64,000 nucleotides of DNA from Synechococcus sp. CB0101 (GTDB taxonomy: Bacteria > Cyanobacteriota > Cyanobacteriia > PCC-6307 > Cyanobiaceae): NCBI RefSeq assembly GCF_000179235.2, contig NZ_CP039373.1, positions 961,860 through 1,025,859 on the forward strand, read 5' to 3'. Positions 1-64,000 of this stretch are shown piece after piece (positions within the stretch are counted from its first letter, which is position 1; every line of letters starts with the position of its first letter). A model generated the notes under the pieces. It searched no databases and was not told where the DNA came from. It was given only the letters and a program-made list of their open reading frames with translations. The translations under genes and the position numbers were made by a program.

Positions 1-1238
1 TAGCCGGGGATGAGTTGGCGGTATTGCTCGTTGTGATCCACCGCATGGGGCCGGGGGCCCACAACGCTCATGTCACCCTTGAGCACATTCAGCAACTGGG
101 GCAGTTCATCGAGGCTCCAGCGGCGCATCACCGCACCCAGCGGCGTGATGCGGGGATCGTTGCGGGTGGCCTGGCGGAGGCCCTTTTGATCACCGGCTTC
201 CACCACGCGCATGCTGCGGAACTTGTAGATCAAGAAGCGGCGGCCATCGAGGCCATAGCGGTCTTGCTTGAACAGCACGGGCCCAGGGCTGGTGCAGCGA
301 ATGGCCAAGGCCAAGCCGATCAACAGCGGACTGAGCAGTGTGAGGGCAAAGCCCGCCACCGCCAGATCAAACAGGCGTTTGAAGCCGGCATCCAAGCCGG
401 AATGGTGGGGCCGCCACAGATCAATGCAAGGCTGATCGGCCACGTGCTCCACCGCGAAACGCATCCCGGGCATCACCCAACCCGGCGCATAGGTCACCGG
501 GATACAGGTGTCGCCAAAGAAGCGCAGCAGATCCACCATCGAACACTGATCGGTGGTGACATGGCTGAACACGATCTGATCAGCGCTGTGATCGTCGAGC
601 CAATGGCGCAGCTGTGGCAGACCACCACCCCAGGCGGGCATCCCGGCCGGGAGCCGCTGCTCAATAGGCGGGGGAGCGGGGCTGAACCAGGCCACCACTT
701 TGAGGCCGAGATAGGGGGATTGCTCCAGGCGCCGAACAAAGTCCACCGCTGATGCTGCGGTGCCCCAATACACCAGCGAACGGGTGTTGCCGCCGCGGAT
801 GCGCCACCAGCGCAGCAGTTTGCGGCCGCCCACATGCAACAGAAACAGGCCGCACCAGCCGAGCAGCGCCCAATTCATGACCGCTAGGCGCGAGAACTGG
901 GCTGAGACCTTGGTGCCAAAAGCCAGGGCCAGCAGCACGGCGAGCAACAGCAACCAGCTCAGGCTCAACCGCCGCATCAAGGTGAGCAGCGATTGCTGGC
1001 GGTAGCTCTGATACAACTTGCCCTGCGGCAAGATCAGCGCGGCCAACGTGGCGACAACCGCCGCGATCAACCACTCCTCCGCGGTGGAGCGGGGCCGCAG
1101 CTGCGTGAGCACCAAGCCATCGAAGAGCAGGGTGACGTAGAGGGGATCCACGAGCCGCTGCAGGCGGTTGAGGTCGTCGCCATACAGGCGCAACCAACCA
1201 CCCCAGCGACGCCGGGACGGTGACTGTGGTGAGGTCAT
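1..1238 (-). CDS. Undecaprenyl-phosphate sugar phosphotransferase (WcaJ/WbaP-like), 3' end off the window
   Basis: Reading the minus strand from ATG at 1238 gives about 412 codons with no stop before the window edge, so the C-terminus is missing. The N-terminal half has several membrane segments and a CoA-binding-like domain. The C-terminal half carries bacterial sugar transferase signatures: FKRLFDLAVAG entering the membrane, [36 protein letters not shown] and VGPRPHAV. Members transfer a sugar-1-phosphate from a nucleotide sugar to undecaprenyl phosphate in the inner membrane, starting an exopolysaccharide repeat unit. It lies 19 bp downstream of a DUF218 gene on the same strand. It is paralogous to 9411-10823 and to the fragment at 2731-3497. 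The sugar is unknown. Confidence 0.9.
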   Translation of the reverse strand, partial: MTSPQSPSRRRWGGWLRLYGDDLNRLQRLVDPLYVTLLFDGLVLTQLRPRSTAEEWLIAAVVATLAALILPQGKLYQSYRQQSLLTLMRRLSLSWLLLLAVLLALAFGTKVSAQFSRLAVMNWALLGWCGLFLLHVGGRKLLRWWRIRGGNTRSLVYWGTAASAVDFVRRLEQSPYLGLKVVAWFSPAPPPIEQRLPAGMPAWGGGLPQLRHWLDDHSADQIVFSHVTTDQCSMVDLLRFFGDTCIPVTYAPGWVMPGMRFAVEHVADQPCIDLWRPHHSGLDAGFKRLFDLAVAGFALTLLSPLLIGLALAIRCTSPGPVLFKQDRYGLDGRRFLIYKFRSMRVVEAGDQKGLRQATRNDPRITPLGAVMRRWSLDELPQLLNVLKGDMSVVGPRPHAVDHNEQYRQLIPG

Positions 1239-1257
1239 ACCAACAGAGAGCGAGGCC

Positions 1258-1940
1258 CTACAGGCGTCCTTGCAGCCGGTAGAGCCAGGTGGCGGCGGTT
1301 TCGCGCAGGGCCAATCGATTGCGCTGGCGAGCCGTGAGGTGGGGATTGATGGCCATGGGCTGCACCTCCAGGCCCTGGCGCCGAAAGGCGGCGGTGGCGC
1401 GGGGCAACTGCCAGGGATCGGTGATCAACAGCACGGGCGCCAGGGGGTGATGGATGCGCAACCAGGCGGCCGTGTGGGTGGCGTTCTCCCAGGTGGTGCG
1501 GGCGCAGGAATCACCGGCGATCTGATCGCTGGCCACGCCCTGGCGCTCCAGTGCCTCAGCCGTGCTGGTGGCATCGCCCGACACGTACACAGCTGCCGCG
1601 TCTTGATCTCGCAGCAACGCCGCTGCCAGGCGAGTGGATGCAGCGGCGATCTGCGGTCCGCGGCCGAGCACAACGGCCACAGCTGGTGGATGCAACGGAC
1701 CTGGCGAGCTGGTGGAGGTGGGGATCTGTTCCTCCATCCAGGTGGTTAAAGCAGTAGTGCCGATGGGGCTGTACAGCAAGGCTGACAGCGCAAGCAGGGC
1801 AGCCACCAAACCAGGCCACCCAGCAGTGGCAAGGCCAGCCAGGGGCGATAGAGAACCTGGAGCAATGGCTCACGCAGCTGCAACCAGAGCAGTGGCTCCG
1901 GCGGGCAATGGCTCCAAGCGATCGCCGATGGATCAGGCAA
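1258..1940 (-). pseudogene. DUF218 (YdcF/ElyC/SanA-like) envelope protein, frameshifted
   Basis: The N-terminus (from ATG 1940, MPDPSAIAWSHCPPEPLLWL) and the C-terminal DUF218 domain (frame starting near 1809) lie in different frames. Alignment by eye with the intact paralog at 4424-5122 shows about 25 bp missing between LVWW and LYSPIGTTAL, inside the second membrane segment. The domain is otherwise intact: GRGPQIAAAS, DSCARTTWENATHT, LLITDPWQLPRA and RNRLALRETA. A 183-residue product from an internal TTG is possible but would lack the first membrane anchor. DUF218 proteins act at the cell envelope and some influence lipid-carrier or polysaccharide metabolism; the biochemical role here is unknown. 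Confidence 0.75.
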
Positions 1941-1991
1941 AGGAATCAGGGATCACATGCACAACACGAGGTGATGGGGCACATTGCATTG

Positions 1992-2492
1992 ATGAAGCGC
2001 TGGATCCTGCGCTGTCGCCTCTATTGGCTGGCGGCCTGCCTGTTTGACCTCTACCGGCTGATCGCCAAGCCCCGCACGCGGGGCGCTTTGGTGGCGTTGT
2101 GGTGTCAGGGGCGTGTGTTGTTAGTGGTGGCGAGTTACCGGCGCGAGCTGTCGCTACCCGGCGGCTGGATCAACCGCGGCGAAGCGCCGGAACACGCAGC
2201 CCAACGGGAACTGGAAGAAGAGCTCGGTGTGGTGGCGCCGTTGGAGCTGTTTCAGCAGCCGTGGGTGTGCACCGAGCGCTCGGCGCGAGGAACCAACACC
2301 GTGTGGTTCTACGGGCTGAGCTTCGCTGCAGAACCCGCCGTGCGGGTAGACCTGCTGGAAATCCTGTCGGTGATCTGGGTTACACCTACTGAAGCGCTGC
2401 AGATGCCTATCACGGGGCATCTACGGGAGTATCTGCTGCACCAGTTCAAGTTGAACGCAGACGAAGACGACGCCAACAGAGTTCGTTGCTGA
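1992..2492 (+). CDS. NUDIX hydrolase
   Basis: The start MKRWILRCRL is chosen by similarity to the paralog start at 5153. The 166-residue product has a complete Nudix box, Gx5Ex7REUxEExGU, beginning at GWINRGE and ending RELEEELGV. Nudix enzymes hydrolyse nucleoside diphosphates linked to another group, using Mg2+ bound by the box glutamates. The substrate cannot be read from the sequence; the neighbourhood suggests a nucleotide sugar, which is inference. It is divergent from the DUF218 gene (51 bp between starts), and its 3' end overlaps the tail of a glycosyltransferase remnant on the other strand. Confidence 0.85.
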   Translation: MKRWILRCRLYWLAACLFDLYRLIAKPRTRGALVALWCQGRVLLVVASYRRELSLPGGWINRGEAPEHAAQRELEEELGVVAPLELFQQPWVCTERSARGTNTVWFYGLSFAAEPAVRVDLLEILSVIWVTPTEALQMPITGHLREYLLHQFKLNADEDDANRVRC

Positions 2493-2636
2493 GTTGATGT
2501 TCAAAGCGCTTGAGCACCGTATCCACACCAAATCGCTGCTCGGCGATGGCACGGGCCCGGCGGCCTGCAGCGGCGCGTTGCTCTGGCGCGTTGATCAAGT
2601 CGCGCAGGGCCTCGGCGAACGCTGACGCGTCACGTC
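2446..2636 (-). pseudogene. Glycosyltransferase (WcaI-like) C-terminal remnant
   Basis: The minus strand encodes about 62 residues ending in a stop at 2446, including AFAEALRDLINAPEQRAAAG, AIAEQRFGVDTVLKRFEHQL and a basic tail. This matches the C-terminal end of the intact glycosyltransferase at 5571-6830 (AAFADALQELIESAVLRAQCG, LAEEHFGQDSVLQRFEQQLL). The rest of the gene is missing because an ISAs1 remnant begins directly upstream at about 2638. The tail-to-tail overlap with the NUDIX gene matches the arrangement in the second module, so it is a relic of the same gene order. Confidence 0.8.
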
Positions 2637-2637
2637 C

Positions 2638-2730
2638 CTAATGGCCGTGGCACACGACATCAGCCGAATGCTCGCCCGGGTTGGCGTCAGCCTGACAGGA
2701 ACGGGCTGAAATGACTTTCAGACAGCACTG
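2638..2730 (+). mobile_element. ISAs1-family element remnant (3' end only)
   Basis: These 93 bases closely resemble the last part of the complete ISAs1-family element at 16972-18213, from the codons for AVAHDINRMLGWVG to the terminal repeat (GACTTTCAGACAGCACTG here against AATTTCAGTCAGCCCTG there). The remainder is absent. It sits exactly at the junction where a glycosyltransferase tail and a sugar-transferase head have both lost their other halves, so a deletion next to the insertion is likely. Confidence 0.85.
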
Positions 2731-3497
2731 GCCCAGTGGGGGGCATAGATCACCGGCAGAGCCGTGTCGCCGAACAGGCGCAGCACCTGCTCCATGCCGA
2801 CGCCATCGCGGGTGACATGGCTGAACACGATGCGATCCACGCTGTTGCGCTCCAGCCAGAGGCGCATCTCGTTGAGGCTGCCGCCACAGGGCGGGAGATG
2901 GGCCGGCTGGTGATCGGGGCTGATCAGTTCAGGGCTGAACCAGGCGGCGAGCTGCATCCCCGTCCAGGGGACCTGCTGCAACTCACGGGCAAAGGCGGCG
3001 GCGGCGTCCACGGCGCCCCAATATAAAACGGTGCGCTGGTTTCCACCCTGGCTGCGGTGCCAGCGCAGCAGTTTGCGCAGGCCCACGTGGTTGAGCAGCA
3101 ACAACAGCCAACTGGAAAGAGCCCAGAGGCTGGTGTCGACGCGGGAGAAGTTGGCGGTGGATTTGGTGGCGTAGGAGAGCAGCAGCAGGGCCGTGAGCAC
3201 CAGCACCCAACCGCTGGTGACGCGACGCACCAGCGTGAACAGGGAGCGCTGGCGATAGCTGGCGTAGATGCCGCTGGTGGGGAGGAGCAGCAGACAGCTC
3301 ACCAACACCCACAGCCAGGGCTGGAGCGTCAGCTGGGAGCCATCCCAGACCTCAGGGCGCTGCAGCAGCAGGAACAGCAGCGTGACGCCTAAGGGATCAA
3401 GGAGACGCTGCAAACGGCTGATATCGCTGCCGTGCAGGCGCAGGCGGCCTGCGAAGGGATTCAAGACACGGCGGAATGATTCAGCCAACACAACCAC
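2731..3497 (-). pseudogene. Undecaprenyl-phosphate sugar phosphotransferase, C-terminally truncated by an IS remnant
   Basis: About 255 residues from MVVLAESFRRVLNPF match the N-terminal half of the paralog at 9411-10823: [20 protein letters not shown], membrane segments, GGNQRTVLYWGAVDAA, AWFSPE and [13 protein letters not shown]. Homology stops at YAPHWA, exactly where the ISAs1 terminus begins. The catalytic C-terminal domain is therefore gone and the product should not transfer sugar phosphate. It is read on the same strand as the other copies. Confidence 0.85.
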
Positions 3498-3550
3498 CGC
3501 GAAACAAAACCATCAGGACAGCAACAAGCCACGAGACACCACGCGACAAG

Positions 3551-3566
3551 ATGGTCATGTGACCAT
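3551..3566. promoter_or_regulatory. Perfect 7-bp inverted repeat upstream of an antitoxin fragment
   Basis: ATGGTCA-TG-TGACCAT lies 13 bp before the ATG of the Phd-like fragment at 3580. Antitoxins of the Phd/YefM family bind short palindromes around their own promoters, so this may be its operator. Seen directly: the palindrome. Inferred: its function. Confidence 0.45.
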
Positions 3567-3579
3567 TTGGGAACCGCAA

Positions 3580-3681
3580 ATGAGGCGCCTGACCGTGGCG
3601 CAGGCAAAAGCGCAGCTTTCAGCTCTGCTGGATGCCGTGGAGCATGGGGAAGACGTGGAAATCACACGACGCGGCAGGTGA
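3580..3681 (+). pseudogene. Phd/YefM-like antitoxin, N-terminal fragment
   Basis: Only 33 codons remain before a TGA: MRRLTVAQAKAQLSALLDAV followed by EHGEDVEITRRGR. This is the typical N-terminal DNA-binding part of Phd/YefM antitoxins (V..AK..LS.LLD.VE.GE.V.ITRRG). The toxin-neutralising C-terminus and any partner toxin are missing. The following 37 bp lead directly into the 3' end of a VapC gene on the opposite strand, so the locus seems to have been replaced by or fused to that pair. Confidence 0.65.
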
Positions 3682-3718
3682 TGCGAGACCTGCGCGATGG
3701 GGCCCGCTACTGAAAGCG

Positions 3719-4126
3719 TTACGACGCCCATTTCACAGGGTAAGCAGCTTGGAGATCGGTGTGGCAGAAATCATCACCTTTGAACAGCAGGGGTTGTTCG
3801 AGCCACTGGGCCAGAGCATAGGAGAAGCAATCGCCGAGATTGAGGCTTGCGCGATGACGACCCTTGCCGTACCGCGCGAAGGCTGCGCGTGCGATTTCGG
3901 CCTGTTCGCGATCCAGGCTCACGATGCTGATCTGTGCCGTGCTGAGAAACAGATCCAGATCTCCTTGGCCATCAGACCCGTACCGGGCCTCGATCACGAT
4001 CGAGAGTTCCACGAGGGATGCGGCCGACAAGGCGCAATGATCGGCACTGGCGATGGCTGCATTGAAGGCAGGGCGCTCCGGTTCGTTCTGGAGGATGGCC
4101 AGAACGGCTGAGGGATCGATCACCAT
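3719..4126 (-). CDS. vapC: VapC toxin, PIN-domain ribonuclease (copy 1)
   Basis: The 135-residue protein is a full PIN domain. It begins MVIDPSAVLAIL with the first catalytic Asp. ELSIVIEARYG supplies the conserved Glu, and NLGDCFSYALA and KGDDFCHTDL supply the later acidic residues. Such toxins are Mg2+-dependent ribonucleases that cleave tRNA or rRNA and are held inactive by VapB. The start overlaps the vapB stop (TGATG), so the pair is translationally coupled. It is almost identical to the copy at 7981-8379, differing at scattered residues and at the extreme C-terminus. Confidence 0.9.
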   Translation of the reverse strand: MVIDPSAVLAILQNEPERPAFNAAIASADHCALSAASLVELSIVIEARYGSDGQGDLDLFLSTAQISIVSLDREQAEIARAAFARYGKGRHRASLNLGDCFSYALAQWLEQPLLFKGDDFCHTDLQAAYPVKWAS

Positions 4127-4395
4127 CAGGAGGGAAGGCCGCTGGCGTCGTAGCCGCAGATCTCATCAGCGCTGCTGCTATCCAGGATCGGTCGAGCCGC
4201 ACAGCGCAGGGCAATCTGATCGAGGCGATGGATCAGCGAACGCTGCCGGACCTTGCCCGCCTCGGGCTGGGACTGCAAACGCTGGAGGCGTTCCTTGAGG
4301 GCCAGGATCACAGCATCCGTTTTGGTTTCTCCAGAAAGGCAGGCCACCTGTGCGGCCAGGCGATCAGCCTCCGGGTTTCGGATGTTGAGAGCCAC
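4126..4395 (-). CDS. vapB: VapB antitoxin, Rv0623/PSK-type (copy 1)
   Basis: From a GTG at 4395 the product is 89 residues: (M)ALNIRNPEADRLAAQVACL, then GETKTDAVILALKERLQRL and a C-terminal VapC-binding tail ending CGYDASGLPS. A TTG start 7 codons earlier is also open. The N-terminus matches the Rv0623-type transcription-factor family, which represses its own operon and neutralises VapC. The gene directly precedes vapC with a TGATG overlap. Compared with the second copy it keeps 13 extra residues (LQSQPEAGKVRQR), so this is probably the ancestral form. Confidence 0.85.
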   Translation of the reverse strand: MALNIRNPEADRLAAQVACLSGETKTDAVILALKERLQRLQSQPEAGKVRQRSLIHRLDQIALRCAARPILDSSSADEICGYDASGLPS

Positions 4396-4423
4396 GGCGT
4401 TAGCGTGTGTAGACAAGCTTCAT

Positions 4424-5122
4424 TTAGTGTAGCCGCCCTTGCAACCCATAGAGCAGCGTGGCGGCAGTTTCCCGCAACGCCAGCCGGTTGCGCTGGCCGG
4501 CGCTGAGGAGCGGATCCACGGCAATGGGCATCACCACCAGATCCTGACGCCTAAAGGCTGCGGTGGCACGCGGCAGCTGCCAGGGATCGGTGATCAAGGC
4601 CACCGGAGCTCCGGGGTGGTGCCGGCGCAGCCAAGTAGCGGTGCGGGTGGCGTTCTCCCAGGTGGTGCGGGCGCAGGAATCGCCCGCGATCAGGGGCGCG
4701 GGCACCCCTTGGCGTTGCAGCGCCTGGGCCGCGGCGAAGGCATCGCCCGACACGTAGACCGCTACGGCGGCGTGATCGCGCACCAGCCGAGAGGCTTCAG
4801 CAGTGGTGGCGGCAGCAATCTGCGGTCCGCGGCCCAGCAGCACCGCCACGGGCTGCGAGGCAGCAGGAACGCTTGGGGGCAACTGCCCCTGCAACCAGGC
4901 GGATAGGGCCGTGGTGCCGATCGGGCTGTAGAGCACCGCGATGAGCACCATCGCCACCACCACCGGCAGCGGACGACGCGCAATCCACCACACGAGCAGG
5001 CCCAACAGTGGCCCCAGCAACCAGGGCTGGTAGCCCACAGCCAGGAGCGGTTCTCGCAGCTGCAGCCAAAGCCAGGGAGCAGACGGGCAATGGCTCCAGG
5101 CGATCGCCGTTGAATCAGGCAC
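4424..5122 (-). CDS. DUF218 (YdcF/ElyC/SanA-like) envelope protein
   Basis: The 232-residue protein begins MPDSTAIAWSHCPSAPWLWL and has two hydrophobic segments within the first 75 residues, followed by a DUF218 domain. Conserved blocks are VAVLLGRGPQIAAATT, VYVSGDAFAAAQALQRQGV, DSCARTTWENATRTATWL, LITDPWQLPRATAAFRRQ and RNRLALRETAATLLYGLQGR. It is the best intact member of the three copies here. The family is membrane-anchored with the domain probably facing the periplasm; function is not established. Its start is divergent from the NUDIX pseudogene with only 30 bp between them. Confidence 0.85.
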   Translation of the reverse strand: MPDSTAIAWSHCPSAPWLWLQLREPLLAVGYQPWLLGPLLGLLVWWIARRPLPVVVAMVLIAVLYSPIGTTALSAWLQGQLPPSVPAASQPVAVLLGRGPQIAAATTAEASRLVRDHAAVAVYVSGDAFAAAQALQRQGVPAPLIAGDSCARTTWENATRTATWLRRHHPGAPVALITDPWQLPRATAAFRRQDLVVMPIAVDPLLSAGQRNRLALRETAATLLYGLQGRLH

Positions 5123-5152
5123 GCTGTGGCATCACTGCAGGAGGCTGGTGGG

Positions 5153-5605
5153 ATGAAGCGCTGGATCCTGCGATTACGTCTGCTGACACTGGCGGCTTGG
5201 CTCTATGACGTTGACCGGCTGGTGGTGAAACCTCGCACCCGTGGTGCGCTGGTGGCGTTGTGGTGCCAGGGGCGGGTGTTGCTGGTGCAAGCGAGCTATC
5301 GGCGTGAGCTCTCGCTGCCTGGCGGCTGGATCGATCGCGGTGAAGCACCAGAGCAGGCGGCGCGGCGGGAGCTGTTCGAGTAATTGGGGGTGGAGCTGCC
5401 GCTGGCGCGGTTTGTGGAGCCGTGGGTGCTGTGCGAGCGCTCAGCGCGGGGTGAAAACACGGTGTGGATTTATGGGCTGGGGTGCAGCGAGCGGCCGGTG
5501 ATCCAGGTGGACGGGCTGGAGATTATTGAAGTGGAATGGCTGACGCCGAAGCAGGCGTTAGCGCGAGAGCTCACCGGCCATCTGCGCGAGTACCTGAACG
5601 ATGTT
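5153..5605 (+). pseudogene. NUDIX hydrolase with a stop codon inside the Nudix box
   Basis: This is a close paralog of 1992-2492, starting MKRWILRLRLLTLAAWLYDV. The Nudix box reads GWIDRGE, then RRELFE, then TAA, then LGVELPL. The stop falls exactly at the second Glu of the REUxEE core, a metal ligand; a single G-to-T change in GAA would make TAA. After the stop the frame continues with clear homology (WVLCERSARGENTVWIYGL, LTGHLREYLND) but has no natural stop until 6001. The enzyme is therefore inactive unless the stop is suppressed or is a base error. Confidence 0.85.
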
Positions 5606-6830
5606 CATCAAGCAGCTGCTGCTCAAAGCGCTGGAGCACGGAATCCTGGCCGAAGTGCTCCTCCGCCAGCTGACGGGCCAAACGCCCGCATTGGGCGCGC
5701 AGCACAGCACTTTCAATCAACTCCTGAAGCGCATCTGCAAAGGCTGCGGCATCACCTGGTGGTACACAGCGCCCGGCCTGGCCGGCCAGCAACGCCAATT
5801 CACTGCCCTCCGGCGAACTGGCTACAAGAGGGCGGCCGCTGGCGAGAATACCCAGAAGTTTGGAGGGGAGCACAAGATCAGCGGCGCCGGCTTTCTGAGG
5901 AAGCAGATGGATGTCTGCGGCATTCAGCCAGTCGTCCATCCGTTCTGCTGGCTGCAGCGGCAGGTGGCGCACCTGGGGCAGACCGGCAGTGGCTTGGATG
6001 AGCTCCGCCTTTGTGGGGCCTTCACCGGCGAGGAGCCACACCAGGTTGGGCTGATCGCTGAGGCGTTGGATCACTTCAGCGAGCATCTCCAGGCCCTGCT
6101 TTTTGTTCATCGAGCCCGAGTAGAGGAGCACGATCTGATCAGGGCTGATACCGAACTCCTGGCGGTAGCTGTTGGCACTACGGGCGGCACCGCGTTGGGG
6201 CTGAATAGCTTTGAGATCCACCCAGTTGGGGAGGAGCTGGGTTCGGCTGTCGGGCACACCTTTGGTATCCAGCTTTTGCACCATGGCGGTGCTGATGCTG
6301 CTCACCACCGAGAAGCCCTGCAGGGTGCGCCGCTCCCAACCCTCGGCAATCGAGCGCAACCAACGCCCCTTGAGCAAGCCAAGCTCGAAGGCAGCATCCA
6401 GTTCAAAATCCTGGATATGCATCCAGCTGATGCATGGCCGGCCCACCACGCGGCGCAACAACAGGGCTCCGGGTGCACAAAAAAACGCCGGAGCCACGGT
6501 GATCACCACATCCGGCCGCCAAGACCGCTGCGCGAGCAGGGGCACAAGGCTGGAGAGGGCAAAGCTGGCAAGATGCAGGAGTCTGGTGAGGCCACTGGGC
6601 TGACGGGGCACCCAGAGGGGGCAGCGCTGCACGAACAGGCCATCGTGCTGTTCAGTGGCATAGGCATTGCGATGGCCGGGCTGCACCCGCCATTGCGGAA
6701 AGTAGGGCGGTGCCGTGATCACACGCACCTGATGGCCGCGCGATGCAAGCCAGCAAGACCATTCACCTGTGTATTTACCAATTCCTACCGGTTCGGGATA
6801 ATAATTAAGACCGTAAAACAGAATTCTCAC
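5571..6830 (-). CDS. WcaI-like glycosyltransferase (GT4)
   Basis: The 419-residue protein begins MRILFYGLNYYPEPVGIGKY, typical of the colanic-acid WcaI family. It has a GT-B fold: an N-terminal acceptor domain (TGEWSCWLASRGHQVRVITA, YFPQWR), a linker with LLPNWVDL, and a GT4 donor domain with LLYSGSMNKKQGLEML, WLLAGEGPTKAEL and LPSKLLGILASGRPLVAS. It should add a sugar from a nucleotide donor to a lipid-linked glycan at the cytoplasmic membrane face. It is the only complete copy of the gene; relics of two others lie at 2446-2636 and 10846-11053. Its 3' end overlaps the NUDIX pseudogene region. Confidence 0.9.
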   Translation of the reverse strand: MRILFYGLNYYPEPVGIGKYTGEWSCWLASRGHQVRVITAPPYFPQWRVQPGHRNAYATEQHDGLFVQRCPLWVPRQPSGLTRLLHLASFALSSLVPLLAQRSWRPDVVITVAPAFFCAPGALLLRRVVGRPCISWMHIQDFELDAAFELGLLKGRWLRSIAEGWERRTLQGFSVVSSISTAMVQKLDTKGVPDSRTQLLPNWVDLKAIQPQRGAARSANSYRQEFGISPDQIVLLYSGSMNKKQGLEMLAEVIQRLSDQPNLVWLLAGEGPTKAELIQATAGLPQVRHLPLQPAERMDDWLNAADIHLLPQKAGAADLVLPSKLLGILASGRPLVASSPEGSELALLAGQAGRCVPPGDAAAFADALQELIESAVLRAQCGRLARQLAEEHFGQDSVLQRFEQQLLDEHRSGTRADGR

Positions 6831-6920
6831 AGAAAATTTGAATGCAAAGTGATGTTCTTATTTAGTTCGAGAACGTGCAGGTAGTTAAAGAATGTCCCGA
6901 GTTAGTTAATTGCTCCGTTG

Positions 6921-7886
6921 TTACTGTAACGCCTGCTCGATGGCCTTGGCTAAACACGCTTGACCAGCAGCGGTGTAAGGATGAATGCCATCGGTGTAGA
7001 GGCTGTCAATAGGCCCGCAAGAACGAAAAACTGGGCCGGTCTGAAGACTGGGGATGCGCTCCTGTCTCAGCACTTTGGCAATCCACTGATTACCCAACTG
7101 CAGCTGGCCGCTGCGAGCTTCTTCGCGGTTGGCGAACTGCACGGCCACCAGTCGGGCGCCACTGGCGCGGGCAAGGGTGAGGAACGCGCGCAGATCGCTT
7201 AGGGCCTGCTGCACACGCGGATCGGTGGCAGTGGTCGGTTTGGCTGGAGGTGGTTCCGCTCCTGCGCTGCTGCTGGGTGCCGGGGATGGGGCAAGGCGGA
7301 CTCCGAGGCGGGGCAGCAAGAAGCGCTGGACGCCCTCAACAAATGCAGAGGGTGGGCTCTCGAGCGGGCGATTGAGATCGCCCCGGAACGGAGCAGGGCT
7401 GGGGTTGTCGGCCGCATCGTGGGAGCTGATCACCAGCACCACGTCGGTGGCATCCAGGAAGCCGAAACGTTTGGCGTAGCCGAGCATATTGCCAGGGCCC
7501 CAGCTGCTTGCACTGACATTACCCACTTCAATTATGCCTGGCTCAGACAGAAGCTCGGTAGCGATTAAACTCTGATCGAGTTGGCTGCCGCCCCACACCA
7601 CACTGTCCCCAAAAACAAGGACACGACGTTGGCCCCGTGCATTGCTGGCAAGCGGCTTAGAACGCATCGAGAAGCGATTCACCTCGATGTGATTACCGAA
7701 GCGTCGCAACTGCTGGGAGGGCTTAAGGCGATATTCAGTGAGCGGATCGGCCACGTAGAGTGGTGGAGTGCCAAGACCGAAGACATAGCGAGCTGCAAGT
7801 TCTCCGACAAGCGCGAATCCTCCTAAAGCAGAGAGAGCTATGAGGAAGCGGGAGATGCGCATTTGAGGGATTTTGGATGATGGCAT
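6921..7886 (-). CDS. SGNH/GDSL-family hydrolase, membrane-anchored
   Basis: The 321-residue protein has an N-terminal hydrophobic segment (RFLIALSALGGFALVGELAA). An SGNH core follows: block I VLVFGDSVVWGG with the nucleophile Ser, block II VGNVSASSWGPGN, a segment LVISSHDAADN, and block V DGIHPYTAAG with Asp and His. A proline/alanine-rich low-complexity linker (about residues 200-220) interrupts the domain. Such extracytoplasmic SGNH proteins often remove or transfer acyl groups on polysaccharides, which fits the setting, but the substrate is inferred only. It sits between the glycosyltransferase and a vapBC pair on the same strand. A start at MRISRF (nine codons on) is also possible. Confidence 0.85.
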   Translation of the reverse strand: MPSSKIPQMRISRFLIALSALGGFALVGELAARYVFGLGTPPLYVADPLTEYRLKPSQQLRRFGNHIEVNRFSMRSKPLASNARGQRRVLVFGDSVVWGGSQLDQSLIATELLSEPGIIEVGNVSASSWGPGNMLGYAKRFGFLDATDVVLVISSHDAADNPSPAPFRGDLNRPLESPPSAFVEGVQRFLLPRLGVRLAPSPAPSSSAGAEPPPAKPTTATDPRVQQALSDLRAFLTLARASGARLVAVQFANREEARSGQLQLGNQWIAKVLRQERIPSLQTGPVFRSCGPIDSLYTDGIHPYTAAGQACLAKAIEQALQ

Positions 7887-7980
7887 TGAACTAGCCCCTG
7901 ATTGTTGCAGGAGCTGGAGGCTGGTACCGGCAGGCGAAGTGCATTAGGTGCTGTTGCTTCTGTAAAAGCTGAATGACGCC

Positions 7981-8379
7981 TCATGTCACATGGCAGGCTG
8001 GCTGGAGATCGGTGTGGCAAAAATCATGACCTTTGAACAGCAGGGGTTGTTCGAGCCACTGGGCACGGGCATAAGAGAAGCAATCGCCAAGATTGAGGCT
8101 GGCGCGATGACGACCCTTGCCGTACCGAGCGAAGGCTGCGCGTGCGATTTCGGCCTGTCCGCGATCCAGGCTCACGATGCTGATCTGTGCCGTGTTGAGA
8201 AACAGATCCAGATCTCCCTGGCCATCAGACCCGTACCGGGCCTCGATCACGATCGAGAGTTCTACAAGTAATGCGGCCGACAAGGCGCAGTGATCGGCAC
8301 TGGCAATGGCTGCATTGAAGGCTTGACGCTCCGGTTCGTTCTGAAGGATGGCCAGAACGGCTGAGGGATCGATCACCAT
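7981..8379 (-). CDS. vapC: VapC toxin, PIN-domain ribonuclease (copy 2)
   Basis: The 132-residue PIN domain is nearly identical to 3719-4126. It retains MVIDPSAVLAIL, ELSIVIEARYG and NLGDCFSYA. The last motif reads KGHDFCHTDL instead of KGDDF; that position varies in the family and the following Asp is kept, so activity is plausible. The C-terminus differs (PACHVT against AAYPVKWAS), marking the edge of the duplicated block. Its start overlaps the vapB stop. Confidence 0.88.
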   Translation of the reverse strand: MVIDPSAVLAILQNEPERQAFNAAIASADHCALSAALLVELSIVIEARYGSDGQGDLDLFLNTAQISIVSLDRGQAEIARAAFARYGKGRHRASLNLGDCFSYARAQWLEQPLLFKGHDFCHTDLQPACHVT

Positions 8380-8609
8380 CAGGAGGGAAGGCCGCTGGCG
8401 TCGTAGCCGCAGATCTCGTCAGCGCTGCGGAGATCCAGGATCGGTCGAGCCGCACAGCGCAGGGCAATCTGATCGAGGCGATAGATCAGCGAACGCTGGA
8501 GGCGTTCCTTGAGGGCCAGGATCACAGCATCCGATTTGGTTTCGCCAGCGAGGCAGGCCACCTGTGCGGCCAGGCGATCTGCCTCCGGGTTTCGGATGTT
8601 GAGAGCCAC
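8379..8609 (-). CDS. vapB: VapB antitoxin (copy 2, internal 39-bp deletion)
   Basis: From a GTG at 8609, 76 residues start (M)ALNIRNPEADRLAAQVACL. Relative to copy 1 it lacks 13 residues between KERLQR and SLIYRLDQIAL. The DNA around the gap shows AACGCTG at both deletion ends in copy 1, so slippage between 7-bp direct repeats explains the loss. The missing part lies in the linker between the DNA-binding domain and the toxin-binding tail. Neutralisation may persist, but this is not certain. Overlaps vapC (TGATG). Confidence 0.83.
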   Translation of the reverse strand: MALNIRNPEADRLAAQVACLAGETKSDAVILALKERLQRSLIYRLDQIALRCAARPILDLRSADEICGYDASGLPS

Positions 8610-8698
8610 GGCGGCGACGTGTGTAGACAGGCTTAATCTATTTTAGCTGCGGAAGGCGAGCAAGCAGACGAGTAGGAGGTATTCAGGGCCGTCCCTGC

Positions 8699-9421
8699 CT
8701 ACATCCGACCTTGCAGGGCATAAAGCAAGGTACCTGCGGTTTCGCGCAACGCCAGCCGGTTGCGTTCACGGGCACTGAGACGAGGCTCCACCGCGAGGGG
8801 CCACACGGTGAGACCCTGATGGGCAAAGGCTCGCGCTGCCCTCGGCAGCTGCCAGGGGTCGGTGATCAACAGCACCGCTGCTCCTGGATAGTGACGCTGT
8901 AACCACAGCGAAGTGTGGGTGGCGTTCTCCCAGGTGGTGCGGGCGCAGGAATCACCGGCGACCCGCTCTGGCGGCACCCCGAGCCTCAGCAAGCGCTGGG
9001 CCGTGCTGGGCTGATGACCCGACACATACACAACCGCCACCGCATTGCTGTTCAGTTGACGCGCAGCTTCAGCGGTGGTGGCCTGGGCGATCTGGGGACC
9101 ACGCCCCAGCAAAACAGCCAGGGGGAGAGGACGGTGAGAAGCCGTCACGGCGGAATCTGGCTGCCGAGCAGTCAGCCAGCGGCTCATCAGATCGGTGGCG
9201 GCTGGGGAATAGATCCCACTGCTGAGCAAGACAAGAGTCGTAAGCAGCAGCGCACGCCATGGCCAAGGCAGTGACCATGGCAACAAGCACAGCACTAGGC
9301 CAAAACCGATCGCCACCAAGGGCAGCAACAGCCAGGGGGTGAACAGCAGCTGGAGCAGAGGCTCACGCCATTGGATCCACAGCAAAGGATCCGGCGGACA
9401 GGTCTGCCATTCAATAGGCAT
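8699..9421 (-). CDS. DUF218 (YdcF/ElyC/SanA-like) envelope protein (diverged copy)
   Basis: The 240-residue protein has an N-terminus PDPLLWIQWREPLLQLLF, two or three hydrophobic segments, then the DUF218 domain with VLLGRGPQIAQATT, VYVSGHQPSTAQRLLRLGV, DSCARTTWENATHTSLWL, LLITDPWQLPRAARAF and RNRLALRETAGTLLYALQGR. It is more diverged from the other two copies than they are from each other. Its start lies inside the 3' end of the sugar phosphotransferase gene (11-bp overlap), so the two are probably co-translated. This pairing is the strongest hint that DUF218 assists the initiating glycosyltransferase step. Confidence 0.88.
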   Translation of the reverse strand: MPIEWQTCPPDPLLWIQWREPLLQLLFTPWLLLPLVAIGFGLVLCLLPWSLPWPWRALLLTTLVLLSSGIYSPAATDLMSRWLTARQPDSAVTASHRPLPLAVLLGRGPQIAQATTAEAARQLNSNAVAVVYVSGHQPSTAQRLLRLGVPPERVAGDSCARTTWENATHTSLWLQRHYPGAAVLLITDPWQLPRAARAFAHQGLTVWPLAVEPRLSARERNRLALRETAGTLLYALQGRM

Positions 9422-10823
9422 TTCCGGAGCGAAGCCGCAGGAAGGTTTTGATCAGGATCTTGATGTCAAGCTTCAGACTCCATTCACGTTGATAGGTGAG
9501 ATCGGCATAAATGCGATTTTCCATGTCTGACAACTCACGCGTTTCACCGCGCCAACCAGACACCTGGGCAAGACCCGTGATCCCAGGTTTACAGGCATGG
9601 CGCTGCATGTAACCGGGGATCACTCTGCGGTAGAGCTCGTTGTGCTGCACCGCATGGGGGCGAGGCCCCACCAGGCTCATGTCACCACGGAGCACATTGA
9701 ACAGCTGCGGCAGCTCGTCCAGGCTCCAACGGCGTAGGAAACCTCCTACAGGCGTGATGCGCGGATCATCAGCCGTGGCCTGCTTCACCACTGCTTGATC
9801 AGCAGAATCGAGCACACGCATGCTGCGAAACTTGAAACATTTGAACCGCTTTCCATCCAAGCCGTAACGATCCTGCATGTAAAAGACAGGGCCTGGACTT
9901 GAAAGCTTCACGGCAATCGCAATCACCAGCAGCAACGGTGCAATCAACACCACGCCGATGCCAGTGAGAACGAGATCAAAACTACGTTTCAGTTGGCGAT
10001 CAAGCAGACTTCCCTCACTTCCCCAGAGATCGATACAGGGCTGTGTGCCGATGCTGTCGACCGTGAAGCGCATCGTGGGATGCGCCCAGTGCGGTGCATA
10101 GACAATCGGGATGGAGCAATCTCCAAATAATTGAACCATCTGATCCATCCCCAGGCCATCACGGGTGACGTGACTGAACACCAAGCGGTCGACATCATGA
10201 CTGTTCAACCAATCACGCAGCTCTCGCAAGCCACCGGAGCAGCTGGGCAAATTCTGCGAATGTTGATCCGGCCGTGTTGGTGCCGGCGAAAACCAGGCAA
10301 TGATCTGATACCCCATCCATGTGTTGCTGGCGATCTGCTCAGCAAAAGCCTCAGCCGCATCAGGAAGACCCCAATAGACAATGGTGCGGCTGTTGCCTCC
10401 CTGACTTCGATGCCATCGCAACCACTTGCGCAGCAACACATGGGTGGACAACAACCACAACCAACCACTGAAGGCCCAAAGGCTGCTGTCGAGACGCGAA
10501 AACGATGCTGAACTTTTGCTGATAAAAGCTGCCGTTAGCAGAAGACCCAGCACAAACAACCAGGAGGTTGTGATCCGGCGGATCAGCACTCGCAGACTGC
10601 GGTGCCGATAGCTGGAATAGAGCCCGGCACGGGGAAGAATCAGGATCGCCGTCAGAGGCAGGAGGATCCAGAAAGGCAACCAGGCTTCACTGCCCAGCCC
10701 ACGACTGCCAGAGTCGAAACCCAGGAACAGCAGGGTGAGCACGAGGGGATCGAGCAGACGTTGCAGGCGGGAAATGTCCTGGCCATGCAGGCGAAACAAA
10801 CCGCCCCAAGGTGAGCGCTTCAA
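9411..10823 (-). CDS. Undecaprenyl-phosphate sugar phosphotransferase (WcaJ/WbaP-like), complete
   Basis: The 470-residue protein is the complete member of the family here. The first 280 residues hold several membrane spans and a nucleotide-binding-like domain ([34 protein letters not shown]). The catalytic bacterial sugar transferase domain starts at [15 protein letters not shown], with [44 protein letters not shown] and [15 protein letters not shown], ending near [12 protein letters not shown]. It transfers a hexose- or deoxyamino-sugar-1-phosphate to the undecaprenyl carrier. It is upstream of and overlaps the DUF218 gene. Confidence 0.93.
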
Positions 10824-10845
10824 GGGTTGGGAGCTTTATTGAGGC

Positions 10846-11053
10846 AAGACCATTCAACTGTGCAAAGCCAATCGCTGCTGCTCAAAGCGCTAGAGCACGG
10901 AATCCTGGCGAAGTGCTCCTCCGCGAGCTTTCGGGCCAAATGGCCGCATCGGGCGCCCAGCTCGGCAGGCGCGCCCGGCGTGAACGGCGGTGGCATGGAT
11001 GAACTCTTCCTTGGTAAGGCCTTCACCGGCGAGGAGCTTCGGGGCCACCCGTT
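10846..11053 (-). pseudogene. Glycosyltransferase (WcaI-like) remnant
   Basis: The minus strand carries CGHLARKLAEEHFA, then a frameshift, then a tail matching the end of the glycosyltransferase at 5571-6830. Upstream, the bases around 10990-11045 match the region of that gene near 5975-6030. About 300 bp between these two parts are missing. It is the third occurrence of the gene in the module and plainly nonfunctional. Confidence 0.7.
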
Positions 11054-11109
11054 AATAGTAGCTAGACTCAGGGGTGTACCCGAGGTGCCCAGTGGCGCTT
11101 GGTCGACCG

Positions 11110-11589
11110 ATGCTTCCGCTGGTTCTCAGCAACGACGAGGATCAGCAGCTCCAGGCTCTTGCCAGCTCCCGTTCACTGCCTCACTCCATCGTTCAGCGCG
11201 CCCAGATCGTGTTGGCCTGCGGTGCTGGCGAAACCAACCCTGCCATCGCCACACGAATAGTGCTGACGGGCATGACCGTCGGTAAGTGGCGCAAGCGTTA
11301 GCGCCCGGACCTTGGCGGCAGCGACTGGGATCTCCAAAACCACGGTGCACCGTTGGCTGCAGACCTTCTCGGCCCAACCCCACCGGCAGAAGCATCACCG
11401 CTTCGCGTAAGCCTTCGGCTACAAGCTCTCCACAGATCCCTTTCTTTGTGGAGAAGGTCCGCGACATCGCCGGGCTGTACCTGAATCCTCCCGACAAGGG
11501 GATGGTGCTCTGCGTCGATGAGAAGACGCAGATCCAGGCGCTGGTCCGCACTCAGCCGCTGCTGCCCATGTGCCTGGGCTACGTGAAGG
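11110..11589 (+). pseudogene. IS630-family transposase fragment
   Basis: The first frame reads MLPLVLSNDEDQQLQALASS, then an HTH region ([29 protein letters not shown]) before a stop. After an internal deletion and frame change, a second frame gives [20 protein letters not shown] and [20 protein letters not shown], which holds a catalytic Asp of the IS630 DDE domain. Homology ends at LGYV where the next IS-derived segment starts. Neither end of the element could be defined. Confidence 0.8.
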
Positions 11590-11809
11590 CCCCCGCCGTC
11601 AGGAAAGTTGTCGCCTGGATTTTTGACCATGGCGGGGGCGATGTGAATGCCCAGCTCATCAGAAATCTGAGCCACGCTCTGCCTGTGAGGCGGGCTCATC
11701 CTCCTCCTCACATCAGCTTTAACGGCCTGGCTGTAACGACGCATTGGTCATGTCCTCAAGCCCCCGGGTGTTCAGATCAGAGGGGTGACAACTTTCCTGA
11801 AACCGGGGG
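11590..11809 (-). mobile_element. 220-bp deletion derivative of the IS3-family element
   Basis: Both ends carry related inverted repeats: CCCCCGCCGTCAGGAAAGTT at the left and, on the other strand, CCCCCGGTTTCAGGAAAGTT at the right. Inside, the minus strand encodes the first 35 residues of the IS3 orfA ([20 protein letters not shown] and [14 protein letters not shown]), then jumps to the other terminus. The rest of the transposase genes is absent, so it could move only in trans, like a MITE. It separates an IS630 fragment from the 3' end of the flippase gene. Confidence 0.7.
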
Positions 11810-13056
11810 ATTCGGCGGATCAAGCCTAATAACTATATAGAAGAACGCGCAAAGCAAGCGAATAATGGCTGCGACCATCATCGCAAAAGCCATCAAAATA
11901 GTTGGCTCAAAATATGAGATAAGAAAGATTGATGAAATCAAAGGGATAAGCGAAAAAAGCTGCCTGTAAAATAAAATTTTTGGCAGAGAAAGTACTATAA
12001 AGAATTGAGAAGCGATGAAACTCAACCCGTTAAAAGCAGCTTCGAAGGATAAAATGGAAATCAAAGGTGCAGCAGGCAAATAATCACGTCCGAACAATAA
12101 GACAACCAACTGATTGCTAACAATAGAAACTAATAACGCAATAGGGAGCATGAGACAGCCTGAAAATAATATAGTTAGCAAAACATTACGTCTCACAATT
12201 CTTACAGTCTTAGACTGAGATCTAGCATAAACGATGGAAGCGAGACTGGAGGCAAAAACTTGAAAGCTTCTAGTCGCCACGTACGATACGGAATATAATG
12301 CGAAACCATCTAGAGAGCCTAAAAGCAAAACAACAATCTTGTCATAGTTATTTATTATGACTCCAATAATTTCAGAGCGAAAAAAAGAAAGACTTAGGAA
12401 CGCAAAAGATTTATTGCTTATCAGGCCTAATCCCTTAAGCCATGACTCTTTCCAGCTCGAGAAAAAAAAGAAAAATTTGAAGATGGCAAATAATATCTAT
12501 ATACTAAAAAAATAATTGACAAAAAATATGCAAGGGAAGTTGAAAATATAAAGTATCCGACCAAGGAAACATTGAAAAATAAAGGAACCAAACAAACGAA
12601 AATCAGCAAAAAAGAAGAGTAACTAACTCTCAGAAAATTAAAAGCCAATAGGTTAGGAAATCTTTGAGTAAAGGCCAATATTAAAGAGTATATAGACGCC
12701 GCAATCGCGGTTATTACAAAAAGAAGCTTTAAATAGATTTCGGAACTGAATGGAGAGAAAAAAGCTATGAAAATCGAAGATATTGCTGATGAGAAGGTAA
12801 CAATAGAAATTACAACAGAAAAGGCACTTTTCAAATCATCATCAATTTCAGCAAACTTAAGGTTTAAGGATTTAGGCAAACCAAATAGGTTCAACTGAGA
12901 AGATAATAAAACAAAGAAAACAAACGAAGAATATATACCTCTATTCTCTATGGTAAGAGCCCTTGCAGTGGAAATATTAACCCAAAATGCAGAGATAAAA
13001 AGGAAAAAAGATACACCTAACGTTCGGAACAGAACTACATATAGACTTTTTGACAT
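11810..13056 (-). pseudogene. Wzx-like polysaccharide flippase, one frameshift, 3' end replaced by IS
   Basis: Two frames together make about 415 residues of a MATE/PST-type flippase with 10 or more membrane spans. The N-terminal frame (MSKSLYVVLFRTLGVSFFLF) is open to about 12463; the C-terminal frame continues SWKESWLKGLGLISNKSFAF and IINNYDKIVVLLLGSLDGFA, down to FFYIVIRL. The break is at an A8 tract (12462-12469); nine bases would restore the frame. The last residues run into the IS terminus. Wzx moves lipid-linked repeat units across the inner membrane. AT-rich, unlike the flanking modules, so probably horizontally acquired. Confidence 0.8.
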
Positions 13057-13059
13057 AGG

Positions 13060-14389
13060 TTACACTGAGGAAAAGATTTTTTTAAAGTTCCTAAATAAAG
13101 GGGGAATGACAAGTATAAACAGCGATAACCAAGTAAGACGAGTACTTAATCTAAGAGGATATTGAAACAAGACAAGAATACTAATAACGGAAAGTGATGC
13201 AGAAATTAGTGAAATAAGATCAAATTTATAGTACTTTAAACGCCTGTAGGGATAAAAAAGGGACAGTGCATATATGAAAAGAGTAAGCATTAAAGTAAAG
13301 AAAGATGATCCAGCAATCTGGCTAAAACCAGGATAAGGGACGACAGGTGATATCAAGTTATCTAGTAAAGCAGAATTCATTACATCGGAAGGAATTAAAA
13401 ACCCGGGAAGAGGCGAAATTGAAAGCATATTTTGGAAAAAAGAAAATGAATAGGTTTGATTAGTAGCCACCGCAGCTAAATAGTTTGAGTTAAAGAGGGA
13501 AAACAAAATAATATTTAGAAATTCAGTAAAATCAGCAGCCGCAGGAATGACAGAAAAGTATTCGAAAATTTGAGAAAAACCTTGCGTTCTAAACCTACCA
13601 AAATAAGTTCGAATAAAAGATATAGGAGCAAAAATTAAGAATAAAAACCAAAAATTTTTGTAGGATATCTTTTAAAAAGAAGACCAACGCCTAAAACAAA
13701 TATGCCAAGGGATGAATATCTAGAGTTGCCTGCAATATTAACGGATAAGATATAAAGAAAATTTACAAAATACCAAAATAAAAGGAATTTAGAGGTTTTA
13801 CGAAAATCAGATGCAGTAATTATAGTAGCTAGAATTATGAGTAATGCTGGAGAAGTCTTGACAAAAAAACTGCTAGAGAAGGAAGCAATGAAAAACTTTC
13901 GGGTTTTTGTAAAAGAAGATAGGTACTATTTCTCCACCAATTTTGAGCACCGGAGACAGATATAAAATGGAAAAGACTAGCAGAAGTGATAAATAATTGA
14001 GTAAAAAATGAAAATCTATTAATTACAAAAGAATTAACCTTTGAATTCGTAAATATCCTATCATAGGCAAAGTTGCTAAATTGAAAAGTATTTTTTTGAG
14101 ATGCGGGTAGAGGAAAAAGGAATCCTAAAAACCACAATATAATAAGCAGAATAAAGAAAATAAGACCTTGTCTGTAAAACTCTAAGAAAAAAGTAGCATT
14201 ATCAAAGCAGGAATGAAAGGTTAAATTTTTCATCAAGAGAATTATCTTGTCAGAAAAATAAGCTGTATTACATAGAGACAATGAGAAAATAAGGCATAAG
14301 AAAATATACAAAACAGGAAAAATGACTAAATAGTTTACCTTATATGATAAGGCTAGAAGAAAAATTAATAAAATTAATGCAAAAAACAT
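13060..14389 (-). pseudogene. Wzy-like O-antigen polymerase (many membrane spans), two frameshifts
   Basis: Three frames read in turn give one continuous hydrophobic protein of about 443 residues. It begins MFFALILLIFLLALSYKVNY, switches frame at an A7 tract (13863-13869) and switches again near 13670 in a short T/A run. It then continues KNFWFLFLIFAPISFIRTYF and ends near 13060. Adding one base at each site restores the frame. There are about 10 predicted membrane segments and no strong domain motif, typical of Wzy polymerases. Position between flippase and CDP-sugar genes supports the call, but it rests on topology and context. The start overlaps the rfbG stop (TAATG). Confidence 0.6.
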
Positions 14390-15471
14390 TAGTTAAAAAG
14401 CGAAGTATAATATTCCAGGTCCGAGATGCAACATTCGGCCGCACTTTGCCCAGAATAATACTTTTTGTACCAATCAATAGTCAATCTTATGGTATCCTCA
14501 AAGGTTAATAGTGATGTCCAGCCTAGGCAATGAAAAGCATAATCGGACTGAAGATGTAAATTAGAAGCCTCATGGTAAGCGCCAGAGTTATGTACAGACT
14601 TATACGAACCGTTCCAATTCTTCAAGGCTTCCATAACAAGGTCATTAACTGATCTATTGCTAGTAACGTTAGGTCCAAAATTCATGGCATTTAAAGAGAC
14701 AGATTCAGAATGCTGCTTTTGAGCCAATAATAAATAACCTCTTAAAGGCTCTAAAACATGTAACCAAGGTCTGGTGGATAATGGGTTTCTTACTATTACT
14801 TCTTTCTGCTCATGTAGAGCTCTGACAATATCTGGTATAATTCTATCAGTTGACCAATCTCCACCTCCTATTACATTACCTGACCTAACAGAAGTCAGGA
14901 ACTTATTAGAAAACTGATAATCCAAATTACCGCAGAAACTTTTTCGCATACTTGCAATACATATTTCGGCAGCTGCTTTGCTAGAACTATATGGGTCGAT
15001 TCCACCTAATGCGTCGTTTTCTCTATAACCAAAAGACCATTCGTTATTTTTATACACTTTGTCAGTAGTAATCAACACTAGGGAACACTTCCCGATATCA
15101 TTAGTCAAACAAGCTTTAATTATATTCATAGTTCCAATAACATTAACATTCCAGGTACCGACTGGATCAATAAAGCTCTCACGAACTAAAGGCTGAGCTG
15201 CTAGATGAAATACAATATCAGGCTTAACTTTTTCAACAATGGACTGAATGGAATCATAATTTAAAATGTCGCAGATAAAAGAATCAATGAAAAGTGGCTG
15301 TGTAGAGAGTTCATCAAACAAATTAGGTTTTGTAAGTGGATCCAATGACAAGCCATAAACATCGGCTCCCAATAAATCAAGCCAAATTGAAAGCCACGAA
15401 CCTTTAAAACCAGTATGGCCAGTAACTAAGACTTTCTTTTTGTACCAAAAATCAGGAGATACAGAATTCAT
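14389..15471 (-). CDS. rfbG: CDP-glucose 4,6-dehydratase
   Basis: The start MNSVSPDFW overlaps the rfbF stop by 4 bp; a start 5 codons earlier is possible. The protein of about 360 residues is an extended short-chain dehydrogenase: VLVTGHTGFKGSWLSIWLDL binds NAD, FHLAAQPLVRESF follows, LVLITTDKVYKNNEW carries the TDKVY signature of CDP-glucose dehydratases, and YSSSKAAAE gives the YxxxK pair. It converts CDP-glucose to CDP-4-keto-6-deoxyglucose, the entry to 3,6-dideoxyhexoses and related sugars. No RfbH-type dehydrase is visible in the window, so the final sugar is unknown. Confidence 0.93.
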   Translation of the reverse strand: MNSVSPDFWYKKKVLVTGHTGFKGSWLSIWLDLLGADVYGLSLDPLTKPNLFDELSTQPLFIDSFICDILNYDSIQSIVEKVKPDIVFHLAAQPLVRESFIDPVGTWNVNVIGTMNIIKACLTNDIGKCSLVLITTDKVYKNNEWSFGYRENDALGGIDPYSSSKAAAEICIASMRKSFCGNLDYQFSNKFLTSVRSGNVIGGGDWSTDRIIPDIVRALHEQKEVIVRNPLSTRPWLHVLEPLRGYLLLAQKQHSESVSLNAMNFGPNVTSNRSVNDLVMEALKNWNGSYKSVHNSGAYHEASNLHLQSDYAFHCLGWTSLLTFEDTIRLTIDWYKKYYSGQSAAECCISDLEYYTSLFN

Positions 15472-16241
15472 TTCCAAACCATCCATGGAGCTTGATTTTG
15501 AGAAATAAGACTTTCAAGAGTATTTTTATCTCTTAGTGTATCGATAGGCTGCCAAAACCCATAGTGCTTGAACGAAGAAAGCTGCCCATCTTTTGCTAGC
15601 TGCTCCAATGGTCCTTGCTCCCAGACACAAGAATCACCATCAATGTAATCAAAGATCGAAGGCTCTAGAACGAAATAACCTCCATTAATCCAGGAACCAT
15701 CGCCTTTTGGCTTCTCAACGAAGCCTTTTACATCTGAGTTGGGAGACAGATCCAATGAGCCAAATCTTCCTGGAGGCTGAACAGCTGTTACAGTTGCAAA
15801 CTTGCGAGAAGATTTGTGATGCTCTAACAAAGCGGCAATATCAACACTTGATACACCATCGCCGTAAGTCATCATAAATGTGTCATCACCAACGTATTCT
15901 TTAATCCGCTTAATTCTTCCGCCAGTCATAGAATACTCACCTGTATCAATCAAGCTAATCTTCCATGGTTCCGAATTTTGACAATGTACTTCTGTAGTAT
16001 TAGAAGATAAATCAAAAGTTATATCTGATTGATGTAAAAAATAATTTTGAAAATACTCTTTTATCACATAACCCTTATATCCAAGACATATGACGAATTC
16101 ATTTAAACCAAAAGTACTATAATATTTAATTATATGCCAAAGTATGGGTTTGCCTCCTATTTCAACCATCGGCTTAGGCTTGACATTTGATTCCTCGCTG
16201 ATCCTAGTTCCAAGACCACCAGCCAATAAAACAACTTTCAT
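15468..16241 (-). CDS. rfbF: Glucose-1-phosphate cytidylyltransferase
   Basis: The 257-residue protein starts MKVVLLAGGLGTRISEESNV, with KPKPMVEIGGKPILWHIIKY, the nucleotidyltransferase signature. MMTYGDGVSSVD carries metal-binding Asp residues, and VEKPKGDGSWINGGYFVL and FWQPIDTLRDKNTLE are typical of the RfbF family. It makes CDP-glucose from CTP and glucose-1-phosphate for RfbG next door. It is the first gene of the minus-strand run ending at the flippase. The IS3-family element begins about 95 bp upstream of its start, so its original promoter may be lost or altered. Confidence 0.95.
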   Translation of the reverse strand: MKVVLLAGGLGTRISEESNVKPKPMVEIGGKPILWHIIKYYSTFGLNEFVICLGYKGYVIKEYFQNYFLHQSDITFDLSSNTTEVHCQNSEPWKISLIDTGEYSMTGGRIKRIKEYVGDDTFMMTYGDGVSSVDIAALLEHHKSSRKFATVTAVQPPGRFGSLDLSPNSDVKGFVEKPKGDGSWINGGYFVLEPSIFDYIDGDSCVWEQGPLEQLAKDGQLSSFKHYGFWQPIDTLRDKNTLESLISQNQAPWMVWK

Positions 16242-16394
16242 GACGACTGCTATTCTGTCGGATATTGAAGATGTTGGAAAAGACGACTTGCGACCCTCCC
16301 AATCCTACAAATTCTACACCATCAAAGTGCCCCCGGTTTCAGGAAAGTTGTCACCCCTCTGATCTGAAAACCCGGCGGCTTGAGGACACGACCA

Positions 16395-16901
16395 ATGCGT
16401 CGTTACAGCGAGGCCGTCAAAGCTGATGTGAGGAGGCGGATGAGTCCGCCTCACCGGCAGAGCGTGGCCCAGATATCAGCAGAGCTGGGTATTCACGTGG
16501 TCACCCTCTACAGCTGGAGGAAGGCCTGGCGGTTGCAGGGGGAGGTAGTTCCTGCTTCTCAGAAGGATCCAGAGGGTTGGGGGCCTGCCGACAAGTTCAC
16601 GGTGGTCCTGGAAACCGCCGGTCTGAACGCGACAGAACTGGGTGGCTATTGCCGTGAGCGGGGGCTGTTTCCTGAACAGGTGGACCGCTGGCGCCAAGCA
16701 GCCCAGGATGCCAATGCCCAGCCGCTGCTGACGATGGCCGATCAGAAGGACCTCCAAAAGCGGCACCAGGAGGACCAGCGGGAGATCAAGCGGCTGCAAC
16801 AGGAGCTGCGCCGTAAGGACAAGGCCCTCGCGGAGGCGGCAGCGCTGCTGATCGCCTCAAAAAAGATTCAGGCCTTCTGGGGAGAGGACGGGGACGATTG
16901 A
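16395..16901 (+). CDS. IS3-family transposase OrfA (copy 1)
   Basis: The 168-residue protein starts [21 protein letters not shown] helix-turn-helix region (QSVAQISAELGIHVVTLYSW) recognises the IS ends. A second HTH-like region and a C-terminal coiled coil (KDLQKRHQEDQREIKRLQQE) follow. It ends GEDGDD and its stop codon overlaps the TTG start of orfB (ATTGA), the usual place for coupling or frameshifting to an OrfAB fusion. It is identical to the OrfA at 25446-25952 as translated. Here the downstream orfB is interrupted. Confidence 0.92.
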   Translation: MRRYSEAVKADVRRRMSPPHRQSVAQISAELGIHVVTLYSWRKAWRLQGEVVPASQKDPEGWGPADKFTVVLETAGLNATELGGYCRERGLFPEQVDRWRQAAQDANAQPLLTMADQKDLQKRHQEDQREIKRLQQELRRKDKALAEAAALLIASKKIQAFWGEDGDD

Positions 16902-16961
16902 CCTCGCCTGACGATCGCCGGAAGGCCCTGGAGATCTTTGAGGAGGGCATGGCCAATGGTG

Positions 16962-16971
16962 CCCGGGCTCG
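16962..16971. repeat. 10-bp target-site duplication of the ISAs1-family element (left copy; right copy at 18214-18223)
   Basis: CCCGGGCTCG occurs immediately outside both ends of the element with no mismatch. Confidence 0.93.
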
Positions 16972-18213
16972 CAGGGCCGACTGAAAGTCAGGCACAAGGC
17001 AGCTGGTGCAGCCATGCTGGTGCCGGTTTTGTCGGGACTGCTCCCGTCCGTTGGCCGACCTCGCCGCCACTGCTGATCTGATCGCCTTCTTGCAGGACCT
17101 GCCGGAAAGCCGCAAGCGCCGAGGAGTGCGCTATCCCCAGTGGTTGCTGCTGTTGATGGCGATTCTGGGGATCCTGAGTGGCTGCCGCAGCGCCAGGGAT
17201 CTCAAACGATTTGCCAAACGTCACCACCAGGCATTTGGGGCAGCGCTGGGCCTGGAGCTGCCCAATGCGCCCTGCGACTCCACCTTCCTCTACCTGTTTG
17301 AGCGGGTTGAACTGGAGCAGCTCTTTGGGCTGCTGAGAGAGTGGATGCTGGCCCAGATCGCTGATCAGAATAAGGATTTCGATCAGCTGATCTGCGACGG
17401 CAAAACCTTGCGAGGTTCAGCTTCCCAGCCCGATGGTGCCGACGGCGCCACGCGGTTTGTCACGCAGGTCACGTTGTACGCACGCGAGCTGGGCGTTGCG
17501 ATCGCCCAGACTTCGTTTGATACCGGCGAATCCCACGAGCGCGCTGCCCTCAAAACCTTGCTCAGCACCCTGGAGCTCGACGGTGTGCTGATCCAGGCAG
17601 ATGCCCTCCACACCTCCCCCGCGTTTTTCAGCTCGCCGCCGAGCAGGGCGCCGACCTGCTCCTGACGGTCAAAAACAACCAGCGCCGGCTGTATCAGCAG
17701 ATCGTCTCCCAGTTCCGCGGCCACCGCCACTTCCCAGTTGAGATCAGCGATTTTGAGGCCGGCCATGGCCGCAGGGTCCGCTGGCAGCTCAGGGCACGCA
17801 ATGCCACCGAGGCCATCCGCCAACGCTGGGCAGGCGCCAGTTGGATCATCGAGCTGATCGGCGATGGCTGGCGTGACGGCAAGCCGTTTCACCACATCCA
17901 CCTGTTCATCACCAGCCTGCGCACCAGCCCCAAAGCACTGCTCCGGCTGGTGCGTCAGCGCTGGGCGATCGAAAACCAGTGGCACTGGCCACGCGACACG
18001 CAGCTCGGTGAGGATGCCCATCGCTACAGCCAGCGCAATGGCGTGCAGGTCTTGGCCCTGCTGCGGACCTTGGCCCTCAACCTGCTGCGCTGCAACGGTT
18101 TCCGATCAATCCGCGCAGGCCTGATCGCCGTGGCCCATGACATCAACAGGATGCTCGGCTGGGTTGGCGCCAGCCTGTCAGGAACGGGATGAAATGAATT
18201 TCAGTCAGCCCTG
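16972..18213 (+). mobile_element. ISAs1-family insertion sequence, complete (1,242 bp)
   Basis: The ends are inverted repeats: CAGGGCCGACTGAAAGTCA at the left and, on the other strand, CAGGGCTGACTGAAATTCA at the right. A perfect 10-bp target duplication, CCCGGGCTCG, flanks it (16962-16971 and 18214-18223), as expected for the family. One transposase gene fills the element. It sits inside orfB of an IS3-family element. The perfect duplication suggests fairly recent insertion. Confidence 0.93.
17006..18192 (+). pseudogene. ISAs1-family transposase, single-base frameshift
   Basis: The first frame (from GTG 17006) gives 207 sensible residues with the N-terminal DDE_Tnp_1-associated domain (RYPQWLLLLMAILGILSGCR), LICDGKTLRGS with the first Asp, and VLIQADALHTSPAFF with the second. 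At 17625-17629 the T5 run breaks the frame. With one more T the protein continues QLAAEQGADLLLTVKNNQRR, then RQRWAIENQWHWPRDTQLGE with the catalytic Glu, ending LSGTG at 18192. As written, it lacks the last third. It could be a consensus error, since the target duplication looks young. Confidence 0.85.
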
Positions 18214-19295
18214 CCCGGGCTCGTGAACTGGCCCTGCTGCTTGGCGTGGGGCTCACCACGCTGCAGCGCTGGCGCCGTCAGTTTGCTGGTGACGGTGATG
18301 GTGTCGACCATCGCAAGGGCAGCTTCCGGCACGTGGCTCACCGCCTGAGCGAGGAGGAACGCCAACGGATCCTGCTGACTTGCAACGAACCTGAATTCGC
18401 GGCGCTTCCGCCAGGCCAGATCGTGCCGGTCCTGGCCGATCGCGGGCTTTATATCGGTTCGGAACGCAGCTTTTACCGGGTGCTGCACGCTCACGGTCAG
18501 GTTCACCGGCGGGGTCGTGCACGGCCACCACAGGATCCAAGACCCGTGCCACGGCTGAAGGCCGCTGGTCCAAATGAGGTGTGGAGTTGGGACATCTCCT
18601 ATTTGCCCACCACCGTGCGCGGGATCTGGCTCTACCTCTACCTGGTGATCGATGTCTGGAGCCGCAAGGTCGTTGCCTGGGATGTCGCCGAGCGCGAGGA
18701 TCCAGCCATTGCAGCGGATCTGGTCAGCAGAGCTTGCTTGAGAGAGAAGATCAGCAAGAGGCGCCGCCAACCGCTGATCCTCCACGCTGACAACGGCAAC
18801 GCGATGCGCGCGGCCACGCTGGAAAGCCGGCTGGAAGAACTGGGTGTGCTCAGGTCGTTCTCACGGCCGCGCGTCAGCAATGACAACCCCTACTCCGAAT
18901 CGCTGTTCCGCACAGTGAAGTACCGGCCTGATTACCCGAGACGGCCATTTGCCAGCAAGGACGAGGCCTGCCAGTGGGTGGCGTCATTTGCGGACTGGTA
19001 CAACCACCGGCACCGCCATAGCGGCATCAAATTCGTGACGCCCCATCAACGCCACAGCGGTCAGGCCGTCGAGATCTGTCGTCACCGCGCTGTCGTCTAC
19101 GAGCAGGCGCGCAAGCGAAACCCACGCCGGTGGTCACGATCAACACGCTGCTGGCGTCAACCAGAGGTGGTCTGGATCAATCCACCACTAACAGAACTTG
19201 ACCCCAGTCCAGCTACGTTGTGGATGGCTGTTTGAACAGCAGCAGGGGCGTCATCTTTCCTGGCAGTCACAGGAGTAGCAAGAAGATGTAAATGA

Positions 19296-20171
19296 TCAAA
19301 ATCCAATAAGATACATAATCTTAGGAATCAGACTGGGTGGATACAGTAAAAATTTGAGAGATTTACCCAAAAGAGAATTTATTTTTGATACTTTAATGCT
19401 GATAAAAGTACTTGGAAAGTTCAATAGTGCACGGAATGTACCAACAGCAGCGACGAAAGAAGGACTTGAAATGCCAATGGTTCGGATAAACAACTCGGTA
19501 TTCAACGTGTAATAATTACTTAATCCCTCAAAGAGACGTGTTCTAGACATTGAAGAGGAACTTATCCTATAGTCTAACAGAATTTCTTGTTGATTCTTCA
19601 AGCGAGCTCCACTTAGAAACGCTCTAGTCAAAAAATCATAATCTTCAGCTCCATAAACATCATTGTAACCTTGGAGACTAGAAAATAATTCTCTCTTCAT
19701 AAACCACGTGGGATGAATTAATGGTCTAGAAAACAACAACGGCCATATGATAGACTTTGAAGAAGATTTTTGAGGCCTATATATGCCCAAGTCAATATTA
19801 TTGATATTTATAAAATTTACATTGGAAGAGACAAGATCACAGCCATGAGATACACAGAATCGTAATTGACTAGATAGTCTATTGCTATGAGCAATATCAT
19901 CAGCATCCATTCTGGCAATATAAGAGCCTCTAGATTTGTCGAACAAATTATTTAAATTACCAAAAAGACCTAGGTTTGTAGAATTAACATAAACTTTTAT
20001 CCTCTCATCATTCAAAGAATTGGCATAATCTACTAATTCATGCGATCTATAGTTGAAACCTACAAGAACCTCAAAGTCAATCAAGTCTTGATCAATGATT
20101 GACGAAAGAGCCTTAGCAAAAACCGCTAAATCTTCTTTGTATGCGGGAAAAAGAACAGAAATTAATGGCAT
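19296..20171 (-). CDS. Family 2 glycosyltransferase
   Basis: The 291-residue protein starts MPLISVLFPAYKEDLAVFAK, the GT-A nucleotide-binding opening. It has YIARMDADDIAHSNRLSSQL carrying the DxD metal site, LIHPTWFMKRELF, and GAEDYDFLTRAFLSGARLKN as the acceptor-site ED motif. The C-terminus has a hydrophobic, possibly membrane-associated stretch. It should transfer one sugar during repeat-unit assembly; donor and acceptor are unknown. It is AT-rich and is the last gene of the minus-strand block 19296-23842, ending about 30 bp from the IS3 right end. Confidence 0.88.
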   Translation of the reverse strand: MPLISVLFPAYKEDLAVFAKALSSIIDQDLIDFEVLVGFNYRSHELVDYANSLNDERIKVYVNSTNLGLFGNLNNLFDKSRGSYIARMDADDIAHSNRLSSQLRFCVSHGCDLVSSNVNFININNIDLGIYRPQKSSSKSIIWPLLFSRPLIHPTWFMKRELFSSLQGYNDVYGAEDYDFLTRAFLSGARLKNQQEILLDYRISSSSMSRTRLFEGLSNYYTLNTELFIRTIGISSPSFVAAVGTFRALLNFPSTFISIKVSKINSLLGKSLKFLLYPPSLIPKIMYLIGF

Positions 20172-20225
20172 GGATAACGCTCAATCGCAAAAAAGAATTA
20201 CTACCAATGTATCTGGAGAAGACCT

Positions 20226-21200
20226 CTAACTATTTTCTCTCATCCAATTCAATGTGTTTTCAATGCCGGCTTCTTGATCGTAAGGAAGATTGCCACATAA
20301 AGCCCTCTCACGATCTGTAGGGTATATCATGTTGGTAATTAAATTATTATAGCGAAAAGTTGTAAGTGGGGGATTTTTATATCCAAATTTTTTCAAAAGA
20401 TCCCCTAAATATCCACCCATTTTAAGTGCAGAAGACTTGATTTGCTTTACATCCGAGGAATTAGATTGTTTACGAATAGCATTAGCGAAATCAAGCAAAT
20501 CAAGTGGTTCAAAGTCAGTAGCAAATAATATCATTCTGTTAAAGAGATGGTCGTCCAAAGACAAGTAATGTAGATATTGGTGAACAATATTACCTACATA
20601 TCCAAAACTTTTTTGAATGGATGTTCCGCTGGGGTGCACGTATCTGCCGGAGATTACGGAATCAAAAAAGTTTTTATAAGGAATGCCAAACCATTCACCC
20701 CATATAGATGTAGGTCGTAGAATCATCCATGGTTTAGCATTAAAAGAGTCTTGAGATAAAACTGCTAATTCACCCTTTACTTTGCTTTGTCCGTAAATAG
20801 TAGAGGCATTGTAATCTAAATTATGAACGGGCTTGTGACTAATATCAAAAACTAATCTAGACGATGTATAAATAACTTTTTCAACAGAATCGCAATTATT
20901 GACACAGTTGATAATATTTTGAACACCATCAATATTAGCGGAATAATCTGAAAGAGTCTTGCCGTCTAAATCGGTTTTGGCTGCAAGATGGATAACATAT
21001 TCAGGCTGAAATTCATAAAAAGACTTCTCTAAGTTAGACTTGTCAAGTATATCCACACGTTTGAAGAGGTGATTATGATCAAAGTTTTTAGGATCATCAA
21101 TAGATAAATTCAAAACCTCATGATCAAGCTCTATGAGTTTCTGAACAATATTAGTTCCAATAAAGCCTGAGCCACCAGTCACTAAAAAACGAGAAGACAT
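20226..21200 (-). CDS. NAD-dependent sugar epimerase/dehydratase (extended SDR)
   Basis: The 324-residue protein starts MSSRFLVTGGSGFIGTNIVQ with the GxxGxxG Rossmann motif. HLAAKTDL follows, then YTSSRLVFD, YGQSKVKGE with the catalytic YxxxK pair, and LRPTSIWGEW. The substrate cannot be told from motifs; given RfbF/RfbG nearby, reduction or epimerisation of a CDP-keto-deoxy sugar is a reasonable guess. It lies in a run of same-strand genes, 8 bp from the acetyltransferase. AT-rich. Confidence 0.85.
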   Translation of the reverse strand: MSSRFLVTGGSGFIGTNIVQKLIELDHEVLNLSIDDPKNFDHNHLFKRVDILDKSNLEKSFYEFQPEYVIHLAAKTDLDGKTLSDYSANIDGVQNIINCVNNCDSVEKVIYTSSRLVFDISHKPVHNLDYNASTIYGQSKVKGELAVLSQDSFNAKPWMILRPTSIWGEWFGIPYKNFFDSVISGRYVHPSGTSIQKSFGYVGNIVHQYLHYLSLDDHLFNRMILFATDFEPLDLLDFANAIRKQSNSSDVKQIKSSALKMGGYLGDLLKKFGYKNPPLTTFRYNNLITNMIYPTDRERALCGNLPYDQEAGIENTLNWMRENS

Positions 21201-21208
21201 AAATCTTT

Positions 21209-21766
21209 TTAAGGTTTAGTAATTTTACGTAAAAATGAATTATAATTGGAATTTACTGTAACAACTGTATTCTCTGGAACGTCCTTAAAGATCGCACAAC
21301 AAGCTCCTATGACAGCATTGTTTTTAATCCTAACCCCGGGACCTATGAATGCTCTTGTAGCAATCCAAACGCTCGATTCAATATAAATGGGTTTATTCGC
21401 ATATTGCATGGATTTGCTACTAATATCGTGAGATGCAGCTGCGAGATATACATCGTGAGCCAAAGCCACATAGTCTTCAAATATAACATGTTCGAGATTT
21501 AATATCTCACAGCGATCTCCAATCCAACAATAATTGCCAATACGAAGCTTCCATGGAAAGTGAATATTTACTCTAGGGCGAATATATAAAGACTTCCCAA
21601 CTTTTGCACCGTATAAGATTAAAAGAAATTTCTTAAAGGAGGAAGGATATGGTATTGATGTAAGAAAGAAAAGTGATTTGACTAGATACCAAGAAATTTC
21701 TTTTAGTTTTCCTGCTCCTCTATCAAAAGAACCGGCTTGAAATAATGAAGTGTCCTGCTTTTCCAT
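21209..21766 (-). CDS. WcaF-like acetyltransferase (left-handed beta-helix)
   Basis: The 185-residue protein has hexapeptide repeats: GAKVGKSLYIRPRVNIHFPW, LRIGNYCWIGDRCEILNLEH, VIFEDYVALAHDVYLAAASH and GPGVRIKNNAVIGACCAIFK. The N-terminus matches the WcaF family of colanic acid acetyltransferases. In that family an NHD-type motif supplies the catalytic His; here the segment reads ASHDISS, so the His is kept. It probably O-acetylates a sugar of the repeat unit using acetyl-CoA. Genes on either side are sugar SDRs on the same strand. Confidence 0.87.
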   Translation of the reverse strand: MEKQDTSLFQAGSFDRGAGKLKEISWYLVKSLFFLTSIPYPSSFKKFLLILYGAKVGKSLYIRPRVNIHFPWKLRIGNYCWIGDRCEILNLEHVIFEDYVALAHDVYLAAASHDISSKSMQYANKPIYIESSVWIATRAFIGPGVRIKNNAVIGACCAIFKDVPENTVVTVNSNYNSFLRKITKP

Positions 21767-21770
21767 AAGT

Positions 21771-22633
21771 CTATTTATTGAATAATCTCAGAACAGATGA
21801 GTCGGGATTAGCGAGATACTGAACAGGTAGATTTGAAACAAGTGATTGTAGAAGGCTTGTGTCAGCACATAGATAGTCTGCATCACCTGGGGATCTACAT
21901 GTCTGTCCAAATTTCAATAAATCTTGAGGTGCATTCATTGCAGAAGCCAAAGCAAGGCAAACATTCTTAACCTTTACGGCTTTACCAGTTCCAATATTTA
22001 CAATATCAAATCTATTCTTATATTTTTTTTCGATAATTCAAGCAAAAGTCTACATACATCATCCACATGCACAAAATCTCTCTCTTGCTCGCAATCACTT
22101 AATTTAACAGGCACATTATTCTGAAGAGCTTGAATTACAGATGGAAATAAACGCTCTGGTCTCTCACCATAACCATATACACCATACAGTCTAAAAATAC
22201 GAATATCAAAGTTTAAACTATGCCGATAGGAGCGTGCTAAATCCGTTATTTGAAGCTTAGATAGACCATATTGTGTTGTAGGGAAACATTTATCGACCTC
22301 TTTGTGCGTACCCGAAAACCCATACTCTGCCATTGATCCAGTTACACACAAAGTGTGATCAGGAGTAATAGATTTTAGGAGATTTTCAAACATCCCCACA
22401 TTTTTGGTATTACATTCTTTATTATGGGCATCTGAATGCTTAACTCCCTGAGATGCTAGATGAATAATAACTTCTGGATTACATTCTCTAATTAAGCGAT
22501 GAGTTTGAGAAAAATCGCAAAGATTTACTTCTGAGGACCTCGGTGCAAAAAAGTTTATTTGGTTAGATCTTAAAAGCTTCAAAAAGTTTAATCCAATAAA
22601 ACCAGATGCACCAGTGACCAGTACTTTTGTCAT
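21771..22633 (-). pseudogene. NAD-dependent sugar epimerase/dehydratase, frameshift near the C-terminus
   Basis: The frame from ATG 22633 (MTKVLVTGASGFIGLNFLKL) contains HLASQGVKHSDA, VTGSMAEYGFSG and YGLSKLQITDL (YxxxK), and reads to FVHVDDVCRLLLELSKK, where it breaks. At an A8 tract on the coding strand (T8 at 22023-22030), one more base gives RFDIVNIGTGKAVKVKNVCL and a stop at 21771, a normal family C-terminus of about 287 residues. As written, the product stops at 21998, lacking about 75 residues. The intact reading would be an SDR of sugar metabolism. Confidence 0.78.
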
Positions 22634-23842
22634 GTTAACTTGTAATTTTTTACTTTCTGATTATATAACTCATCGAGCTTAAAAGCAACAGTAGATGGTG
22701 ATGCGTTCTTAGTAATCCAATCAAAAGCCTCATCAGCAAGGCCTTTACGTTGGACAGCAGATAAGCCAACAAACTTATCTATACCATTGGAAATAGCTTT
22801 AGCATCAACGTCGGTTATAATTCCAGCATTTAGAGTTTCAAGAAAGGACATATTGCAATTCCTAGATAATAGAACTGGTACTTGCAATGACATTGCTTCA
22901 ACAACTGCTGTACTGAAACCTTCTTGATATGAAGGCAACACGAACAAATCGCTGCTTGCTAATAAATATTTAGCCTGAATGCCGGATATATCAGAACGCA
23001 TAACCACATTATTTGAAGAAATGGGTATTATTTCGTCTTTGATTTTTAATTCCAGATCATTATCATCGCGAAGACCGATTATTAGCAATTTAATATTGTT
23101 ATGCTTTTTCAAGCATTCTAGAAACGAAAGACAAAGGTCCCAAAGTCCCTTTTTGTAATTTATTCGTGAAAAAAATGTCAACACGAGATTCTCTTCAAGT
23201 GATTCTTCATTAAATAACTTTGCAAGATTTTGCCTATCTGCATATTTTTCAGCGGAACATAGCAATTCAAAATCTGAATAGGAGACTGGATTAGCAATAA
23301 TTTTAGTTTCTGGCAAAGTAAGGCCAGTTTTTATTGAATTATCGATTTCCTCTTGAGTGCCGTATATCAAACAACTTGCTTTAATAAGAATTTTTTTGCA
23401 ACTGAAAAACATTGGACCATAGTTTTTTTTGAAAAGCTGATTTTCTCAACTCAAAATTATCGAGCATACCATGAGGCGATATCACGTACGGGATATTATT
23501 CTTAAAACAAAGTCTGGCAATTTTAAGTAGAAAATGTTCCCACACGCAATGTATATGTACAATATCATAATTGTGGATGTTTTCGTGAAAACTATTAACT
23601 AATTTTTTACAATATCCAATTTTTTCGCAAAAAAGTGAACTTGCGTCGAAAATTTTAAAATTTATAGATTTATTATTATTAGTAATGTCGATAGGTCCAT
23701 ATTTGCCTATCATAGATAGGCAATATACATCAATCTCATAACCGATCTTGGAGAGTCCTTCGCATATGTTAAATACTACTTTAGGTGGACCTCCAGCTTT
23801 CACATGAATAGTTGGAAGAACAAAAGCGATTTTAAGTGTCAT
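22630..23842 (-). pseudogene. GT4 glycosyltransferase, frameshifted
   Basis: The N-terminal frame from 23842 gives MTLKIAFVLPTIHVKAGGPP, IVHIHCVWEHFLLKIARLCF and PYVISPHGMLDNFELRKSAF. The C-terminal frame gives IYGTQEEIDNSIKTGLTLPE, LTFFSRINYKKGLWDLC and LLASSDLFVLPSYQEGFSTA, then VVEAMSLQVPVLLSRNC, a standard GT4 donor site. The join lies at an A7 tract (T7 at 23391-23397) or at the nearby A8 tract. Unlike the other breaks here, losing one base or adding two is needed. An intact protein would be about 403 residues. It overlaps the epimerase start by 4 bp. Confidence 0.78.
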
Positions 23843-24333
23843 TGGATTAAACGTGGTTATAAATAAGAAGTTGAATCGAGAAAGACTCTATATAAGTTTC
23901 TTAATAAATACATCATAAAAATCACATATTTAAATATGCGCATGGATAGAAATTTTGAATAACGATACAGTTAAGCTGCATAAAGAGTTTTTATAATATT
24001 TTAATGAGTATTTAATGGCATTCAAATGGTTGTTCAAATTATTATTAAATCACATAGCCATGCTAACTTGTTTTTAATATTAATTAAGCTTGTAACTAAA
24101 ATAGTATAGAGAACTGTTTGCTTTACACATTCAAATTCAGGCAAATTTAATTAGAAATGTTATGTAGTCGGCGTATCAGATCGAAAAATTTGATGCATTT
24201 TTTACAATATAAATAAAGTATGTCTTTGCAGAAAATTAAATTGATAAGTAGTGAGACTGGTTTAAAAATATGTAATTTATGAACCCCAAGATCATTATCT
24301 CAAGCTTTAGATATTAACTGTGGGTCCGGTGCC
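23843..24333. other. AT-rich gap without a recognisable gene
   Basis: These 491 bases between the first gene of the minus-strand glycan block and IS3 copy 2 are very AT-rich, with stops in all frames. The promoter of the block probably lies here, but no convincing -35/-10 pair or operator could be singled out. The segment could also be a decayed gene; no protein similarity was recognised. Confidence 0.5.
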
Positions 24334-24363
24334 TGCCAGCAAAGATGACGCCCCTGCTGCTGT

Positions 24364-25449
24364 TCAAACAGCCATCCACAACGTAGCTGGACTGGGGTCA
24401 AGTTCTGTTAGTGGTGGATTGATCCAGACCACCTCTGGTTGACGCCAGCAGCGTGTTGATCGTGACCACCGGCGTGGGTTTCGCTTGCGCGCCTGCTCGT
24501 AGACGACAGCGCGGTGACGACAGATCTCGACGGCCTGACCGCTGTGGCGTTGATGGGGCGTCACGAATTTGATGCCGCTATGGCGGTGCCGGTGGTTGTA
24601 CCAGTCCGCAAATGACGCCACCCACTGGCAGGCCTCGTCCTTGCTGGCAAATGGCCGTCTCGGGTAATCAGGCCGGTACTTCACTGTGCGGAACAGCGAT
24701 TCGGAGTAGGGGTTGTCATTGCTGACGCGCGGCCGTGAGAACGACCTGAGCACACCCAGTTCTTCCAGCCGGCTTTCCAGCGTGGCCGCGCGCATCGCGT
24801 TGCCGTTGTCAGCGTGGAGGATCAGCGGTTGGCGGCGCCTCTTGCTGATCTTCTCTCTCAAGCAAGCTCTGCTGACCAGATCCGCTGCAATGGCTGGATC
24901 CTCGCGCTCGGCGACATCCCAGGCAACGACCTTGCGGCTCCAGACATCGATCACCAGGTAGAGGTAGAGCCAGATCCCGCGCACGGTGGTGGGCAAATAG
25001 GAGATGTCCCAACTCCACACCTCATTTGGACCAGCGGCCTTCAGCCGTGGCACGGGTCTTGGATCCTGTGGTGGCCGTGCACGACCCCGCCGGTGAACCT
25101 GACCGTGAGCGTGCAGCACCCGGTAAAAGCTGCGTTCCGAACCGATATAAAGCCCGCGATCGGCCAGGACCGGCACGATCTGGCCTGGCGGAAGCGCCGC
25201 GAATTCAGGTTCGTTGCAAGTCAGCAGGATCCGTTGGCGTTCCTCCTCGCTCAGGCGGTGAGCCACGTGCCGGAAGCTGCCCTTGCGATGGTCGACACCA
25301 TCACCGTCACCAGCAAACTGACGGCGCCAGCGCTGCAGCGTGGTGAGCCCCACGCCAAGCAGCAGGGCCAGTTCACGAGCCCGGGCACCATTGGCCATGC
25401 CCTCCTCAAAGATCTCCAGGGCCTTCCGGCGATCGTCAGGCGAGGTCAA
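24364..25449 (-). CDS. IS3-family transposase OrfB (copy 2)
   Basis: The 361-residue protein starts at a TTG overlapping the orfA stop (TSPDDRRKALEIFEEGMANG). An HTH_21-type N-terminal region precedes the rve integrase domain. The DDE residues lie in VWSWDISYLPT, LHADNGNAMR and NDNPYSESLFRTVKYRP, followed by WYNHRHRHSGIKFVTPHQRH. It catalyses cleavage and strand transfer of the element, probably as an OrfAB fusion. The frame is intact. Confidence 0.93.
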   Translation of the reverse strand: MTSPDDRRKALEIFEEGMANGARARELALLLGVGLTTLQRWRRQFAGDGDGVDHRKGSFRHVAHRLSEEERQRILLTCNEPEFAALPPGQIVPVLADRGLYIGSERSFYRVLHAHGQVHRRGRARPPQDPRPVPRLKAAGPNEVWSWDISYLPTTVRGIWLYLYLVIDVWSRKVVAWDVAEREDPAIAADLVSRACLREKISKRRRQPLILHADNGNAMRAATLESRLEELGVLRSFSRPRVSNDNPYSESLFRTVKYRPDYPRRPFASKDEACQWVASFADWYNHRHRHSGIKFVTPHQRHSGQAVEICRHRAVVYEQARKRNPRRWSRSTRCWRQPEVVWINPPLTELDPSPATLWMAV

Positions 25450-25952
25450 TCGTCCCCGTCCTCTCCCCAGAAGGCCTGAATCTTTTTTGAGGCGATCAGC
25501 AGCGCTGCCGCCTCCGCGAGGGCCTTGTCCTTACGGCGCAGCTCCTGTTGCAGCCGCTTGATCTCCCGCTGGTCCTCCTGGTGCCGCTTTTGGAGGTCCT
25601 TCTGATCGGCCATCGTCAGCAGCGGCTGGGCATTGGCATCCTGGGCTGCTTGGCGCCAGCGGTCCACCTGTTCAGGAAACAGCCCCCGCTCACGGCAATA
25701 GCCACCCAGTTCTGTCGCGTTCAGACCGGCGGTTTCCAGGACCACCGTGAACTTGTCGGCAGGCCCCCAACCCTCTGGATCCTTCTGAGAAGCAGGAACT
25801 ACCTCCCCCTGCAACCGCCAGGCCTTCCTCCAGCTGTAGAGGGTGACCACGTGAATACCCAGCTCTGCTGATATCTGGGCCACGCTCTGCCGGTGAGGCG
25901 GACTCATCCGCCTCCTCACATCAGCTTTGACGGCCTCGCTGTAGCGACGCAT
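25446..25952 (-). CDS. IS3-family transposase OrfA (copy 2)
   Basis: This 168-residue protein has the same translation as the OrfA at 16395-16901. An HTH region (AQISAELGIHVVTLYSWRKA) comes first, then a leucine-rich coiled coil (EIKRLQQELRRKDKALAEAA). The stop overlaps the orfB start. Both genes of this copy are intact, so it is the likely source of transposase for the 220-bp derivative and for copy 1. Confidence 0.92.
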   Translation of the reverse strand: MRRYSEAVKADVRRRMSPPHRQSVAQISAELGIHVVTLYSWRKAWRLQGEVVPASQKDPEGWGPADKFTVVLETAGLNATELGGYCRERGLFPEQVDRWRQAAQDANAQPLLTMADQKDLQKRHQEDQREIKRLQQELRRKDKALAEAAALLIASKKIQAFWGEDGDD

Positions 25953-26126
25953 TGCTCTGCTCCATCAAGCCCCCTGGTGGAAAAAGTGGTCGACATGGAG
26001 AGGCGTCAACTTTGCTGGCAGAGGGGGGTCTTGACAAGTGCCACTCTTACAATCAACAAGATTTACATAAACATGGCTTTGAGTATTTGACTACTTTATT
26101 CTCTAGAAAGTTGGGTGAAGAAAAGT

Positions 26127-26822
26127 CTAGATAAGTTTTAATTTATCTAAAGTGTTCCATTCATCATATCCAAATATTTCCATATCATCACGATATATAT
26201 TAATTATTTTTTGATATAAGCATTCATCGTAAACATTTAGATCATGATTTTTTCGAGCATTAATTGATCTAGTAGAAGTTTTAAGACCAAGCAATCTCTC
26301 TCGAATAGTTATATCATTTATTTGATTAGCTATATATTTTATGTCTTCATTGAAGAACTCTGTTTTGCCCACAAAATCGCATTTAACGCAATAGGGTATA
26401 TCAGATGGTATAGAAACAAAATTATACTGAGATTTCAAATGTATGAATTTATTTCTAAATTTTATATCTTCACATGCATCAACAAAATCTATCAATGACT
26501 GAAAGTTTTTCTTGATAAAATCTCCTTGAGATTTATCTTTTAAATTAATTCCTCCTGAAAGAAGAAAATTGTACGCTGATATGAACCTCCGAAAAGGATG
26601 TCTTGCAAATGAAAATTTAAATGCCTCATTAAACTTATTTTTGTCAGTTAGAAAATAATCGCAAAGTGGTATGTGACCCACTCGATAACCAAGAATGTTT
26701 GTGCTTATGTTTGACCCAGCTGCCTTTGGTATATGAATAAAAAGCACATTTGTCTTTGGATAGTTAACATGAATTGCTGGACGTAGCGTTTTTTTTAATT
26801 TTTGAAAAGCAAGAGAAGACAT
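26127..26822 (-). CDS. Sulfotransferase family 2 protein
   Basis: The 231-residue protein has the PAPS-binding loop LFIHIPKAAGSNIS (5'-phosphosulfate site) and FSFARHPFRRFISAYNFLLS (3'-phosphate site), the two hallmarks of the Sulfotransfer_2 family. The C-terminus ends IYRDDMEIFGYDEW as in many carbohydrate sulfotransferases. It probably transfers sulfate from PAPS to a sugar hydroxyl of the glycan. No signal peptide is seen, so it is likely cytosolic, acting before export. It is AT-rich and lies 17 bp downstream of a second sulfotransferase. Confidence 0.85.
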   Translation of the reverse strand: MSSLAFQKLKKTLRPAIHVNYPKTNVLFIHIPKAAGSNISTNILGYRVGHIPLCDYFLTDKNKFNEAFKFSFARHPFRRFISAYNFLLSGGINLKDKSQGDFIKKNFQSLIDFVDACEDIKFRNKFIHLKSQYNFVSIPSDIPYCVKCDFVGKTEFFNEDIKYIANQINDITIRERLLGLKTSTRSINARKNHDLNVYDECLYQKIINIYRDDMEIFGYDEWNTLDKLKLI

Positions 26823-26839
26823 TTTTAAAAAAGAAACAT

Positions 26840-27607
26840 TTAATTTAATTTATTTTGCATTTTCATATATTTGAAAATCTTGATTAAATAATTTTTTATT
26901 TTGAGAATCTGTGATTTATATAGGTTTATATCTAATTTTAATTTTCGACTATTTAACCGTTTAGAATCATCAAGAAGTCTAGGATCATAGTTTGTAGAAA
27001 GCTTTTGGTGCATGTCTAAGATGCCATCACGTAAGTTTTCTAGCTTATAGATATTGTCGATTAAAAAATTGCCATTTGAATCAGTAATATCATCGTACAT
27101 TGGAGTAACATGAGTTACAAACTCTAAATTTAAAGGTGAGTACACTGTTGAGGTAGCATGAGACATTTCTACGAGATCTAAGAATGCATCAAAGGCATAA
27201 TGCTGATCGAATAAGAACTTTTTCGTTTTCAGAGTAATTTTAAGATAGTTACTTATAGTCCCAATGGTACTTAAATCGTGTCTCGACCTTGATGATTTCC
27301 AAAATAGATAATAAAACATACTTTTTGTTCTCGATATTGGCTCTCGTGCAAATACTAATTTATATAAACGATCCCAATGATCTTTGTACAGAAATTTCTT
27401 GGCAAAAAGTGCCCTTTTATTATAGTATTTCCCAAAAGGAGTCCTGTAATTATTGACTATATCATTATAATGAATTGTATCGGCTTGAATAAAACTTATC
27501 GGAAAATTTTCTCTATCGGTTTCGGCATAGTGGGGCTTCAACAAATCTCTTATAGTTATACCTGCGGATTTTTTAATATGAAGCCAAAACAGCAAGCTTT
27601 TAGTCAT
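26840..27607 (-). CDS. Sulfotransferase-like protein
   Basis: The 255-residue protein starts MTKSLLFWLHIKKSAGITIR. WLHIKKSAGITIR is a PAPS 5'-phosphosulfate loop of the type hIpKtaG, and KLVFAREPISRTKSMFYYLF fits the 3'-phosphate site. The rest is poorly conserved, ending in a basic, aromatic tail. It is less canonical than its neighbour, so the sulfotransferase call rests on these two motifs. The two genes are adjacent on the minus strand and may sulfate different positions. AT-rich throughout. Confidence 0.72.
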   Translation of the reverse strand: MTKSLLFWLHIKKSAGITIRDLLKPHYAETDRENFPISFIQADTIHYNDIVNNYRTPFGKYYNKRALFAKKFLYKDHWDRLYKLVFAREPISRTKSMFYYLFWKSSRSRHDLSTIGTISNYLKITLKTKKFLFDQHYAFDAFLDLVEMSHATSTVYSPLNLEFVTHVTPMYDDITDSNGNFLIDNIYKLENLRDGILDMHQKLSTNYDPRLLDDSKRLNSRKLKLDINLYKSQILKIKNYLIKIFKYMKMQNKLN

Positions 27608-27695
27608 TTTCAGGTAAAGAGTAATTTAAAAATTAATGATCCAGTCGAATGCTAATATTACATAAAAATGGAAAGCTACGGACTAGGTCCTTTAA

Positions 27696-28911
27696 GGAAA
27701 TTCTGGAAAACCCAGCCCGTCTGCGCGAAAATGAACCTGTAATCGCAGACCAGGACTGGGTTGATGGGCGGCAAGCAGCTCGGTTTCACGGACTATGAGC
27801 TGACCACGGCCAAGAAGCGCACCAAGCGCGAGAAATTTCTCTCCGAGATGGAGGCTGTGGTGCCTTGGCAGGCACTCATCGATCTGATCGAGCCGCACTA
27901 CCCCAAGGCGAGCAAGAAAGGCGGCAGGCCTCCCTATCCGCTGGCAACGATGCTGCGCATTCATCTGCTGCAGCAGTGGTACTCCCTCAGCGATCCGGCC
28001 ATGGAAGAGGCCTTGATCGAGGTGCCCACCATGCGCCGCTTTGCCGGCATCGAGCTGATCAGCGATCGGATCCCGGACGAGACCACGATCCTCACGTTCC
28101 GCCATCTGCTTGAGAAGCATGGGCTGGGTGAGCAGATTTTTGACACCGTCAAAGCGCTCCTGGCCGCTCGGGGCGTAACCATGCGTCAGGGCACGATCGT
28201 CGATGCCACCTTGATCGCAGCGCCCAGCTCCACCAAGAACAAAGATGGGAAGCGGGATCCGGAGATGCACCAGACCAAAAAGGGCAACCAGTGGTACTTC
28301 GGCATGAAGGTCCACGCCGGCGTTGACAAGGACTCAGGCCTGATCCATTCGGTTGTCGTCACCGCCGCCAACGTGCACGACCTCACCCCGGCAGCTGAGC
28401 TACTGCATGGAGATGAGGAGGTGGTGTACGGCGATGCTGGCTACCAGGGCATCGCCAAGAGACCAGAAATGGCTGGCAAGACAGCGGAGTTCAGAGTGGC
28501 GATGCGGCCCGGCACGCGCAGGGCTCTTCCTGACACCCCGGATGGGAGGGTGCAGGATCTGATCGAGACGGCCAAAGCTCACATCCGCTCCAAGGTTGAG
28601 CATCCCTTCCGTGTGATCAAGCAGCAGTTCGGCTTTCAAAAGACCCGGCTGCGAGGCTTGGCCAAGAACCGCTGCAAAATCAACGTGCTTGCGGCACTGT
28701 CGAATCTGTACCAGGCCCGACGACAATTACTCGCGACAGTGTGAACAGGGACTTGGTGTGCCTGCACACCTCTATTTAGCCTCAAAACCAGCCGAAAGTG
28801 GCTGGATATGTGAGCCAAGGTCATCAAAAAATGGCCTCAGAGGCAATTTGCAGCCAAAACCACTCTTTCTGCTCGCTGCCGCCGCTCAAACACCGCTTGT
28901 CCAGAGTTTCC
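27696..28911 (+). mobile_element. IS5-family insertion sequence (1,216 bp) with TTAA target duplication
   Basis: The ends GGAAATTCTGGAAAA and, on the other strand, GGAAACTCTGGACAA form imperfect inverted repeats. Both sides have TTAA (27692-27695 and 28912-28915), matching the 4-bp target duplications of the IS5 family. One intact transposase gene lies inside. The element sits at the junction between the AT-rich island and GC-rich sequence, with a gmd fragment directly beyond its right end. Confidence 0.9.
27764..28744 (+). CDS. IS5-family transposase
   Basis: The 326-residue protein starts MGGKQLGFTDYELTTAKKRT. An N-terminal DUF772-type domain (LIDLIEPHYPKASKKGGRPP, YPLATMLRIHLLQQWYSLSD) is followed by a DDE_Tnp_1 domain: IVDATLIAAPSSTKN (Asp), VVYGDAGYQGIAKR (Asp) and KVEHPFRVIKQQFGFQKTR (Glu). 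All catalytic residues are present and the frame is intact, so the element may be active. Confidence 0.93.
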   Translation: MGGKQLGFTDYELTTAKKRTKREKFLSEMEAVVPWQALIDLIEPHYPKASKKGGRPPYPLATMLRIHLLQQWYSLSDPAMEEALIEVPTMRRFAGIELISDRIPDETTILTFRHLLEKHGLGEQIFDTVKALLAARGVTMRQGTIVDATLIAAPSSTKNKDGKRDPEMHQTKKGNQWYFGMKVHAGVDKDSGLIHSVVVTAANVHDLTPAAELLHGDEEVVYGDAGYQGIAKRPEMAGKTAEFRVAMRPGTRRALPDTPDGRVQDLIETAKAHIRSKVEHPFRVIKQQFGFQKTRLRGLAKNRCKINVLAALSNLYQARRQLLATV

Positions 28912-28915
28912 TTAA

Positions 28916-29230
28916 TACTTGATAACGCGGCTGAATGATCCGAATCAGATTGGTGCTGTCGGTGAGGTCGCCGTAATGCAGCACCAGGCGGGGATTTACC
29001 TCATGGGGATCCTGGTAAAGGTGGTCGATCCGATCGGTGTTGAAACTGCTGGACCGGCGTTTAATGTCGTGCACTTCATAGCCCTTCTCCAGAAGCAGCT
29101 CCGCCAGGTAACTGCCGTCCTGGCCGGTGATTCCAGTGATGAGTGCAGTTTTGGCGGGGGCCCCGAGCAGCACCATGCAGGTGTGAATGCCGATGAAGCC
29201 TGCGCCGCCGGTAATCAGAATTTTGCTCAT
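28916..29230 (-). pseudogene. Chimeric fragment: GalE N-terminus fused to Gmd N-terminus
   Basis: From ATG 29230 the frame reads [20 protein letters not shown], a GalE-type Rossmann start. After LLGAPAK it runs in frame into [40 protein letters not shown] and [16 protein letters not shown], which is the start of GDP-mannose 4,6-dehydratase (compare 36216-37406). Gmd homology stops at RIIQ, about 20 bp before the IS5 right end. Two nucleotide-binding starts in tandem would not form a working enzyme. It lies 8 bp downstream in sense from glmS on the opposite side, so is probably a relic of a larger dehydratase gene. Confidence 0.8.
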
Positions 29231-29238
29231 GGTTCCAC

Positions 29239-31131
<1,893 letters not shown>

Positions 31132-31344
31132 GGGATGGGTCAAAGACGTCTAAAGTGGAAGTTGGCTGGACGTCAGTGATACTTGCAATCACGCGGACTG
31201 ACATTCAGTGGACAGACAAGACGCAGAGCCGGCTACTGAATTCGGCGGGCAAAGGTGCAGGAGCCGTAAACTCGCAGTCAAAGATAAGAATCGAGGGCCG
31301 ACTTAACAATCGACCCTATAAATATGAACAGAGATGAAAAGGGG

Positions 31345-33693
31345 TCAGCGGCGCTCATCCAACCAGCGCAATCCCGCTTCAGCACGTTCGCGCAGCTGCT
31401 TGAGCTTGGGATACTGCGCTTCAAACTGCTTCAGTGGATTGGGCTTCGACGATTGAGGTGCGTAGCCATAGCCATAGCCATAGCCATAGCCATAGCCATA
31501 GCCATAGCCATAAAGTTTGGCGGCGGGTTGGGTTTGGTTGGTGATCACACCCAACAGATCAGCGTTGGAGGCCTGAATCCGTTTCAGCGATTGAGATGGC
31601 AGATTGCGATCAATCCGCCCCAGGCTCACCACAAACAACAAACCATCCAGGTGATCACCGAGCAACAGCGGCTCCACCAGATCCAGAGCCGGTGGGGTGT
31701 CGAACAACACCAGATCAAACTGAGGCAGCGCACGCAACTGCTGGATCACCTCGCCGCAGCGCGCTGAGCTGAGCAATTTGGCTGCATCCGGAGGCCGCCG
31801 GCCCACCGGCAACAGCGCCAGATTGGCTTCAGGCCACTGGAGCAAAGCCTCTAGTTCTGGCGGATGCTCCGTGAACAGCTCACTCCAGCCGCGTGCCCCA
31901 TCAGCGGCAAAACGCTGATGCAGCTGCATCTGGCGCAAATCACCATCCACCAACAACACCTTCAAGCCAAGATCGGCCAGGGCTTGGCCCAGCAAGGCCA
32001 CGCTGGTGGTTTTGCCTTCTCCGCTTGCGGTTGAGGTCACCGCGAGCATGCGCAGGTTGCCGCCGGCGCGCACCAATTGCAGGGAGCGATAGAGGTTGCG
32101 CAATGATTCCCTCAGGCCAAAGCGCTGTTGATCATCGAGCTGCTCCCACAAGCCATTAACGCTCTGAAAACGCTCCAGCGGCAGGAAGGGGATACTGCCC
32201 AAGAGCGGTTGATCAATCCCCTGCTCCACATCCCGCGGACTATGGAACACATGATCCAAACGGTCGCGTAGCAACGCTGCACCGGCACCCGCCATCGCAC
32301 CCAACAGCAAGCCGAGCATCAAATTGCGCGACAGGTTGGGTTTAACAGGGGTCTCATCAACTTCCGGTGGACTGATCACCTGCCAGGGCAGTGTTTTCTG
32401 CGCCACCTCCAAGCGGAAGCTCTCACGTGCCTTGAGGTAGCTGCTGAGGTTTTCGCTGGCAATCTCCAGCCGTTGATTCAAGGCGTCGTATTGCTTCACC
32501 AGCTCAGGGCCCACCACCCGAAACGCCTTCTCCAGCTGAGCCAGCTGACGTTGCACCTCGGCCTGTTGGGCCGCGTTTTCCTGCAATGCAGACGCCACGG
32601 CGTCGAGCTGCCGGCGCTGCAACAGCGGCCGCAGCTTGTTGCGTTGAGCCGTAAGGCTTCGCACCAAAGGAGAGCTGCTGCGGAAGGTGCCACTGGCTTC
32701 CGCCAGTTGCTTCTCCACATCGGTGAGATCAGCCAACAGCTGGCTGAAGGCACCACTGGCTAGGGCACCACTGAGGTCAGCTCCGGTTGCGGGTTTGAGC
32801 CCACCGCCGCCGCTGACACCCGATGCTCCTTGGAATTGCGGCGAAAACAGTTGCCCGCGCCTTACAGAAGCCTGCAACCCCACCAGCTGGGCTTGGCCCT
32901 GCTGCAATTGGCGCTCGCGCGCCTCGAGATCCGCCCGTTCCAGTTCGATTTGCTTGGCGCGATCCTCTGGAATCAGAAGAGCATTCGCGCGGCGGAAGTT
33001 GGCCAGCTCTTGCTGGATCTGGCTCACACGCTCCTGCAGGCCGGGTGCTTGCTCGTCGAGGAACTTCAATCCTTGCGAGAGCTTTTCCTGCCGTTGGCGC
33101 AGCGAATAGGCGAGATACGACTGGGACAGCGCCTTGAGGAGCTGCTCACCCTGCTGAGGATTGCGCCATTGCAGGCTCACTTTAAGCACGCCATCCGCAT
33201 CGCGTTGCACGCTGCGGGCCGTGACACGGCCAACCAATGCATCAGGCTCAAGCCCTTGGGCGTTAGCTAAGGGCTGCAGCAGCATCGGGCTGGTGAGCAC
33301 CTCAATCAGGTTGGGTAAGTCCACTGTGCCTGGATTCACCAACGCCAGGTCAGAGAGCTGATTGCTGGGGCCACCCAATTGGCGATCTTCACTGAGGGGA
33401 TCACTCACCAGCAAGGTGAAGCTGCCCTCATAGGTGGGGCGAAACAAGCGCTGCCCCAGCGTGAGCACCCCGGTGATCGCCAGGGTGACGCCAAAGCCCG
33501 CCAAAAACCAGCGCCGCCGTCGCCGCAGCGCCATCCAGATCTCTTTGAGGTTGATCTCGCCATCCGGTACGGCGGGCATCATCATCAGCCCTTCAGGCGG
33601 AGCAACTCCCGCTGGCGGCTGCAGGCGACTGCCGTTGGAGCTGGGGGAGGACAAAGCCAAAGGGTGTGACGTCAAAGAAAAGGGGCGATGCAA
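31345..33693 (-). CDS. Wzc-like polysaccharide co-polymerase / bacterial tyrosine kinase
   Basis: The 782-residue protein has an N-terminal Wzz domain (INLKEIWMALRRRRRWFLAG, first membrane span), a long periplasmic coiled coil (about residues 190-440), a second span (NLMLGLLLGAMAGAGAALLR) and a cytoplasmic BY-kinase domain. The kinase has Walker A TASGEGKTTSVALLGQALAD, Walker A' LKVLLVDGDLRQMQLH and Walker B FDLVLFDTPPALD. After the kinase, AAKLYG opens a run of eight Tyr-Gly pairs plus one more Tyr. Tyr clusters at the C-terminus are the autophosphorylation sites in this family. It controls chain length and export together with Wza. Confidence 0.93.
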   Translation of the reverse strand: MHRPFSLTSHPLALSSPSSNGSRLQPPAGVAPPEGLMMMPAVPDGEINLKEIWMALRRRRRWFLAGFGVTLAITGVLTLGQRLFRPTYEGSFTLLVSDPLSEDRQLGGPSNQLSDLALVNPGTVDLPNLIEVLTSPMLLQPLANAQGLEPDALVGRVTARSVQRDADGVLKVSLQWRNPQQGEQLLKALSQSYLAYSLRQRQEKLSQGLKFLDEQAPGLQERVSQIQQELANFRRANALLIPEDRAKQIELERADLEARERQLQQGQAQLVGLQASVRRGQLFSPQFQGASGVSGGGGLKPATGADLSGALASGAFSQLLADLTDVEKQLAEASGTFRSSSPLVRSLTAQRNKLRPLLQRRQLDAVASALQENAAQQAEVQRQLAQLEKAFRVVGPELVKQYDALNQRLEIASENLSSYLKARESFRLEVAQKTLPWQVISPPEVDETPVKPNLSRNLMLGLLLGAMAGAGAALLRDRLDHVFHSPRDVEQGIDQPLLGSIPFLPLERFQSVNGLWEQLDDQQRFGLRESLRNLYRSLQLVRAGGNLRMLAVTSTASGEGKTTSVALLGQALADLGLKVLLVDGDLRQMQLHQRFAADGARGWSELFTEHPPELEALLQWPEANLALLPVGRRPPDAAKLLSSARCGEVIQQLRALPQFDLVLFDTPPALDLVEPLLLGDHLDGLLFVVSLGRIDRNLPSQSLKRIQASNADLLGVITNQTQPAAKLYGYGYGYGYGYGYGYGYAPQSSKPNPLKQFEAQYPKLKQLRERAEAGLRWLDERR
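31465..31512. repeat. Hexanucleotide microsatellite (GCCATA)8 in the kinase tail
   Basis: There are eight perfect 6-bp units; on the coding strand each reads TATGGC, giving Tyr-Gly. Because the unit is a multiple of three, slippage would change the number of Tyr residues without shifting frame. A final TAC outside the repeat adds a ninth Tyr. Confidence 0.97.
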
Positions 33694-33833
33694 AGCGCAT
33701 CACCCATCAAGGCAAGGGTCCAGGCGGGAGATCTGCAGAAAGCAGCGATCACATCATTGATCGATCCGCGCGGTGCCGTGGCGGTCGAGCAAATCACGCA
33801 TAAAGCGATGCAATCCCGTCATGGCAGCGGCCA

Positions 33834-34133
33834 TCAAGGCATCCGACCTAAATGCGCAAAATGCCGCCGCACTTGCTTGGGCCGGCCATACCACGGCCAA
33901 AACGGTTCGTTGAAGTCGCGATAAAACAGCGTCACATCCAGATGATCAAGCGGTACGCGGTGGCGCTTGGAGAAGGCCACCAGCTCCTGCATCGTGGTGA
34001 TCTGACGCAGGTGAAATTGCAGATGCAGATGGGCACTCACCCAATCCACAAACGCCTGTACCTTCTGCCGCCGGCGCTCAAAGTCGCGCAGGGCGGAGCG
34101 GGGCTCGGGATCCGGCTGGGAAGTACGGCTCAT
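33834..34133 (-). CDS. Conserved hypothetical protein (about 99 aa)
   Basis: The start MSRTSQPDPEPRSALRDFER is chosen because its ATG overlaps the galE stop (TGATG); a longer frame inside galE is less likely. The small basic protein has VQAFVDWVSAHLHLQFHLRQ and ends FWPWYGRPKQVRRHFAHLGR. I do not recognise a domain. Tight coupling to galE-fcl-gmd suggests it belongs to the same operon. Confidence 0.6.
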   Translation of the reverse strand: MSRTSQPDPEPRSALRDFERRRQKVQAFVDWVSAHLHLQFHLRQITTMQELVAFSKRHRVPLDHLDVTLFYRDFNEPFWPWYGRPKQVRRHFAHLGRMP

Positions 34134-35170
34134 CAAACCCGAAAGCGCCGTTGATGCCATTGCCAGGCGTGCTCGATCATCGTGCGCAGCTCTGGATAGC
34201 GGGGAATCCAACCCAGTTCACGCATCGCCAAAGCAGCCGAAGCCACCAGCACCGGTGGATCACCCTCTCGCCGCGGCGCCACATGGGCCAGCAAGCCGCG
34301 CTTCGTCACCTCCTTGGCGGTTTCGATCACCTCCTGCACGGAATACCCGGTGCCATTGCCGAGGTTGAAGACCTGATAGGTGGGTGAGGGTGCCAGCCGC
34401 TCGAGCATCTGCTTCAGGCCGAGCACGTGGGCATCCGCGAGATCACACACGTGGATGTAATCGCGAATGCAGGTGCCATCGGGGGTGGGGTAATCGTCGC
34501 CATAGATCTGCAGGTACGGCCGCCGGCCGCTAATCACATCCAGTACCAGCGGGATCAAATGGGTTTCTGGTTCGTGGTGCTCACCCACCAGAGCGGAAGG
34601 ATGGGCGCCGGCTGCATTGAAATAGCGAAAAGCCACCGATGGTTGGCCGTGGGCCTTGGCCACATCCGCCAACAGCTGCTCCACCATGGCTTTGCTGCGG
34701 CCATAGGGATTGATCGGCCGCTGCGGGCAACTCTCCTGAATCGGGATCTGATCCGGATCGGGTACGCCGTAGGTGGCGCAGGTGCTCGAGAACACCAGCG
34801 GAATCATCTCGCCGCGCCGCTCTCCCTCCGCAAGCAACACCTCCACCAAGGTGAGCGATTCCGCCAGGTTGTTGCGGTAATAGAGCGCCGGCCTCTCCAC
34901 GCTCTCGCCCACATAGGCATAGGCCGCAAAATGCAACACCGCTTGCACGGGGGCCTGTTCAGTGGCGGGGTGGTGGCCACCGATCAGTTGCTCCAGCAAG
35001 GCACGATCACCCACCTGGCCTTGCACCAAGGCCACATCTAAGGGCTCGAGAACATCGCCGTGGCCATACACCAAGTTGTCGAGCACCACCACGCGGTAGC
35101 CCTGCTGCTTCAGAGCCATCACCGTGTGGGAGCCGATGTAACCGGCCCCACCGAGCACCAGAATCGTCAT
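34133..35170 (-). CDS. galE: UDP-glucose 4-epimerase
   Basis: The 345-residue extended SDR has MTILVLGGAGYIGSHTVMAL (NAD site), HFAAYAYVGESVERPALYYR, FSSTCATYGVPD (catalytic Ser/Thr) and NPYGRSKAMVEQLL (YxxxK). YFNAAGAHP and DYPTPDGTCIRDYIHVCDLA are GalE signatures. It interconverts UDP-glucose and UDP-galactose, supplying precursors for the glycan. Its start overlaps the fcl stop (ATGA) and its stop overlaps the next small gene. Confidence 0.95.
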   Translation of the reverse strand: MTILVLGGAGYIGSHTVMALKQQGYRVVVLDNLVYGHGDVLEPLDVALVQGQVGDRALLEQLIGGHHPATEQAPVQAVLHFAAYAYVGESVERPALYYRNNLAESLTLVEVLLAEGERRGEMIPLVFSSTCATYGVPDPDQIPIQESCPQRPINPYGRSKAMVEQLLADVAKAHGQPSVAFRYFNAAGAHPSALVGEHHEPETHLIPLVLDVISGRRPYLQIYGDDYPTPDGTCIRDYIHVCDLADAHVLGLKQMLERLAPSPTYQVFNLGNGTGYSVQEVIETAKEVTKRGLLAHVAPRREGDPPVLVASAALAMRELGWIPRYPELRTMIEHAWQWHQRRFRV

Positions 35171-36216
35171 CCCAAACGGGCCAACTGGCCCTCACACTCC
35201 TGGCGGTAAGCCGTCACCGTGCTCGCTAGGCCCTGTTCGAGCGAGATCCGCGCACGCCAGCCCAGCCCGGCCAGCCGGCTGCTATCCAACAACTTGCGCG
35301 GCGTGCCATCCGGCTTGCTGGGATCCCAGGTGATCGTGCCGCGAAAGTCGCATTCACGCGCCACAGCGTTGGCGAGATCGCGAATGCTGATTTCAGCGCC
35401 ACTGCCCACGTTCAACACGGTGAGCGGCTCACCATCGTCGCCGCAAGGTGCATCGCTGGCCGTTGGATCCCAATGCTCGAGTGCAAACACACAGGCCTCG
35501 CCTAGATCATCCACATGCAGAAATTCACGCAAGGGGGAACCACTACCCCAGCAACGCACCTCGCTCGCGCCGCTATCGGCAGCCTCTTGAAAGCGCCGGA
35601 TCAGAGCCGGCAACACATGGCTGTTGGTGGGGTGATAGTTATCACCAGGTCCGTAGAGATTGGTGGGCATCAGGCTGATCGCATCAAAGCCGTGCTGCCG
35701 CCTCAGGGCATCACACAACTTGATCCCGGCGATCTTGGCGATCGCATACCAGGCATTGGTGGGCTCCAGGGCACCCGTGAGCAGAGCCTCTTCGCGGATG
35801 GGCTGGGGCGCCAATTTGGGATAGATGCAGCTACTACCCAGAAACAACAGCCGGCGCACACCACAGCGCCAAGCGGTTTCGATCACATGGGTTTCGATCT
35901 TGAGGTTCTCGAGCAGAAAATCGGCCGGGTAGGTGTTGTTGGCCTGAATGCCACCCACCTTGGCGGCAGCCAACACCACCACTGAGGGCCGCTCCCGCTC
36001 AAACCAGCGCTCCACTGCCTGGGAATCCAATAGATCCAGCTCGCTGCGCGCAGCGGTGAGCAGAGCACCGCCAACCGCTGCATCGCCATACCCCGCGCGG
36101 CGCAGGGCACGGCAGATGGCCGAGCCGGCCATGCCGCGATGGCCCGCCACAACGATGCGATCACGGGGCGTGAGCAAGCCGCCAGGGCTTGTACTCGATA
36201 CCGCTGGGACCGCCAT
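35167..36216 (-). CDS. fcl: GDP-L-fucose synthase
   Basis: The start at [13 protein letters not shown] (36216) overlaps the gmd stop (TGATG), preferred to the upstream frame that runs through gmd. The 349-residue protein has VVAGHRGMAGSAICRALRRA (NADP site), VVLAAAKVGGIQANNTYPAD, FLGSSCIYPKLAPQPIREEA and NAWYAIAKIAGIKLCDAL (YxxxK). LMPTNLYGPGDNYHPTNSHV and PLREFLHVDDLGEACVF follow. It epimerises and reduces GDP-4-keto-6-deoxymannose to GDP-L-fucose. The pathway partner gmd is directly upstream. Confidence 0.95.
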   Translation of the reverse strand: MAVPAVSSTSPGGLLTPRDRIVVAGHRGMAGSAICRALRRAGYGDAAVGGALLTAARSELDLLDSQAVERWFERERPSVVVLAAAKVGGIQANNTYPADFLLENLKIETHVIETAWRCGVRRLLFLGSSCIYPKLAPQPIREEALLTGALEPTNAWYAIAKIAGIKLCDALRRQHGFDAISLMPTNLYGPGDNYHPTNSHVLPALIRRFQEAADSGASEVRCWGSGSPLREFLHVDDLGEACVFALEHWDPTASDAPCGDDGEPLTVLNVGSGAEISIRDLANAVARECDFRGTITWDPSKPDGTPRKLLDSSRLAGLGWRARISLEQGLASTVTAYRQECEGQLARLG

Positions 36217-37406
36217 CAGCGCTGCACCCCCGGCCCAGACAGTTGGGCCGCCGCCTGAGCCGCCGCCACCGACTCGGGATTGGTGGGTGGGTTCTCCATC
36301 GAGCCCACCACTGGGAATCCCTTGAGGCGCAACAAGGCTTCCTTGCGCGCTTCCTGTTGATCGGCAGCCACCATCTCCGCCACAAGCTCCTCCAGCGTGG
36401 TGGTGGGCGTCCACCCCAACTGCTCTCGCGCCTTGCTGGGATCGCCGAGCAGGGTTTCCACCTCGGCCGGGCGGAAATAACGCGGATCAATCCGCACCAC
36501 CACCTCACCGGTGTGGCGCTTGCCCACCTCAGCCAAGCCCTCACCCTCCCACTCGATCGCGCCCCAGCCCAAGGCCTCGGCCGTGAGCTCAATGAAACGG
36601 CGCACCGTTTCCTGCCTGCCCGTGGCGATCACGTAGTCCTGAGGCTGATCCTGTTGGAGCATGCGCCACTGCATCTCCACGTAATCGCGGGCATGGCCCC
36701 AGTCGCGCAGCGAATCGAGATTGCCCATGTAGAGACAATCCTCGAGCCCGGCATCGATCCGCGCCAGCCCACGCGTGATCTTGCGGGTGACGAAGGTCTC
36801 CCCGCGACGCGGGGATTCGTGATTGAACAGGATGCCGTTGCAGGCATACATGCCGTAGGCTTCCCGGTAATTCACCGTGATCCAGTAGGCGTAGAGCTTG
36901 GCCACGCCATAGGGGCTACGCGGATAGAACGGCGTGGACTCCTTCTGCGGCACCTCCTGCACCAGCCCGTAGAGCTCGCTGGTGCTGGCTTGGTAGATCC
37001 TGGTGCTCTGGGTTAACCCCAACATCCGCACCGCTTCCAGGATGCGCAAGGTGCCAAGCGCGTCGGAATTGGCGGTGTATTCCGGTGCTTCAAAGCTCAC
37101 CGCCACATGGCTCTGAGCCCCGAGGTTGTAGATCTCGTCGGGCTGCACCTGTTGAATGATCCGAATCAGGTTGGTGCTATCGGTGAGATCGCCGTAATGC
37201 AACACCAGCTCCGGGTGCTGCCCGTCACGGCCTTGCTCGTGGGGGTCTTGGTAGAGATGGTCAATCCGGCTGGTGTTGAAGCTGCTGGCTCGGCGCTTGA
37301 TCCCATGCACCTGATACCCCTTCTCGAGGAGCAGTTCAGCCAGATAGGAACCATCCTGGCCGGTGATACCAGTAATAAGCGCAACGGGGCGTGACCGATT
37401 GGTCAT
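36216..37406 (-). CDS. gmd: GDP-mannose 4,6-dehydratase
   Basis: The start is ATG 37406 ([20 protein letters not shown]). The protein of about 396 residues has [60 protein letters not shown] (catalytic Thr and Glu) and [20 protein letters not shown] (YxxxK). [17 protein letters not shown] closes the core. It makes GDP-4-keto-6-deoxymannose for Fcl. The C-terminus ends in an Ala/Gln-rich extension (about 30 residues) beyond the usual length. A second, broken gmd start is at 28916-29230. Confidence 0.96.
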
Positions 37407-37507
37407 GGGTAACAAGCGATCGGGAATGAAAAGCCGGACGGGTCTGACTGAATGCTGAAGGGATGAATTGATTGACTAGAAGTTGCCAAGGCAGCTAGGA
37501 GGCTCGC

Positions 37508-37648
37508 TCAGGGCTCCTGGCGTGCCTGCTCGAGCTGCTCAAGGCGCAACTTGAGCTGCTCCATCTCCTCCACGAGATCGAGAACCAACTGGTAGAGAAT
37601 CTGATGGCGTTCTCGCCAGATTTGCGCTTCGGTGGATGAAGGATGCAT
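37508..37648 (-). CDS. Small coiled-coil protein (46 aa)
   Basis: From ATG 37648 the product MHPSSTEAQIWRERHQILYQ continues LVLDLVEEMEQLKLRLEQLE with heptad-like leucines, so a short coiled coil is likely. A TTG at 37714 overlapping the stop of the upstream gene (TTGA) would add 22 residues. I recognise no family. It lies between the GalE-like gene and gmd, same strand. Confidence 0.5.
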   Translation of the reverse strand: MHPSSTEAQIWRERHQILYQLVLDLVEEMEQLKLRLEQLEQARQEP

Positions 37649-37710
37649 CACAAACAAGCGGCTAGCCTGAGTGTTGGAGTTGGGATGGCTATTGACAGAA
37701 CGCAATCCGA

Positions 37711-38823
37711 TCAACGGGATGAGGGCTTCAGCTTGAGCCCACCCGATGACTGCGCTAATGCATACAGTTCTGGATCATCGGCAAAGCGGCGCTGATACCA
37801 CTCCCAAGCCGTATCCACGATGGAGTTGAGGTCAGACCAGCGCGGCCGCCAGCCCAGATCTCGACGAGCCGCTGAAGCGTTAGCCACCAGGCACGCCGCA
37901 TCGCCATGGCGACGCCCGCCCATCTGGAGCAGCAATCCGCGACCCGTGCGCTGCTTGGCCCGTTCAATCACCTCCAGCACCGAGACCGCTCGGCCAGTGC
38001 CAAGGTTGTAAGCCTCCTGAAGGGAGGGGGCGCCTTTGGGCTGGAGCAGGCCGGTGACCGCAAGCACGTGGGCCCGGGCGACATCACGGACATGAACCAA
38101 GTCACGCACACACGTGCCATCAGGCGTTGGGTAGTCGCTGCCGTAGAGCTCGAAGACCGCCCGCCGGCCCGTCATCGCTTCAAACAATGAGGGAAGCAGG
38201 TGCTGCTCTGGTACGTGATCCTCACCAAGCGAAGCCGCCGGGTCAGCTCCAGCAAGGCAAAACCGCCGGAGGATGAAACAGGGCAGGTCATGGTGCGCGC
38301 GGTAGTCGAGCAGCAGCTGCTCATTCATCCAGTGGCAATAGCCGGCTGCGGTGCACGGGCGCAGTTCGACCTGCTCATCTAAAGGAGCCAGCCCCTCCCG
38401 CATCGCCCCATACACCGAAGCGTCACTGGCATAGACGACCGGAATGGCTGCCCCAGCTCGGGTTTCACCGGCACGGACGCACGCACCGAGCAGCTGCTCC
38501 ATATCGTCCAAGCTGCTCTGACAAAGCACGGCAGCTGCAGCCATTCCCGCACCGGCAAAGCGCTCTCTGGCGCAATGCACGACAGCGGCCACCGGGCGTC
38601 CAGGGTTCGCTGGATGGCTCCCCTCGAGCAAGGCGCGAACAAGGGGGAGATCACCGTAAGCACCTTCCACCAGCGCCCAGGCATGGGGGAGAACAAGGTC
38701 CGCGTTACCGCCGCTGAGGTTGTCCAGGACAAGTGCGTTGTAGCCGGCTGAGGTGAGGGCGGAGACGACGTGGCTACCCAAGTAGCCAGCGCCCCCGGTG
38801 ACCAGCACGAGCGGGGACGACAT
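37711..38823 (-). CDS. GalE-like epimerase paralog lacking the catalytic YxxxK
   Basis: The 370-residue protein is GalE-like along its length: VLVTGGAGYLGSHVVSALTS (GxxGxxG intact), VVYASDASVYG and YGSDYPTPDGTCVRDLVHVR, then YNLGTGRAVSVLEVIERAKQ. Where GalE at 34133-35170 has NPYGRSKAMVEQLL, this protein has AAGYCHWMNEQLLL, with no Lys. HFAA is HCAR. It may therefore be a pseudoenzyme or use another mechanism. The reading frame is intact and GC-rich like its neighbours, which argues against simple decay. Confidence 0.8.
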   Translation of the reverse strand: MSSPLVLVTGGAGYLGSHVVSALTSAGYNALVLDNLSGGNADLVLPHAWALVEGAYGDLPLVRALLEGSHPANPGRPVAAVVHCARERFAGAGMAAAAVLCQSSLDDMEQLLGACVRAGETRAGAAIPVVYASDASVYGAMREGLAPLDEQVELRPCTAAGYCHWMNEQLLLDYRAHHDLPCFILRRFCLAGADPAASLGEDHVPEQHLLPSLFEAMTGRRAVFELYGSDYPTPDGTCVRDLVHVRDVARAHVLAVTGLLQPKGAPSLQEAYNLGTGRAVSVLEVIERAKQRTGRGLLLQMGGRRHGDAACLVANASAARRDLGWRPRWSDLNSIVDTAWEWYQRRFADDPELYALAQSSGGLKLKPSSR

Positions 38824-39297
38824 CAACACAACCGGTCAGGCATCAGAGCAGCAGGAGCAGGGGACCCGTGAGCAAAAGTAAACAAGCAGACATCGATATT
38901 AGGAAAGAAAAAAGGAAGCAATCAGAAGACAAGATCAAAAGACTGAAGGCCTAGAAGCGCTCAAAGAATCGGGACGTCAGCTCCATTCATCCCAAGGGAT
39001 CAAGGCTGAACAACGCAGATAGATACAGCTATGGCGTGGAGGGCAAGAAGACGCGAGCGGTCGCTCAAGCTGTCGTTCTCACAGAGCAATCATGGCCGCC
39101 TCAGATGCGCTGCACGGACGAGACGGACTGAAAATAGATAGAGGGGTTCACCGAGCGAATAACACTATGCAGCTGCAACATTTAGGAGTGAGCGCCTCTC
39201 TGAACTGGTACAGGTTTAGTTGGGCTATGCGTCCCAAGGCCGTCACAAGAACGCTGTCCGATCGGATCCAGATCAGTAGTCACTCAGAGCGAGCAGC
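38824..39297. other. Intergenic region between divergent genes
   Basis: These 474 bases lie between the starts of the GalE-like gene (minus) and the phosphatase gene (plus) and should hold both promoters. The part next to the GalE-like gene is purine-rich. Short open frames (for example 39092-39301) have no recognisable similarity and no clear ribosome-binding site. No small RNA or terminator could be assigned by eye. Confidence 0.5.
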
Positions 39298-39756
39298 ATG
39301 AGCACACGAGCGCCGCTAAGCATCACTTGGATTCGATCAGGAAGACTCGCAATTGGCCCGATACCGATCAACAGTCACCAGTGGGAATCGCTCAGCAACC
39401 ACGGCATCCGCAGCGTTCTTAGCTGTTGTGCCGCCAACGAAGCAGATTGGTCACCTCCCACGCTATGGGAGCAGCGGCGCATCAGCCTGAGCGACCACCG
39501 CGATCCAGACGCCCTTCAACCTGATCATCTGGCACAGGCGATCGACATGGCCATTGAGCTTTGGACCATGGCCCCACCCCTCTATCTCCATTGCTATGCA
39601 GGCCAAGAGCGCTCACCGCTGGTGGCGATTGGCGCCTTATGCCGCAAGGAGAACCTAGATCTGTTTGAAGCACTGGCTCAAGTGAAACGGCTGCACCCAA
39701 GAACCAAACCGTTGACCCAACACCTGGTGCTGCTGGACAACCTTCTCAAGCAATGA
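39298..39756 (+). CDS. Dual-specificity/tyrosine phosphatase-like protein
   Basis: The 152-residue protein contains LYLHCYAGQERSPLVAIGAL, which fits the HCx5R(S/T) active-site loop of Cys-based phosphatases. An upstream Asp in LSDHRDPDAL could be the general acid. The fold family is DSP-like rather than the low-molecular-weight Wzb type. Placed between the glycan precursor genes and the Wza-like gene, it may act on the Tyr-rich tail of the kinase at 31345-33693; that is inference. Confidence 0.78.
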   Translation: MSTRAPLSITWIRSGRLAIGPIPINSHQWESLSNHGIRSVLSCCAANEADWSPPTLWEQRRISLSDHRDPDALQPDHLAQAIDMAIELWTMAPPLYLHCYAGQERSPLVAIGALCRKENLDLFEALAQVKRLHPRTKPLTQHLVLLDNLLKQ

Positions 39757-39838
39757 GATCGACCTCATAGGTCGCCATCGCCAGGGCCGTCAGAACCAAT
39801 GCACGAAGGGAGTCAACGAAAGGAGCATGCAGCAATTG

Positions 39839-40669
39839 TCATTCACCCTCGGAGGGCAGAGGCTCTGCAGCGACGAGGAGAATTTGGACTGTTCCTGGCT
39901 CAGCAGGTGTCTGCTTGGCAGCCCACTGTTCCAACACAGCTTGGACCTTGGGATTGCGGGGCGCGGCATAGGCCTCGCCTTGACCTTGGTCATCAACGAC
40001 AATCGGAATCTCTTGCCGCTCGCGCAGACCGGGAGCTGGAACACGAACCACCGCAACACGGCTGACAGGCCTTGATGGTTTCAATTGATCGCGCATCGCT
40101 GTACGCCAGTGCAACGGCAGCGCTGCAAGAGGGTCGCCCGATCGCTGCTGTTGCATCCGTTCAGCACGTGCAGCGACAGGCATCGCTGGCTCTTTGAGAG
40201 AAGCCAGGGTGATTTCTCCTCCGAGCCCGTCAGCATTCCTGAGGCGATGCATCAGCGATGCAGGCTCAGTCAAGGAAGTTCGGGGCAGTTCATGAGATGC
40301 GGGACGTTCCGGCTGGGCTTGAGAAGATCGATGAGAAGCAGATGGAGTCGGTGGATTGTTGACAGGTTCAAGCTCAAGAGTCAGCATCCCAAGGGAGCCT
40401 TCATCTTGCCGTATAGGATTAAGATTAGACAGGGAAGATTGGGGCAGTGTGGAAAGGGGTTCAGAACCTGGATTGATGGAGCGCTCAGAAAGTGCCCCCA
40501 GCTGCATCAGACGCATCGCGACATCCTGCTCTGCAGTGCCGCCAACAAACTGGGGAACCTCACGCCAACGAGCCAGGATCAATTGTGATTGATCGAGAAG
40601 CCAAGGAAGGCTCCAAAGACCTGCATTAGCAAGAGCAATCAAAAGAATGGGATGCCTGAAGTGTTTCAT
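39839..40669 (-). CDS. Hypothetical membrane-anchored protein next to the export gene
   Basis: The 276-residue protein has an N-terminal hydrophobic segment (HPILLIALANAGLWSLPWLL), a Pro/Ser-rich middle (about residues 80-150), and a more ordered C-terminal part (VPAPGLRERQEIPIVVDDQG). I recognise no domain. It begins 3 bp after the Wza-like gene on the same strand, so it is probably an accessory of export, possibly periplasmic. Confidence 0.65.
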   Translation of the reverse strand: MKHFRHPILLIALANAGLWSLPWLLDQSQLILARWREVPQFVGGTAEQDVAMRLMQLGALSERSINPGSEPLSTLPQSSLSNLNPIRQDEGSLGMLTLELEPVNNPPTPSASHRSSQAQPERPASHELPRTSLTEPASLMHRLRNADGLGGEITLASLKEPAMPVAARAERMQQQRSGDPLAALPLHWRTAMRDQLKPSRPVSRVAVVRVPAPGLRERQEIPIVVDDQGQGEAYAAPRNPKVQAVLEQWAAKQTPAEPGTVQILLVAAEPLPSEGE

Positions 40670-40672
40670 GGG

Positions 40673-41814
40673 TCAGTTGTTGTTGTTGTTGTCCTGAATC
40701 AGCCTGACCAAAGCCCAGATATTGACGAGGCCGGTCACCGGTGTAGCGATCGCACCGATCGCATCGGATAAGCGTGCGTAATTGCTGCGATTCACAATGA
40801 CCGTGTCCCCATCACGCAAAGGGGGATTTCGGGAACTGCTGACGCCTTGTGAGTAGTCAATGGAAAACAACTCACGTGTCGCTGTGCCATTGCGATTGAT
40901 GCGCACCAACTCAACATCGCTGCGCTTGGCTCGCCATGTTTTGGGACCACCAGCAGCCAGAATCGCCTGGACAACCGGGGTATTAGCCTTCACCTCAATC
41001 CGCCCAGGCTCGACCACTTCTCCCACCACATTCACCTCAATGCTTTGAGGCGAGAGATTGGCTGCAGCCAGTTCCATGACCTCGGAACTGGGCGTCAAAG
41101 CAGTGCCGATGACAATCGTGTCACCATCAAAGACAAAGGGGTTCTGGCGCTTGTCTCCACGTTGCAACAACGCCGCGAGATCAAGCTGAGCCTGCCGCAG
41201 CTGCTGTCTATCCCCAGGAAGTCGACGTTCCAAGGTCACATTGGTCAGGTCGGCGTTTAAGGTCAGCCCTCCGGCCTTCTGAATGGCTGTCACCACGGTG
41301 GGTAAGCCACTGATGGTACTGGCTGGACCACCCTCGGTCTGCGAAATTTCGCTTGTTGTAAGTGAATAGAGACCAGGGCTCTCGACCTCTCCAACGACAG
41401 AAATCTGAATCGGCCTGGCACGTACAACCCTCAGGTTCAGGTCAGGCCGCAGTAGATAGCGCCCATAGAGGGTCTGGAGCCATAAATTAGCTTGATTAAC
41501 AGTTAGTCCTTCCAGCACAACATTTCCAACCAGTGCAAGACTAGCGCTGCCGTCATTAAGGATTTCAAACACTCCACCTAAATCTTTCGCCCCGGATCAA
41601 GGATCGTGAGCTGCAGTTGATCACCAGGTCCCAGGATGTAAGCATCTTGGGTGACAATAAAGTTCTCAGATGCTCCTGGCTTGCCCCCCTGAGCCACAAC
41701 TTGCAGACCCAAAGCAGATCCACTAGAGAAACTAGCCCACACAATTGCACCGCAACCGATTAAGGCCCGCCGAAACACTACGGAAGATCTAGGAACGGAG
41801 CGTTCACCGGCCAT
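40673..41814 (-). pseudogene. Wza-like polysaccharide export protein (Poly_export + SLBB), single frameshift
   Basis: The N-terminal frame (MAGERSVPRSSVVFRRALIG, secretion signal) reaches YILGPGDQLQLTILDPG, the Poly_export start. The downstream frame carries VFEILNDGSASLALVGNVVL, ISVVGEVESPGLYSLTTSEI and VVGEVVEPGRIEVKANTPVV (SLBB repeats). One more G in the G4 run (C4 at 41591-41594) joins them as ILDPGAKDLGGVFEIL, giving 380 residues. The C-terminus ends in five Asn. Wza forms the outer-membrane channel for export. The rest looks functional, so a base-calling error is as likely as a mutation. Confidence 0.85.
40676..40690. repeat. Trinucleotide run (GTT)5 encoding a C-terminal Asn5
   Basis: Five perfect GTT units at the very 3' end of the export gene give Asn-Asn-Asn-Asn-Asn-stop on the minus strand. 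Copy-number changes would keep the frame. Confidence 0.95.
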
Positions 41815-41934
41815 GGACTGGGCGGGTCATGGATATTAATTCCAATTTTAGGGGCGAAACAGAAACTGAGCCGAGTCGAGTCGCGGCAGGCATAGGGAAA
41901 TGCAGGCAGCGAAGCCTGCGGGATTTGACGCCGC

Positions 41935-42893
41935 TCATGACAGCCAAGCGATCTGGCTCTTGAAAGGCGAAAAAGCCTCGGCGAGCTTTTGGTGTAGATG
42001 CCTGAAGGTTTCATTAAATGAAGGATCTGCAATGACATCACGATGGGCAACAATGGCCAAGCATTCACTAATATCAAGGTCATAGTTTAATCTCGTCACT
42101 TGATAGTAACGCTCAAGTTTCGGCAACAGATGAGGAGCTGCATAACTCAATGAATGACCGTCAGACGCAGAACCTTCCCAAGCTGACTCCTCATACTGAG
42201 GTGACGGATACGCGGTTGATCCAAGGCCATGGCTTTGCAATGCAGACATCAGCGCAGGAGCCGTCCCAAGGGATAGACCAGGAGAGGAGTAATTAGCAAA
42301 CACATCAAGATCAAGCTCAAGACTCCCCTGAAGCGGATGGTCTCTATGAGCAATTAACTGCAAATCCCACATACAGATGGGGATGAACATCATGGACGTC
42401 CCCATGGGCGTCCTAGACAAGCGGAGCCGGGACAATGAATGATTCAGCAGATGCTGGAATTCCATGATCCCCATCACGGCCACATCCAGTAGTCGCCGCT
42501 CCAGAAGCGAGAGCAGCCGCATACTGTTCATGGCCTGATTTGGAGCTCCACTCCTAAACCTTTCACCAATGGAACAGGCTGACGTCCAAGCTGCCAGCCT
42601 CGCGTGAAGCGAATTCGACCCTGCCTAACGCGACTGCGCTGAGACGCCTGCCTCAAGATCTGTAGCACATCGAGATTACGACTGGCCTGATAGCGGTCAC
42701 CGATACGGTCAAATCCAAATTCCCAAGCTTCACTGAAGGCGCGATAGCGCCTTGAACAACTGCTCTGGGACAAGCCAAGAGACTCAGCAGAGATCACGGT
42801 ACTGTTAAACAGCTCTAAATAATCAAGGATCTCAAGGTCGAAAGATGGTTCCGCCTGCACAAGAGCGCGTGGGCAGGGCCCATGGCGTATCAA
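41935..42893 (-). pseudogene. LysR-like transcriptional regulator split by one missing base
   Basis: The first frame (from a TTG at 42893 or GTG at 42860) has EILDYLELFNSTVISAESLG and LSQSSCSRRYRAFSEA, a winged HTH, and ends GLGVELQIRP. The second frame begins MNSMRLLSLLERRLLDVAVM, the typical start of a LysR substrate-binding lobe (..LL..LE...LDVAV). The two overlap by ATGA at 42528-42531. Adding one base gives one protein of about 320 residues, normal for LysR regulators. Two separate coupled proteins are also conceivable. It lies upstream of the export gene on the same strand and may regulate it. Confidence 0.6.
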
Positions 42894-43167
42894 TAGAGAT
42901 CGATACTATCATGGCGGATACAAGAATGCAAGAGGGGGCGTCGACTTGCGTTTTCGTATCCGGGAAATGCATCCGCATGTCAGCCTCTGCGTATCAGACG
43001 GAAAGGCCAAGCCTGTGGGGTGCAGTCCTGGGAAGGCCATCAAAACAGATGCTCAAATAAAGACGATGCGAGCAAAAGCCACTGCGACGAGACCATCAAC
43101 AAAGAGACTCACGCTCAATTCTCGCCGGGAGCCCCAAGGCGCAGAGAGTGCGTTTGTGCGTACATCC

Positions 43168-43475
43168 TTAATCGTAAAGCCTTTTCCCATCGGCGCGGCG
43201 ATCCGTCAGCCGTCGCGCTTGACGTCGTGTGAACTCCCCGACGCTGGGATTCGGCACCAATGGATCAACATGGGCAACCTGCTGCCAGAGGTCACGATGA
43301 GCCCAGCGAGTCGCGAGTGAGCCCTGATGATCTCGAGTCAGATGGCACCACCGGTTCTGGCCGCATTCTGCACAAAACATCTCTTCTAGCCATTCATTGC
43401 TGAGGACTAGAACCGGATAAGCCTGAATGACCAGACGGGCGCATTGCATCTTTAAAGCTGCTACTCCATTAAGGT
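43168..43475 (-). pseudogene. Conserved hypothetical with a Cys pair, 5' end probably cut by an IS
   Basis: From ATG 43449 the frame gives 93 residues including AYPVLVLSNEWLEEMFCAEC, GQNRWCHLTRDHQG and VDPLVPNPSVGEFTRRQARR. The CxxCGxxxWCH pattern suggests a zinc-binding site. The frame remains open upstream to the IS edge (LNGVAALK before the ATG), so the N-terminus is probably lost. I recognise the pattern as cyanobacterial-looking but cannot name a family. Confidence 0.55.
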
Positions 43476-45137
43476 TGTTGCATCACGCGTAGCAACTGCC
43501 CATGGACCCTCCACGGGTTGACACGCAAGGCGATCAGCCAAGCCGGCCCGGGACTTTGCGGGAACGTGAGCGGATTGCATTGGCGATCAGTGCGGCCTCA
43601 GAGCGTTACCGGAGCCTGAGCCGCGCTTGGAAGCAGCGCCTGTTGGATGAGTTGGAGGCGCTGAGCGGCTATCACCGCAAATCGCTGCTGCGCCGGTTGA
43701 ACCAGCGAACCGATCAGCAGCAGAGCAGCCGGCGCGGCCAACACCGCCGCCGGTACGGCCCGGAGGTTGTTGAGGCGCTGGTACCGCTGTGGGAAGCCAG
43801 CGATCGGCTGTGCGGCAAGCGCCTGCATGCGCTGCTTCCGCAGCTGGTGGAATCACTCGAGCACCACGGTCACCTGCAGCTGGAGCAGTCGGTGAGGGCA
43901 CGGGTGTTGATGATGAGCAGCGCCACGATTGACCGTCTGCTGGCCCAGTGCGCCAGAGCAGTGGAGGCAATGGATGGAGACGCCCTCCCCGGGCCCACAG
44001 CGGTGTTCGCCGCCGCGTGCAGGTGCGCACGTTCAAGGGATGGGATGACCACAAGCAGCCCGGCTGGCTGGAGATCGATCTGGTGGCCCACTGCGGGGGG
44101 CGCCTGGAAGGTCGCTTCATTTGGACTCTGGTAGCCACCGATATCGCCACGGGCTGGAGCGAGAGCCTGCCGGTGATCACGCGCGATGGGGCCTCGGTGT
44201 TGGCCGCTATCCAGCGACTGCGGCAGCAACTTCCCTTCCCGTTGCGTGGAATCGATGCCGACAACGATCCAGCGTTCATGAATGCGCTGATGGAGCAGTG
44301 GTGTGATGCACCGGAGCAAGGGATCGAGCTCACCCGCTCACGCGCCTACCAGAGCAACGATCAGGCCTGGGTGGAGCAGAAGAACGGGGTGCTGATCCGC
44401 CGTGTGGTGGGCTACGAGCGCTTGGTGGGCCTGGAGGCCGCTCAGGTGCTAGCTGAGCTGTACGCGGCACTGCGGCTGTTCACGAACCTGTTTCAGCCGT
44501 CGTTCAAGCTCAAGAGCAGCGTGCGGGAGGGAGGCCGGATCAAGCGGCTGCACCACCCGCCGCGGACACCGCTGCAGCAGCTACTGCGTACCGGTGTGCT
44601 GGGCGAGCAGGAAGCCGCTGACCTCAGGGAGTTGAGACAACGGTGTGACCCTGTGGCGCTACTAGCCACGATGCGCAGCTGCCAGAGCCGGTTAGCGCTG
44701 TTGATCAGCGGCCAGCACGCCAACGCCATGGCGGGTGATCCGCTTGCCTGGAAATCCCCAGAAGAAGAAAAACGAGAGCTGGAGCGCTTTCTGCAGGGCT
44801 TACAGGCGCTGTGGCGCCAGAGCAGACCAATGCAGAAAAAGCCCAAACCGCGGCAAGGCCGCCGCAGCCGTGTGGATCCCTTTGAGGTTCATGCAGCCCT
44901 CATCCCCCAGTGGTTGGAGGCAGAGCCGGATGTGGGCAGCCAGGAGCTACTGGAGAGGCTGATCGCCTTGGCCCCTGAGCGCTATGGCCCCCAACACAAA
45001 CGCACGCTGCAGCGGCGAATCAGGGATTGGCGCGTGGCCAGGGTGCAGCAGGCCCTGGAGCGTGCAGCAGACAGACCAGAACCCAAACCCTGGACAGAAG
45101 AGGGAGTGTTACCAAGCGTCAACTAAAGACGGTAACA
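43476..45137 (+). mobile_element. Integrase-type IS (IS1202/ISNCY-like), about 1.66 kb
   Basis: The outer ends read TGTTGC at 43476 and, on the other strand, TGTTACC at 45137. Each end also contains its own small palindrome (GTTGC..GCAAC at the left, GTTACC..GGTAAC at the right). One transposase gene fills the element. Boundaries are approximate and no target duplication was found. It interrupts a conserved hypothetical on its left and a sigma factor gene on its right. Confidence 0.75.
43502..45126 (+). pseudogene. Integrase-core transposase, single frameshift
   Basis: The first frame (MDPPRVDTQGDQPSRPGTLR) contains the N-terminal binding region (YHRKSLLRRLNQ, RRYGPEVVEALVPLWEASDR, ATIDRLLAQCARA). 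From near 43960 the other frame is right: VRTFKGWDDHKQPGWLEIDL (first catalytic Asp), FPLRGIDADNDPAFMNALME (second) and AYQSNDQAWVEQKNGVLIRR (Glu), then a long C-terminal part ending EEGVLPSVN. One missing base between LLAQCARA and GGNGW explains the switch. Confidence 0.82.
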
Positions 45138-45367
45138 AGTACTTGATGCAATGCGATCATCTGATCTTTGGCACGCTCACCGACCCGCATCGTGCGCTTT
45201 TCGATGTCGTTGTAGGAGCAGGCTTCCCCCACACCACCAGCACTGTGGCAACGCTCATGCAACGCCACCATGGCCTGCACCTTGCGCCCCAGCATCAACT
45301 CCTGCTCAGGAGTCAATAACTGATGGCGGCCGATTTCGCCGAGGAAAGCACTCAGAGAGCTGGCCAT
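45138..45367 (-). pseudogene. Group-2 RpoD-like sigma factor, N-terminal fragment
   Basis: From ATG 45367, about 76 residues match the start of cyanobacterial SigA-like factors: SAFLGEIGRHQLLTPEQELM, LGRKVQAMVALHER, then RTMRVGERAKDQMI of region 1.2/2.1. Homology ends at QMIA near the IS end at 45137. Regions 2-4 are absent, and nothing on the far side of the IS (before 43476) restores them, so a deletion accompanied the insertion. The fragment cannot work as a sigma factor. Confidence 0.85.
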
Positions 45368-45631
45368 GCAGGGTTCGATCCACTGAATTGAACCTAGAAG
45401 CTTTTTCGCTCAACGAGGAAAGCAACCAAAAGGCTTCCAGGTTTCAACTTTGCTTCCCAAGTTGCACACCACGAGCGACACAGATCCACATCAGAAGTGG
45501 AAGCTTTCCGGTGCAAACAGCCCCAGGCCAACCAACAGCCATCACCATGGGCGCCAACGAGAACAGGGCAGCAACACCCCCTGGCGGCGAAGAAGCCCGC
45601 TACGGTCGTGCCTTCGTGTCAGCCCAGCCCC

Positions 45632-46144
45632 ATGACCGCCGTTGCGGCCCTGCTTGCCGAGCTCCCCAGCGATGTGCTGCCCAGAGCTGGTGTGGCCTAT
45701 GTCCACTACCTGAGCTTCATGCTCTGCTTCGGCGCCCTGGTGCTTGAGCGGCGACTGATCCGCCCCAACCCCAGCAAGCAAGACGCCACCTTGATGGTGA
45801 TCACCGATGTGGTGTACGGCATGGCTGCTCTAGCCCTGTTGGTGAGCGGCATCTTGCGGGTGATGTACTTCGGCCAGGGCGGCAGCTTCTACACCGAAAA
45901 TCCCCTCTTCTGGTGGAAAGTTGGTCTTTATCTGAGCGTGGGTGGGCTGTCGCTTTACCCCACCATCACCTACATCCTCTGGGCGATTCCGCTGCGCAAA
46001 GGTGAATTGCCCCAGGTGAGTGAAGCCCTCGCCAATCGCCTGGCCTGGATTCTCAACATCGAGCTGGTGGGCTTTGCCTTGATTCCCTTACTGGCCACCC
46101 TGATGGCCCGCGGCGTAGGACTGCCCGGCACGATCGGCGGCTGA
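45632..46144 (+). CDS. DUF2214 family membrane protein
   Basis: The start MTAVAALLAELPSDVLPRAG is preferred to the longer upstream frame, whose extra 45 residues look noncoding. The 170-residue protein has four hydrophobic segments, with AYVHYLSFMLCFGALVLERR, DVVYGMAALALLVSGILRVM and FYTENPLFWWKVGLYLSVGG, typical of the DUF2214 family of cyanobacteria and proteobacteria. Function unknown. It precedes the protease gene by 6 bp on the same strand. Confidence 0.82.
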   Translation: MTAVAALLAELPSDVLPRAGVAYVHYLSFMLCFGALVLERRLIRPNPSKQDATLMVITDVVYGMAALALLVSGILRVMYFGQGGSFYTENPLFWWKVGLYLSVGGLSLYPTITYILWAIPLRKGELPQVSEALANRLAWILNIELVGFALIPLLATLMARGVGLPGTIGG

Positions 46145-46150
46145 TCCACG

Positions 46151-46804
46151 GTGGACCTGCCAGCCCCACCTTTGGCGACCTGTCCAGTCGCGGTGGAAAC
46201 CCGGCCTTGGCTGGCGCCCAAGGGTTCCGCCGCAGAGCCAGCCCCACCGGCTGCGCAGCCATCATTGGACTACCGGCATCGGCTCAAGCCCACCCCGGCG
46301 GGCTGGCCGAGGCGCGATCACTGGTGCGTCTGGGTGGAACCGGTGCGCGACGGCGGTCCAACCGGCATCTGGGAGCAGCGCTGGTTTCAGGCCGTGAGCC
46401 AGGCCCTGGTCACCTGGCAGCAGCACCTGCCGATCACCGTTGTGGACCAACCCGAGCGCGCGCAGGTGTTGGTGGAGCGGCGCAGGCCTCCCAGGCTCAA
46501 CAACCGGGCTAGCCACGGCCGCGCCGTGCTGGAGCTGCTGGAGGTGCAGCGATCGGAACGCTGGCAACTGGAGCCCAAGGTGACCGTGTTGATCAGTCCA
46601 GGACAGGCCCAAACGGCGATTCAGGCCACCGCCCTGCACGAGCTAGGCCATGCCTTTGGCCTCTGGGGCCACAGCGATCAAGCCGGCGATGCCATGGCCG
46701 TCAAACCAGGCGCCACGCCGATCCTCGAGCTGAGCCCCCGGGACCAGCGCACCCTGCGCTGGCTGCAACAGCAACCAGAACTGCAGTCCCCCACCGCCCC
46801 ATGA
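46151..46804 (+). CDS. Metzincin-like zinc metalloprotease
   Basis: From a GTG at 46151 the product has 217 residues. [20 protein letters not shown] fits HExxHxxGxxH, the zinc site of metzincins (matrixin/astacin type). A short Pro/Ala-rich N-terminus precedes the domain; no clear signal peptide is seen. The stop overlaps the start of the RND pump gene (ATGA), so the two are probably co-translated. Substrate unknown. Confidence 0.82.
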
Positions 46805-49800
46805 GCCAGCCCAAGCGCACGATCTCGGATCTGTTCCTGCGCAGGCCGGTGCTGAGCCTGGTGCTCAGCGCCCTGTTGCTGCTGATGGGTGCCCTGAGCT
46901 TGCTGCAGCTGCAGGTGGAAAACCTGCCCGCCATCGCTCCGGGGCGCGTGAGCGTGAGCAGTAGCTACCCGGGCGGCAGCCCAGAGGTGGTGGAGCAGGG
47001 GGTCACCGCCCTGCTGGAGCAGCAGCTCAACGGCCTCGAGCGGCTCGACACCATCCGCTCCACCAGCACCTCAGGCAGCAGCAGCATCAGCCTCAGTTTC
47101 CGCGGTGGCGCCCCGGAGCTCAATCAGGTGAACGCCCAAAACGAGGTGAGCCAGGTGCTGCGCCAGCTGCCGGCCCAGGTGGCCAGGCTGGGCGTGCAGG
47201 TGCGTCGCAGCTCGGATGACCTGCTGATGGTGCTCAGCTTCAGCGCCGAAAGCGGGCGCTACAGCGATCTGTTCCTCAGCGGCTGGGTGAACCAGGTGGT
47301 GAAGGAGCGGCTGCAGCGGGTGGAAGGCGTGGGCAATGTGACGCTCTTCGGCGGCAGCCCCCTGGCTTTCCGCCTCTGGCTGAACCCAGCGGCACTGCTG
47401 GAGCGCCAGCTCACCATTAACGATGTGCGCCAGGCGCTGGAAGCCCAGAACGTGCTGGCCGCCCTGGGCCAGGTGGGGGATGAACCGGTGCCACCGGGGC
47501 AGGCCACTTCACTGCCGCTGCGGATGGAAGGCCGGCTGCGCAGCCCTGAGGCCCTGGAGCAATTGGTGGTGGGGCGCGGACCCGATGGTGGCGTCGTGCT
47601 GCTGCGCGACATCGGCCGGGTGAGCCTGGGCAGCGAGAGCTACGGCAACGTGGCCACCAACCTCAAGGGGGACCCCACCGTTGCGCTGGGTGTGTTTCAG
47701 CGCGATGGCAGCAATGCCCTGCAGGTGAGCGAAGCGGTGGAGGGCGCGTTGGCGGAACTGGAGCCGCGCTTCCCACCGGGGGTGGACCTGCAGCTGATCG
47801 TGAATGAGGCCGACACGGTGCGGCAGAGCATCGGTGAAGCCGCCGGCAGCCTGCGGGATGCCGTGTTGCTGGTGTTCCTGGCCCTGCTGCTGGGTCTGGG
47901 CAACAGCCGCCTGGCCCTGATCAGCGCCCTGGCGGTGCCGGTGTCGCTGCTGGGTTCGATCACGCTGATCAATCTGAGCGGCACCTCGATCAACACCCTG
48001 AGCCTGTTCGGCATGGTGCTGGCCTCGGGGCTCGTGGTCGACGACGCCATCGTGGTGAGTGAAGACATCGGCCGCCGCCTCGAGCAAGGCGCCTCACCGC
48101 TGGCGGCCGCTCGAGCCGCCATGGCGGAGCTGGGCGGCGCCGTGGTGGCGACCTCGCTGGTGCTGCTGGTGGTGTTTCTGCCGGTGCTGGGCATGCAGGG
48201 CAGCGTTGGTCGGCTGTACGCGCCGATTGCCGTCACGATCGGGGCCACCATCGTGGTGTCGACGTTCAACGCCATCAGCTTCACGCCGGTGGCGGCGAGC
48301 CGCATCTTGCATGCCGAGCAGCGCGAACCGGCCTGGCTGCTGCGCTGGATCGATCCACCACGCCGGTGGTTGGAATCGCTGGAGAAACCCTATGGGCGCT
48401 GGCTGGATCGGAGCCTTCAGCACCGCGGCCGGATGCTCACGGCCCTGGCCCTGGGCCTGGTGCTCACTGCCGTGGGCCTGACCCTGCGGCCGAGTGCCTT
48501 CATTCCTCAGGAAGACAACGGCCAGCTACGGGGCGTGGTCGTCTTGCCAGAGGGGTCATCGCTGCAGCGCACCCAGGGGGTGATGGAGCAAGTGCGCAGC
48601 ACCCTGAGCCAGGAGCCCGCCCTGCGCAGCGCCAATTTCTATGCGGGCCGCTCCTTTGGCGACAGCAGTCCCAACAAGGGCATCTTTTTTGGGCGCTTGT
48701 ATCCCATTGGCGAACGCGGCGAGGGGCGTCCTTCCACCGCTGATGTGGTGCAACGGCTCAACCGCCAGCTGATGCAGCGCGTGCAGGGGGCGGTGGTGAT
48801 GCTCAGCGAGGCCCCCACCGTGCGGGGTTTCAGCAGCGAAGGCGGCCTCGAACTGGAGTTGCTCGACACCAGCAACGGACAGCTGAACATCCAGCAGTTC
48901 GCCCAGCAGGCCCAGCGCTTCATCCAAGCCGCCAATGCCAGCGGCCAATTCACCCGGGTATCCACCCGCTTCAATGCCGATTCACCGGTGTTGCGCCTCG
49001 AGCCCGATCGTCTGCAGCTGGCCTCCTTGGGCGTGGATCTCGATGAGCTGGTGACCACCTTGCAAGCCAGCTTCGGTAGCTCCTACGTGAATGACAGCTT
49101 CGAAGGCGATCAGGTGCGCCGCGTGATCGTGCAGCTCGAGGGGCAGGGGCGCCGCGATGTGAATGATGTGCTCGCCTTGCAGGTGCGCAACCGCGGCGGC
49201 CAGCTGATCCCGATCGGCCAGCTGGTGCAGGTGGTGCCCTCCACCGGGCCGAGCGTGATCAACCACAGCCGCCTGGTGCGCTCGATCACGATTCAGGCCC
49301 TACCGGCGCCGGGTGTGAGCACCGGCCAAGCCATGGCCAGCCTCGAGCAGATCCAGCGCCAGCAGGGCAACAGCAATCTGGAGCTCGAGTGGGCTGGCCT
49401 GGCCCGCGAGGAGCGGCAGGCCGGTGACGGCAGCATCCGGGCCTTTGCCCTGGCGGTGCTCGTGATGGGTCTGCTGCTCGGCGCCCTCTACGAGAACCTG
49501 CTCGATCCGCTGATCATCCTGATCACCGTGCCCCTGGCCCTGCTGGGGGCGCTGGTAGGGCTGATGCTGCGGGGCCTGCCCCTCGATGTGTATGGCCAGA
49601 TGGGGCTCCTGGTGCTGGTGGCCCTTGCCGCCAAAAACGGCATTTTGATCGTGGAATTTGCCAATCAACGCCTACGGGAAGGCCTGCCCCTGGATGCCGC
49701 CATCCGCGACGCCTCCATCAGCCGTCTGCGGCCGATCCTGCTCACCGCCATCTCGTCGCTGGCGGGCTTTCTGCCCTTGCTATTGGCAAGCGGTGCGAGC

Positions 49801-49956
49801 GCCAGCAGCCGCATCAGCATCGGCACGGTGGTCTTCTCCGGCCTGCTGGTGGCCACAGGCTTGAGCTTGTTTGTGGTTCCGGGTGTTTACCGGGTGATCA
49901 AAGGCTGGGAGCTGGCACGGCCACGGCGGCTGGTGCATGGGGGGCAGCATGGCTAA
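46801..49956 (+). CDS. RND efflux transporter, AcrB/HAE1-type permease
   Basis: The 1,051-residue protein is full length for the family: [20 protein letters not shown] (TM1), [40 protein letters not shown] with the proton-relay Asp pair in TM4, [14 protein letters not shown], and a second half with [40 protein letters not shown] and [20 protein letters not shown]. It pumps hydrophobic compounds or metabolites out, driven by protons. It overlaps the adaptor gene downstream. No outer-membrane TolC gene is adjacent. Confidence 0.95.
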
Positions 49957-51061
49957 ACCCCTGAGCCCGGTGATGCCGAGCCGCCTGAAGCTTGTGATCA
50001 GCGCTGCGGCGATGGCCCAGCTCGTGGTGGGCTGCAGTGGTCGCCCCAGCGCCCGACCGCCGCTGCGGGTGCAAGCCGAACGGCCCCATCAGGAAGCGTT
50101 TGTGCGCAGCCTCGACACGGTCAGCACCCTGGAAGCCACCGACGAAATCGAACTGGCCTCCCAAGCTGGAGGCCGGGTGCAGAGCGTGTTGGTGCAGGGC
50201 GGCCAAAGCGTGAGCGCCGGCCAACTGCTGGTGGTGCTGGACCAAACACAGCTCAGAGCTGACGTGGCGGCCTTGAAAGCCGCAGCCGAAACCGATGCGA
50301 TCAGCTACCAGCGCTTCAGCAGCCTGGTGAGCAAGGGAGCGGCCACGGCCCTGGAACGCGATGAGAAACGCTCCAAAGCCATCGGATCCCAGCAAGCGCT
50401 GCGAGCCAAGCAAGCCGACCTCGCCTACAAAGATGTGCGCGCCCCGATCAGCGGGGTGATGGGGGATGTGAGCATCAAACCCGGCGATGTGTTGCAGGCC
50501 GGCACTCCCTTCAGCCGCATCATTCGCAACGACCGCTTGCAGGCCCGCATCGACATCCCTGCCAACCAGGCCAATGCCGTGGCCAAGGGGCAGCGCGTGC
50601 AACTGCTCGATGGCATCAACCCCCGTCCACTCGCCGAGGGCAGGATCAACCTGATCGATCCAGGTGTGAACAACACCTCCCAAACCCTGCTGGCTAAAGC
50701 TTCGATCGCCAACCCCCAAGGGCTGCTGCGCAATGGCCAGCGCCTGCGCACGCGCGTGATCCTGGGGGCCGAGCGCCAACTGGCGGTGCCCTTCAGCGCG
50801 GTGACCCGCAGCTTCGGCCAGAGCTTCGTGTTCGTGGTGGGCACGCTGCAGGACCTGGAGCGAGACCCTGGCAAAGCCGATCTGTCCGCGCTGCGCCGTC
50901 TCCCGAAGGGAACGCTGCTGGCGTTGCAGAAGCCAGTCCAGCTCGGCCCTCTGCAGGGCGACCACTATCCGGTGCTCTCCGGGCTGAGTGCCAACGACCG
51001 GGTGATCCTCGGCGGCAGCCTCGGCCTCCGGCACGGAAGCCCCGTTCAGCTCAACCGCTAA
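49949..51061 (+). CDS. RND periplasmic adaptor (membrane-fusion lipoprotein)
   Basis: The start [20 protein letters not shown] overlaps the pump's stop codon. AQLVVGCSG is a lipobox with Cys, so it is probably a lipoprotein. The adaptor pattern is [40 protein letters not shown] (lipoyl half), an alpha-hairpin, [20 protein letters not shown] and a beta-barrel part with [20 protein letters not shown]. It links the permease to an outer-membrane channel. 370 residues, a usual length. Confidence 0.93.
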
Positions 51062-51062
51062 C

Positions 51063-51758
51063 TCACTCGCGCCGGGGGGCACCGCGGCGCTGAGCCAGCA
51101 CCTGCTGCACCTCGCGCCAGCTCACCCCGTGATGGGCCAGAGCCACCTGGAGGTGAAACACGATGTCGGCCGCTTCGCCAGCAATCTCCGTGGGGTTGTT
51201 GTCTTTGCAAGCCATCACGAATTCGGCGCTTTCCTCGCCGATCTTCTTGAGGATGCGGTTGTCGCCCCCCTCCAGCAGCTTGTTGGTGTAACTGCCGGGC
51301 TCAGGCTGATCGCGGCGCCCTTCGATCACCCGCATCAGCTCCGTGCAGACATCCGCCGGCGGCGGCGCGGCAGCAGCGCCACCGGCGCTGGGAACCGGAG
51401 CCTCGTCATAGAAGCAGCTGCGGGCACCGGTGTGACAGGCCACATCGCCCAGCTGCTCAATCGTGAGCAGGAGTACGTCGGCATCGCAGTCGTAGCGAAG
51501 CCCCCGCAGCCGCTGAAAGTGGCCGCTCGTGGCGCCCTTGTGCCACAGCTCCTGACGGGAGCGGCTCCAGTAGTGCACCTCACCGCTGGCGAGGCTGCGC
51601 TCGATCGCATCGCGGTTCATCCAGGCCACCATCAGCACGGCGCCATCGAGCCAGTCCTGCGCTACGGCGGGGATCAGGCCGGCCTCGTTAAAACGAAGGG
51701 AGCCGATCAGGGCCGGATCCGGGAGCTGAAATGATGCCTGCAAGGGCTGGCGATCCAT
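51063..51758 (-). CDS. hisIE: Bifunctional phosphoribosyl-AMP cyclohydrolase / phosphoribosyl-ATP pyrophosphatase
   Basis: The 231-residue fusion has the HisI half first (residues about 15-125): GAVLMVAWMNRDAIERSLAS, WSRSRQELWHKGATSGHFQR, YDCDADVLLLTIEQLGDVAC and HTGARSCFYDE with zinc-binding Cys. HisE follows (about 135-230): LEGGDNRILKKIGEESAEFV and EIAGEAADIVFHLQVALAHH. It performs steps 2 and 3 of histidine synthesis. The two genes are commonly fused in cyanobacteria. Its 3' end faces the adaptor gene tail-to-tail. Confidence 0.96.
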   Translation of the reverse strand: MDRQPLQASFQLPDPALIGSLRFNEAGLIPAVAQDWLDGAVLMVAWMNRDAIERSLASGEVHYWSRSRQELWHKGATSGHFQRLRGLRYDCDADVLLLTIEQLGDVACHTGARSCFYDEAPVPSAGGAAAAPPPADVCTELMRVIEGRRDQPEPGSYTNKLLEGGDNRILKKIGEESAEFVMACKDNNPTEIAGEAADIVFHLQVALAHHGVSWREVQQVLAQRRGAPRRE

Positions 51759-51807
51759 CTCACCCGATCCTCCCGCAACACCGATTCACCCACCATCAGG
51801 CCCGGGA

Positions 51808-52284
51808 ATGAGCGCCGCCTTCAGCTGCACGAAAACCTTCAGCGGCTTCCCGTGCTGCCACCGCCAATGGCGCCACAGCGGCCATTGCCGCTTCGTGCAT
51901 GGCTACAGCCGCAGCTTCACCTGTTGGTTCCGGGCCACTGAGCTCGATGCGAACGGATTTGTGGTGGATTTCTCCAGCCTGGGAGCCCTGCAAAGCCAGC
52001 TGGCGCATCAGTTCGACCACACCTTTCTGGTGAATGCCGACGACCCACTCCTGGATCAGTGGCAGGCCCTGCACGAACAGGGCGCCCTCGACCTGCGGGT
52101 GATGGAGAACGTGGGCATGGAGGCGAGCGCTCAGCTGGTGTGGAGCTGGGCCAACGGGCTGCTGCAGAGCCGCGACAGCGGTCGCAGCTGCTGCTGGAAG
52201 GTGGAAGCCCGCGAGAACGAGAAGAACGCCGCCTGCTTTGAAGCCGTACCCGACTGGTTCAAGGCCGACCGAACCAACGCCTAG
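51808..52284 (+). CDS. 6-carboxy/pyruvoyl-tetrahydropterin synthase-like protein
   Basis: The 158-residue protein has FSCTKTFSGFPCCHRQWRHS, then GHCRFVHGYSRSFTCWF, which supplies the zinc-binding His residues and a candidate catalytic Cys, and VVDFSSLGALQSQLAHQFDH, the conserved PTPS block. The C-terminal Glu lies in VEARENEKNAACF. It resembles QueD/PTPS proteins, with spacing around the catalytic Cys that differs from classical QueD, so the precise substrate is uncertain. Confidence 0.8.
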   Translation: MSAAFSCTKTFSGFPCCHRQWRHSGHCRFVHGYSRSFTCWFRATELDANGFVVDFSSLGALQSQLAHQFDHTFLVNADDPLLDQWQALHEQGALDLRVMENVGMEASAQLVWSWANGLLQSRDSGRSCCWKVEARENEKNAACFEAVPDWFKADRTNA

Positions 52285-52385
52285 CCACCAGAGCACTGTC
52301 GCATTAACAACAGACGGATCCAACGCGTCGCAACTTAAGATTTGCTTCCGAATCGCGTCGCGGACGTTCATCCCGCGGAAGCCTG

Positions 52386-52838
52386 TTGCCCATCGCCCTT
52401 CTGTTGCCCGCCCTGCAGTTGCTCCACCCCATGCCCGGGGTGATCACCCAGGGAGTGCGCGAAGGGCATCCCGCCATCGATATCGCCTGCATCACCGGCA
52501 CGCCTGTTCGGGCTGCCCACGATGGCGAAGGCAGGGTGCGCCGCAGCCGAACCCACGGCACCACCTTTGAGCTGCGTGGATCCGATGGGCTGGAAACCAG
52601 CTACAGCCATCTGCACACGGCCATGCCCGCCGGGTCCTACAAGCGTGGCGACCAGATCGGCACCTGCGGCAACACGGGGATCTGGAGCAGTGGCCCCCAT
52701 CTCCACTTCGAAACCAACCGCCCCCAGCTGCTGGGGTCCCTCAGCACCGAGGAGGCCCCCGTTCCCAACAACCTTGGGGAGCTGGCCATCCCCGTGGCGA
52801 CTGGTGGTTCGCCAGATGTCCTCAAACCGCGGCCATGA
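52386..52838 (+). CDS. M23-family (LytM-like) peptidase
   Basis: The frame opens with a TTG; PIALLLPALQLLHPMPG looks like a short signal sequence. EGHPAIDIACITGTPVRAAH carries HxxxD, and TSYSHLHTAMPAG and GPHLHFETNRP give the two remaining His ligands (HxH). These are the zinc-binding residues of M23 endopeptidases, which cut peptidoglycan cross-links. At 150 residues it is a bare catalytic domain without LysM or SH3. A start further upstream is possible. Confidence 0.82.
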   Translation: MPIALLLPALQLLHPMPGVITQGVREGHPAIDIACITGTPVRAAHDGEGRVRRSRTHGTTFELRGSDGLETSYSHLHTAMPAGSYKRGDQIGTCGNTGIWSSGPHLHFETNRPQLLGSLSTEEAPVPNNLGELAIPVATGGSPDVLKPRP

Positions 52839-52876
52839 TGGGCCGCTGAATCAAGCCACCACCGTGGCCCATCTCG

Positions 52877-53830
52877 TTGAACAGGCTGGCCACGATCTGG
52901 GCCATCTTCCAGGGGTTGCTGCTAGAGGCCCTGCCCTTTCTGCTGATCGGCGTGCTGATCGCTGGGCTGGCTCGCTGGCTCGCCCCGGGCGGCCGCTGGC
53001 TGCAGCGCCTCCCCCGCCAGCCCCTGCTGGCCCCGCTCAGCGGCGCAGCCCTGGGCTTTGCCTTGCCCGCCTGTGAATGCGGCAATGTGCCCGTGGCGCG
53101 GCGCCTGCTGGCCGGGGGTGCCCCCCTGGGCTCAGCCCTGGGCTTTCTCTTCGCCGCACCGGTCCTCAACCCGATCGTGCTGGCCAGCACTTGGGCGGCC
53201 TTTCCGGATCAACCCTGGCTGCTGGCGGCTCGTCCCCTGGCGGCGCTGGTTGTAGCCCTGGCCCTCTCGGCGCTCTTGCAGCAACTGCCGGAAGGAGCCC
53301 TGCTTGAACCAGCGCTGCTGGAAGAGCGGCGCTTGAGCCAGCCCCTCGAGCAGGTGGGACTGCTGGAACGCCGCAGTGGCCTGGTGGGAAGCGTGGCACC
53401 GATGCCGCCTCCCGCAGCGGAGCGTCCCCACCTGGCCAGCGTGCTGGATCACAGCAGCCGCGAGTTTCTGGATCTGGCAGGGCTGTTGGTGCTCGGCTGC
53501 GCCATCGCCGCTGTGGTGCAGACCCTGCTGCCGCGCACCTGGCTGCTGGCGGTTGGGGGTGCACCCACCCTCTCGGTGCTCAGCCTGATGCTGATGGCGG
53601 TGGTGGTGTCGGTGTGTTCCAGCGTGGATGCCTTCCTCGCCCTCGGATTCGCCGCCCAGATCACACCCGGCGCACTGCTCGCCTTTCTGGTGCTGGGGCC
53701 CGTGGTGGACCTGAAACTGCTGGGCCTGTTCGGAGTGGTGCTACGCCCCCGCGCCATCGCGCTGACCGCAGCCGGCGCCTGCGTTGTTGTGTTGTTGATC
53801 GGGCAATGGGTGAATCTCTGGCTGCTCTGA
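52877..53830 (+). CDS. YraQ/UPF0718-type permease with CxC motif
   Basis: The 317-residue protein has about eight membrane spans. The signature is GFALPACECGNVPVARRLLA, with a conserved CxC, followed by APVLNPIVLASTWAAFPDQP; the second half repeats the pattern at SSVDAFLALGFAAQITPGAL. The family (DUF318) includes ArsP-type permeases. With the adjacent TIGR03943 protein it forms a pair seen in many bacteria. Location next to znu genes suggests a metal link, unproven. The TTG start is tentative. Confidence 0.85.
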   Translation: MNRLATIWAIFQGLLLEALPFLLIGVLIAGLARWLAPGGRWLQRLPRQPLLAPLSGAALGFALPACECGNVPVARRLLAGGAPLGSALGFLFAAPVLNPIVLASTWAAFPDQPWLLAARPLAALVVALALSALLQQLPEGALLEPALLEERRLSQPLEQVGLLERRSGLVGSVAPMPPPAAERPHLASVLDHSSREFLDLAGLLVLGCAIAAVVQTLLPRTWLLAVGGAPTLSVLSLMLMAVVVSVCSSVDAFLALGFAAQITPGALLAFLVLGPVVDLKLLGLFGVVLRPRAIALTAAGACVVVLLIGQWVNLWLL

Positions 53831-54477
53831 TCCGTCCGCTGGCCTTAGCGCTATGGGGTGCCGTGCTGCTGTGGAGCACCCTCTCCGGGCGCCTGGATCT
53901 GCTGCTGCGCGGTGTATTTCACCCGCTGGTGGGCCTGAGCGGCGTTGCCCTGCTCGCCCTGGCGCTGCACCAACTGCTGAGGGGCCGTCAGGAACGGCAT
54001 TGGAACCGCGGCTGGGCCCTGAGTGCACTGCTGGCGATCGCCGTTTTGGCTCTGCCTCCCAATCCATCCTTCAGCGATCTGGCCGCCAACCGCAACAGCG
54101 ATCTGGGCGATGCCGTGGAGCTGGATTTCCTGCTGCCGCCCAGCCAACGCAGCCTCACCGACTGGGTGCGGCTGCTGCGCAGCCAACCCGACCCCGCCCT
54201 TTACGCGGGGGATCCTGTGCGGATCAGCGGATTTGTGCTGACACAACCGGATGGGCCACCCCAGCTGGGGCGGCTCCTGGTGCGCTGCTGCCTGGCGGAT
54301 GCCACACCGATTGGTCTTCCTGTGCGCTGGCCCTCTGGAGCCATCCCCCCGGCTGACCAATGGTTGGCGGTGGAGGGAACGATGGGCGTGGAGACCATCG
54401 CCGGACAACCCCGCAGCGTGGTGCTCCCCAAGCGAATCCGCCCAATTCCTCGGCCAGCCCGGCCGCTGGAACCATGA
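53806..54477 (+). CDS. TIGR03943/DUF1980 family protein
   Basis: The start MGESLAALIRPLALALWGAV lies inside the permease 3' end (25-bp overlap). The 223-residue protein has two or three N-terminal membrane spans and a C-terminal extracytoplasmic domain with DPVRISGFVLTQPDGPPQLG, LLVRCCLADATPIGLPVRWP and QWLAVEGTMGV, the core of the family. A Cys pair (RCC) could bind metal. It is the usual partner of the permease upstream. Confidence 0.85.
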   Translation: MGESLAALIRPLALALWGAVLLWSTLSGRLDLLLRGVFHPLVGLSGVALLALALHQLLRGRQERHWNRGWALSALLAIAVLALPPNPSFSDLAANRNSDLGDAVELDFLLPPSQRSLTDWVRLLRSQPDPALYAGDPVRISGFVLTQPDGPPQLGRLLVRCCLADATPIGLPVRWPSGAIPPADQWLAVEGTMGVETIAGQPRSVVLPKRIRPIPRPARPLEP

Positions 54478-55796
54478 AGGCCCTCCCCTTGCTTTTGGCC
54501 GGTGGGGTGCTGCTGGCAGCACTGCAGCAACAGCTGCTACTGCGCCGCCCACCTCGGCTGCTGGAGCTGATCTCCAGCACAGCCAGCTCCGGCCCGGCAG
54601 CGCTATCGCTGCGGTTCAGCCGCCCGATGGATCGAGCCAGCCTGGCGGCGCTGAGCAGCTTGATGCCGGCCGCTCCCCATCAGTGGCTGGGATCGGGAGA
54701 TGCCCTGCGGCTGCTACTCAACTCCCAGCAACCGATCAGCAGCGCCATCGCCCTGGTGATCCGCGGTCAGGATCGTCGCGGCCTGCCCCTGCCCCCAGAG
54801 CACTGGCGCTGGGATCCCAGACCCCGGCTGCTGGCGGTGGTGCCCACGGACCAGGGGGAACAACTGCAGCTGCAGCAGCGCGATGGCCGCTGGCAGTCAC
54901 TCACCCCGGTGATGGAGCGCATCACCACCGTGCAGCCCCTGGGGAATGGCACGGGGATCGCCTTCACCAGCCGCGAAGGCGAGGGCGAACGGCTCTGGCT
55001 GCTGCCTCTACGCCAAAGCGCCTTGCACCGCCAGCACACGCCTGATCCCAAGGGCGTGCAAGCCGGTCGTCTGCAGGCCCTGCTGCCGGAGCCGCTGATC
55101 TTTGCGCACTTGAGCAGCAACCGCCGCGGTGATCTGTTGGTGCAACGGAGCGCCCGTGCCCTGGGTCGCTCGATCACCAGCTTCTGGGCCGGTGGACAAC
55201 CAGCCCGTCGCCCGCAGGAGCTGGCCCTGGAGGCATCGGGCCCGATGCAACTGCTCCCGGAGGGTGCAGCCCTGGTGATGCCGGAGCTGGAGGGGCTGAG
55301 TTTGCGCAATCTGCCCGGCAAGCCAGAGCGGCGGCAGCTGCTGCCCGGCAGCCGCGACCTGAGCAGCTTCTGCCCCGTGAGCGGCCGTGCCCTGCTGGTG
55401 CGGCACTGGCCTGATTTCCGGCGTTCGCTCGAGCTGGTGGAGCCTGGCCTCGCGCCAAGGCAGCTGTGGCTCGGCCAGGACGCGGTGCTCAGCAGCGCCT
55501 GCGACCGCGGTGGGGAACGGGTATGGCTGCTGCTGAGCCACTGGCGCAACGCCCAGCACAACCGGCTGTTGGAGCTCAATCGCCAGGGGCAGATCGTGCG
55601 TGAACGCGACTTGAGCGGCTGGGAGGTGGAGCCGGGCGTGCCGATGGCCTACGACCCCACCCGCCAGCAGTTGCTGCTCACCCTGCGGCCGCAGGGTCGC
55701 CCAGAGGCCCAACCGGTGCAGATCCCGGTGCGGGATCTGGTGCTGCAACCGGTGCAGAAAACCGTGCGGCAGAGCCTGTGGCTACCGCCTGGCTAA
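54474..55796 (+). CDS. Hypothetical protein, possibly periplasmic beta-propeller
   Basis: The start MKALPLLLAGGVLLAALQQQ overlaps the stop of the previous gene (ATGA) and begins with a hydrophobic signal or anchor. The 440-residue protein continues with an Ig-like stretch (ALSLRFSRPMDRASLAAL) and then repeated short beta segments (LLAVVPTDQGEQLQLQQRDG, ERLWLLPLRQSAL, ERVWLLLSHWRNAQHNRLLE) that resemble propeller blades. No family recognised. It completes a three-gene unit with the permease. Its end overlaps the znuB 3' end. Confidence 0.7.
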   Translation: MKALPLLLAGGVLLAALQQQLLLRRPPRLLELISSTASSGPAALSLRFSRPMDRASLAALSSLMPAAPHQWLGSGDALRLLLNSQQPISSAIALVIRGQDRRGLPLPPEHWRWDPRPRLLAVVPTDQGEQLQLQQRDGRWQSLTPVMERITTVQPLGNGTGIAFTSREGEGERLWLLPLRQSALHRQHTPDPKGVQAGRLQALLPEPLIFAHLSSNRRGDLLVQRSARALGRSITSFWAGGQPARRPQELALEASGPMQLLPEGAALVMPELEGLSLRNLPGKPERRQLLPGSRDLSSFCPVSGRALLVRHWPDFRRSLELVEPGLAPRQLWLGQDAVLSSACDRGGERVWLLLSHWRNAQHNRLLELNRQGQIVRERDLSGWEVEPGVPMAYDPTRQQLLLTLRPQGRPEAQPVQIPVRDLVLQPVQKTVRQSLWLPPG

Positions 55797-56573
55797 TTGC
55801 AACGGCAACAGCAGCAGGCACAACACCCCGATCAGGGGCCCCGGCGGCAGATTCACCCAAGGCTGAATTGCCAGCACCATGCCGCCGCCGCTGAGCAGCG
55901 TTCCCAGCACAGCCGATCGCCACAGGGCCTGGCGCAGGCTGCTGGCACCCGGCAGCGCCACCAGGGCCGGAGCCCCCATCAAACCGATCACCAGCACCAC
56001 CCCAACGGCCGTCATCGCGCTCACCACGGTGAAGGCCGTGACCAGGGTGAGCAGGAAGCGCAGGCGCCGCACAGGCAAGCCAGCGCTGGTGGCCCCCAGA
56101 GGGTCCACCCCTAGGTACACATAGTGGTGGTAGCGCCAGGCCAGGAGCAGCAGCATGGCCAGCAACGCCAGCAGGCTGCGGACCAGATCGGCGGGCCCTG
56201 CAGCCAACAGATCGCCAAAGAGCACAGCTTCGAGATCCACGCGAATGCCCAGCAGGGGGATGAGCAGCACCCCCAGGCCGAGAAAGCCCGCCAACACGGT
56301 GTTCAGCACCGCCTCATCGCCGGGCTGACCGGGGCGTGCCGTACCGCTGAAGCGCTCCGCCAGCAGCGCACCTGCCAGGCCGCTGATCACACCCCCCAGC
56401 CCCGGATCGATGCGCAGGGCCACCGCCAAGGCCAAACCAGGCAGCACCGCGTGCGACACGAGGTTGACCAGGAACAAGCGCCGCTGCACCAGCAACAGCG
56501 TTCCGGCGAGCGGGCAAAGCCCCCCCACCACCAACGCCACCGCAAACGGCAGCAGCCACCACACACGCTCCAT
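55782..56573 (-). CDS. znuB: Zinc ABC transporter permease
   Basis: The start is ATG 56573 (MERVWWLLPFAVALVVGGLC). The 263-residue ABC-3 family permease has eight or so membrane spans, with LLVQRRLFLVNLVSHAVLPG, GDEAVLNTVLAGFLGLGVLL and VVSAMTAVGVVLVIGLMGAP, the coupling and core blocks of ZnuB/MntB. Only 32 bp separate it from the divergent zur gene. The ATPase is on the far side of zur. A Mn or Fe specificity cannot be excluded by motif, but Zur supports zinc. Confidence 0.9.
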   Translation of the reverse strand: MERVWWLLPFAVALVVGGLCPLAGTLLLVQRRLFLVNLVSHAVLPGLALAVALRIDPGLGGVISGLAGALLAERFSGTARPGQPGDEAVLNTVLAGFLGLGVLLIPLLGIRVDLEAVLFGDLLAAGPADLVRSLLALLAMLLLLAWRYHHYVYLGVDPLGATSAGLPVRRLRFLLTLVTAFTVVSAMTAVGVVLVIGLMGAPALVALPGASSLRQALWRSAVLGTLLSGGGMVLAIQPWVNLPPGPLIGVLCLLLLPLQLARR

Positions 56574-56605
56574 AAGATCAGGGCCCCTGCCCCGCTGGTT
56601 CGACC

Positions 56606-57007
56606 ATGCCCTCCCAGGTTGCCGCTTCAGGTGATCGCCAGCAGCAGCTGCTGGAGCAACTGAAGCTGGCCGACCGGGAACTCTCAGGCCAGGACCTGCA
56701 TGCCCTGTTGCGCCAGGGACCTCAAGCAATGGGACTGGCCACGGTGTATCGCCACCTCCGGCAACTGCAACAGCAGGGCCTGGTGCGCTGCCGGCACCTC
56801 CCCAGCGGCGAGGCGTTGTTTGCACCGGTGGAGCGCGACGAGCACCACCTCACCTGCGTGGATTGCGGCACCACCCTGGTGCTGGAGCAATGCCCGATGC
56901 ACAACGTGCAGCTGCACGGCGATCAGGCCGAGGGCTTCCAGCTGCTGTTCCACACCCTGGAGTTCTTCGGGTTGTGCCACAACTGCCAGGCCCGTCAGAG
57001 CGGCTAA
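56606..57007 (+). CDS. zur: Fur-family regulator, probably Zur
   Basis: The 133-residue protein has a winged HTH (LSGQDLHALLRQGPQAMGLA, TVYRHLRQLQQQGLVRCRHL), then the dimerisation domain with HHLTCVDCGTTLVLEQCPMH and FFGLCHNCQA; the two CxxC pairs bind structural zinc. Placement between znuB and znuC on the opposite strand is the argument for Zur rather than Fur. It represses zinc uptake when zinc is sufficient. Its 3' end overlaps the znuC end by 4 bp. Confidence 0.9.
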   Translation: MPSQVAASGDRQQQLLEQLKLADRELSGQDLHALLRQGPQAMGLATVYRHLRQLQQQGLVRCRHLPSGEALFAPVERDEHHLTCVDCGTTLVLEQCPMHNVQLHGDQAEGFQLLFHTLEFFGLCHNCQARQSG

Positions 57008-57696
57008 CCACAGCAGTGGTTGCCCACCCGCAGATCCCCGAGGGCCTGTCGAACCTGCTGCGGCGTGCCATCGGCCAGCAGCTGCCGATCCAGCACAAGC
57101 ACCCGGTCGTAAGCGTCGAGATCGCGACCCCAGTCGTGACTGCTCACCAACAGGGTGAGGCCGGCATCGCTCAGTTGCCGCATCACCCGCAGCAATTCCG
57201 TGCGCGAGGGCGGATCAATGGCGGCGCAGGGTTCATCCAGCAACAGCACCCGCGCGGGTTGCACCAACGTGCGCGCCAGCAGAGCGCGCTGCTGCTGGCC
57301 GCCCGAAAGTTGATCCAATCGACGACGCGCCAAACCCACCAGCCCCACCCGTTGCAGGGCCGCTTCCACATCACAACAACCCGGCCGCTGAGCCGCGAGC
57401 CGGCCGAGTGCGACCAGCTCCCGCACGGTGATCGGAAAACTCCATGCGATCTCACCGCGCTGGGGCATCAGGGCCAACTGCTGCCGCGCCAGCGCCGGAG
57501 TGAGGGGCGTTCCCTCCCAGGTGATCGAGCCCCCCGACAGGTTGAGCTGCCCCTCCAACGCCTGCAGCAACGTGCTTTTACCGGCGCCGTTGGGACCCAC
57601 CAGAGCCGTGAGGCTGCCGGGTTGCAGCGCAAACGACACGTGATCCAGCACCAGCTCCGCACCCCGGCGCACACACAGCTGCTGAACGCTGAGCAC
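57004..57696 (-). CDS. znuC: Zinc ABC transporter ATP-binding protein
   Basis: The 230-residue ATPase has Walker A LVGPNGAGKSTLLQALEGQL, a Q-loop near QLALMPQRGEIAWSFPI, signature LDQLSGGQQQRALLARTLVQ, Walker B VLLLDEPCAAID and switch His in LLVSSHDWGRD. It powers ZnuB. The C-terminus ends VGNHCCG, a Cys/His tail that might bind zinc. zur lies between it and znuB on the other strand. Confidence 0.93.
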   Translation of the reverse strand: MLSVQQLCVRRGAELVLDHVSFALQPGSLTALVGPNGAGKSTLLQALEGQLNLSGGSITWEGTPLTPALARQQLALMPQRGEIAWSFPITVRELVALGRLAAQRPGCCDVEAALQRVGLVGLARRRLDQLSGGQQQRALLARTLVQPARVLLLDEPCAAIDPPSRTELLRVMRQLSDAGLTLLVSSHDWGRDLDAYDRVLVLDRQLLADGTPQQVRQALGDLRVGNHCCG

Positions 57697-57769
57697 TGCA
57701 CCGGTCCATGCTGCTCCACACGTTAGGGAGCCAACGCGCTTGAATCAGCGGGCCGCCGGAGCACCGTGC

Positions 57770-59113
57770 ATGTTGCGCCCCATCGCAGCTTGGGTGGCAA
57801 GCGTGGCTCTGCTGGCAGCCGGAATCGCTTCAGCGCAAGAGCCCACCGACGACCCAGCGCTGCGGCAACAGCAGGGGGACGCAGAACAACAGCTCCAAGA
57901 CGCCCGCGACCTTCAGGACGCCCTTGAACAACTGAAGCACCGCGTGGAGGAACTGGAAGCCACGCAATTTGCTCCCACCACGAAGCTCAAGGGTCTGGCG
58001 AGTTTGGTGGTGGGCAGCAATCGCTTCGAGGGAAGCGATCGCCCCGAGGTGATCAAGACCCGCGACCAATTCGGGGCCACCACGTTCAACTACGACCTCA
58101 AGATCTATCTCGACACCAGCTTCACGGGCGAAGACCTGCTGCGCATTCGGCTGCGCAGCGGCAATTTCGATCGCAGCAGCAACAGCTTCTACGGGGCGGG
58201 CCCCAGCAAGCTCTCGATTCTGGAAACCGCCTTCCAGGAGCAATCCGGGCCCGACGTCTTTTCGGTGAACCGGCTCTACTACCAAGTACCCCTCGGCCAG
58301 GGATTCACCGCCACCCTGGGCCCGCGGGTGGGCCAGCTCGATCTGTTCGCCCTGCGGCCCAGCCTGTATCCCGCCGAAAGTGTCCTCGATCTGTTCACCT
58401 TGAAGGGTGCACCTGCGGCCTACAACTTCCAGCTGGGGGCGGGAGCAGGGCTGTGGTGGCAGTCGCGCAGCGGCTTCAGTGTGAGCACCAACTATGTGGC
58501 GGGCAACGCCAATCAGGGTGATCCCAGCCAAGGCGGCATCGGAACAGCCAACGCCGCCAGCACCGGCAGCGTGCAGATCGCCTACAAACGGCCGCAGTGG
58601 GCCGCCGCTGCCGTGGTGAGCTCGGTGCAGAACGCCGGCGGAGTGATCGACTACGCCACCAATTTCACCCTCGATAGCCTCAAGAATCCGGGGCATACCA
58701 TCGCCTTCGGCCTCAGTGGCTATTGGCAGCCGTTGCAGTCCGGCTGGATGCCCTCCATCAGCGCGGGATGGGGCTTCAATCGCACCGATTACGCCGCCGA
58801 GGTGAACCGTGAGGGGCTGGTGGCCAACAGCCAGTCATGGAGCGTTGGCCTGCAATGGAGCAATGCCTTGATACCGGGCAACGTGCTCGGCATGGCGGTG
58901 GGCCAGCCAATCTTTGCCACCTCGCTCTACGGCGGCGACACACCGCGCGACAGCAATTTCGCCTGGGAGTGGTGGTACAAGGTGCAGGTGAGCGACAACC
59001 TGGCTGTGACGCCTGCCCTGTTTCTGCTCAGCCGCCCGCTGGGAGCCAAGACCCCCGCCGGCGAAAGCTTTGGGCAGCTGGGGGCCCTCCTGAAAACAAC
59101 CCTGCATTTCTGA
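57770..59113 (+). CDS. Som-type cyanobacterial porin, probably for metal uptake
   Basis: The start is ATG 57770, giving signal peptide MLRPIAAWVASVALLAAGIA ending near SAQ. A short coiled coil (about 30-60: ALEQLKHRVEELEATQFA) precedes a beta-barrel with alternating strands and a terminal LKTTLHF ending in Phe, as in outer-membrane proteins. It resembles cyanobacterial iron-uptake porins but lacks the usual N-terminal SLH domain. Between znuC and znuA it is probably zinc-related. 447 residues. Confidence 0.85.
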   Translation: MLRPIAAWVASVALLAAGIASAQEPTDDPALRQQQGDAEQQLQDARDLQDALEQLKHRVEELEATQFAPTTKLKGLASLVVGSNRFEGSDRPEVIKTRDQFGATTFNYDLKIYLDTSFTGEDLLRIRLRSGNFDRSSNSFYGAGPSKLSILETAFQEQSGPDVFSVNRLYYQVPLGQGFTATLGPRVGQLDLFALRPSLYPAESVLDLFTLKGAPAAYNFQLGAGAGLWWQSRSGFSVSTNYVAGNANQGDPSQGGIGTANAASTGSVQIAYKRPQWAAAAVVSSVQNAGGVIDYATNFTLDSLKNPGHTIAFGLSGYWQPLQSGWMPSISAGWGFNRTDYAAEVNREGLVANSQSWSVGLQWSNALIPGNVLGMAVGQPIFATSLYGGDTPRDSNFAWEWWYKVQVSDNLAVTPALFLLSRPLGAKTPAGESFGQLGALLKTTLHF

Positions 59114-59130
59114 GAACCGTTATCGTTACA
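59111..59130. promoter_or_regulatory. Possible Zur-box-like sequence before znuA
   Basis: TGAGAACCGTTATCGTTACA contains an imperfect dyad (AAC..GTTATC..GTT) 19 bp before the znuA start. Zur boxes in cyanobacteria are AT-rich palindromes with a similar GTTATC half, but the fit is weak and untested. Confidence 0.3.
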
Positions 59131-59149
59131 GGATTGAACCTGTTCCGGG

Positions 59150-60091
59150 ATGCGGCGCGTCGCAGCGGCCTCCACAGCGGCCCTCACCCTGGCCTTGAGC
59201 CAGGCCTGCAGCCCGGTCCCCAGCGTGGATGTGATCGCGGCCGATGGCGCCTTGTGCGACATCACCCGGCGACTGGCCGCAAACCAGCTGAACGTGGCGT
59301 GCTTGCTCAGCCCGAATGACGACCCTCATCAACTGCAGCTCACACCAGCCCAGACCCGCCAGATCAATCAAGCCCAGCTGCTGTTGATCAATGGCTACGG
59401 ACTCACCCCGGCCCTTGAAGAGATCAGCAACGCCGTGAAGGTGGCAGAGATGGCCGTTCCAGACAGCCCGGAGCTCAATCACTCAGCAGACCACAGCGAA
59501 ACGCATCACGGCCACGCCCACGGCGACCGCGATCCCCACGTGTGGCACGACCCCCGCCAAACCCAGGCGATGCTCGGCCTGGTCAGCCAACAACTCCAAC
59601 AGCTTCGGCCGCAAGCCGCGCCGCAAATCCAGCGGCGGGCTGAAGCGATGAAGCGCAGCCTGAACGACCTCGATCGCTGGAATCGCCAGCAATTCGCCAC
59701 GATCAGCGGCCCGCGGATTCTGGCCAGCGGCCATCGGGCTTTCGCCAGCCTGGCCAGGGCCTACCAGCTGCAGGAATTGGCCGTGGTGGATGGGGGCAGC
59801 ACCAGCGAAGCGCTGCGGCCCCAAGCCCTGGCCAACGCAGTGAGCACGCTGAAGCAGAAGGGCGTGCGCAGCCTGTTTGCCGAGCAACAACCAGCCAGCA
59901 AGGCACTGCAACGGATCAGCAGCCTCAGCGATGTACCCCTGGCAGCGCAACCGCTGCTGGCCGACTCAGGCGGCGACAACCTGATGGCCACCCTCACCAC
60001 CAACACCTGCGTGATCGTGGATGCGCTGGGGGGCCGCTGCAATCAAGCCAGCGGGGCGGAGCTGGTGCGGGCTTGGAGCGCCATCCGCTGA
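59150..60091 (+). CDS. znuA: Zinc ABC transporter substrate-binding lipoprotein
   Basis: The 313-residue protein starts MRRVAAASTAALTLALSQAC; LSQAC is a lipobox. It is a cluster A-I metal-binding protein with DDPHQLQLTPAQTRQI (first His ligand), a His-rich loop (HSETHHGHAHGDRDPHVWHD, about residues 120-140), LASGHRAFASLARAYQL and LLADSGGDNLMATLTTNTC. The His-rich loop is characteristic of ZnuA rather than MntC. It delivers zinc to ZnuBC. Confidence 0.94.
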   Translation: MRRVAAASTAALTLALSQACSPVPSVDVIAADGALCDITRRLAANQLNVACLLSPNDDPHQLQLTPAQTRQINQAQLLLINGYGLTPALEEISNAVKVAEMAVPDSPELNHSADHSETHHGHAHGDRDPHVWHDPRQTQAMLGLVSQQLQQLRPQAAPQIQRRAEAMKRSLNDLDRWNRQQFATISGPRILASGHRAFASLARAYQLQELAVVDGGSTSEALRPQALANAVSTLKQKGVRSLFAEQQPASKALQRISSLSDVPLAAQPLLADSGGDNLMATLTTNTCVIVDALGGRCNQASGAELVRAWSAIR

Positions 60092-60215
60092 GCCTCGGCG
60101 CCAACGAATGTAACGAATGGCACATCAGCCCGTGCTCCGGCTGGCAGGGCAGGAACAAACCCGCCGCGAGCGCATACGATGCGATTGATTCTCAACAGCA
60201 GCTTCGAGCGGCACC

Positions 60216-60356
60216 ATGGCTCAGCAGATCGGTGGCTCCTCCGATGACGTGACACCCATCCAGCGCACCACCACAGCCCACGCCAAGAAAAAAGGCTGCA
60301 AACAGAAGAAGTGCTCCCACTGGAAGGGTGGCCAATGTCGCTGCGGCCGCGACTGA
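60216..60356 (+). CDS. Small Cys/Lys-rich protein (46 aa)
   Basis: ATG 60216 to TGA 60356 encodes MAQQIGGSSDDVTPIQRTTT, then a C-terminal domain KKKGCKQKKCSHWKGGQCRC and GRD. The four Cys (C-x4-C-x7-C-x-C) plus one His could form one zinc or other metal site. It is unlike SmtA/BmtA metallothioneins, which have more Cys. It lies between znuA and ferritin with its own upstream space, containing ATTGATTCTCA. I know no function; the composition and place suggest a metal link. Confidence 0.65.
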   Translation: MAQQIGGSSDDVTPIQRTTTAHAKKKGCKQKKCSHWKGGQCRCGRD

Positions 60357-60363
60357 GCCGGGG

Positions 60364-60903
60364 TTAAGCGGCTTCCCCTGCTTCGCCACCACCACCCATG
60401 CCCCCCTTCACATGGGCCAGGGCGGTTCCTTCCAGAAACTGCTGATCCAGCAGCAGTAGAGCGGCACTGTTATCTCCAGCCAAACGCAACCGCTTGCAGA
60501 CAAAGCGGGCTTCGGCTTCTTCCTGCAGCTGCTCAGAAACAAACCAATCCAGCATGGCCGTGGCGCTGCGCTCTCCCAATCCCTCCGCCAGGGTGTAAAG
60601 ATGATGGATCGAGGCGGTCACACCCTTTTCAAGCTCATACACGTGATCGAATAAGGCCTGAACAGAGCCCCAATCCCGCTGGGGAGCCTCGATGGTGGGC
60701 AGCTCCACATCTTGATCACTATCCACGAGATAAGCGATCATCCGCGAAGCATGGCCGCGCTCTTCATTGCTCTTGGTGAGCATGTACGCGGAAAAACCCA
60801 CAAGATCCTTCTCGCGTAGCCAGATCGACATGGCCAGATAGGTATGGCTGGCCTGAAACTCCGATGCCAGGTGGTCATTGATGGCTCGAGTGAGCTCTTT
60901 CAT
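60364..60903 (-). CDS. Ferritin
   Basis: The start MKELTRAINDHLASEFQASH (60903) matches ferritins; upstream codons in the open frame are not conserved. The 179-residue protein has the four-helix ferroxidase ligands: Glu in LASEFQASHTYLAM, ExxH in NEERGHASRM, and Glu residues in YELEKGVTASIHHLY and SEQLQEEAEARFVCKRL. The tail is Gly-rich (HVKGGMGGGGEAGEAA). It stores iron. Convergent with the small Cys-rich gene (7 bp). Confidence 0.93.
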   Translation of the reverse strand: MKELTRAINDHLASEFQASHTYLAMSIWLREKDLVGFSAYMLTKSNEERGHASRMIAYLVDSDQDVELPTIEAPQRDWGSVQALFDHVYELEKGVTASIHHLYTLAEGLGERSATAMLDWFVSEQLQEEAEARFVCKRLRLAGDNSAALLLLDQQFLEGTALAHVKGGMGGGGEAGEAA

Positions 60904-60998
60904 CCTCAAGATCTGGCGGGATGGATGGGTTCTAGCGGATGCCGGAGCCCCTCCAGATGTCCGGCACATCTGGAGGTGATCAATGATTCCGGCTCGCG

Positions 60999-61481
60999 TC
61001 AGCTTTCCAACAAGCTGCGCAACATCCAAGCTGTTTTCTCGTGAATCTGAAGGCGCTGGGTGAGCAGATCAGCAGTGGGTTGATCATTGGCGTCATCCGC
61101 CATCGAAAACACGCTGCGAATCGTGCGGGCCACGGCCTCATGGCCTTGCACCAGCTCACGCACCATCTCCAGCGCAGCGGGAACCCCCTGGGTTTCCGGG
61201 ATCGATGACAGCTCTCGATAGATCGACCCCCCAAAGGGAGCTTGATGGCCCAGAGCCCGGATCCGTTCGGCAATCTCATCGAGCGCCGTCCAAAGCTCGG
61301 TGTATTGCTCCATGAACATCAGGTGGAGCGTGTTGAACATCGGCCCTGTCACGTTCCAGTGGAACCCATGGGTCTTGGCGTACAGCACGGTGCTATCCGC
61401 CAGCACCCGGCCCAGGCCCTCAGCGATCTGCGCACGCTGCTCAGCCGGAATGCCGATATCGATGGGGGGAGCGCTGGTCAT
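60999..61481 (-). CDS. dps: Dps-family ferritin-like protein
   Basis: The 160-residue protein has the Dps signature AKTHGFHWNVTGPMFNTLHL, MFMEQYTELWTALDEIAERI and RALG, with the His/Asp/Glu residues that make the inter-subunit iron site. It protects DNA and stores iron under oxidative stress. It lies 95 bp upstream of ferritin on the same strand; the two may share regulation, though each has room for its own promoter. Confidence 0.94.
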   Translation of the reverse strand: MTSAPPIDIGIPAEQRAQIAEGLGRVLADSTVLYAKTHGFHWNVTGPMFNTLHLMFMEQYTELWTALDEIAERIRALGHQAPFGGSIYRELSSIPETQGVPAALEMVRELVQGHEAVARTIRSVFSMADDANDQPTADLLTQRLQIHEKTAWMLRSLLES

Positions 61482-61543
61482 GGGTGGGCTGCGACCGGGA
61501 ATGATTCCGTTCTAGGGGCCATGGCAACAGGTGTCAGCTCTGC

Positions 61544-61921
61544 TCAGGCCGGCAGTTGCCAACGGGCTTCGAGGCGTTTGAACAGCAGGGAAGCCGTGGT
61601 GGTCATCAGCAGGTACACCAGAGCCACAGCGATATAGATCTCAAAGGCTCTGTAGGTGGTGGCCACCATCAGCTGCCCCTGGCGAAACAGTTCATCGAAC
61701 CCGATCACCGCCGCAAGGCTGGTGTCTTTGATCAAGGTAATGAATTCATTGGCCAGCGGCGGCAGCACCCGGCGCAATGCCTAAGGGGCAATCACGAAAC
61801 GCATCCGCTCGATCGGGCTGAGGCCGAGGGCATCGGCAGCCTCCCACTGGCCGCGATCAATCGATTCGATGCCACTGCGCAACGTTTCAGCGAGGTAAGC
61901 CGCCACATTGAGGCCCAGAAG
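61544..61921 (-). pseudogene. Polar amino-acid ABC transporter permease, truncated and with an in-frame stop
   Basis: Homology starts at LLGLNVAAYLAETLRSGIES and continues QWEAADALGLSPIERMRFVI, the EAA loop region of GlnP/HisM permeases. After VIAP a TAG replaces an expected Gln codon. The frame then continues ALRRVLPPLANEFITLIKDT, SLAAVIGFDELFRQGQ to the C-terminus. The first half of the gene is missing upstream of about 61921. It is a decayed remnant whose ATPase and binding protein are not nearby. Confidence 0.85.
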
Positions 61922-62019
61922 CGAGCGACTACGCACATTCCTCGCCCGGCAGTAGCGGCCTCGCACCAAAGGGTGGCCCAGAGGATCAGACTGCCTGCAG
62001 CCTTGCCCCACGCACCCAC

Positions 62020-63189
62020 GTGACCGCCAGCGCGACGAGCCCTGCCCGCGAACCCCTCACCACGGCCAGCCCCCTGCCGGTCACCATCCTCACCGGTTTT
62101 CTCGGGGCAGGAAAAACCACACTGCTGAATCACATCCTCAGCAACCAGCAGGGCGTGAAAACAGCCGTGCTGGTGAACGAGTTTGGCGAGATCGGGATCG
62201 ACAACGATCTGATCATTGCCACCGGTGAAGACATGGTGGAGCTGAGCAACGGCTGCATCTGCTGCTCCATCAACGGAGAACTGCTCGACGCGGTGTATCG
62301 CATCCTCGATCGCCCGGATCCGGTGGATTACCTGGTAGTGGAGACCACCGGCCTTGCGGATCCGTTGCCCGTCGCGATGACATTTCTAGGCAGCGATCTG
62401 CGCGATGCCACCCGCCTCGATTCGATCATCACCCTGATCGACGCGGAGAACTTCAGCGACGAGATTCTCGATGGCGAAGTCGCACGGGCCCAGGTGGTCT
62501 ACGGCGACATCCTGCTGCTCAACAAATGCGACCTGGTGAGCGAGGAGCGCCTGGCTGAGGTGGAAGGCAGGCTGCGGGAGATCAAAACCGACGCCCGCAT
62601 CCTGCGCTCGGTGAAAGGCGACGTCAGCCTGCCGCTGCTGCTGAGTGTGGGGCTGTTCGAAAGCGACAAGGTGGCCGCCGAGCAGAACCACGACGACTGC
62701 GATCACGATCACGGCCACTGCGTGCACGACCACGATCACGGGCATTCCCACGATCACGATCAGGCCCACGACCATCACGATCACAGCAACTGCGATCACG
62801 ACCATGGGCACTGCGAGCACGAGCACGGCCATGACCATGGCCACACGCACGATCACGGCCACGCTGATCACCTGGCCATCGAAGGGTTCACCTCGCTCTC
62901 CTTCAGCAGCGATGGCCCCTTCGCCCTACGCAAGTTCCAGAATTTCCTGGATAACCAGCTCCCCGCTGGCGTGTTCCGGGCCAAAGGCATCCTCTGGTTC
63001 AACGAGAGCGACAAACGCCACGTGTTTCACCTCGCCGGCAAGCGCTTCTCCATCGATGACAGTGAGTGGGGCTCAGCCGGCGATCGCAAAAACCAATTGG
63101 TGCTGATCGGCAAAAACCTTGACCACCCCCAACTGCGCAAGCAGCTCCAGGCCTGCGTGGCCAAGGATGCAGGCAAAGGCTTCGCCTGA
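62020..63189 (+). CDS. CobW/ZNG1-family metal-chaperone GTPase, His-rich
   Basis: From a GTG at 62020, 389 residues. TILTGFLGAGKTTLLNHILS is the P-loop, NGCICCSINGELLDAVYRIL has the CxCC metal motif, VVETTGLADPLPV is Walker B-like and LLNKCDLVS recognises guanine. A linker of about 60 residues (about 225-287) is packed with His and Asp (DHDHGHCVHDHDHGHSHDHD). A CobW C-terminal domain follows (FRAKGILWFNESDKRHVFHL). Such GTPases deliver Zn or Co to client proteins. No Zur box was recognised upstream. Confidence 0.95.
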   Translation: MTASATSPAREPLTTASPLPVTILTGFLGAGKTTLLNHILSNQQGVKTAVLVNEFGEIGIDNDLIIATGEDMVELSNGCICCSINGELLDAVYRILDRPDPVDYLVVETTGLADPLPVAMTFLGSDLRDATRLDSIITLIDAENFSDEILDGEVARAQVVYGDILLLNKCDLVSEERLAEVEGRLREIKTDARILRSVKGDVSLPLLLSVGLFESDKVAAEQNHDDCDHDHGHCVHDHDHGHSHDHDQAHDHHDHSNCDHDHGHCEHEHGHDHGHTHDHGHADHLAIEGFTSLSFSSDGPFALRKFQNFLDNQLPAGVFRAKGILWFNESDKRHVFHLAGKRFSIDDSEWGSAGDRKNQLVLIGKNLDHPQLRKQLQACVAKDAGKGFA

Positions 63190-63207
63190 AGCGATACTGC
63201 AAAGAGC

Positions 63208-63322
63208 GGTTTCCCGGATTCAGACCGGGAAGGCAACGAGGAAAGTCCGGTGGTGGGTTACGACCCCAGTCCGGCACTGTCCCGCAGCTGTGATGAAGCC
63301 AGCTCCGGCTCGCTTCTCAGTC
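63208..63322 (+). promoter_or_regulatory. Cobalamin riboswitch
   Basis: The segment has the class signatures in order: GGTTTCCCGGATTCAGACCG and GGAAGGCAACGAGGAAAGTC, then CCGGTG, CCCGCAGCTGTGA (core element) and GAAGCCAGCTCCGGC (B12-box-like). It lies 60 bp before the start of a HupE/UreJ gene. Binding of adenosyl- or aquocobalamin normally turns down expression of the downstream transporter. Confidence 0.88.
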
Positions 63323-63381
63323 AGAACGCTCGCCGCTCCCCCGTTCATCCCCTTCAGCACCGGCGCGGACCGGCCCTGCTC

Positions 63382-63957
63382 ATGCCCACCAATCTTTCCC
63401 GTTCCCTTCTGCTCAGCAGTGCCGCCGGCTTCGGCCTGAGCCTGCTCTCGGCCCTGCCCGCTGGAGCCCATGGCAGCGCCGATGCCGGCGTGATGGCCGG
63501 TGCCCTGCATCCCCTGATGGGTATCGACCACCTGCTGCTTCTGGTGGGCGTGGGCCTGACGGCAGCGCGTTTTGGACCTCTGCTCCTCGGTTTTGCCCTG
63601 GGCGGCGCGCTGCTGGGCAGCGTGTTCGGCAGCTTCGGCGGCCAGCTGCCAGGTGCCGAACTGCTGGCAGCCCTGGCCGTGAGCGCCGTGGGTGCCGTGC
63701 TGCTGATGAGCGACAAGCTGCAGCGGCCACTGCCCCTCGTGAGCGCCGTGCTGGGCAGCGCCGTGGCGGTGCATGCCCTGCTGCATGGCCAGGAAGCAGC
63801 AGGCACCTCCAGCTGGTGGCTGGGTGCTCTGCTGGCCTCAGCGCTCACCATTGGGGTGAGCTTTGTGGCGGGCCGTCGGCTGAACCAGCGCCAGAACCTG
63901 CTCGCCGCAGGCGCCCTTGTGGTGCTCGGTGGTGTTCTGGCACTCGCACCGCTGTAA
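63382..63957 (+). CDS. HupE/UreJ-family Ni/Co transporter
   Basis: The start MPTNLSRSLLLSSAAGFGLS is inside a longer open frame that runs through the riboswitch; this start gives a normal signal peptide (SLLSALPAGAHG). The mature protein has HPLMGIDHLLLLVGVGLTAA, the HPxxGxDH metal motif, and HALLHGQEA, with about six membrane spans. 191 residues. Control by a cobalamin riboswitch points to cobalt import for B12. Confidence 0.92.
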   Translation: MPTNLSRSLLLSSAAGFGLSLLSALPAGAHGSADAGVMAGALHPLMGIDHLLLLVGVGLTAARFGPLLLGFALGGALLGSVFGSFGGQLPGAELLAALAVSAVGAVLLMSDKLQRPLPLVSAVLGSAVAVHALLHGQEAAGTSSWWLGALLASALTIGVSFVAGRRLNQRQNLLAAGALVVLGGVLALAPL

Positions 63958-64000
63958 CGGCATTCGTTGCAACACCAGCGCTGGACGATCCCGCTAGCGT

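Follow-up and report, generated by a model that had tools for sequence, protein, structure and literature searches.

For Wzc of Escherichia coli K30, subunit tails are described as entering the active site of the neighbouring subunit, where they are phosphorylated from the C-terminal towards the N-terminal side (PMC11986026). In the same account, the tyrosine two residues back sits in a pocket during phosphorylation, and the octamer dissociates after the fourth phosphorylation (PMC11986026). No single tail tyrosine is reported to be essential, and it is the extent of phosphorylation that counts (PMC8285477, PMC11986026). According to a review of these Y-clusters, longer or more uniform chains accompany lower phosphorylation, and shorter or more varied chains accompany higher phosphorylation; tyrosine number and arrangement are stated there to be poorly conserved across species (PMC12220298).

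A cyanobacterial example is reported from Synechocystis 6803. Here, the Y-rich end of the Wzc protein Sll0923 is phosphorylated, and Wzb (Slr0328) dephosphorylates it in vitro (PMC6562117). When the 25-residue Y-rich end was missing, released polysaccharide was reported as unchanged and capsular polysaccharide as increased by 19% (PMC6562117). An open question is in what way the stability of the Wzc octamer and the length of the polymer depend on the count of tail tyrosines. In a different setting, simple-sequence-repeat contingency loci are pure, short tandem repeats that vary in length and thereby switch genes on and off.

The window analysed here is a 64,000-nucleotide stretch of Synechococcus sp. 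CB0101 (contig NZ_CP039373.1, positions 961,860 to 1,025,859). It contains a Wzc-type kinase gene in which the tyrosine tail is encoded by a pure hexanucleotide repeat, so that slips in DNA copying could alter the count of likely phosphorylation sites in a kinase that controls the sugar coat. A search of titles and the opening parts of abstracts, mostly in the non-subscription literature, found no report of a kinase tail built from such a repeat.

The kinase and its C-terminal tail

The gene occupies positions 31345..33693 of the minus strand and encodes 782 residues from the listed TTG. The open reading frame list, Pfam, a match in the PDB and a congeneric sequence together identify the product as a PCP-2a BY-kinase of the Wzc type. 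The real start codon may be located downstream of this TTG, as the match to the congener opens only at residue 43. This congener (L003, in genome G015) is the nearest relative found and is 76% identical across residues 43–782. CbiA and AAA_31 score above their Pfam cut-offs, and the solved Wzc kinase 7nhr (PDB) matches with an E-value of 3e-24. Matches to Wzz (24.9 bits, cut-off 25.5) and GNVR (21.4 bits, cut-off 27.7) lie under the curated Pfam cut-offs, as do the NCBIfam scores for eps_fam (99.5 of 108.05 bits), the Wzc equivalog (104 of 1068) and eps_transp_fam (109.7 of 411.7). The protein is therefore a divergent PCP-2a kinase, which falls outside those named models.

The kinase domain was read using definitions of the Walker A, A′ and B motifs, which appear as TSTASGEGKTT at residue 553, VLLVDGDLR at 579 and VLFDTPP at 662. 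Across 113 family rows, the glycine of Walker A is present in all 113 and its lysine in 108, the aspartates of A′ in 113 and 112 and its arginine in 113, and the aspartate of B in 113. By simple hydropathy, hydrophobic segments lie at 62–80 and 457–475, both outside the kinase domain, and a third peak, at 564–582, lies inside it. EX2RX2R is the ring-contact motif of BY-kinases; in the window kinase its second arginine is replaced by tyrosine (ESLRNLYR), and Phe or Tyr stands at this position in 109 of the 113 family rows.

Directly after the kinase domain comes the peptide LYGYGYGYGYGYGYGYGYAP, in which nine tyrosines fall within 17 residues and alternate strictly with glycine. The (Tyr-Gly)8 portion is encoded by (TATGGC)8 at 31465..31512 on the minus strand, and the ninth tyrosine by TAC at 31462..31464, all other tyrosines of the cluster being encoded by TAT. 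On the plus strand the array reads as eight perfect GCCATA units (31465–31512), and an open reading frame there (31324–31767) carries (Ala-Ile)n as the mirror image of the kinase-tail repeat. An earlier, sequence-only reading of this stretch had proposed a Wzc-like kinase with a tail of nine tyrosines on eight perfect GCCATA units; the first part is upheld by Pfam, the 7nhr match and the Walker motifs, and the second by the window letters and TRF. Its statement that the kinase ends in the array does not hold, as 38 further residues follow and close with a Trp-hydrophobic end common to most family tails.

This extension (31345..31461 on the minus strand, stop included; translation and family tails) ends in AGLRWLDERR. 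A tryptophan with L, I, F, V or M as the next residue lies within the last 15 residues of 89 of 110 complete family tails against 2.9 expected on shuffling (maximum 9 in 200 shuffles), a test that overstates independence in that the tail rows are related sequences. None of the nine outside-family tails long enough for the test has it. The last 22 residues, taken over 106 tails, have a mean amphipathicity of 0.47 against 0.34 for shuffled sequences and a net charge of about +4. The segment between the tyrosine tail and the Trp-hydrophobic motif differs widely among family tails in both length and letters, and a constraint on the Trp-hydrophobic end is therefore favoured. This end could be a putative membrane- or partner-binding helix, possibly amphipathic and basic. 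One family tail (L111, G311:C29) abruptly loses its resemblance to close relatives after YHYAY and reaches an early stop, as if in another frame, which may reflect an assembly error or a real change.

A perfect array at a single place in the genome

TRF reports the repeat at 31463–31512 with a period of 6, 100% matches and a score of 100, the highest among the 14 entries that it gives for the window. When (TATGGC)4 was searched for with up to three mismatches, it was found at a single place in the whole genome (one contig of 2,789,616 bases; six overlapping matches). The probability of eight identical Tyr-Gly units, calculated from the gene's own usage of Tyr and Gly codons, is 8.9e-5. Together, the TRF score, the genome-wide uniqueness and this own-codon probability rule out a chance repeat.

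The hexamer was also followed in other genomes. (TATGGC)5 is present in 11 of 400 family genomes and in 3 of 386 phylum genomes, these sets overlapping. In nine of the 11 it lies inside a kinase tail (G000, G015, G172, G233, G249, G299, G317, G409 and G412). In G070 (L072, about 365–394) the hexamer is on the opposite strand and is read as a His-Ser repeat within a 403-residue, His-rich frame, and in G366 (L082, about 1501–1530) it encodes an internal (Tyr-Gly)6 in a 925-residue frame with no kinase match. In the third phylum genome, G723 (L074), (TATGGC)5 lies in a low-complexity stretch. The window itself holds, at 62679–62826, imperfect tandem repeats of CACGACCA-like units, which would read His-Asp in one possible frame.

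Tyr-Gly arrays across the family

Of the 131 kinase ORFs in the survey, 113 belong to the bacterial family of the window, presumably picocyanobacteria, and the remaining 18 to different families within the class. Matches that stopped short of query residue 190 of 202 were dropped, and the set leaves out the second copies L105, L107, L108, L109 and L117, as well as L002 and the pattern-hit loci except L072, L074, L078 and L082. Some weaker matches lie outside it, for example those in G413, G427, G321, G416, G442, G429, G306, G361 and G294. A search for relatives in genome contigs matched 68 stretches, with one distant relative (L038) that has (YG)4Y with mixed codons and is not among the 131 rows.

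At least five consecutive Tyr-Gly units are present in 20 of the 113 family tails, and even two consecutive units are absent from all 18 outside-family rows. Twelve of the 20 arrays are perfectly pure at the DNA level against 0.09 expected from the codons of their own genes (maximum 2 in 5000 runs); leaving aside three arrays whose ORFs are truncated at a contig end, nine of 17 are pure. Similarly, mean unit identity within the 20 arrays is 0.80, compared with 0.22 in simulations from own-gene codons (maximum 0.33 in 5000 runs). The pure arrays are built from TATGGC (nine arrays), TACGGT (L174, ten units), TATGGA (L129, six) and TACGGG (L182, five). Near-pure arrays with five of six units alike use TATGGG (L055 and L119) or TATGGT (L134), and TATGGC makes up 11 of the 12 units of L050. 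The eight imperfect arrays thus consist of four that are off by one unit (L050, L055, L119 and L134) and four that are plainly mixed (L004, L056, L052 and L181), and fast turnover is therefore not common to all arrays.

Purity could in principle reflect codon preference, and the own-gene simulation rules this source out. In addition, L174 has TAC in all ten units where its own gene favours TAT by 7 to 2, and L055 has TATGGG units where its own gene favours TAC (9 to 2) and GGC (40 of 61). As these arrays run against the preference of the genes that carry them, codon bias is no explanation for purity. A reading in which purity stems from codon bias or from selection on DNA or RNA, instead of repeat turnover, can draw on TATGGC being the commonest unit (nine of 12 pure arrays and most of L050), yet it is highly improbable given the 12 pure arrays against 0.09 expected, the other units, some made from locally rare codons, and the shifts in unit number between close pairs described below.

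On the kinase tree, each state with at least four pure units requires between one and five changes; this tree has SH-aLRT support only, leaves 36 of its 110 forks open and comes with long-branch warnings. It is probable that the Tyr-Gly ladder originated, or was re-formed, on several occasions and from differing founder hexamers. That the same peptide is obtained from different hexamers points to selection at the peptide level, with local duplication as the supplier. The varied pure units would fit protein-level selection for a YxY ladder that is supplied by local duplication or slippage.

Repeat number between relatives

The window array has eight TATGGC units and that of G015 has nine. Over the 526 identical residues that precede the tail, the two genes use the same codon at 241 (46%). 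For glycine, codons are identical at eight of eight positions in the array and at 19 of 41 elsewhere, whereas tyrosine codons are uninformative (eight of nine in the array, six of seven elsewhere). The overall and glycine counts thus show synonymous sites that are heavily scrambled outside an array that is spotless.

Among close pairs, L155 and L158 (88% amino acid identity) have seven and three pure TATGGC units between recognisably conserved flanks, and L127 and L129 (92%) have two and six units, the six being TATGGA. L004 and L056 (94%) share an interrupted, mixed-codon array of seven units each with synonymous change inside it. The arrays of L120 and L137 (93%) differ too, in a more complex manner. 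The stable interrupted array, set against variable pure ones, would be the behaviour expected of a microsatellite in which interruptions stabilise length, as judged from few pairs. Turnover of repeat number between species, each represented by one genome, is well supported by these sequence comparisons.

The sequence-only reading had anticipated in-frame differences in unit number, and these are borne out between species, both for the window and G015 and for the close pairs. It had also named the opposite pattern, a constant number accompanied by synonymous drift elsewhere, as one that would speak against it. Between species this was not seen; the number differs and the array is synonymously pure, in a comparison that has one genome per species.

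Unit counts may be wrong in L047, L051 and L106 because of contig ends: L047 and L106 break off within the array, and the L051 contig ends about 45 bases past it. In genome G299, three contigs (L047, L106 and L078) end in or beside (TATGGC)n arrays, and at least two kinase genes there are therefore cut at the array.

Tyrosine spacing in tails without arrays

A YxY step is present at every position of the array, and at least one YxY is found in 69 of the 77 family tails that lack (YG)3. In these 77 tails, tyrosine pairs two residues apart number 295 against 125 on shuffling (maximum 154). Pairs three apart (167 against 121 shuffled) and four apart (240 against 118) are likewise enriched in these tails. 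The 18 outside tails have 15 pairs two apart against 7 shuffled (maximum 16), which is no clear enrichment.

Genomic surroundings

The kinase gene is surrounded by genes for polysaccharide functions. On the minus strand, a small ORF without a Pfam match (33834–34211) is followed in coordinate order by an epimerase-family gene (34133–35170), a second member of the epimerase family that is interpreted as GDP-fucose-synthase-like (fcl-like; 35167–36414) and a GDP-mannose 4,6-dehydratase gene (gmd; 36216–37415). This block (33834..37415), with the kinase gene, is syntenic between the window and G015 as gmd, fcl-like, epimerase, small ORF and wzc. A GlmS-like protein with SIS and glutamine amidotransferase domains is encoded at 29239–31143, a Wza-like export protein with SLBB over the Pfam cut-off and Poly_export just below it at 40673..41572 (minus strand), and an initiating-type sugar-phosphate transferase with Bac_transf and CoA_binding_3 at 9411..10823 (minus strand). 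Glycosyltransferases and a sulfotransferase are also among the polysaccharide genes of the window. In the 16 kb around the G015 kinase, GlmS, the Wza-like protein and three further ORFs were searched for and not found.

A search of the genome with PF01943, the one flippase model used, found no match, and the three Wzy_C proteins of the genome are all encoded outside the window; the window is therefore not shown to hold a full Wzy locus. The genome has one gene for a low-molecular-weight (LMW) tyrosine phosphatase, which is also outside the window. A short minus-strand ORF at 28886–29242 resembles by eye the beginning of an epimerase that continues into a GDP-mannose dehydratase fragment; the longer dehydratase is that at 36216–37415. 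ORFs with an integrase core (rve) flank the kinase region at 24364–25449 (minus strand) and 43948–45126 (plus strand), the second scoring under the Pfam cut-off. The G+C content of the window is 57.5%, compared with the 64.1% given for CB0101 in PMC6715862, and the region may for this reason have been imported.

Proposed explanation and alternatives

The explanation that best accounts for these observations, to which a probability of roughly 0.7 is given, is that of a selected YxY ladder that is renewed by turnover of a six-base unit, giving pure arrays of variable number. Here, the protein would be a polysaccharide co-polymerase kinase of the Wzc type, with a tyrosine tail that forms a ladder of YxY steps, and selection would maintain a run of tyrosines at two-residue spacing. 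As in E. coli K30, each tail would thread the active site of the neighbouring subunit and be phosphorylated stepwise, and this would loosen the octamer and so regulate polymerisation. With a strict YxYxYxY ladder, a pocket tyrosine would be available at every step but the last. The array would grow and shrink by in-frame duplication and deletion of six bases, likely through replication slippage, which is not separated here from recombination. Where arrays are pure, turnover would outpace synonymous substitution, so that the array would remain pure, the remainder of the gene would drift, and species would come to differ in the number of units. By analogy with E. coli K30, we infer that the tail is phosphorylated and that this affects the polymer.

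A stronger proposal, which goes back to the sequence-only reading, is that unit number switches within populations and tunes chain length or export. The array would then be a hypermutable, frame-safe contingency locus, an in-frame 'tuning knob' of picocyanobacterial Wzc that varies the number of ratchet steps and never turns the gene off. Arrays of 5–12 units, mostly pure, do differ between species, and the link drawn in the review between Y-cluster phosphorylation and chain length (PMC12220298) makes a dial plausible. This proposal is nevertheless doubtful. The K30 results, as reported, stress total phosphorylation over single tyrosines (PMC8285477, PMC11986026), and as a single K30 tyrosine is dispensable, one among nine may be buffered. 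Removal of the Synechocystis tail is likewise reported to have a mild effect (PMC6562117). Furthermore, many family kinases have tyrosine tails without a repeat, such as YGYEYGYYYHYAY, and a variable array is therefore no requirement of the family.

It is less probable still, and on balance unlikely, that the array is a neutral passenger in which the Tyr-Gly units serve as a flexible spacer before the Trp-hydrophobic end and slippage has little effect. The presence of that end in 89 of 110 tails, despite the very different stretch that precedes it, would suit a spacer. A neutral spacer needs no tyrosine, however, and yet differing codons yield the same Tyr-Gly peptide, and tyrosine pairs two apart are enriched even in tails without arrays.

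Self-association, in which (Gly-Tyr)n would cluster or lock the kinase ring independently of phosphorylation, is an improbable account. A GYGYGYG peptide is reported to form amyloid-like fibrils in vitro (PMC10510724), but the array lies, by alignment to 7nhr, at the site of the Y-cluster that BY-kinases autophosphorylate, and many family tails space their tyrosines with residues other than glycine.

Beside the designed point mutants of the literature, the family provides ladders that occur naturally with 5 to 12 Tyr-Gly steps, and close pairs that lie four steps apart. Should unit number also prove to change within populations, the repeat would be a dial on a signalling protein and not an on/off switch.

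Comparison with known systems

The window kinase resembles K30 Wzc (7nhr) in its kinase domain, as judged from sequence, in its Walker A, A′ and B motifs and in its two hydrophobic segments. Right behind the kinase domain, both have a tyrosine-rich tail with YxY spacing, and the first and second tyrosines of the array align with Y706 and Y708 of K30 Wzc. Unlike K30 Wzc, the window kinase has a uniform Tyr-Gly ladder made from a hexanucleotide repeat and the 38-residue extension that follows it. The pocket residue Glu675 of K30 aligns with leucine in the window and in 94 of the 113 family kinases, and the charge-based selectivity proposed for K30 therefore cannot simply be carried over; Lys701 of K30 aligns with proline in the window kinase. 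In detail, the K30 mechanism may fail to transfer to this protein.

With the reported Synechocystis 6803 pair Sll0923/Slr0328, the genome shares a cyanobacterial Wzc, a Y-rich end and the presence of an LMW phosphatase, whereas the Y-rich peptide given for Synechocystis, YYNNRYYDR, is no repeat (PMC6562117). As in contingency loci, a pure, short repeat lies in a gene for surface polysaccharide and its unit number differs between relatives, here at the level of species. In contrast to those loci, the six-base unit alters the predicted number of phosphosites and, as it keeps the reading frame, gives no on/off switching.
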